NCBI GenBank assembly: GCA_016875405.1
Contig: VGRJ01000047.1
Coordinates: 1 to 32,362 of the forward strand
Direction of reading: 5' to 3'
DNA: 32,362 nt
Origin: Deltaproteobacteria bacterium
GTDB lineage: Bacteria; Myxococcota_A; Polyangia; Polyangiales; Polyangiaceae
Shown here: piece after piece, positions 1 to 32,362 of the stretch
Layout of the letters: each line of letters opens with the position of its first letter
Numbering within the stretch: position 1 is the stretch's first letter
Notes under the pieces: model-generated
What the model saw: only the letters and a program-made list of their open reading frames with translations
What the model was told of the DNA's origin: nothing
Databases searched by the model: none
Program-made: the position numbers and the translations under genes

Positions 1-77
1 CGGTCGAGCTCGCGTTGCTTCAGGGCCGCGGCCGCATGGCCGGAGCGCATCCGCCGGATCGCCTCAGCGTCGTTCAC
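1..77 (-). CDS. Partial N-terminus of an unidentified protein (runs off left edge)
   Basis: On the minus strand a GTG at 77 opens a frame that stays open to the window edge and begins MNDAEAIRRMRSGHAAAALK. The charged, helical start with good codon use looks like a real N-terminus, and an in-frame ATG at 50 is an alternative start. A GAGG lies directly against the GTG, too close for an ideal ribosome binding site, so the ATG may be the true start. Only about 25 residues are visible and no family can be named. It would be the downstream neighbour of the exported protein encoded at 253-891 on the same strand, separated by about 175 bases in which I see nothing else. Confidence 0.4.
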   Translation of the reverse strand, partial: MNDAEAIRRMRSGHAAAALKQRELD

Positions 78-252
78 CTCGTGAGCCTAGCACGGGGAGA
101 GGTCTTCTCGCGGGCATGCACCACGAACCTCCCACGGCCGCGTGCGCGCGCTCGCGCGGTAAGAACAGCCGCCCGACCTCGAGCGTGGCGCCACCGAAGG
201 CGGCAGCGCGGAGCGGCTTCTCCCTGCGGCGAACGCACCCTCGGTACGGAGG

Positions 253-891
253 CTAGGCTTCGGGTGCGGCCGAGTGCCCACCGGAGCCTCTCCGTCCCGC
301 CAGCAGCGGTTTCACCCGGGTGGCGACAACGACGCGCCCGCGTTGCGAGCCCGGCGAGCGCTCGCACGCGGGGCACCAGAACGAGCGCGGGGCCCATGGG
401 AGCTCGGCGCTGCGAAGAGCCAGCGGCCGAGCCGCGCAGCCCGAGCGGACCGTGAGCACGAGCGAAATGACCGCCGCGTTGGTGGCCGGCGCGCAGCTCG
501 AGCGCGCGAAGAAATTGACGTAGTAGTCGCCCGGCGGGAGCGGGGTCACGGTGTCCGAGTACGAGAAGTCGACGCTCTGCATGATGGAGTCGGCCGGAGC
601 GTTGCCACCCAGCGGCGGCAGCGGGCTCTCGCTCGACCAGCCGTCGTGAGAGTTGGTCTTGTCGTAGCTCCCGAGCCAATAGCCAACCGGGGGCGAGGCG
701 AACTGCGCGAGGCTCTTCCAACCGTAGCGGAAGGACACGTTGCCCGAGGACGGCGGAGCGCCGAGGATCACGTCCGCACCGTTGTCGACGCCTGCCTGCG
801 TGGGCGGCGCCGCGTCGGACACGCCGACCACGCCGACGAAGACACCCAGACACGCTGCCACCACGAGCACGGTTCGAAGCCATCGATTCAT
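253..891 (-). CDS. Exported hypothetical protein with signal peptide
   Basis: This 212-residue protein starts at ATG 891, with AGGTG about seven bases upstream. Residues 1-28 form a typical signal peptide: a basic MNRWLR start, a hydrophobic core, and a plausible cleavage after SDAA. The mature part to about residue 145 is rich in Gly, Pro, Ser, Asp and aromatic residues and looks like a beta-structured secreted domain; the region near GDYYVNFFARSSC is the most ordered-looking. The last 65 or so residues change character, becoming Arg/Ala/Pro rich with a CPAC pair, and may be a domain boundary or the product of an old frameshift. I do not recognise the family. It is followed upstream, on the same strand, by a Cys-rich lipoprotein gene after 284 bases without a visible gene. 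Confidence 0.7.
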   Translation of the reverse strand: MNRWLRTVLVVAACLGVFVGVVGVSDAAPPTQAGVDNGADVILGAPPSSGNVSFRYGWKSLAQFASPPVGYWLGSYDKTNSHDGWSSESPLPPLGGNAPADSIMQSVDFSYSDTVTPLPPGDYYVNFFARSSCAPATNAAVISLVLTVRSGCAARPLALRSAELPWAPRSFWCPACERSPGSQRGRVVVATRVKPLLAGRRGSGGHSAAPEA

Positions 892-1175
892 GAGTGCACC
901 TGTTCCTTGTCGTCTCGGTGGGTCTGCCGGAACGAAGACGTCCCTCGCCGTCGCACGCCGAGACCTCGGCCGACGACGACGCCGACGAACCGCGCGAGCA
1001 TGCCATCCCGCTCGTGCAAGCCACCTCGGAGTGAGGCGTCGGCATCGGCTGGAGTTGCACGGAGCGGCCAACACCACGCGACGGGGATCGCGTCGGATGC
1101 TTCGGCACAAAGCACGACGCGCCCCCGAACCTCGTGGCTCGGGAGCGCGCATGGACACCGATCGCGGCGCGTGCC

Positions 1176-1949
1176 TCAGGGCATGTAGCAGGAGCCGCCC
1201 GACGGCGGCATCGCCGGCGAGTCGCACGAAGCGAGGTTCGGCATCATCGCCATGGCGCCGCCGATGCAGGAGCCAATCCCGTTCGGGAACATCTGGCTCA
1301 TGTCGCACTTGCCGGTGCCGCAGTCGGCGTCCGAGCAGCACCAGTGGGTGCACTTGCCGTTCTTGCCCTTGTCGTCCTGGGAGCAGTGCATGCCGGCCTT
1401 GCAGAACGGGCCGTCGGCGTTCGAGCACGCACCGCACATGTCGACGTCGTTCGGCGCGGGGAAGCAGACGAAGACGCCGCTCGAGGCTAAGTCGCACGCC
1501 TCGCCCTTGGGGCCGTTGCAGCCCTCGTTCGTCACGGGGTTGCACTCGGACTTCGGCACGCAGTCCGCCTCGCAGGTCGCGCTGGCGCACATGTCGAGCG
1601 CGCCGAGCTTCGCGTCGCTCTCACAGGACGAACCCTGGCCCTGGAGGCAGTCGCTGCAGTTCGCGTCGTTCTCGCACGCGAGGTACTCGGCACAGCAGGA
1701 CTTCGCGAGGCAGTCGAGGCACGCGCTCTCGCCCTCGATGGCGCTGCAGTCGCTCCCGCCCGAGGTGGACGAGCTCGAGGTGGCCGACGAGACCGCGCCC
1801 TTACCCGAGCTCGACGCCACGGCGACCGAGCTCGACGACGAGCCTGCGCCGCCCGTGCCGTCGTCTGCGGACTTCCCGCTGCATGCCGCCTGTCCAACGA
1901 GCACCGCCGCGAGGCCCGTCACCGACACCATCCAAGAAGAGATTTTCAC
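1176..1949 (-). CDS. Cysteine-rich lipoprotein
   Basis: The 257-residue product begins at a GTG (1949) preceded by AAGGA about ten bases upstream. Residues 1-23 are a signal peptide ending in a weak lipobox (GQAAC, Cys23), so the mature protein is probably lipidated and anchored to the cell envelope. Residues 24-65 are a Ser/Gly/Ala-rich, low-complexity spacer. From residue 66 to the end there are 28 cysteines, often as CxxC or CC pairs (for example SACLDCLAKSCC), which suggests a disulfide-knotted extracellular domain. Such Ser-rich tether plus Cys-rich proteins are frequent in myxobacterial genomes. No enzymatic motif is visible and the ligand is unknown. The weak -3 position of the lipobox leaves secretion rather than lipidation possible. 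Confidence 0.8.
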   Translation of the reverse strand: MKISSWMVSVTGLAAVLVGQAACSGKSADDGTGGAGSSSSSVAVASSSGKGAVSSATSSSSTSGGSDCSAIEGESACLDCLAKSCCAEYLACENDANCSDCLQGQGSSCESDAKLGALDMCASATCEADCVPKSECNPVTNEGCNGPKGEACDLASSGVFVCFPAPNDVDMCGACSNADGPFCKAGMHCSQDDKGKNGKCTHWCCSDADCGTGKCDMSQMFPNGIGSCIGGAMAMMPNLASCDSPAMPPSGGSCYMP

Positions 1950-2117
1950 GTTTGCTGATTCCTTCTCGCGCTCCGGCGAGGTTAGTGGGGCCGCGAGCCC
2001 TTGGGGGACGGTACCACGAACGCGACGCGTCAGGGTCCGCTTGCCGCGGACATCGTCTGGGCCGAGGGGCGGCGGGCGTTCGGCGAGGCGACCGCTTGGT
2101 TTGAGCGCCCTCCCCTC

Positions 2118-2477
2118 TCAGCCGAACGCAGCGTCGTAAGCGACCTCGTCGAAGCCCACGAGGACCGTGCTGCCTCGCACCACGAGCGGGCGCTTCACGA
2201 GCTTGCCATCCTTCGTGAGGGCAACGACGAGGTCCGCGTCGCTCATCGCGTCGACAGCGGCCTTGCCGAGCGCGCGGTAGCTCTGCCCGCTCGTGTTCAG
2301 CCACTTGCGTATCGACTTGCCGCTCGCCGGGATCCACGCCGCGAGCTCGGCCGCCGTCGGAGGCTCCTCGACGATCGCGCGCACCGTCACGGGGATGCCG
2401 CGCGCCGTGAGCCACTTGAGGGCTTTTTTGCACGTGCCGCACGCGGCATAAGAGAGGACGAGGACGGGCTCCGCCAT
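2118..2477 (-). CDS. Spx/ArsC-like thioredoxin-fold protein
   Basis: This 119-residue protein has the size and layout of the ArsC/Spx/YffB family. It opens with a beta strand followed by a Cys13-Gly-Thr-Cys16 motif and KKALKWL, the start of the first helix. The later stretch KLVKRPLVV is the family cis-Pro segment (RPL/RPI). The CxxC arrangement resembles Spx/MgsR proteins more than classical arsenate reductases, which use a single CX5-type or CxxS active site. Spx itself is an RNA polymerase-binding regulator in Firmicutes; in proteobacteria the homologues are mostly uncharacterised. There is no arsenic resistance gene nearby. Start ATG 2477; no strong ribosome binding site is seen. The role is best described as a redox-active or regulatory thioredoxin-fold protein. 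Confidence 0.85.
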   Translation of the reverse strand: MAEPVLVLSYAACGTCKKALKWLTARGIPVTVRAIVEEPPTAAELAAWIPASGKSIRKWLNTSGQSYRALGKAAVDAMSDADLVVALTKDGKLVKRPLVVRGSTVLVGFDEVAYDAAFG

Positions 2478-2546
2478 GGCGCGGAGAGCCTACGGCATCG
2501 AGACACCTCGCGGCAGCCCCTTACCGACCGCCGGCGTCTCGATGGG

Positions 2547-3326
2547 CTACCTCTTCGCCTTCTCGACGAGCGCCTTGAAGCGCGCGTCCTCGGCGAGCGG
2601 CGCAAGCAGCGGATCCTCGGCGAGCTTGTCGGGGTGCGGGAGCTTCTTCGCCACCGCCTCGTCGAGCTTCGCGAGCGCGCCGTCCTTGTCGCCTCGCTTG
2701 GCCGCGACGAGCGCGAGACCGTAAGGCGCGGATGAAGCGTTTGGGATCACCTCGGCGATGTGCGCGAAGGTCTTCTCGGCCTCGTCGAGCTTGCCCGACG
2801 CGGTGTAGATGCGTCCGAGCGTGAAGAGCACGTCTTCGGAGCTGCCGCGAACGCGCGCCGCGACCTCGGCGTGCTCGAGCGCGCAGGCGACGTCCTTTAC
2901 CTGCAGGCACACCCGCGCGAGGTTCAACCGAGCATCGGCGTCTTTCTCGTCGAGCTTCACGAGGACTTCGAACTCTCGGCGGGCCTCGGCGGTGTCGTTC
3001 TCGCGGAGCGCGGCCATCGCGAGGCCGAGGCGAGCCTCGGAGAGCGAGCGGTCCTGCGCCGGGCTCGCCGCGATCGCATCGCGATACGCCGCGCGCGCGT
3101 CGCCGTAGCGGGTGAGCTCGAACAGCGCCTTGCCGCGCATGACGAGGAGGGACACGTCCTTCGGGCGCTTGCCAAGGCCGACGTCGACCTCGTCGAGGGC
3201 CTTCTGTGCGTCGCCGCCGCGGAGGTACGCGTTGGCGCGGACGCGATGCTCGGTCGCCGGCTCGAGGCAGGCGGACGTCACGAGCGCGAGGGAGAGTGGC
3301 AGCGCGAGCGAGCGCAGGGAGATCAC
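2547..3326 (-). CDS. TPR-repeat lipoprotein
   Basis: The product has 259 residues and starts at GTG 3326. Residues 1-20 form a lipoprotein signal peptide with lipobox VTSAC (Cys20). The remainder is a solenoid of tetratricopeptide repeats: successive helical pairs with the A/G-Y/F-A pattern, such as AYLRGGDAQKALDEVDVGL (about 33-51), ALFELTRYGDARAAYRDAI and YTASGKLDEAEKTFAHIAEV. The tail (DPLLAPLAEDARFKALVEKAK) is a common ending of such proteins. TPR lipoproteins act as scaffolds in the periplasmic leaflet of an envelope membrane, often in assembly of secretion or cell-wall complexes; the partner is not indicated here. It lies 69 bases upstream of the Spx-like gene on the same strand and is divergent from the DNA methyltransferase gene across a 100-base gap. 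Confidence 0.88.
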   Translation of the reverse strand: MISLRSLALPLSLALVTSACLEPATEHRVRANAYLRGGDAQKALDEVDVGLGKRPKDVSLLVMRGKALFELTRYGDARAAYRDAIAASPAQDRSLSEARLGLAMAALRENDTAEARREFEVLVKLDEKDADARLNLARVCLQVKDVACALEHAEVAARVRGSSEDVLFTLGRIYTASGKLDEAEKTFAHIAEVIPNASSAPYGLALVAAKRGDKDGALAKLDEAVAKKLPHPDKLAEDPLLAPLAEDARFKALVEKAKR

Positions 3327-3426
3327 TCGCGGGTCCTAACCCGCAGGTCCGGCTCGGTCAAGTCGAGGGCGGGCGCGCTCGCTCGCTGCTTGCCGTGCCG
3401 GCGCGCCTCTGGCACCTGTCGATGCC

Positions 3427-4890
3427 GTGACACGGCGCGCGATCGAGCTGGTCTGGCCGGGCAAGGACGACCCCGTCGACCTCGCGCCGACCTCGCCCAC
3501 GAGCCTGTCAACGGTCGAGCGACACGGCGACGCGGCGAGCCCGAACGTACTCGTGCACGGCGACAACCTCGACGCGATGCGCGCCTGGCTCGCGACGCAT
3601 GAGGGCAAGGTCGACCTCGTCGCGATCGATCCGCCCTTCGCGACCAACCTTCACTACTACGCGCAGACCGACGCCGGCGACGAGCGCGTCGAGCGCCACG
3701 CCTACGCGGATCGAGGCGGGAGCGGGCTCGCCGACTACCTCTCCGCGATGCGCCCGAGGCTCATGCTCATCCATCGGCTGCTCGGGCCCGAGGGCAAGCT
3801 CTTCCTTCACTGCGACTGGCGGGCGAACGCGCTCCTCCGCGTGCTGCTCGACGAGATCTTCGGGCCCGACTGCTTTCGGAACGAGATCGTCTGGCGCCGC
3901 GCGCCGAACCTCGGCAGGCAGGCAGCCGCGAGGCAGCTCGGGCGCGTCGTCGACTCGATCTTCGTCTACTCGAAGAGCCCAGGGGCGCCGTTTCGGGGCG
4001 AGGCGCCGAGGAAATCGACGCCGGTCCCGCTCGATCGGCACGGCAAGCCACGCGGCGCGCGCTGGGACGACGCGGCAGAGGCTTACTTCACGACCGCCCC
4101 GCGCGGCGACTACACCGACAAGAGCATCGCCGAGCTGCGCGCGCAGAACCGCGTGTACGACTCGAGCGCGGGGAAGGTCTACATCAAGTATTTCCTGCGC
4201 CAGGACGAGGGCGGTCGCTGGGTGAAGGACCAGCCCGTCGACACGCTCTGGGACGACTACGAGGTGCGCCCGCTGCGCCATCGGCCTAAGGGCGAGGAGA
4301 TGGGCTACGACACCCAGAAGCCCGAGGGATTGCTCGAGCGCATCGTCCGCTGGGCGACGCGGCCCGGCGACCTCGTCCTGGACGTCTACGCGGGGTCGGG
4401 GACGACGCTCGCGGTCGCCGAGCGGCTCGGGCGTCGCTGGCTCGGCTGCGACGTCGGGGAGGCCTCGATCGCGATCGTGCGACGGCGGCTGCTCGGGCTC
4501 GAGCGGCCCGCGTCGTTCCGCATCGTGAGGCCGCTCAGCGCGGCGAGCGACGGGGTCACATACGGTGGGGCGACGGCGACGGTTCGCGTTCACGAAGGCG
4601 CGGACGGCGTACGGCTCGAGCTCGCGTCGGTCGAGGGGCAAGCGCGCGCGCTGCGGGGGGCGACGAAGGCGCTCGGCTGGGCCGAGAGCGTCGACGCGTG
4701 GATGGTCGACTACGCCCCGAGCGAGGTGTTCGCGCCGACGTTCGTCGCGCACCGGACGCGTCGCGGCACGGTGGCGCTCGAGACGCCGCCCGTGCCCCGG
4801 GCGAGGCTCGGCGCGCGCGCGCGGGTCGTCGTGCACACCGTCTATGGGGCGAGCGCCGTCGTCGACGTGCCGCTCGGTGGCGAACCGTGA
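3427..4890 (+). CDS. Site-specific DNA methyltransferase (beta-class N6-adenine/N4-cytosine type)
   Basis: This 487-residue protein has the motifs of the N6_N4_Mtase family in beta-class order. The catalytic motif IV, DPPF, is at residues 68-71. A variable, probably DNA-recognition region spans about 150-290. QKP at 297-299 and the SAM-binding motif I, DVYAGSGTT, at 319-327 follow. DPPF indicates amino-methylation, most likely of adenine. Residues beyond about 355 form an extra C-terminal domain of unknown role. No restriction endonuclease or specificity subunit is in the window, so it looks like an orphan methyltransferase that could mark the genome epigenetically. The start is a GTG at 3427; no good ribosome binding site is visible, and the ATG at 3422 is out of frame. 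Its stop overlaps the start of the following lipoprotein gene. Confidence 0.92.
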   Translation: MTRRAIELVWPGKDDPVDLAPTSPTSLSTVERHGDAASPNVLVHGDNLDAMRAWLATHEGKVDLVAIDPPFATNLHYYAQTDAGDERVERHAYADRGGSGLADYLSAMRPRLMLIHRLLGPEGKLFLHCDWRANALLRVLLDEIFGPDCFRNEIVWRRAPNLGRQAAARQLGRVVDSIFVYSKSPGAPFRGEAPRKSTPVPLDRHGKPRGARWDDAAEAYFTTAPRGDYTDKSIAELRAQNRVYDSSAGKVYIKYFLRQDEGGRWVKDQPVDTLWDDYEVRPLRHRPKGEEMGYDTQKPEGLLERIVRWATRPGDLVLDVYAGSGTTLAVAERLGRRWLGCDVGEASIAIVRRRLLGLERPASFRIVRPLSAASDGVTYGGATATVRVHEGADGVRLELASVEGQARALRGATKALGWAESVDAWMVDYAPSEVFAPTFVAHRTRRGTVALETPPVPRARLGARARVVVHTVYGASAVVDVPLGGEP

Positions 4891-6560
4891 ACACCGTTTC
4901 ACGAGCATTTTGTCTAGCGGCGGCGACCTCGCTCGCGGCGCCGTCGCTCCTCGTCGCGTGCTCGCGCACGTCGCGAGAGGACGCGCCGTCGAGCGGGAGC
5001 GCGGCGGTCGCAGCGAAGGTGCCGGCGCCACCCGACCTCGCGGGCGAGCTCGTCGTCGCGAACCCCGAGCGCAGCCTCGCGGCGCTGCGTCGCGCGCTCG
5101 GCGACGAGGCCATGCTCGTCCCGCGGACCGTAGGCGGGCTCGCGGTGAGCCTGCTCGGGCTGCCACTTCGAGCCGCACAGGAGTTTGACGAGGCGCTACC
5201 GCTCGTCGGCGCGCTCGCGGGCGACGAAGACGCGCGCTTCGCCTTCGCGGTCCACGTGCGCGACGGCGGGACCTTCGCGGTCGTCGCGACGTCCGGCGAG
5301 GACGCGCCCTTCACGGTCGAGCGAGTGGACGGGCTCGCGCACCTCGTGCCGCGGGCAAGCCTGCGAGGCCCGCTCGTGCCCGGCCTCGCGCTCGGCGTCG
5401 CGGGAAACTACCTGGTCGTCGGGACGAGCCGCGACGCCGTGACAACGCTCGGGCCGTACCTCGCACACATGCTCGGCCCGCGCGCCGATCGAGGCGAGCG
5501 CGAGGTCGCGTTCCGTGCCACGGGCCAGCGCTTCGGAAAGCTCGCGAAGCGGCTGCTCGACGGCTCGACGGCGAGCCTCGACCCCGCGACCTGGGCGGCG
5601 CTCGCACCCATCGTCGATCTCGACGCCACGAGGGATGCGCTCACCGATTCGCTCGCGCGCGCGACGTCCGTCGACGCGACGCTGACGCTCGGCGAGCCGC
5701 CCCTTCGCCTCGAAGCGCGCGTGAGCCTCGACGAGTCGCGTCGGCTTGCGGGCCGCGCGCTCGTCCGCCCGACGGAGCTCATGTCGCTCCGCGCGGACTC
5801 GATGCTGGGCCTCGCGCTCGGGAGCGACGCGGCCGGTCGGAAGGCCGAGGCGAGCGCGCGGCAGCGAGGCCTCGTCACCGCGCTCGCGGCGAAAGGCGGG
5901 CGGTTCGACGCGGCGGCGAGCGAGGCCGCGCTCCTCGCGGTAGCCGAGGGGCGCGGCGACGTCACCCGCTTCGGCGCGGTCTGCAGCGGCGCGGGCCTCA
6001 CGGGGTTCGCGACCGGCAGCGTCACCGGACGCGAGGCGCTCGAGCGCGGCCTCCGCGGGCTCGTCGGGCTGAAGGACGACCCCGCCCTGAAGCGCGCGCT
6101 CGACGGGCGCGGGCTCGACGTGACGGCGGAGCGCGGCCGACTCGAGCTCGTCACCGACGAGGTGACGCTCATCCGAGTCGCGCCGCGACCGAAGAAGGAC
6201 GCGACGAGCGACGAGCGCCGCTCGGCCATCGACTTGCGCTTCACGGTCGGTGACGAGCGCTTCGTCGTCGCCGCCGGCAACGAGACCGTCGACGTGCTGC
6301 GCGGCTTCTATCGTCCGACGCAGGCGGGCGATCTCGGCAAGGTCGAGGGCGTCGCGGCAGCCCTCGCGCGGCTCGGCGACGAGTCGTTCGCGGCCCTCTA
6401 CCTCGATCCCGCGGCCCTTCGCTCGTGCGCGGCGGGGCGGCCTTCGGCGAGCCCGAGCGGCTTCATGGTCGCAGCGCTGAGCCCCTCGGACGGAGGCGTC
6501 ACGCTGCGCGTCGAGGTGACCGACGCCGTGCTCGCGGGCCTCGTCGCGACGCTTCGTTGA
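4887..6560 (+). CDS. Large lipoprotein of unknown function
   Basis: The start is the GTG at 4887, whose last two bases belong to the stop codon of the methyltransferase gene (GTGA overlap), so the pair is probably translationally coupled. This start places a lipoprotein signal peptide at residues 1-25 with lipobox LLVAC (Cys25). The 557-residue product is Ala/Leu/Arg/Asp rich with many alternating strand- and helix-like segments, no membrane span after the signal, and no enzymatic motif I recognise. Internal phrases such as ANPERSLAALRRALG and LALGVAGNYLVVGTS resemble the two-halved DUF3352-like or periplasmic beta-alpha proteins of delta-proteobacteria, but I cannot assign a family. It ends 46 bases from the convergent GYF-domain gene, with a hairpin in the gap. 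Confidence 0.82.
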   Translation: MNTVSRAFCLAAATSLAAPSLLVACSRTSREDAPSSGSAAVAAKVPAPPDLAGELVVANPERSLAALRRALGDEAMLVPRTVGGLAVSLLGLPLRAAQEFDEALPLVGALAGDEDARFAFAVHVRDGGTFAVVATSGEDAPFTVERVDGLAHLVPRASLRGPLVPGLALGVAGNYLVVGTSRDAVTTLGPYLAHMLGPRADRGEREVAFRATGQRFGKLAKRLLDGSTASLDPATWAALAPIVDLDATRDALTDSLARATSVDATLTLGEPPLRLEARVSLDESRRLAGRALVRPTELMSLRADSMLGLALGSDAAGRKAEASARQRGLVTALAAKGGRFDAAASEAALLAVAEGRGDVTRFGAVCSGAGLTGFATGSVTGREALERGLRGLVGLKDDPALKRALDGRGLDVTAERGRLELVTDEVTLIRVAPRPKKDATSDERRSAIDLRFTVGDERFVVAAGNETVDVLRGFYRPTQAGDLGKVEGVAAALARLGDESFAALYLDPAALRSCAAGRPSASPSGFMVAALSPSDGGVTLRVEVTDAVLAGLVATLR

Positions 6561-6584
6561 CCGAGGTCAAGCCGGGCGCGTCAC

Positions 6585-6608
6585 GAGCGCGCTGAGCCCA
6601 CCGCGCTC
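6585..6608. terminator. Candidate hairpin between convergent genes
   Basis: A perfect 7-bp inverted repeat, gagcgcg (6585-6591) and cgcgctc (6602-6608), with a 10-base loop lies in the convergent gap and touches the stop codon of the minus-strand GYF gene. There is no T tract. The local base composition makes short GC palindromes common, so this is only a candidate. Confidence 0.3.
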
Positions 6609-7893
6609 ATTTCACGTTGAAGGACTTGGTCACGGTCTGCGAGCTGCCCGTGAACGGAGGCACGCGCGCGCCCTTGAACGCCGCGACGGCGCAGCTCCCG
6701 ACGGGCGTACCCGCGAACGGTGGATCGACCTGCGCGCTCGAGACGCTCCCGCTCGGCGAGAACGTCACGGTCGCGCGACCTCGGCCCGTCGGCCCCTTCG
6801 GCTTGCCACAGCCCGACGCCGCACCCGCAGCGGAGGAAAGCGCAGAGCGCGCCGCGTCGACGTTGAACTCCCCGCCGCCGCCCTTCGACTCCTTCTTCGC
6901 GTCCTTGGGATCGTCCTTCTTCGCGTCCTTCGGATCCTTGAAGTCCTTCGCGTCTTTCTTCGAGTCTTTGTCGGCCACGGAGGCGACGGCGTCAGGCTTC
7001 GCGCCTTTCTTCGCGTCGGCCGGAGCATCCGCCGCCGGGGCGGCCGTCCCTGCTGCGACGGCCGAAGGCTCGGCCGGGGGCGGAGGTGGCGGAGTCGCCG
7101 CCGCGGTCGCCTCGGTCGTCGCCGCAGCCGTCGTCGTGGCGACGGGCGCCGCCGTCTCGCTCGCGGTGGCCGATGCCGATGCGACGCCGCTGGCCGGACG
7201 GGTGAGGAAGACCGCCGCCGCCCCGCCGCCGACGAGCAAAAGCGCGACGACGACCAGACCGACGACGAGGCCCTTCGACGACTTCTGCGAAGGGGCTGGG
7301 ATGGCCGCGGCATGCTGCGCGGCCTGCACCGGGTTCGCCTGCGGCGCCGAGTGGGCGAAGGCCCCCGACTGCATCGCCGGGTTGCTCGGCATCGGCCCGC
7401 GGAGGGGCGATTGTCCCGCCGACAGCGCAGACGGCGTCGCGAACGGCATCGAAGGTTGCACGGGCCGCGCGACGGGCGCCGCAGGCGGCGGCAACGAGAA
7501 CAGGCCGCCCACGACCGGCTGCGGGTAGGCCGCCGTCGGGGGCGCTGGCGACGCCTGCCACGTCGCGCCGCGAGGGGGCTCAGGGGGACGAGCAGGCGGC
7601 GGAGGCGGCGCCGCCGGGGCGCTCGCTTGGCTGCCGTACTGATTCAGGATCGGCAGCAAATCTCCGCAATTTCCGAGCGGGAGCCAGTCACGCATGCCCT
7701 CGCGCCAGACGAAGGTGTCGTTCTGGTCGAGGTTGCCGCGACCGAACTCGACGCCGATTTCCACGGCCGTCATGGTCCGTGTTTCGGTGTCCGAGATGTT
7801 GACCTGCCACGAGGCATCGAGCGCGGGGTCATTCCCCCCGAAGATGTGCGTGGCCTCGTCCTCGTCGTCGTCCCAGTTCATGCAGTGGACCAC
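6607..7893 (-). CDS. GYF-domain, single-TM protein with AgmX/PglI (TonB-like) C-terminal domain
   Basis: The frame gives 428 residues from GTG 7893; an in-frame ATG at 7881 (fifth codon) may be the actual start. Residues about 28-85 are a GYF_2-type domain (WQV, then TAVEIGVEFGRGNL and FVWREGMRDWLPLG), expected in the cytoplasm. A long Pro/Ala-rich linker follows to about 200. One membrane segment lies at 208-230. A periplasmic low-complexity region includes a Lys/Asp repeat at 308-337. The C-terminal domain (about 345-428) has the FSPSGSVSSAQVDPPF and CAVAAFKGARVPPF signature of the AgmX/PglI C-terminal family, a TonB-like fold. In Myxococcus the GltJ/AgmX protein of the gliding machinery has the same order, with an extra zinc ribbon. 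No other Glt genes are here, so the partner system is unknown. Confidence 0.85.
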   Translation of the reverse strand: MVHCMNWDDDEDEATHIFGGNDPALDASWQVNISDTETRTMTAVEIGVEFGRGNLDQNDTFVWREGMRDWLPLGNCGDLLPILNQYGSQASAPAAPPPPPARPPEPPRGATWQASPAPPTAAYPQPVVGGLFSLPPPAAPVARPVQPSMPFATPSALSAGQSPLRGPMPSNPAMQSGAFAHSAPQANPVQAAQHAAAIPAPSQKSSKGLVVGLVVVALLLVGGGAAAVFLTRPASGVASASATASETAAPVATTTAAATTEATAAATPPPPPPAEPSAVAAGTAAPAADAPADAKKGAKPDAVASVADKDSKKDAKDFKDPKDAKKDDPKDAKKESKGGGGEFNVDAARSALSSAAGAASGCGKPKGPTGRGRATVTFSPSGSVSSAQVDPPFAGTPVGSCAVAAFKGARVPPFTGSSQTVTKSFNVK

Positions 7894-7985
7894 TGAGGAT
7901 ACTGGGTTCGCGGCGCTGCAACAACTTGCCGAGCATCGTCCTGCCGCGGATGCGCCGCCTAGCGACCTGTGCGATGCTCCCCGTC

Positions 7986-8453
7986 ATGCGCGCGCGCTGG
8001 CTGCTCGCCCTCCTCGCCACCGGGTGCATCGACACCGATGCCGCGGTGTTCGTCGACGCCGCGCTGGTCGAGCCGGCGCTCGCAATCGCGGGCTCGTCGC
8101 TCGCGACGGGGCTCGGCGGCGACGTCACGCTGACCTTGCACCTCGGCCCGCGCGCCTCGGGGCCAAGCACCTCGACCCTGCTGGCGGTATCGCTCGTCAC
8201 CGCGGACGGACAAGGCACCCTCGCCTCGACGCTCGGCTTCACCTCGAGCCCGACGCTCCCGACCGCGGTGGGCGTCGACGACACGGTCGCGGTAGGCTTG
8301 GACTTCGACCCCAAGGACAACGCCCTGCCGGCGAGCGCGACGGCTACTGTCTGCGCGGGCTCGGTGCGGCTGCGCGCCGTCGTCGACGACTCGCTCCGCG
8401 GCTCTCCCGTCACGGTGGACTCGGAGCCGTTCGCGGTGTCGGGCTGCCCGTGA
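7986..8453 (+). CDS. Small putative lipoprotein
   Basis: I chose the ATG at 7986 because it puts a short lipoprotein signal peptide at the front: [14 protein letters not shown], lipobox LATGC, Cys14. A TTG at 7926 would add 20 residues that do not fit. The mature part, about 140 residues, is rich in Val, Ala, Ser, Thr and Gly with an alternating hydrophobic pattern (for example VTLTLHLGP and [11 protein letters not shown]), which suggests an immunoglobulin-like beta sandwich, and it ends in a Cys-Pro pair. No known family is recognised. It is divergent from the GYF gene and ends 46 bases before the acyl-CoA mutase gene on the same strand, so it may share a transcript with it, although a functional link is not evident. 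Confidence 0.65.
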
Positions 8454-8499
8454 TCCGACGCTCGCCAACGCCTTCACCCACGGACCTCGAGAGCACACC

Positions 8500-10251
<1,752 letters not shown>

Positions 10252-10253
10252 GG

Positions 10254-10286
10254 GGCGCGGGCACCAGGACCTTGGGCGCCCGCGCC
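10254..10286 (+). terminator. Candidate terminator hairpin after the mutase gene
   Basis: A perfect 9-bp inverted repeat, ggcgcgggc (10254-10262) and gcccgcgcc (10278-10286), starts three bases after the mutase stop codon. The 15-base loop contains a further CCA/TGG pairing. There is no downstream T run, as is common for hairpins in such GC-rich genomes. It would separate the mutase gene from the kinase gene starting at 10330. Confidence 0.42.
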
Positions 10287-10329
10287 GGTGGACCTCCGGC
10301 CGGGGCTTGGCGCATGATGCGCCCCTGCG

Positions 10330-11670
10330 ATGGGCGGCGTGGGGGACACCGAAGACGCGCTCGTGCCGGGGCACGTCCTCGCCGGCACTTCGTACCGGCT
10401 CGTCGAGCGCATCGGTCGTGGCGCCCACGCCCTCGTGTGGCGCGGCGAGCACACGAAGCTCTCGACGCGCGTCGTGGTGAAGCTCCTCGACGCGCGCGCG
10501 ACGGGGGAGTCGGCCGATCGCATGCGGCTCGAGGCGCAGGCCCTCGCGCGACTGTCGCACCCGAACCTCGTCACGGTGGTGGACGCGGGCTTCGCCGAGG
10601 GGCGCCTCTACTACGTGATGGAGGATGTCGGCGGCCTGCCCCTCGCGGAGGCGCTCGGGGCGAGCGGGCGCATGACCCCAGAGGCCGCGATCGCGCTGAG
10701 CCTCGAGGTCCTCGAGGGCCTCGGCTACCTCCACGCGCAAGGCCTCGTGCACCGCGATCTCCACCCCGAAAACGTGCTCGTCGTGACGGGCGAGGACGGC
10801 ACTCGCAGCGTGCGAATCCTCGACCTCGGCCTCCTGAAGCTCGCGGGCGGACACGAGCAGCTCGGCCTCACCCCTCTCGCCGTCGCCACGGCCGAAGGCG
10901 TGGCCATCGGGACGCCTCGCTACATGGCCCCCGAGCAGGCGCGCGGGGCCGCCATCGATGCGCGCGCGGATCTCTACGCCGCAGGAGCGCTCCTCTATCG
11001 CCTGCTCACCGGTCGCGATCCGTTCGCCCACCACGCGAGCGTGGGACAGGTGCTCGCCGCGTTGCCCCGAGAGGAGCCTCCGCCGCCGCGGACGTTCGCG
11101 CCGGAGCTCGATCCGGCCATCGAGCGCGAGGTGCTCCGCGCGCTCGCCAAACGGCCCGAAGCGCGGCACGCGACCGCCGACGAGCTGGCCGAGGCGCTGC
11201 GTCGCGCCGTGGCGGCAAGCCTGCTCGGCGCCGAAGAGACGGCCAACGCACGGGCGAGCTGGACGAGCACGGTCACGCTGTCCGACCCGGAGCAAGACAG
11301 CAGGCGCGTGACGACGAGCTCGCAGGCGACGCGTGTGACGACCGAGCCGTTCAGCCCCCGAGTCGCTTCGGCGCGCGTCACGGTCGAGCGCACGCGCCCG
11401 ACCGTCACACCCGAGGCGAAGCCGTCGCCTCGCGCGACCGACGCGCCGACCGAGCGCGCGACCGAGCCGCAGGCACCGAGGCTTGACGGCGCGCCTTCGC
11501 CACCTGCTGCATCGCCCCGCGCTCTGCGCGGCGTCCACGTGTTCGTCGGCTCATGGCTCGGGGTCACCCTCCTTACGGTGCTCGCCCTCCTGGCGACACG
11601 CAGCTGCTCGAGGGCCGATGCGACCTCACGAGGAGGGGCGCCAGATGGCGAGCGTATTTCGACCCGGTGA
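10330..11670 (+). CDS. Hanks-type serine/threonine protein kinase, membrane anchored
   Basis: The 446-residue protein has a cytoplasmic kinase domain at about 22-295 and a single membrane segment near 405-425. The P-loop is GRGAHALVW (29-37), the ATP lysine is probably Lys51 (VVVKLL), and the helix-C glutamate is Glu68. The catalytic loop is HRDLHPEN (141-148), with His in place of the usual Lys, and the metal-binding motif is DLG (165-167) instead of DFG. GTPRYMAPEQ is the activation-segment end. The essential Asp residues are present, so activity is plausible but may be altered. The stretch between kinase and membrane is Thr/Arg/Pro rich with many possible phosphosites. Its last 26 bases overlap the next kinase gene, which suggests coupled expression. 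The extracytoplasmic part is only about 20 residues, too short for a sensor domain. Confidence 0.9.
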   Translation: MGGVGDTEDALVPGHVLAGTSYRLVERIGRGAHALVWRGEHTKLSTRVVVKLLDARATGESADRMRLEAQALARLSHPNLVTVVDAGFAEGRLYYVMEDVGGLPLAEALGASGRMTPEAAIALSLEVLEGLGYLHAQGLVHRDLHPENVLVVTGEDGTRSVRILDLGLLKLAGGHEQLGLTPLAVATAEGVAIGTPRYMAPEQARGAAIDARADLYAAGALLYRLLTGRDPFAHHASVGQVLAALPREEPPPPRTFAPELDPAIEREVLRALAKRPEARHATADELAEALRRAVAASLLGAEETANARASWTSTVTLSDPEQDSRRVTTSSQATRVTTEPFSPRVASARVTVERTRPTVTPEAKPSPRATDAPTERATEPQAPRLDGAPSPPAASPRALRGVHVFVGSWLGVTLLTVLALLATRSCSRADATSRGGAPDGERISTR

Positions 11671-13090
11671 CCAATGCGGCGGCTACGAGATCGTGCGGCA
11701 GCTCGGCGAGGGCGGCATGGGCGAGGTCCACCTCGCGCGCAGCTCGACCGGCGAGGCCCGCGCGCTGAAGGTCCTCTCGCCGGCGGCGCAGGCGAAGCGG
11801 GAGCTGGCCAAGCGCTTCATCGGTGAGATCCAGGTCCTCAGCTACCTGGCGCACGCGCACGTCGTGCGCTTCTACGAGGCGGGGGTCGAGGAGCGGCCTG
11901 AGGGCTCGGTCGTGTGGCTCGCGCTCGAGTTCCTCGAGGGCAAGACCTTGCGAGAGCGGCTCGAGGAGCGTGGGCCTCTCGACGAGGACTCGCTGATTCG
12001 CTGGGGTCGGCAGATCGCACAGGGCGTGCACGAGGCGCACAAGCTCCACGTCGTGCACCGCGATCTCAAGCCGGAGAACGTCGTCATCGTCGGCGGAGAC
12101 ACGGCCAAGGTGATCGACTTCGGGATCGCAAAATTCCGCGACTGGGAGGGCACGCGGGCGCGCACGAGCGGGGCGCGCATCGGGACCTTGCTCTACATGG
12201 CGCCCGAGCAGCTCGACGACGCGCTCGGCATCCCGATCGACGCGCGGACCGATGTGTACGCGCTCGGCGTGGTCCTCTACGAGCTCGCGACGGGTCGGAA
12301 CCCGTACCTCGACGCGAAGGAGACGGTCGACATGTCGTCGCTGCTCTTCCGAAAACTGACGACCGTGCTGCCGCCCGTTCGCTCCCTCGCCCCGGCGCTC
12401 GGCGAGGACGTCGCGGGGGTGATCGACCGGGCATGCCAGCACGAGGCGAGGCTGCGCCATGCGTCGATGGCTGAGCTCGACGACGCGCTTGGGGCCGCGT
12501 GGCGTCGACGCATGGACGAGCGGCGCGCCCGGATGCTCGGCGAGCGAGACTCGGACGGCGGCCCGCCCCTCGCAGCGCGCGCGGCAGGAGGGGCGGACGC
12601 ATCGATGGCCCCCCCCGCGCCGGACGGGCAGTCCTCGCGCTTCGAGAGCGTGCGGACCTTGCCTGGCGCCGCGAGCCCGTCCGCAGCGACGCGCTCGCTC
12701 CGCGACCTCGCGCTCGTCGGTGCGGCGCTCGGCCTCGCGACCGGGCTCGTGGCCTACCGGGCGTTCGTCGAACCGCGCCTCGCCGTCGCCGAGCGGCGCG
12801 GGGCTCGCGAGTCCGAGGTGACCGACGTCGACGGCCCACCCCCGAAGACGACGCGCTCGAGCGCGGCCGCTCTGCCCGAGCGCGCGCCGTCTTCCGCCGC
12901 GAGCGCGGCCAACGTCGCCTCGGCCTCGCCGTCAGCGACCCCGGGCAACGACGCGAAGCCCCCGAGCGCCCGCGTCGCGGTCGAGCGCCCCGTGCGACCA
13001 AACGGCGCGAGCCCTTCGGCGACGCCGACCACCGGCCCGGCGCCGGCGCGTCCGGCTTCGGTGTTGATCCACGGAGGCGGCGAAGAGTGA
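11645..13090 (+). CDS. Hanks-type serine/threonine protein kinase, membrane anchored
   Basis: I chose ATG 11645 because it is preceded by a strong GAGGAGG ribosome site at a suitable distance and gives a start just before the kinase fold; the open frame itself extends further upstream inside the previous gene. The product has 481 residues. Kinase motifs are intact: GEGGMGEV (21-28), Lys42, Glu61, HRDLKPEN (138-145), DFG (158-160) and YMAPEQ (184-189). After a linker, one membrane span at about 360-380 (LALVGAALGLATGLVAYRAF) leads to a Pro/Ser/Ala-rich periplasmic tail of about 100 residues with no recognisable sensor domain. The gene overlaps the upstream kinase by 26 bases and is followed after 75 bases by an Ala/Ser-rich membrane protein gene. 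The substrate is unknown. Confidence 0.92.
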   Translation: MASVFRPGDQCGGYEIVRQLGEGGMGEVHLARSSTGEARALKVLSPAAQAKRELAKRFIGEIQVLSYLAHAHVVRFYEAGVEERPEGSVVWLALEFLEGKTLRERLEERGPLDEDSLIRWGRQIAQGVHEAHKLHVVHRDLKPENVVIVGGDTAKVIDFGIAKFRDWEGTRARTSGARIGTLLYMAPEQLDDALGIPIDARTDVYALGVVLYELATGRNPYLDAKETVDMSSLLFRKLTTVLPPVRSLAPALGEDVAGVIDRACQHEARLRHASMAELDDALGAAWRRRMDERRARMLGERDSDGGPPLAARAAGGADASMAPPAPDGQSSRFESVRTLPGAASPSAATRSLRDLALVGAALGLATGLVAYRAFVEPRLAVAERRGARESEVTDVDGPPPKTTRSSAAALPERAPSSAASAANVASASPSATPGNDAKPPSARVAVERPVRPNGASPSATPTTGPAPARPASVLIHGGGEE

Positions 13091-13165
13091 CGATCCGATG
13101 GCGGGGGTAGAGGCGCGCCGCGAAATGCGGTTGAATGCCGAAGGGATGTGGGTGGAACGAAGCCG

Positions 13166-13963
13166 ATGACCGATCAGCCGAAGCACGCCGCCACCAAGCG
13201 CTCAGCCCTCGATGACGCCGGCAGCGCTCGCAAGGAGCACGCCGTCGCGAAGCCCGTGAAGTCGCACCAATCGACCGCGGACGAGCCGAAGGTGCAGATC
13301 GCCGCGAAGGCGCGCGATCAACGGCGACAAGAGCCCACGGTTCGGATCCAGCGCGACGCGGCCGGAAATCTCGTCGTCTTCAACCCGCTCGACCCGACCC
13401 CCAAGACCATCGCGCTCCCGACCGCCGCCGCGCAGACGCCCTCGACGCCTCCGATGGCCGCAGCGACGCTGGCTCCGATCCACGAGGCGCCGGCTCGCTC
13501 CCGAGGGGTGACGCTAGGGCTCGCGGGCCTCGGGGTGCTCGCCCTCGCCGGCGCGGCGCTCGCGTTCAAGGTGACCTCGCAAGGCCAACCAAGCCCCGCG
13601 GCCACCACGACGAGCGCGCCCTCCACGACCGCAGCAGCGGCGGCCACGACCTCCGCCGCCGGCACCGCCGAAGAAGCCTCCGCCCCCAGCAACTCCGCCT
13701 CCCCAGCACTGGAAGCGGTCTCGTCCGCGTCCGCCGCATCCCCCTCTTCGACGCTGTCGGCGCCGACGCCCGTGGCCGCCGCGCCGATGCCCGCCGCGAC
13801 CCCGGGACAGCCCAAGCTCCCGAAGGCCGGAGGCTCGTCGAAGGCGAGCGCGACGCCTGCTAGCCCAGCGGCGGCCCCGGCGGTCTCAGCGGCCCCCGAG
13901 ACGCCCGGCACGAATCCGTTCGCGATCCCGGCCGCCGCTCCACGCGTGAAGACCGGCTACTGA
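13166..13963 (+). CDS. Single-pass membrane protein with Ala/Ser/Thr/Pro-rich tail
   Basis: ATG 13166 is preferred over GTG 13148 because GGTGGA lies nine bases upstream of it. The product has 265 residues. Residues 1-110 are hydrophilic and Lys/Ala/Gln rich; the phrase VRIQRDAAGNLVVFNPLDP is the only ordered-looking piece. One membrane segment (about 116-134, VTLGLAGLGVLALAGAALAF) is followed by about 130 residues of low-complexity Ala/Ser/Thr/Pro sequence ending VKTGY. There is no enzymatic motif. It sits between two kinase genes on the same strand, only 12 bases before the third kinase. Its architecture copies the non-kinase half of its neighbours, so it may be a kinase partner or substrate, or a cell-wall-spanning tether. 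That role is inference from context. Confidence 0.7.
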   Translation: MTDQPKHAATKRSALDDAGSARKEHAVAKPVKSHQSTADEPKVQIAAKARDQRRQEPTVRIQRDAAGNLVVFNPLDPTPKTIALPTAAAQTPSTPPMAAATLAPIHEAPARSRGVTLGLAGLGVLALAGAALAFKVTSQGQPSPAATTTSAPSTTAAAAATTSAAGTAEEASAPSNSASPALEAVSSASAASPSSTLSAPTPVAAAPMPAATPGQPKLPKAGGSSKASATPASPAAAPAVSAAPETPGTNPFAIPAAAPRVKTGY

Positions 13964-13975
13964 GCCTCGGGGACG

Positions 13976-15408
13976 ATGAGCTCCTCGAGGCAGCGACTGA
14001 AGGACGGCGACGTCTTCGCGGCTCGCTATCGGATCGACGGGCTCGTGGGCAAAGGCGGGTTCGGCGCGGTCTATCGCGCCACCGATCTCGCTCACGGCGC
14101 GGTCGTCGCGCTGAAGGTGCTCGTCGCGAACTACGGCTCGAGCGAGAACGACTCGAAGCGCTTCAAGCGCGAGGCCGCGCTCGTCAAGGCCCTCGACCAC
14201 CCGAACATCGTTCGGGTCGTCGACTTCGGGCAGTCCGATCGCGGCGTGCTCTACATCGCGTTCGAGCTCCTGTACGGAAAATCGCTGGGTCAGCGACTCG
14301 CGGAGGAGGGTCCGCTCGAGCCTGGCGCCGCGGCGCGCCTCGGGATCGACGTGCTGCGCGCGCTCGAGGCGGCGCACGCGCGAGGGATCATCCACCGCGA
14401 CATCAAGCCCCACAACGTCTTCCTCCTCGACGAGGCGCCCTGGACGAAGGTGCTCGACTTCGGCGTGGCCAAGGCGATCACCGGGCTCGAGAGCAACGCG
14501 ACGCACCTCACCGAGATGGGACAGATGGTTGGGACGCCGCAGTACATGGCCCCCGAGCAAGTGCGCGGCAGCGGCATCTTCCCGTCGAGCGATCTCTACT
14601 CGCTCGGCCTCGTGCTCGCCGAGGCGCTCACCGGCGTGCGCGTGGTGCGCGACGAGGCGCCGATTCAAGTGTACCTCGCCCACGTCTCGGCCGAGCCGCT
14701 GCCGATCGCTCGGAGCGTCCTCGAAGAGCCGCTCGGCGCGGTGGTGCTGCGCGCGACCGCGAAGGAGCTGAACGCCCGCTACGCCTCCGCGAGCGCGATG
14801 CTCGTCGACCTCGAGACGATCGCGGCCTCGCTGCCCGAGCGTCCCACCGCCGAGCATCGCACCCGCCCGATGCAGGCCCTCCCCGACCTCGTCGGTCAGC
14901 GCTCCACCCAACCGCTGAAGGCCTTCGGCGACTTGACCGATCGCAATCGTGGCCTCGCGGCGCCGCTGCGGGCCAGCGGCACCATGGTGATGGAGGAGTT
15001 CGACGACGGACCGAGGGGCGAAGCGCCGCCGAGCGCTGGCGTCGCCGCGATGTTGCAGCTCTCGGGCGGAGCGCCCGCGTTGCCGACCCCCATGAGCCAG
15101 GGCAGCCTCACCGCGCTGTCCTCGAGCCGCCCGCTGTCCGGGCCGATGCCGACGAGCCAGGGGGGCTGCTGCACACCGCCGGAGCCCAGTTCGTCCCAGG
15201 GGGCATTGGGGTCCCGGCACCGACGAGCGAGCCGCTGCCCGACCCGCGGCTCCCGCCGGCGCCGAGCCTGGTCGCCGCGCCGCCGAGCTCGGAAGCGAGC
15301 GCAGCCTCGCCCGCGACGGTGCGCAGCCTCCGCGTTGCGGTCGCGGTGGTCTTCGCGCTGGTCGTCGTCTTCGGCGGGCTCAGGCTCCGGCTCGTGCTTC
15401 GCGGCTAA
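13976..15408 (+). CDS. Serine/threonine protein kinase with a -1 frameshift before its membrane anchor
   Basis: From ATG 13976 the kinase domain is complete: GKGGFGAV (25-32), Lys47, Glu66, HRDIKPHN (140-147), DFG (161-163) and YMAPEQ. At codon 396 the frame meets a run of six G (15160-15165). The zero frame beyond it becomes Arg/Ser-rich nonsense that runs antisense through the NUDIX gene. The -1 frame instead reads normal codons (LLHTAGAQFVPGG and on), a membrane segment (VAVAVVFALVVVFGGL) and a stop at 15406-15408, just before the NUDIX gene. The combined protein would be about 477 residues, matching its neighbours. The cause may be a lost G in the genome or the assembly, or programmed slippage on G GGG GGC. 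Confidence 0.85.
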
Positions 15409-15423
15409 CCCGAGGCCGGCCGC

Positions 15424-15993
15424 TCAGCGCGCGGCGAGCCGTCGCACCGCGCGCATCACCGACTCGTCGCTCGGGAGGTCCCCGGTCTTCGCGTCGAGGG
15501 CTTGGTGTGCCGCCCGCACGGGCACCCAGCGCGCCGCCCGCGCGTCGTCACCCGCGACGACCTCGCGCGAGGCCGCGCGGAACAGAAATCGCACGTCGAA
15601 GTGCCGATGCTCCGGCGCACGCGCCGAAGCGGGGATGGTGTGGACGTCGACGTCGAAGAGCCCGTCACCGAGGAGCACGACCTCATCGAGGCCGACCTCC
15701 TCACGAAGCTCGCGCCGCGCGGCCGCGACGACGTCGGCATCGCCTGGCTCGACGTGTCCGCCGGGCTGGAGCCAGCGACCGAGCTTGCCGTGAAGGATGA
15801 GCAGGAGCTCCCGCTCGTCGGGCGACACGACGAAGGCGCTCGCGGTGAAGTGACCGGGAGCGTAATGCGCGCGCTCGAAAGCCGGCTCGCCGGTCTCGAG
15901 GAGCGCCCTCAGCTCGTCGCGAAAGCCCGCCTCGCGCTCGTCGCCGGGCGCGTAAGCATCGAGGAGCGCGCGGAGGTGTCGGGTGCGGGACAT
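15424..15993 (-). CDS. NUDIX hydrolase
   Basis: The 189-residue protein carries a Nudix box at residues 79-102: GHVEPGD followed by RRELREEVGL, matching GX5EX7REUXEEXGU except that the first Glu is Asp. The REUxEE metal-binding core is intact, so it should hydrolyse a nucleoside diphosphate linked to another moiety. An N-terminal extension of about 45 residues with GHFTASAFVV leads into the fold. The length is larger than the small MutT type, and the substrate cannot be told from sequence. It is convergent with the frameshifted kinase (15-base gap) and divergent from the RDD gene (142-base gap). ATG start at 15993. Confidence 0.92.
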   Translation of the reverse strand: MSRTRHLRALLDAYAPGDEREAGFRDELRALLETGEPAFERAHYAPGHFTASAFVVSPDERELLLILHGKLGRWLQPGGHVEPGDADVVAAARRELREEVGLDEVVLLGDGLFDVDVHTIPASARAPEHRHFDVRFLFRAASREVVAGDDARAARWVPVRAAHQALDAKTGDLPSDESVMRAVRRLAAR

Positions 15994-16135
15994 GGGTCGG
16001 TAAGCGGTAGGCGCGCTTCTCGCGCGCGGGCGAATCTGTTACGCAGCGAGCGTTGCGGCCGCAAGCCCTCCGTCCAAGGGGGCACGGCCGGGGCGAGCTA
16101 GGTCGGCCGCTCGTGACCGAGAGAGAAGCACCGTC

Positions 16136-17686
16136 ATGCGCTGGTTGTGGTTCGTCGCTCCGCTCGTCGCGCTCGCGACCTACGTGGTGTTGCTGCTCGG
16201 CTCGAACACCGAGGACCGTAGGCGCAAGGCCGCGCTCCGGCGCTGGCTCGACGAGCTGCTCGGGCCGCTCCTCGGCAAGGACGGCAAGCCACAGAACCGG
16301 CGCGTGAAGAGCCTGCCGAGCGCGCTCCTGCCGATGGTCGATGCGCAAGGCGGAGGCGCGCGCGTCGCCGACGTCGTGCTCGTGCCCCAGGAGGCGTACC
16401 TCGCCGTGCGTGCAGCGGATGGCGAGGCGCTGTCGAGCCAGCACACGATCGTGTGTCGCCTCGCGAAGCCGGCTCCGAGCCTGCTCGTGCGGCCGCTACC
16501 GGTCCTCGAAGGGCGCCCCGTCGAGAACCGCGGGCTCATCCTCGACGAGGCGTTCGCCGAGGCCTTCATCGTCGAGGGTGCGGAGAAGACCACCGCCAAG
16601 GTCGCGAAGCGCTGGCTCGACGAAGAGCTGCGCGCCGCGCTGCTCGAGCTGCCCGAGGTGTGGGTGCGCGCCGAAGGCGACGTGCTCGCGGTGACCCTCA
16701 ACGGACCACTTGACGCTGATCAAATCGACGCGCTCGTCGCGACGGCCGACGCGCTCTACGCCCGCCATGGCGCGACGGGAGCGACGCTGTTCGGCGACGG
16801 CGAGCGCGCGGGCCTCGAGGTCGCCGAGCCAGCCGTGAGCCGGGTGCGCGCGAAGGCCCAGGTACACCCGATGTCCGACGTCGCCGTCGGCGAAATCGCG
16901 CCCTCGGGCATGCGGCTCCGCGCCGGCGCGGTCGACCTTGGGCTCTACGGCCTAGGCGGGCTGCTCGTCGCGCTGACGAACGGCTCAATCGAGTCGTTTC
17001 ACCCGAGCGAGCTCTTTCAGAACCCGGACGTGACCGTGAGGGAGCCCTGGCAGGGCGGCTTCACGACCTTCGGGTTCGGAATGTTCACCTGCGCGCTGCT
17101 CGTCCTCGTCGGCACCTTCGCGCTGCAGACGTACCTCGCCGCGCACCGAGGCGCCTCGATTGGCAAGCGCCTCGTCGGCCTCACGGTGGTGCGCGAGGAC
17201 GGCAGCCCCGTCGACTTCACGCGCGGGGTGCTGCTGCGCTCGTGGCTCCCCGCCGCGGCGGTGCTCGCGCTCGCGGCCTACCTCACGCGGCCGTTCTCGT
17301 CCGGGGCCATGTTCGCGCGGCTCCTCACCTACGGACCTGCGGCGTTTGCCGCGGGCCTCGTGGCGCTCGGCACCGCGACCCTGTCTCGCGACCGCGACGT
17401 GCGCGGGTTCCACGACAAACTCGCCGGGACCAAGGTCGTCGAGGCGGAGCCGGTCCGCCTCGTCGGCGTTCAGCTCGCTTCGTCGCGCGGACTCGACCCC
17501 GTGCTGTTCGGGCAGCTCATGCGCGCTCTCGGGGCCGGCGCGGTGTTCGCCGCCGCGATGATCGCGGTGAACGCCCTCGGGCTGTCCTTCCAGGGGGTCC
17601 CGGCCGAGGCGCTGCCGGTCCTCGCGATGATCCCGCTCGGTCTCATCGCGCTCGTGGTTCGCCTCGCCGCCGCTCGCGAGGCCTGA
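16136..17686 (+). CDS. RDD-family membrane protein
   Basis: The protein has 516 residues from ATG 16136, with GAGAGAAG upstream. There is one membrane segment at 5-22 and a soluble region to about 255 without a known domain. An RDD domain follows at about 258-435: LRAGAVDLGLYG with the first helix, then GASIGKRLVGLTVVREDG (339-356), and RDVRGFHDKLAGTKVV (420-435), all hallmark RDD segments. Two more hydrophobic helices lie near 462-482 and 494-510. RDD proteins are integral membrane proteins of poorly known function, some implicated in ion or compatible-solute transport. The N-terminal membrane segment plus large soluble domain before the RDD is unusual. It is followed at 54 bases by the kinase remnant. 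Confidence 0.85.
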   Translation: MRWLWFVAPLVALATYVVLLLGSNTEDRRRKAALRRWLDELLGPLLGKDGKPQNRRVKSLPSALLPMVDAQGGGARVADVVLVPQEAYLAVRAADGEALSSQHTIVCRLAKPAPSLLVRPLPVLEGRPVENRGLILDEAFAEAFIVEGAEKTTAKVAKRWLDEELRAALLELPEVWVRAEGDVLAVTLNGPLDADQIDALVATADALYARHGATGATLFGDGERAGLEVAEPAVSRVRAKAQVHPMSDVAVGEIAPSGMRLRAGAVDLGLYGLGGLLVALTNGSIESFHPSELFQNPDVTVREPWQGGFTTFGFGMFTCALLVLVGTFALQTYLAAHRGASIGKRLVGLTVVREDGSPVDFTRGVLLRSWLPAAAVLALAAYLTRPFSSGAMFARLLTYGPAAFAAGLVALGTATLSRDRDVRGFHDKLAGTKVVEAEPVRLVGVQLASSRGLDPVLFGQLMRALGAGAVFAAAMIAVNALGLSFQGVPAEALPVLAMIPLGLIALVVRLAAAREA

Positions 17687-17739
17687 GCCCGCGCAGTCCC
17701 GCGAGGTTGCCGCACGACGGGTGCGCTAGGCCGCCCTCG

Positions 17740-18130
17740 ATGACGAGCCTCGACCCGACGACGTCTCACGACGTCGGCACGCTCCTCACGAGCCGCTACC
17801 GCATCGAGCGCGAGCTCGGACGCGGCGGGATGGGGCTCGTGCTCGGCGCGGTGAACGAACGCATGGGGCTCGCGTGGCCGGCAAGCTCCTGCTCCCGGAG
17901 CTCGCGAGCGACGAGGAGGCGGTCCCGCGGTTCCTCCGCGAGGCGAGCGCGTCGATGCGGATCGCGAGCCCACACCTCCTCCTCGGGGTCGACCGAGATC
18001 TCGGGCTCGACCGCCAGCACGAGCACGACCGGAAGCACGACCGGGAGCACGACCGGCGGAAGCCAAGGCGCCCAGAGCAGCGCGACGTCGGGCTCGACTG
18101 CCGCTCTGATCCGGCCTCGGCGTTTGACAC
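17740..18130 (+). pseudogene. Decayed serine/threonine kinase fragment
   Basis: From ATG 17740 the first frame gives a good kinase N-terminus (SRYRIERELGRGGMGLV, about residues 18-34) up to NERMGL. The alignment then continues only in another frame from about 17870: VAGKLLLPELASDEEAV and FLREASASMRIASPH. This is the beta-3 lysine and helix-C region seen in related kinases, with VAGK in place of VAVK. After about 17980 the rest of the catalytic domain is missing; what remains is a Ser/Thr/Gly-rich stretch with three 12-base repeats, like the extracytoplasmic tail of such kinases. So one frameshift plus a large internal deletion are visible. It ends against the thiolase gene start. Confidence 0.75.
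18021..18056 (+). repeat. Three tandem copies of a 12-base unit
   Basis: The unit is (g/a)agcacgaccgg, at 18021-18032, 18033-18044 and 18045-18056, differing only at the first base. In the frame of the kinase start it encodes Ser-Thr-Thr-Gly repeats. It lies within the decayed kinase fragment and is probably a slippage-generated linker repeat. Confidence 0.8.
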
Positions 18131-18169
18131 AACGCGTCGTCGGCCGTACGCCAACGGCCTCGAGGACCC

Positions 18170-19470
18170 ATGGCCAACAGCAACGAGAACAAGGGTGAGC
18201 GCGTCGCGATCGTCGCCGGTCTCCGCACGCCATTCAGCAAGGCGGGCACCGATCTGAAGCGCCTGCGAACGGTCGATCTCGGCAGCGCCGTCGTGAAGGA
18301 GCTCGTGCAGCGGAGCGAGATCGACGCGAAGGAGATCGGCCTCCTCGTCTACGGGCAGGTCGTCCCCACGGTCGACTGGCTGAACATCGCGCGCGAGGTC
18401 CTGATCGGCGCCGGCCTCCCGCGCCGCATCGACGCCTACAGCGTGTCCCGCGCCTGCGCGACTTCGATCCAGGCGATGACCGACGTGGCGCAGGCGATCC
18501 AGGCAGGGCACCACGCGGTCGGCATCGCCGGCGGCGCGGACAGCACGACCGACGTGCCCCTCAAGGTGAGCGCCAAGATGCGCGACGCCCTGCTCGACCT
18601 GCAGAAGGCGAAGACGATGCAGGCGCGCTTGAAGGCGCTCTCGGGGATCTCGCCGAAGGACCTCTTGCCTGGCCCCCCGGGCTTCTCGAAGGAGCCCTCG
18701 ACCGGCGAACAGATGGGCGAGGCCGCCGAGAAGATGGCGAAGCTGAACGGCATCACGCGCGAGGAGCAGGACCGGATCGCGTACGAGTCGCACACCCGAG
18801 CGGCCAAGGCGTGGAAGGACGGCCTCTTCAAGGACGAGGTGATGACCGTGCTCGCGCCGCCGTTCGACGCGCCGGTCGAGCGCGACAACATCGTCCGCGA
18901 CTCGACGACCCTCGAGGCGCTTTCGAAGCTGAACCCGGTCTTCGATCGCAAGCACGGCACCATCACCGCGGGTAACGCGTCGCCGCTCACCGACGGGGCG
19001 AGCGCGCTCCTCATGATGAGCGAGTCGAAGGCGAAGGCCCTCGGCTACGCGCCGCTCGGCTACCTGAAATCGTACGCGTACGCCGCCGTCGATCCGTCGT
19101 GGCAGCTCTTGATGGCGCCCGTCTTCGCGGCGCCGAAGGCCCTCGAGCGCGCGGGGCTCAAGCTCGCCGACATGGACCTCGTCGAGGTCCACGAGGCGTT
19201 CGCCGCCCAGGTCGCCGCGAACCTGAAGGCCCTCGCTTCGAAGTCGTTCTGCGCCGAGCATCTCGGCCTCGGCGAGGCCGTCGGCGAGGTCGATCCCGCC
19301 AAGCTCAACGTGAACGGCGGCTCGATCGCGATCGGTCACCCGTTCGCCGCGACCGGCGGCCGGCTCGTCACCTCGGCGCTTCACGGGCTGAAGCGCCGCG
19401 GCGGCAAGCACGCCCTGCTCACCGTCTGCGCTGCCGGCGGCCTCGGCGCCGCCGTCGTCTTGGAGGCCCC

Positions 19471-19474
<4 letters not shown>
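18170..19474 (+). CDS. fadI: Acetyl-CoA acyltransferase (3-ketoacyl-CoA thiolase), FadI type
   Basis: The 434-residue protein is a thiolase, last step of beta-oxidation: it cleaves 3-ketoacyl-CoA with CoA to acetyl-CoA and a shortened acyl-CoA. The nucleophile Cys96 is in SVSRACATS (91-99), His390 is in GGSIAIGHPFAATGGR, and Cys420 is in CAAGGLGAA. Sequence similarity is closest to E. coli FadI rather than FadA: RVAIVAGLRTPF, YSVSRACATS, ITREEQD, FDRKHGT, PLGYL and EVHEAFAAQ all fit. ATG 18170 has GAGGA four bases upstream. Its stop overlaps the start of fadJ (ATGA), so the two make the beta and alpha chains of a trifunctional-type complex in the cytoplasm. Confidence 0.95.
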
Positions 19475-21624
<2,150 letters not shown>

Positions 21625-21642
21625 GAGGGTCCAGGCGGGCGT

Positions 21643-21664
21643 GGGGCGCCTCGGACGGCGCTCC
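21643..21664. terminator. Candidate bidirectional terminator between fadJ and asnB
   Basis: An 8-bp hairpin with one G-U pair, ggggcgcc (21643-21650) and ggcgctcc (21657-21664), and a 6-base loop fills the 40-base gap between the two convergent genes. The position is apt for a terminator; there is no T tract. Confidence 0.4.
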
Positions 21665-23503
21665 TCAGCCCGCGGTCTCGCGCGCGACGAGCGCGTAGGC
21701 GAGCCTTCGTGACCAGTGGCAGCCACGGCGCCGAAGCGCAGGGACGCGCCGCCACCCGTCGAGGCCAAGCCCCGCGTCGTCGAGCAGGGGCGCGACCGGA
21801 ACGTGAAACCCGCTCTTCGGTCGGCGCACCAGCTCATCCGGCACGCGCCGCGAGGGCGCTTCGGCGACGAGCCGCTTGCCCTCGTGGAGCGGTCCTGCGA
21901 CGAGTAGCCCAGGCGCGAGTCGCTCGGTCAAGGTCGCGTCGACGAACGGGACGCGCACCTCGAGGCCGTGCGCCATGCTGGCCCAGTCCGAATCGCGGAG
22001 GAGCTGGTTTCGCATGTAGAGGCTGGCCTCGAGGGCCGCGACGCGCGCGAAGTCGTCGTCGGGCTCCGGCTCGAGCGCCCGGCCGATGAGCTCGAGAGGC
22101 GCGAGCGCCTCGAGGCCCGCGCGAGCTGCGTCCTCGCCCATCAGGGCGGGGAGCTCCGTCGGCATGAAGAGGCCTCGGCGCAGGAGGTACGCTCCGGGCC
22201 AGCTCGCGCCGTAGCGGAGCACGCTCCCGAGCTTTGGTGACACCGGCAGCGCAGCGAGCCCGAAGCGTCGATAGGCCGCCTCGACGGCGCGCCCGAGCCC
22301 TGGCCATACCGAGGCGGGACGGAGCGCCCTCACCCAGCGTGGCAAGGTACGAAACGAGGCGTAGCCGCCAAAGAGCTCATCGGCGCCAAGCCCGCTCACC
22401 GCGACCTTGAGGCCGGCCTCACGAGCGGCGCGGCTGACGAGGTAGGTGTTCAAGGCGTCGATGGTGGGCTGGTCCATGGCGGCGAGGAAGCCGTCGCACG
22501 CCCGAGCCAGCTCGCGCGCGCTCAGGCGCACCGTGACGTGCGTCGTTTCATACCGACGTGCCATCGCCTCGGCGAGCGGGGACTCTTCTCCTGGGGTGCC
22601 GCGAAGATCGTCGAAGGCGAGCGTGATCGTGCGGATTTCCTCGGCTCCCGCGTCGCGCATCAGCGCGACGAGCGCGGTCGAGTCCACGCCCGCGGAGAGG
22701 AATGCCCCGACCGGGACGTCGGCGACGAGGTGGTGACGGACGCTGTCGGCGAGCGCGTCGGCGACGAGCCGCCCGTACACAGAGACGCGAGGTCCCGCGG
22801 CGGCGCGCGAGAGCACCTCGGAGAGCGACCAGTGGCGACGCACCGGCCCGGGGCCGCGCTCGTCGAACCACTGGAACGAACCCGCCTCGAGCGCGCGGAT
22901 GGCGCGATACCGAGTGTGCGGCTCTGGGACGCTGCCGAAGAGGTAGAAGCCCGCGAGCCCCGCCGCGCTCTCTTCACGGCTGACCCGACCCGCGAGGAGC
23001 GCCTTCACCTCGGACGCGAAGCGCAGCGTGGCGCCATCGTCCGCGAGGTAGAGCGGCTTGATCCCGTAAGGGTCGCGCGCGACGAGCAACCCTCGCCGGG
23101 CGCCGTCCCAGAGCGCGAAGGCGTACATCCCGCGGAGCCGCGCGAACATACCCTCGCCCTCGGCGCGGTAGAGCTCGAGGAGCACCTCGGTATCCGAGCA
23201 CGAGCGGAAGCGGTGACCGCGCGCCTCGAGCTCGAGGCGGAGCTCACGGTGGTTGTAGATCTCGCCGTTGAAGACGAGCGCGAGGTCGGCCTCGGGCCGG
23301 ACCATCGGCTGCGCGCCGCCTTCACTCAGATCGATGATCGAGAGGCGCCGATGCCCGAGCGCGACGCGACCCGTCGGGTCGAGGTAGGCGCCCGAGGCGT
23401 CAGGACCACGCGAGGCCAGGCGATCCCGGATCGCGCCGAGCTCGTCCATCGACGGGCCTTGCGCCGCTGCCGCGTAGGCGACGATCCCCGCGATCCCGCA
23501 CAC
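21665..23503 (-). CDS. asnB: Asparagine synthase (glutamine-hydrolysing) family amidotransferase
   Basis: I set the start at GTG 23503 because it gives MCGIAGIVAY, in which Cys2 becomes the N-terminal nucleophile of the class II glutaminase. The upstream part of the open frame is antisense-like Ser/Arg sequence inside gmd. The 612-residue protein has glutaminase motifs SRGPD (31-35), NGEIYN (79-84) and RDPYGIKPLY. The synthetase domain has the pyrophosphate-binding loop as SAGVDS (270-275; canonical SGGxDS) and SGLGADELFGGY. Members of this family in polysaccharide loci amidate sugar acids or act in asparagine synthesis; the substrate is not known here. Only 7 bases separate it from gmd upstream, so it is the last gene of the PilZ-wzy-gmd-asnB unit. 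It could also be a plain asparagine synthetase. Confidence 0.92.
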   Translation of the reverse strand: MCGIAGIVAYAAAAQGPSMDELGAIRDRLASRGPDASGAYLDPTGRVALGHRRLSIIDLSEGGAQPMVRPEADLALVFNGEIYNHRELRLELEARGHRFRSCSDTEVLLELYRAEGEGMFARLRGMYAFALWDGARRGLLVARDPYGIKPLYLADDGATLRFASEVKALLAGRVSREESAAGLAGFYLFGSVPEPHTRYRAIRALEAGSFQWFDERGPGPVRRHWSLSEVLSRAAAGPRVSVYGRLVADALADSVRHHLVADVPVGAFLSAGVDSTALVALMRDAGAEEIRTITLAFDDLRGTPGEESPLAEAMARRYETTHVTVRLSARELARACDGFLAAMDQPTIDALNTYLVSRAAREAGLKVAVSGLGADELFGGYASFRTLPRWVRALRPASVWPGLGRAVEAAYRRFGLAALPVSPKLGSVLRYGASWPGAYLLRRGLFMPTELPALMGEDAARAGLEALAPLELIGRALEPEPDDDFARVAALEASLYMRNQLLRDSDWASMAHGLEVRVPFVDATLTERLAPGLLVAGPLHEGKRLVAEAPSRRVPDELVRRPKSGFHVPVAPLLDDAGLGLDGWRRVPALRRRGCHWSRRLAYALVARETAG

Positions 23504-23510
23504 GGTAGGC

Positions 23511-24512
23511 TCAGCCGCCTCTCGCCCGCTTCTCGCGCGCCGCGAGCTCGAGATCGTGCTCGACCATCTCTTCGACGAGCGCGCGGAACGACGTCTTCGG
23601 CGACCAACCGAGCGCGGCCTTCGCCTTCGACGGATCGGCGAGGAGCAGGTCGACTTCGGCAGGACGGAAGTACTTCGCGTCGATCGCGACGTGCTCCGTG
23701 ACGTCGACCCCCGCGAGCTCGAAGGCGAGGTCGAGGAACTCCTTGACCGCGTGCGTCTCACCGGTACCGACCACGTAGTCGTCCGCGGTCGACGCCTGCA
23801 TCATGAGCCACATGGCCTCGACGTAGTCGCGCGCGTGGCCCCAGTCGCGCTTCGCGTCGAGGTTGCCGAGGTAGAGTTTGTCCTGGAGCCCGTGCTTGAT
23901 GCGACCCGCGGCGCGCGTGATCTTGCGGGTGACGAAGGTCTCGCCGCGGCGCGGGCTCTCGTGGTTGAAGAGGATGCCGTTGCACACGAACATGCCGTAC
24001 GCCTCGCGGTAGTTCTGGCCGATGTAGTAGGCGTACGCCTTCGCGCACGCGTACGGGCTGCGCGGGTGGAACGGCGTCGTCTCGCGCTGCGGGGTCTCGA
24101 CCACCTTGCCGTAGAGCTCGCTCGAGCTCGCCTGATACACCTTGGCCGGCAGGCGGCTACGTCGGACCGCCTCGAGCAGACGCACCGCGCCGAGGCCGGT
24201 CACCTCGCCGGTGTACTCGGGCGTGTCGAAGCTCACGCGGACGTGGCTCTGCGCGCCGAGGTTGTAGACCTCGTCGGGCCGAGCCTCTTCGAGGATGCTC
24301 TGGAGCCCGGAGGCGTCGCTCAAATCACCGTAGTGCAAGACGAGCCGACGACCCGCGTCGTGCGGATCGGCGTAGATGTGGTCAATGCGCCCGGTGTTGA
24401 AGCTGCTCGAGCGTCGAATCACCCCGTGGACCTCGTAGCCCTTCGAGAGCAGGAGCTCGGCGAGGTAGGAGCCGTCTTGGCCCGTGACCCCGGTGATCAG
24501 CGCGCGCTTCAT
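23511..24512 (-). CDS. gmd: GDP-mannose 4,6-dehydratase
   Basis: The start ATG 24512 is chosen by family alignment ([17 protein letters not shown]); a GTG at 24530 would add six residues. The 333-residue protein is an extended short-chain dehydrogenase/reductase. It has a GxxGxxG nucleotide motif within residues 7-13, [14 protein letters not shown] typical of Gmd, the active-site segment SSELYGKV, and YACAK (YxxxK). It converts GDP-D-mannose to GDP-4-keto-6-deoxy-D-mannose, the precursor of GDP-fucose, GDP-rhamnose and GDP-perosamine. No fucose synthase, Rmd or Per gene is in the window, so the next step must be encoded elsewhere. The cytoplasmic product feeds the surface glycan made by the surrounding genes. 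Confidence 0.96.
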
Positions 24513-24596
24513 GAGAGCGGGATGCTGCACGCGGCGGCGCGGCGAGGCAACCGCTTCGACGGCCGGCTCCGCGCCCGCGATCCGCTCGCGCGCCCG

Positions 24597-27254
24597 TCAA
24601 CGAAGGACACCGTCCATCACCTGCTTGCGCAGGTCGCGGATCCGCGTCTCGAGCTCGGGGTCGTGCCCACCACGCTTCGCGAGCACGCGCTCGAGGGTCC
24701 TCAGCGCCTGCGCGCTCATGCCCGCGCGGTTCGAGGCGTTCGCGAGCTTCTCGAGGCGCGCGTCCGTCTCTTCGTGCTGCACGGAGCGTCCATAGAAGCT
24801 CGCCGCCGCGCCCCACTCGTTTCGCTCGGCATGAAGACCACCGATCCACTCGGAGGTCGCCGCGCACTCACGCTCCTCCATGCAGACGGCGGCGACGAGC
24901 GAGCGCTCGGCCGCGATCAACGGATCGGGCGCCTTATCCTCAGCGGCGAGCTGCACGCGCGTACGCAAGCACGGGATGCGATCCTCGACGGTGTCGCAGA
25001 GATCGAGGAGCAACAGAGAGGCCTCGGGCGCTTTGCCGATCGCCGCAAGCCAGCGCGCGCGGAGCTGACCGCCCGCCGAGCTCTTCGGGGCGTGTTGCTC
25101 GATGAGGCGCGCGTGGCCCTCGATCTCGCTCGCGCACTGAGCCTCGTCGTCGACGCAGCGCGTCCCTCTGCGGCGCTCGGCGATCCGCGCGAGGACGAGA
25201 CGGGTTCGCGGTCCGATGAGGCTTTCGTCGAGCTCGAGCGCCCTCCTGTCGCAACGGGCGGCGAGCGCCTCGTCCTTCATCCGAGCGCCGATGGCCGCCC
25301 AGGTCTTGCCCGCGAGCTCTCCCGACGGGACGACCCGCGCGAGCTGGTCCTCGTCGTCCGCCCATGAAGCGGCGAAGGTCGCGGCGTCGTCGATGAGGGA
25401 GGGGTCGATGGACAGCGCGAGGCGGAGCTCCATCAAGGCCTGGAGCTTGGCCTTGCGATGCTCGAGCACCTGCGCGAGGAGCAAATGCGCGCGCCCGTTC
25501 GCGCGCGAGCGCTCGAGGCTTCGCTGCAGCCACGGGATCGCGCTCTCGTCTTGCTCCTGCCAGGCGAGGACCGCTCCCAAGAGCGGGAAGTAAGGCTCCG
25601 CCGGGTGCCGGCGCATCGCCTCCCTCAGCGTCGAGCGAACCTGGCGTCGCTCTGCGAGCGTGCGCGGGGCCTTGCGCGCGAGCAACGCTTCGCGAGCGTG
25701 GTGACGTGCCCCATCGAGCGGCCGCATCCCTGCCTTTGCGACTCCGACCGAGAGCAGGACGCCCACGACCGCGACCCCCGTCGCGAGCCGGATGGCGCTC
25801 GGGGCATGACGAACCGGGCCGACGAGGCTTGGCACCTTCTGCGCCGCGGTTCCCCAGAGCGCACCCAGCAGCAACGCGAGCGCGAAGCAGAGCGCTGGGA
25901 TCTCGAGCCCGAGGTCCGCCAGGTTCTGGAGGAGGAGCGTCACGGCTCCGCAATAGGCTCCTGCTGCCGCGCTGGTGCGGGTGATGGCGAGCTTGCTCGG
26001 CCGGAACAGCCACCCGAGCGCGAAGAGCGCGCCGACTCCGACCACGATGCCCCACTCGACGATCCACTGAGCGGGAAAGTTCTCGACATGCGTGAAGACG
26101 GTGCCGCCGCTGCCCGGCTGGTAGGCAGGGAAGACCGACTCGAAGGCGCCGCGGCCCACACCGAACCACGCAAAGTCGCCGATGACCGGACGGACCCAAG
26201 AGGTCATCGCGAGCTTGCCGAGGTTCTCGTCAAAGAGCTCGCGCCAGGTCTTCGTCTGACTGCCGAGGAAGGCCAAGAGCGCGCCGAACACCACCGTCCC
26301 CAAGAGGAGCGCGCGCGATTGTCGCGCCGAGGCCCGAGACTCGGCACGTCGCGCTCGCGAGCGCTCGAGCGCGACCACCAGCATGGCGACGCCCGTCGCG
26401 AACATCACCACGCCGCCGCGCGAGGCGGTAACGACCAGGACCCCGACGAGCACGGCGACGCCAAGGGCGTTCAGCCAGCGCGGGAAGGTCGAGTCCTCGT
26501 CAAACAGCAGGCCGAAGCCCGCGAGGGTGCCCAGGTTGAGGTAGCCTGCGAGGTTGTTCGGGTTGAGCAGCGGGCCGACGTGCCAGCCGGCGTCCGCCTT
26601 GAAGCCTGGCGTGTAGAGCCCGTAGACCTTGTCGGCACCGATGAGCCCGTGCCCGATGGTGAGGAGCGCGGCGACCGAAGCCGTGCAGAAGATCGTGGTG
26701 GCCGCCCAGCGCACCCCAACGCGGGTGGAGATGGCGGCCGACCCGACGAACACCGCGGCATAAGAGAACCACCGCAGCGCCTCGAGCGCCGTCGCCCCCG
26801 GGTCGAGCGACAGCGGCGCAAGGGACGGCCCGGGCTCTCCGAGCGGCGAAAGCGCGCGCGACCAGATGTCCGCGGCGGTTGGGCTGACCACCTTCAGCAC
26901 GGACATCGGCAGCGGGACGAGCTGCACGACGCACGCGCCGACGAGCGCCCAAAACACGAACACGGGAGGCGCGAGCGGCAGGCGTCGGTCGGTCGCTCGA
27001 AGCGCGATCGCGAAGAAGGCGAGCAGCGTGCTCGCGAGGCCGAGGGCGAGCGTCGTCATCGGATGCACGCCGCCGATCGCGAAGAGCGAGCTCATCACGA
27101 TCACGATGCACAGCCCCTGCGTCACGAGCTCGAGCGGAAAGTCTTCGAGCTGTGCGTTGAGGCGCGACGCCCAGGAGCCGCGCTGCCGCTTGCGCAGGCT
27201 CGCGCGCTCGGTCTCCCCTGGCTCGGGTGAGACGTCTTCGACGGAGGCGTTCAT
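24597..27254 (-). CDS. O-antigen ligase/polymerase-like membrane protein with C-terminal TPR region
   Basis: The 885-residue protein starts at ATG 27254. About eleven hydrophobic segments fill residues 45-510. They include the Wzy_C/WaaL-family signature LLNPNNLAGYL (229-239) and TASRGG (276-281). A large periplasmic loop follows, around WFGVGRGAFESVFPAY, with the GxG and E-F features of O-antigen ligases. From about 530 on, the protein is soluble and helical with TPR-like repeats (RAHLLLAQVLEHRKAKLQAL, AERRQVRSTLREAM), expected in the periplasm. Such proteins polymerise or ligate lipid-linked glycan repeat units, or in some cases glycosylate proteins; sequence alone cannot decide. It is 40 bases downstream of the PilZ gene and 84 bases upstream of gmd on the same strand. 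Confidence 0.88.
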   Translation of the reverse strand: MNASVEDVSPEPGETERASLRKRQRGSWASRLNAQLEDFPLELVTQGLCIVIVMSSLFAIGGVHPMTTLALGLASTLLAFFAIALRATDRRLPLAPPVFVFWALVGACVVQLVPLPMSVLKVVSPTAADIWSRALSPLGEPGPSLAPLSLDPGATALEALRWFSYAAVFVGSAAISTRVGVRWAATTIFCTASVAALLTIGHGLIGADKVYGLYTPGFKADAGWHVGPLLNPNNLAGYLNLGTLAGFGLLFDEDSTFPRWLNALGVAVLVGVLVVTASRGGVVMFATGVAMLVVALERSRARRAESRASARQSRALLLGTVVFGALLAFLGSQTKTWRELFDENLGKLAMTSWVRPVIGDFAWFGVGRGAFESVFPAYQPGSGGTVFTHVENFPAQWIVEWGIVVGVGALFALGWLFRPSKLAITRTSAAAGAYCGAVTLLLQNLADLGLEIPALCFALALLLGALWGTAAQKVPSLVGPVRHAPSAIRLATGVAVVGVLLSVGVAKAGMRPLDGARHHAREALLARKAPRTLAERRQVRSTLREAMRRHPAEPYFPLLGAVLAWQEQDESAIPWLQRSLERSRANGRAHLLLAQVLEHRKAKLQALMELRLALSIDPSLIDDAATFAASWADDEDQLARVVPSGELAGKTWAAIGARMKDEALAARCDRRALELDESLIGPRTRLVLARIAERRRGTRCVDDEAQCASEIEGHARLIEQHAPKSSAGGQLRARWLAAIGKAPEASLLLLDLCDTVEDRIPCLRTRVQLAAEDKAPDPLIAAERSLVAAVCMEERECAATSEWIGGLHAERNEWGAAASFYGRSVQHEETDARLEKLANASNRAGMSAQALRTLERVLAKRGGHDPELETRIRDLRKQVMDGVLR

Positions 27255-27294
27255 GGCATGTCGTTCCGTTGCCCGCCCCCCGCGCGCGTTCAGG

Positions 27295-28014
27295 TCACTG
27301 ATCGGCGTCGCCGCGATACTTGAGCAGCTGCTGCTGGTAGCGCATGAGGTACTTCATGACGAGATCCTCCATCGTCATGTAGCCCGGCATGTTCGGGTTG
27401 AACTGGCAGCCATAGCGCACCGCCTTCGAGTGCATCAGCACGCGGTAGCGAATGGTCGCGAGCATCTTGATCATCCCGGTGCTCGTGGGGAGCTCGAACT
27501 CGATGAAGATGTCGTCGTTCGCGATCTTCATGTCCTGGTCGGGAGATACGATGAGCGAGATGCCGGTCGCCGAGATGTCGTGAAGGTCGCCGGCGATGGG
27601 CTTCGCCTCCTTGCGCGCGGCCTCGTTGCCCGGCAAGATGTTCACCTGGATCGGCTTGTTCGAGGAGGCGCGGAACGACGTGCGCCGGTTGAACAGGCGG
27701 AAGAGGTCGCTCGGGTCCTGGCCTTCCTTCAGCTTAAACTGGAAGGTGTAGCGACGCGACACGTCCTCCTCGGACCGACCGACGACCATCGCGCTAAGGC
27801 GCACGGTCTTCTTGAGGCTCGGAGTCGTGAACTCGAGCGGGACGACGACGCCGATCGGCAAGAGCGGCGGCTCCGGCGGATGAAAGTCCACCACCGTCTG
27901 CGAAACGTCGAGCGTGAAGACAACCCCCGCGATCGGTCCGCTCTTCAGCACGAGTGCCACGCTGAGGGCGTCCAGGTCGGCAGAGACCTCACCTTCTGGG
28001 AAGCCACTGGCCAT
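27295..28014 (-). CDS. PilZ-domain c-di-GMP-binding protein
   Basis: I take ATG 28014 (MASGFPEGEV) as start; frames from ATG 28080 or further upstream cross a comparatively AT-rich stretch that looks non-coding. The product has 239 residues. An N-terminal YcgR-like beta domain (about 12-100) precedes a PilZ domain with both c-di-GMP-binding motifs: RTSFR at 111-115 (RxxxR) and DISATG at 146-151 (D/NxSxxG). The C-terminal 40 residues are helical (MTMEDLVMKYLMRYQQQLLK). It should therefore be a cytoplasmic c-di-GMP receptor. It is the first gene of the unit that includes the O-antigen polymerase, gmd and asnB, so control of glycan production by c-di-GMP is a reasonable inference. The exact start remains uncertain. 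Confidence 0.85.
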   Translation of the reverse strand: MASGFPEGEVSADLDALSVALVLKSGPIAGVVFTLDVSQTVVDFHPPEPPLLPIGVVVPLEFTTPSLKKTVRLSAMVVGRSEEDVSRRYTFQFKLKEGQDPSDLFRLFNRRTSFRASSNKPIQVNILPGNEAARKEAKPIAGDLHDISATGISLIVSPDQDMKIANDDIFIEFELPTSTGMIKMLATIRYRVLMHSKAVRYGCQFNPNMPGYMTMEDLVMKYLMRYQQQLLKYRGDADQ

Positions 28015-28161
28015 CGGGCCGGGGTCATAGCCTTTCACTTCTGCAATCTCAAGGGATCGATGATGCGAGCGCCCTGACATGTCGTCGCAGGGCGACGCGC
28101 GTTCAGTGAAGGGGTGAATCGACTCTGCCGGAGCGGGCACCTGGGCTAGAGAGAGCGGGCG
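28015..28161. promoter_or_regulatory. Divergent promoter region of the polysaccharide locus
   Basis: The 147 bases between the PilZ gene (minus) and the glycosyltransferase gene (plus) must contain the promoters of both divergent units. The stretch 28026-28060 is notably richer in A/T than the surroundings. I see no convincing -35/-10 pair or operator. A GAGAGAG at 28149-28155 is the ribosome site of the GTG at 28162. Confidence 0.4.
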
Positions 28162-29409
28162 GTGCACGTCCTCGCGCTGAATCAGTTCTACGCGCCCGAC
28201 CACTCGGCGACGTCACAGCTCCTGACGGAGCTCTGCGAGGACCTCGCCGCGGCCGGAGAGCGCGTCACGGTGGTCGCGAGCCGCGGGACCTACCTGGGCG
28301 GGGAGAAGCTCCCCGCGCGCGAGCGGCGGCGGGGCGTCGAGGTGCTGCGCCCGTGGGCCACCAGCCTCGGCAAAGGGAGCATCGCGCGGCGGCTCCTCGA
28401 CTACGGGACCTTCGGCGCGTCGGCGCTCGCCGAGGTCGTGCGCGTCGCACGACCGGACGTGATGATCGCGCTCACCACGCCGCCGATGATCGCGGCGGGC
28501 GCGGCGGTCGTCGCGAAGGCACGCGGGATCCCGCTGGTCCCGTGGGTGCAGGACGTGTACCCGGAGGTCGCGGTTGCCTTCGGCGTCCTCCAGGAGACCA
28601 CGATGGCGGCGCGCGCCCTCGCCGCCGTGGGCCGCGCGAGCCATCGAGCCGCACGCCTGACGGTGACGCTCTCCGAGGGCATGGCGGAGCGGGTCGTGGC
28701 GCAGGGTCAAGCGCGCGAGCGGATACGCGTCATCCCGAACTGGTCGGACGGTCGCCTCGTTCACCCCACGGCGGAGGGCGCCGCGCGCTTCCGCCGCGAG
28801 CACGACCTCGAAGGGCGCTTCGTCGCGATGTACAGCGGCAACCTCGGCGCCGGCCACGAGCTCGTCCCGTTTGTCGCGGCCGCGCGCGCCCTCGCGGCCC
28901 GAAGGCCCGAGCTCGCCCTGGTGTTCGTGGGCGATGGCGTTCGACGAGCCGAGGCCGAACAGGCCGCGCGTGGGCTGACGAACGTGCGCTTCTTGCCCTA
29001 TCAGCCGCGTGAGCGGCTCGCCGAGAGCCTGTCGGCCGCCGACGTGCACCTCGCCTCGCTCCAGCCCGGGCTCGACGGGCTGCTCGTGCCGAGCAAGCTC
29101 TACGGGGTGATGGCTGCCGGGCGCCCACTCCTCTACCTCGGCCCGGCATCGTGCGAGCTCGCGCGGGTGATTCGGCGCTGGGGCGTGGGCTGGCACGTCG
29201 AGCCGGGGGAACCAGCCGCCCTCGTCGCGGCGCTCGAGGCGGCCATGGCCGAGCCGCTCGAGACCCGGGGGCGCGGCGAGCGCGCTCGCGCGACGTTCGT
29301 CACCGAGTTTGATCGCCCCCGAGCGGTCGAGCGGTGGCGCGCGGTGCTCCGTGAGGCGGTGGCGGAGGGGCCCCACGCGATCGGTGGACGAGCACCGAAG
29401 GGAGAGTAG
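28162..29409 (+). CDS. Glycosyltransferase family 4 (WcaI-like)
   Basis: The 415-residue protein starts at GTG 28162 (GAGAGAG seven bases upstream). It begins MHVLALNQFYAPDHSATSQL, the usual opening of WcaI-type GT4 enzymes. PWVQDVYPEVA (about 128-138) and a GT-B C-terminal half follow: VIPNWSD, MYSGNLGAGH, LVFVGDG, and GLDGLLVPSKLYGVMAAGRPLL. These features mark the donor-binding site of retaining GT4 enzymes that transfer a sugar from a nucleotide donor to a lipid-linked acceptor at the cytoplasmic face. Donor and acceptor are not predictable. It is the first gene of the plus-strand unit, followed after 90 bases by the polyprenyl-phosphate sugar transferase gene. It could act early in repeat-unit assembly. 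Confidence 0.9.
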   Translation: MHVLALNQFYAPDHSATSQLLTELCEDLAAAGERVTVVASRGTYLGGEKLPARERRRGVEVLRPWATSLGKGSIARRLLDYGTFGASALAEVVRVARPDVMIALTTPPMIAAGAAVVAKARGIPLVPWVQDVYPEVAVAFGVLQETTMAARALAAVGRASHRAARLTVTLSEGMAERVVAQGQARERIRVIPNWSDGRLVHPTAEGAARFRREHDLEGRFVAMYSGNLGAGHELVPFVAAARALAARRPELALVFVGDGVRRAEAEQAARGLTNVRFLPYQPRERLAESLSAADVHLASLQPGLDGLLVPSKLYGVMAAGRPLLYLGPASCELARVIRRWGVGWHVEPGEPAALVAALEAAMAEPLETRGRGERARATFVTEFDRPRAVERWRAVLREAVAEGPHAIGGRAPKGE

Positions 29410-29499
29410 TATCGGGAGCCGTCCGCATGGGCGGTCCGCGGGAGGCGCGTTCGTTGAATCCTCGCGCCTGCTCGCGCAACGGAACGAAGAACCTCGACC

Positions 29500-31047
29500 A
29501 TGCGCACGTACCTCGCCGCGTTCTTCCTCGCCGCGCTCGCGTCCGGCCTCCTCACGCCGCTGGTGAGGCAGTGGGCGCTTCGCCTTCAGGCGGTGTCGGC
29601 AACGGGTGGTCGCCACATGCACGCGCGGAAGATCCCGCGGCTCGGCGGGGTCGGAATCGGGATCGCGATGTTCCTGCCGATCCTGTCCTTGTTCGTCGTC
29701 GACGGCGTGGTCGCGCAGCACATCCGCGAGAACTCGCTGCGCGTCGTCGGGCTGTGTGGCGGTGGCGCGCTCATCGCGAGCGTGGGGGCGCTCGACGATA
29801 CGCGGGGCGTACGCGCCCTCCACAAGCTGTACGCGCAGATCGCGGTCGCCTGCCTCGCCTGGCACTGCGGGTTCCGCATCGACGAGGTGATGCTGCCCGT
29901 GGTCGGGCTGCTGCCGATGGGCGTGTTCAGCCTGCCCATCACCGTGCTTTGGATCGTGGGGATCACCAACGCGGTGAATTTGATCGATGGGCTCGACGGG
30001 CTCGCGGCCGGCGTTGTGTTCTTCGCGGGCGTCACGAATTTTGTCGTCGCGCACAGCCTCGGCCGCAACTTCACGGCGCTCGTGATGGCGGCGATGCTCG
30101 GGGCGGTCCTCGGCTTTTTGTTTTACAACTTCAACCCGGCGCGCATCTTCATGGGCGACTCGGGGAGCTACCTCCTCGGCTACGTCCTCGCGACGACGGC
30201 GCTCGTCGGACCGACCGGCAAGGCCACGACCGCCGTCTCGCTCCTCGTGCCGGTGGTCGCCATGGGCGTCCCGATCTTCGACACGCTGTTCGCGATGGTG
30301 CGCCGCGCGCTCGAGCGTCGCCCGCTGTTCTCGCCTGACCGCGGCCACATCCACCATCGGCTGATCGATCTCGGGCTCACGCACCGACGCGCCGTGCTCA
30401 TGCTCTACGGGGTGTCCGTCGTGCTGACGGTGGCCTCGATCGCCATCTATCTCGGACGCGCGTGGCAAATCGGCGTCGCGCTGCTCGCGGCGACGGTCGT
30501 GATGCTCGGACTCGTCCGCTTCGTCGGCTACTTCTCGCTCGCCATGTTCGTCAAGCGGCAACGCGCACGCCTCCGAAGCCGTGATGCCGAGCTCCTGCGC
30601 CATGCGCTCCCTCGAGCGCTCGCGCGCTTCGCTGAGGCCTCGTCCGAGGCGACGTTGCTCGATGGGCTCATCGAGGTGGCGGAGGAGGCCGAGATCGCGG
30701 TGATCGAGGTGAGAGCGCTCGGCGGCCAAGAGGTCGGCTTCCGATGGGCGACGCGCAACTCCGACGCGCGGCGCGTCGTGGCGACGATGACCTACCCGCT
30801 CGGCAAGGACTCGCTCGCGGAGCACGAGGTGGAGTTCGCGGTGGTCACCGAGTTCGAGGACGCCGAGATGCCGCCGCAGACCGAGATCTTGCTGCAGCTC
30901 CTCGTCGACGTGCTCGTCGAGCACTTCGCGCGCGTTGGCAGCCGCTTCGCACCTCGAGTGGCCGTGGCGCCCACGTCGCGTCGCAGCGCGCCGAACACGG
31001 CCTCTGTCTCGAGTCGCCCCGCGGTCGAGACCGGCGTCGAACCATGA
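29500..31047 (+). CDS. Polyprenyl-phosphate sugar-1-phosphate transferase (WecA/MraY family) with C-terminal extension
   Basis: The 515-residue integral membrane protein starts at ATG 29500. Family motifs are in order: ARKIPRLGG (42-50), DD at 99-100 (ALDDTRG), NLIDGLDG (160-167), MGDSGS (218-223) and DRGHIHHRL (280-288, the HxHH motif of WecA-type enzymes). It transfers a sugar-1-phosphate, typically GlcNAc-1-P, from a UDP-sugar to undecaprenyl phosphate, starting lipid-linked glycan synthesis. About ten membrane helices end near residue 350. A cytoplasmic extension of about 160 residues follows, with alternating strands and helices (LLDGLIEVAEEAEIAVIEV, then LLQLLVDVLVEHFARV) resembling a GAF- or PAS-like fold, ending in a disordered tail. 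The extension is not found in E. coli WecA. Its stop overlaps the next start (ATGA). Confidence 0.92.
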   Translation: MRTYLAAFFLAALASGLLTPLVRQWALRLQAVSATGGRHMHARKIPRLGGVGIGIAMFLPILSLFVVDGVVAQHIRENSLRVVGLCGGGALIASVGALDDTRGVRALHKLYAQIAVACLAWHCGFRIDEVMLPVVGLLPMGVFSLPITVLWIVGITNAVNLIDGLDGLAAGVVFFAGVTNFVVAHSLGRNFTALVMAAMLGAVLGFLFYNFNPARIFMGDSGSYLLGYVLATTALVGPTGKATTAVSLLVPVVAMGVPIFDTLFAMVRRALERRPLFSPDRGHIHHRLIDLGLTHRRAVLMLYGVSVVLTVASIAIYLGRAWQIGVALLAATVVMLGLVRFVGYFSLAMFVKRQRARLRSRDAELLRHALPRALARFAEASSEATLLDGLIEVAEEAEIAVIEVRALGGQEVGFRWATRNSDARRVVATMTYPLGKDSLAEHEVEFAVVTEFEDAEMPPQTEILLQLLVDVLVEHFARVGSRFAPRVAVAPTSRRSAPNTASVSSRPAVETGVEP

Positions 31048-31907
31048 CCCGAGACGACCGGGCGGAGGTCCACGCCGCGAAGGCGGCTTACCTCCTGCGA
31101 CGGCGTGCGCTCGACCTCATCGGAGCGGCGCTCTCGTCCGTCGAGGTCGTCGGGCTGCTCGTCAAGGGCGCGGGGCTCGCCGAAACCGTGTACGCGGAGC
31201 CGTGGTCGCGCGCGATGAGCGACGTCGACCTCGTCGTGCCCGCGGAGGTTCAGCGCGTTTGCCTCGACGCCTTCGAGGCGCTCGGTCACGAGGTCGTCCC
31301 GATCCCCGACAATCGTCGGCGTTCCTACGAGGCACACGGCGAGCGGATGGTGCGCGTCGCGGTGGGCCCCGCACGCGTCGCCGTCGAGCTCCACGCGACC
31401 CTCGACAAGCTCGTCCTGCACCCCATCGATTGGCCGGGGATCCTCGCGCGCTCAAGCGCGATCTCCGGGCTCTCCGAGTCGCTGCGCGTCCCGTGCGTCG
31501 AAGACCACGCGCTCCTCGTGATGCTGCACGCGGCGCTGAGCGAGCTGCGCCACGAGCGCGCGTGGGACGACCTCGAGCGCCTCGTCGAGCGCGGCCTCGA
31601 CCGAAATCTCCTCGTCGAGCGCGGGCGCGCCTGGGGCCTCGCGCCAACGATGGCGCTCGTCCTCGACGCGCTCGAGGCGCGACGACCCACGTCCGCCGCG
31701 GCGGCGCTCCGTCGCGAGCTCCGCGGCGCGCTCCCGGAGCGGCCCCTCGCGCGACGCCTCTTCGAGCGCGCGGCCGTCGCGCGCCACAAGGGAACGGGCC
31801 TCACCTGGGTCGTTCGCCAGGCGATGCTCCGCGACGACCCGCTCCGCTACGCGCTCGGAGTGCTGCGCTTTGCCGGGCTCCGCGTCGCCGACAAGCTCCC
31901 GTGGTAG
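31044..31907 (+). CDS. Nucleotidyltransferase-fold protein (NTP_transf_5 type)
   Basis: ATG 31044 overlaps the stop of the sugar transferase gene (ATGA), giving 287 residues. The N-terminal half has the pattern of uncharacterised NTP_transf_5 proteins: LLVKGAGLAETVY (38-50), then R at 56 and SDVDLVV (59-65) with the paired aspartates that bind metal, and VAVELHATLD further on as the third strand. The C-terminal half is helical (LLVMLHAALSELRHERAWDDLERLVE). These proteins occur in polysaccharide, exosortase/HPr-rel-A and lasso-peptide loci, often beside a PqqD-like gene, as here, but their reaction is not established. The helix-bundle half resembles that in kanamycin-type nucleotidyltransferases. 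The substrate cannot be named. Confidence 0.82.
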   Translation: MTRDDRAEVHAAKAAYLLRRRALDLIGAALSSVEVVGLLVKGAGLAETVYAEPWSRAMSDVDLVVPAEVQRVCLDAFEALGHEVVPIPDNRRRSYEAHGERMVRVAVGPARVAVELHATLDKLVLHPIDWPGILARSSAISGLSESLRVPCVEDHALLVMLHAALSELRHERAWDDLERLVERGLDRNLLVERGRAWGLAPTMALVLDALEARRPTSAAAALRRELRGALPERPLARRLFERAAVARHKGTGLTWVVRQAMLRDDPLRYALGVLRFAGLRVADKLPW

Positions 31908-31917
31908 AGGCGCACGC

Positions 31918-32202
31918 ATGAGGGACGCCGGCAGCCAAGTCTTCACGCCTTCACCCAAGGTGCTCGCGCGCGTGCTCGACGGTGAGGCCGTGCTGCTCGA
32001 TCTTGGGGGCGGCACCTACTTCGGGCTGAACGAGGTTGGCTCCACGATCTGGTCGGCGGTCGAAGGCGGCGCGACGCTCGACGAGCTCGTGGCGACGGTG
32101 GCGTCGACCTACGACGTGTCGCCCGAGCTCGCGCGGCACGACATCGCCACCCTCATCGACGAGCTGCGGTCGCGGGGGCTCGTCCTCGCGACGCTTCGCT
32201 GA
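31918..32202 (+). CDS. PqqD-like protein (RiPP recognition element fold)
   Basis: ATG 31918 with AGAGG about eight bases upstream gives 94 residues. The whole length fits the PqqD family: an N-terminal beta segment (SPKVLARVLDGEAVLLDL), GGTYFGLNEVGSTIWSAV (32-49, the family hallmark), then a winged helix-turn-helix (TLDELVATVASTYDV) and the terminal helix DIATLIDELRSRGLV. PqqD domains bind leader peptides of ribosomally made peptides; members in glycan loci (HPr-rel-A type) have no proven ligand. It follows the nucleotidyltransferase gene by ten bases and is surely in the same transcript. No precursor peptide gene is visible in the window. Its 3-prime 50 bases overlap the convergent gene at the right edge. 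Confidence 0.88.
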   Translation: MRDAGSQVFTPSPKVLARVLDGEAVLLDLGGGTYFGLNEVGSTIWSAVEGGATLDELVATVASTYDVSPELARHDIATLIDELRSRGLVLATLR

Positions 32203-32362
32203 GCGCGCGCGCGGCGACGGACTCGGCGCTCTCGAGCCCCGGGGCGTACGAGAGCGCCACGAGCGGCACCCGCGCGGCGAGCGCCGTGAGGAGCGCGAAC
32301 TCGGCCGCGAGCGCCTCCGGCTCTTCGGGGTCGAGTCGATGCACGTGCGGCTGCAGGGCCTC
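32153..32362 (-). CDS. C-terminal part of a probable glycan-modifying enzyme (runs off right edge)
   Basis: The minus-strand frame is open from the window edge to a stop at 32153, giving about 69 residues (EALQPHVHRLDPEEPEAL at the left of the fragment). The segment FALLTALAARVPLVALSYAP resembles the end of CsaB-type polysaccharide pyruvyltransferases, where an HALI...AALxxVPxVxLSYDPK motif stands near the C-terminus, but the His and the DPK are not conserved, so this is a weak assignment. A GT9 or other GT-B glycosyltransferase tail is also possible. Codon use is normal for this genome. It overlaps the end of the PqqD-like gene by 50 bases in opposite orientation. Confidence 0.5.
   Translation of the reverse strand, partial: EALQPHVHRLDPEEPEALAAEFALLTALAARVPLVALSYAPGLESAESVAARALSEASRGRAPATAARR

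Follow-up and report, generated by a model that had tools for sequence, protein, structure and literature searches.

Genes at the end of the contig

The window, the whole stretch of DNA analysed here (positions 1-32362), is the entire contig C47, and its right-hand end carries an exopolysaccharide operon in which a glycosyltransferase gene and a wecA-like gene are followed by two further genes, designated N and B1 (Table 1). N and B1 thereby lie apart from the lasso genes described below and are convergent with the kinase gene K. The stop codon of wecA and the start codon of N share the bases ATGA, and B1 begins ten bases after the end of N; the sequence-only reading of this DNA had reported both junctions, its coordinates hold, and Pfam confirms the families of both proteins. 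The contig stops 160 bases past the end of B1 (32202), inside a convergent gene, and on the minus strand these final 160 bases encode the C-terminal end of an HprK-like kinase whose gene runs off the contig. Elsewhere in the window, three Ser/Thr protein kinase genes lie close together at 10330-15793.

Table 1. Features of the locus, of contig C10 and of precursors from related genomes. Positions without a locus prefix refer to the window.
Feature	Position	Strand	Basis or context
Ordinary AsnB of the glycan locus, Met-Cys-Gly N-terminus	21665..23503	-	TIGR01536 385.9 bits (cut-off 267.1)
WcaI-like glycosyltransferase	28162..29409	+	upstream of wecA, exopolysaccharide locus; context
WecA/MraY-like polyprenyl-phosphate sugar-1-phosphate transferase, C-terminal extension	29500..31047	+	PF00953 135.9 bits
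N, NTP_transf_5 (PF14907), PsmN-like lasso tailoring enzyme (predicted)	31044..31907	+	PF14907, NTase motifs, fold, B1 neighbour
B1, stand-alone PqqD-like RRE, predicted leader-peptide binder	31918..32202	+	PF05402, NCBIfam, alignment
K, C-terminal fragment of HprK-related kinase	32153..32362	-	cut by contig end; tail-to-tail overlap with 3' end of B1
D, ABC exporter	L107:9607-11427		C10, adjoining the 5' part of the kinase gene
B2, transglutaminase-like Cys/His protease	L107:11369-11779		C10; lasso_biosyn_B2, PF13471
C, lasso-type AsnB cyclase	L107:11776-13641		C10; best model lasso cyclase
A1 and A2, tandem lasso precursors	L107:13771-13953 and 13950-14138		C10; lasso_leader_L3
Precursors with Pro or Ala at the core end	L063:3698-3979, L064:8515-8682, L065:8642-8812, L066:14644-14955		kinase retained

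The 287-residue open reading frame of N, which starts at 31044, matches PF14907 with 64 bits (cut-off 31.2) and contains the nucleotidyltransferase (NTase) motifs VKGAGLA and SDVDLVV. Comparison of its AlphaFold model (pLDDT 85.2) in VIA-align gave polymerase-beta-type NTases as neighbours, among them MenT1, ANT(2'')-Ia and TM1012, at Z 12-14; these matches speak to the modelled fold and not to function. FKRP, a sugar-phosphate transferase of the NTase fold, matched the model at Z 8, too weakly to build on. A PDB sequence search with N yielded no significant match, and a Foldseek search with the model yielded none under 1e-3. The genome contains exactly one NTP_transf_5 protein and exactly one PqqD protein. 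Scanning the contigs of further genomes with N as the sole query found nothing, and scanning with an alignment of N found four MAGs, three of Polyangiaceae and one of Myxococcales.

The 94-residue B1 protein matches PF05402 with 74.1 bits (cut-off 23.4), its top NCBIfam models are those of lasso PqqD proteins and its nearest PDB entries are lasso B1 proteins, with an ungapped alignment to TbiB1 and PbaB1 and a further alignment to TfuB1. Leader-contact positions, taken from the complexes described in PMC13381572 and mapped by hand from the printed alignment, correspond in B1 to Y34, F35, L37, V40, I44, V61, Y65, V67, L79, L83 and L88, all of which are hydrophobic or aromatic. In addition, D75 occupies the place of LppB D70, which according to the same paper bonds the leader Tyr. 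Loss of the peptide-groove residues was named in the sequence-only reading as a finding that would speak against it; judged from the alignment, these residues are kept.

Lasso peptide genes on a second contig

When the kinase of a same-genus genome was used as a query against the genome under study, two partial matches were obtained, one of query residues 248-301 to the end of C47 (46% identity, E 1.7e-7) and one of query residues 1-144 to the end of contig C10 (E 7.2e-25), which has 76588 bases and in which the match stops at 76587. In the related genome G004, a single unbroken contig carries the gene orders of C47 and C10 joined, gene by gene, and continues past the exporter to Fe-S cluster genes. 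As the kinase is split over both contig ends and the order is contiguous in G004, the junction between C10 and C47 is well supported. About 100 codons of the kinase gene are missing between the two contigs. The His and the Lys of the GESGAGK motif are on the C10 fragment; the Asp-Asp pair is seen in genomes G001-G004 and in the present genome falls within the assembly gap, so that an intact K is presumed here from its relatives.

The genes on C10 that adjoin the kinase are those of a cluster for lasso peptides, which are knotted and resemble antibiotics. The protease B2 scores 58.0 bits against lasso_biosyn_B2 (NF033537, cut-off 33) and 60.5 against PF13471, and its catalytic Cys and His align. 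For C, the best model is the lasso cyclase (NF033535) at 183.8 bits, which is below the strict cut-off of 525; the protein has no Cys2 of the glutamine-hydrolysing AsnB type, and its SGGLDSS loop is intact. The precursors A1 and A2 reach 26.7 and 24.1 bits against lasso_leader_L3 (NF033521, cut-off 19) and have leaders of the YxxPxL type, YERPQLTVLGSVRELT and YERPQLAVLGTVRELT. Their genes overlap by TTGA, and the leader motifs are near-identical while the cores differ. The predicted cores, AAVGSNNDGNLGQQRS and AARGSLADGGLGLQRSS, follow a Thr at -2 and have Ala1, Asp8 and a C-terminal Ser, with a predicted split into ring and tail of AAVGSNND-GNLGQQRS and AARGSLAD-GGLGLQRSS.

A precursor motif composed of a YxxPxL..G..T-x leader, a small first core residue and Asp or Glu at positions 7-9 was searched in 1.07 Mb of fetched DNA and gave 13 matches, 12 of them at most 470 bp from a C gene, and 1 match in 3.2 Mb of shuffled DNA as a control. 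In G051, a second precursor of lasso type (L084:270-434) lies nearly 6 kb away from the gene for the cyclase.

The sequence-only reading had associated N and B1 with lasso-type RiPP loci, and the lasso precursors, B2 and C on C10 bear this out. Its remark that precursor and protease are absent is correct for the window and is an artefact of the contig end, both being on C10: the genes for precursor, protease, cyclase and exporter seem to be missing from C47 merely through the assembly break inside the kinase gene. Looking further to the right, as it had proposed, led to the HprK-related kinase (C-terminus at the end of C47, N-terminus on C10), to the transglutaminase-like protease, which is B2, and to short peptide ORFs, which are A1 and A2. 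The asparagine synthase homologue that it had noted in the divergent half of the locus is present, but it is not a member of the lasso system; as a candidate lasso cyclase it was rejected, given that Cys2 is present, that it scores above the cut-off for ordinary AsnB and that a separate C lies on C10.

Conservation in Polyangiales

Among 97 genomes of the same order, Polyangiales, PF14907 occurs in 83 and PF05402 in 85, and the two are at most 10 kb apart in at least 38 of the 97 by hand count, all four same-genus genomes included. Conservation of the pair in Polyangia, which the sequence-only reading had suggested checking, is therefore found in this order, and the pairing of N with B1 is not due to chance. 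In G001-G004, N adjoins B1, and the pair is followed, as far as the contigs reach, by a convergent HprK-related kinase, a short peptide and an AsnB-like protein; a transglutaminase-like protein is found in G001 and G003 and an ABC exporter in G001, G003 and G004, the contig of G002 ending inside the AsnB-like gene.

Across the fetched Polyangiales loci, the kinase usually accompanies N and B1. Lasso clusters make up a minority of these loci: about ten genomes combine a C gene with a lasso precursor, and many of the others have a radical SAM protein in place of the cyclase. The module of kinase, RRE and N, often together with B2, occurs with a radical SAM protein at L069, L071, L079, L086, L092, L096, L098, L101, L102 and others, and several of these radical SAM loci encode precursors of 58-60 amino acids with a leader of the RKPYEAPRLxKKRSVxRATL type. 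Such loci may represent a radical SAM RiPP family of Polyangiales.

Predicted pathway and comparison with known lasso clusters

Taken with its predicted pathway, the reading that the genes at 31044-32202 are the N and B1 of a kinase-and-nucleotidyltransferase-type lasso cluster split by an assembly gap is very probably correct. Which genes are present, their catalytic motifs and how the genes are ordered in the relative can be read directly from the sequences. By analogy with characterised relatives, B1 would bind the YxxPxL leader of A1 and A2, B2 would cleave the leader after the T-x pair, C would link Ala1 to the side chain of Asp8, forming an 8-residue ring, and K would phosphorylate the peptide, in this species most likely at the C-terminal Ser. 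N may then add a sugar or a nucleotide-derived group to the phosphate, a step less well supported than the others, and D, going by its family, would export the product. Functional precedents for K and N are PadeK, PsmK and PsmN (PMC9266682; PMC8498205). In pseudomycoidin, the phosphorylated Ser receives hexoses through PsmN, an activity reported in vivo only (PMC9266682; PMC8498205), and whether it is itself a glycosyltransferase or acts as a nucleotidyltransferase ahead of another transferase is not settled (PMC9266682).

The pseudomycoidin cluster (psm) of Bacillus pseudomycoides (PMC9266682, PMC8498205) has the same combination of an HprK-type kinase (PsmK) and a nucleotidyltransferase-type N (PsmN), and the precursors described here likewise have a C-terminal Ser. 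The present cluster differs from it in phylum, in its two convergent transcription units with N and B1 in an operon of a glycosyltransferase and wecA, in its two tandem precursors overlapping by four bases, and in a YxxP leader, WxxP being usual in paeninodin-like precursors of Bacillota. Paeninodin (pade, PadeK/ThcoK) shares the split of B1 and B2, the C-terminal Ser of the precursors and an HprK-like kinase with His, Lys, Asp and Asp, the Asp pair being seen here in the relatives only; in contrast to paeninodin, an 8-residue ring is predicted here, and four of the five same-genus genomes keep the kinase without a C-terminal Ser. In Bacilli, clusters for linear polyphosphorylated peptides (LPP) and lasso clusters within capsular-polysaccharide loci also combine an RRE, an HprK-like kinase, an NTP transferase and an exporter; PMC13381572 describes the LPP clusters, unlike the present one, as lacking the cyclase and as having a signal peptidase of archaeal type and a different leader. 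The locus on plasmid pSMS3-2 of Antarctobacter heliothermus (L158) likewise contains N, an ABC protein, an AsnB-like C, an HprK-like protein, PqqD and B2, but it forms one co-directional run with no wecA among its annotated neighbours.

Our literature search returned no characterised kinase-and-nucleotidyltransferase lasso example from the host phylum. The suggestion in the sequence-only reading of a poorly described system is not upheld, as the cluster type is known and the missing genes are on C10; what is unusual is the operon tie to a sugar-phosphate transferase.

Link between the lasso cluster and the glycan operon

The 4-bp overlap of wecA and N is found in G000, G001, G002 and G004, four of the five same-genus genomes, and in G003 the two genes are 101 bp apart. 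G002 has had its N exchanged for one from a remote branch of the N tree (L064:6095-6946), and this gene still occupies the position after wecA and overlaps it by the same four bases. In G048, from a sister genus, WecA and N are fused in one frame of 651 amino acids that matches both PF00953 and PF14907 (L068:8782-10737), the C-terminal extension of WecA being lost and B1 overlapping the fusion by four bases; this fusion is known from one metagenome assembly. The available part of PMC13381572 mentions no such fusion for the Bacilli loci. N is also near WecA in G045 and G023, and no lasso genes were seen at those two loci. In the WecA tree, the linked genes of the genus under study, of G048 and of G044 fall in one clade (support 91/82), so that the link is largely one ancestral event, and on these trees its phylogenetic independence is only partly supported.

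As an addition to the split-cluster reading, WecA and N could pass a sugar or sugar phosphate to the phosphorylated lasso peptide held by B1, giving a phospho-glycan lasso conjugate, and we regard this as possible though rather unlikely. The overlap kept in most of the genus, its retention by the replaced N of G002 and the two-domain fusion of G048 all favour such a hand-over, as do the addition of hexoses to phospho-Ser by PsmN (PMC9266682) and the position of Bacilli lasso clusters inside capsular-polysaccharide loci, as given in PMC13381572. The tight linkage, however, comes mostly from one clade, the majority of N genes in Polyangiales lack an adjacent WecA gene, WecA orthologues without N occur in G017, G058 and others, and common transcription does not amount to a common reaction, with the fusion coming from a single metagenome assembly. 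The more specific proposal that N and WecA form one unit, moving a sugar or sugar-phosphate, possibly from the polyprenyl carrier, onto the kinase-phosphorylated lasso peptide, we consider decidedly unlikely. The earlier idea of peptide delivery by an RRE to the machinery of glycan synthesis may survive as a hypothesis in a narrower form, because N and B1 share an operon with a WecA-like transferase, N is fused to such a transferase in one genus and a published N adds hexose to a phosphorylated lasso peptide.

It is very improbable that the pair serves the glycan operon alone, in a cell-envelope role, with the lasso genes as chance neighbours. N and B1 do share strand and operon with the glycosyltransferase and wecA, and A, B2, C and K are convergent to them; but the genome offers no other PqqD or NTP_transf_5 protein to the lasso genes, split lasso clusters require a B1, the grouping of K, B1 and N also persists at loci that lack WecA, and in the PDB B1 is nearest to lasso B1 proteins. 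An HPr-rel-A/exosortase-associated or LPP-type system in place of a lasso cluster is scarcely credible, even though an HprK-like kinase, PqqD and NTP_transf_5 occur in those systems too, since a same-genus kinase reaches 32.7 bits where TIGR04352 requires 200 and B1 reaches 27.5 where TIGR04353 requires 35, the cluster has lasso leaders, B2 and a cyclase of lasso type, and the LPP leader YxxPxVLxHQxIxFETxxS is absent from A1 and A2.

Kinases without a C-terminal serine and implications

A C-terminal Ser of the precursor has been called extremely conserved alongside HprK-like kinases of this kind (PMC9266682). The kinases of G001-G004 conserve His, Lys and Asp-Asp, and the cores in these genomes end in Pro or Ala, against Ser in A1 and A2, so that a C-terminal Ser is not a trait of the whole genus. 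Position 5 of the ring is Ser or Thr in every precursor of the genus and of G048, and is a candidate phosphorylation site.

The case illustrates how RiPP clusters can be hidden by contig ends in metagenome assemblies. Retention of the kinase without a C-terminal Ser raises the question of where the phosphate goes. PsmN-type enzymes may be glycosyltransferases, or nucleotidyltransferases that precede another transferase, and here an overlap, a replacement in place and one fusion tie N to a WecA-like sugar-phosphate transferase. If N and WecA did act as one unit, a phosphate would link the lasso peptide to a building block of a polysaccharide, and the site of attachment might differ from the C-terminal Ser.
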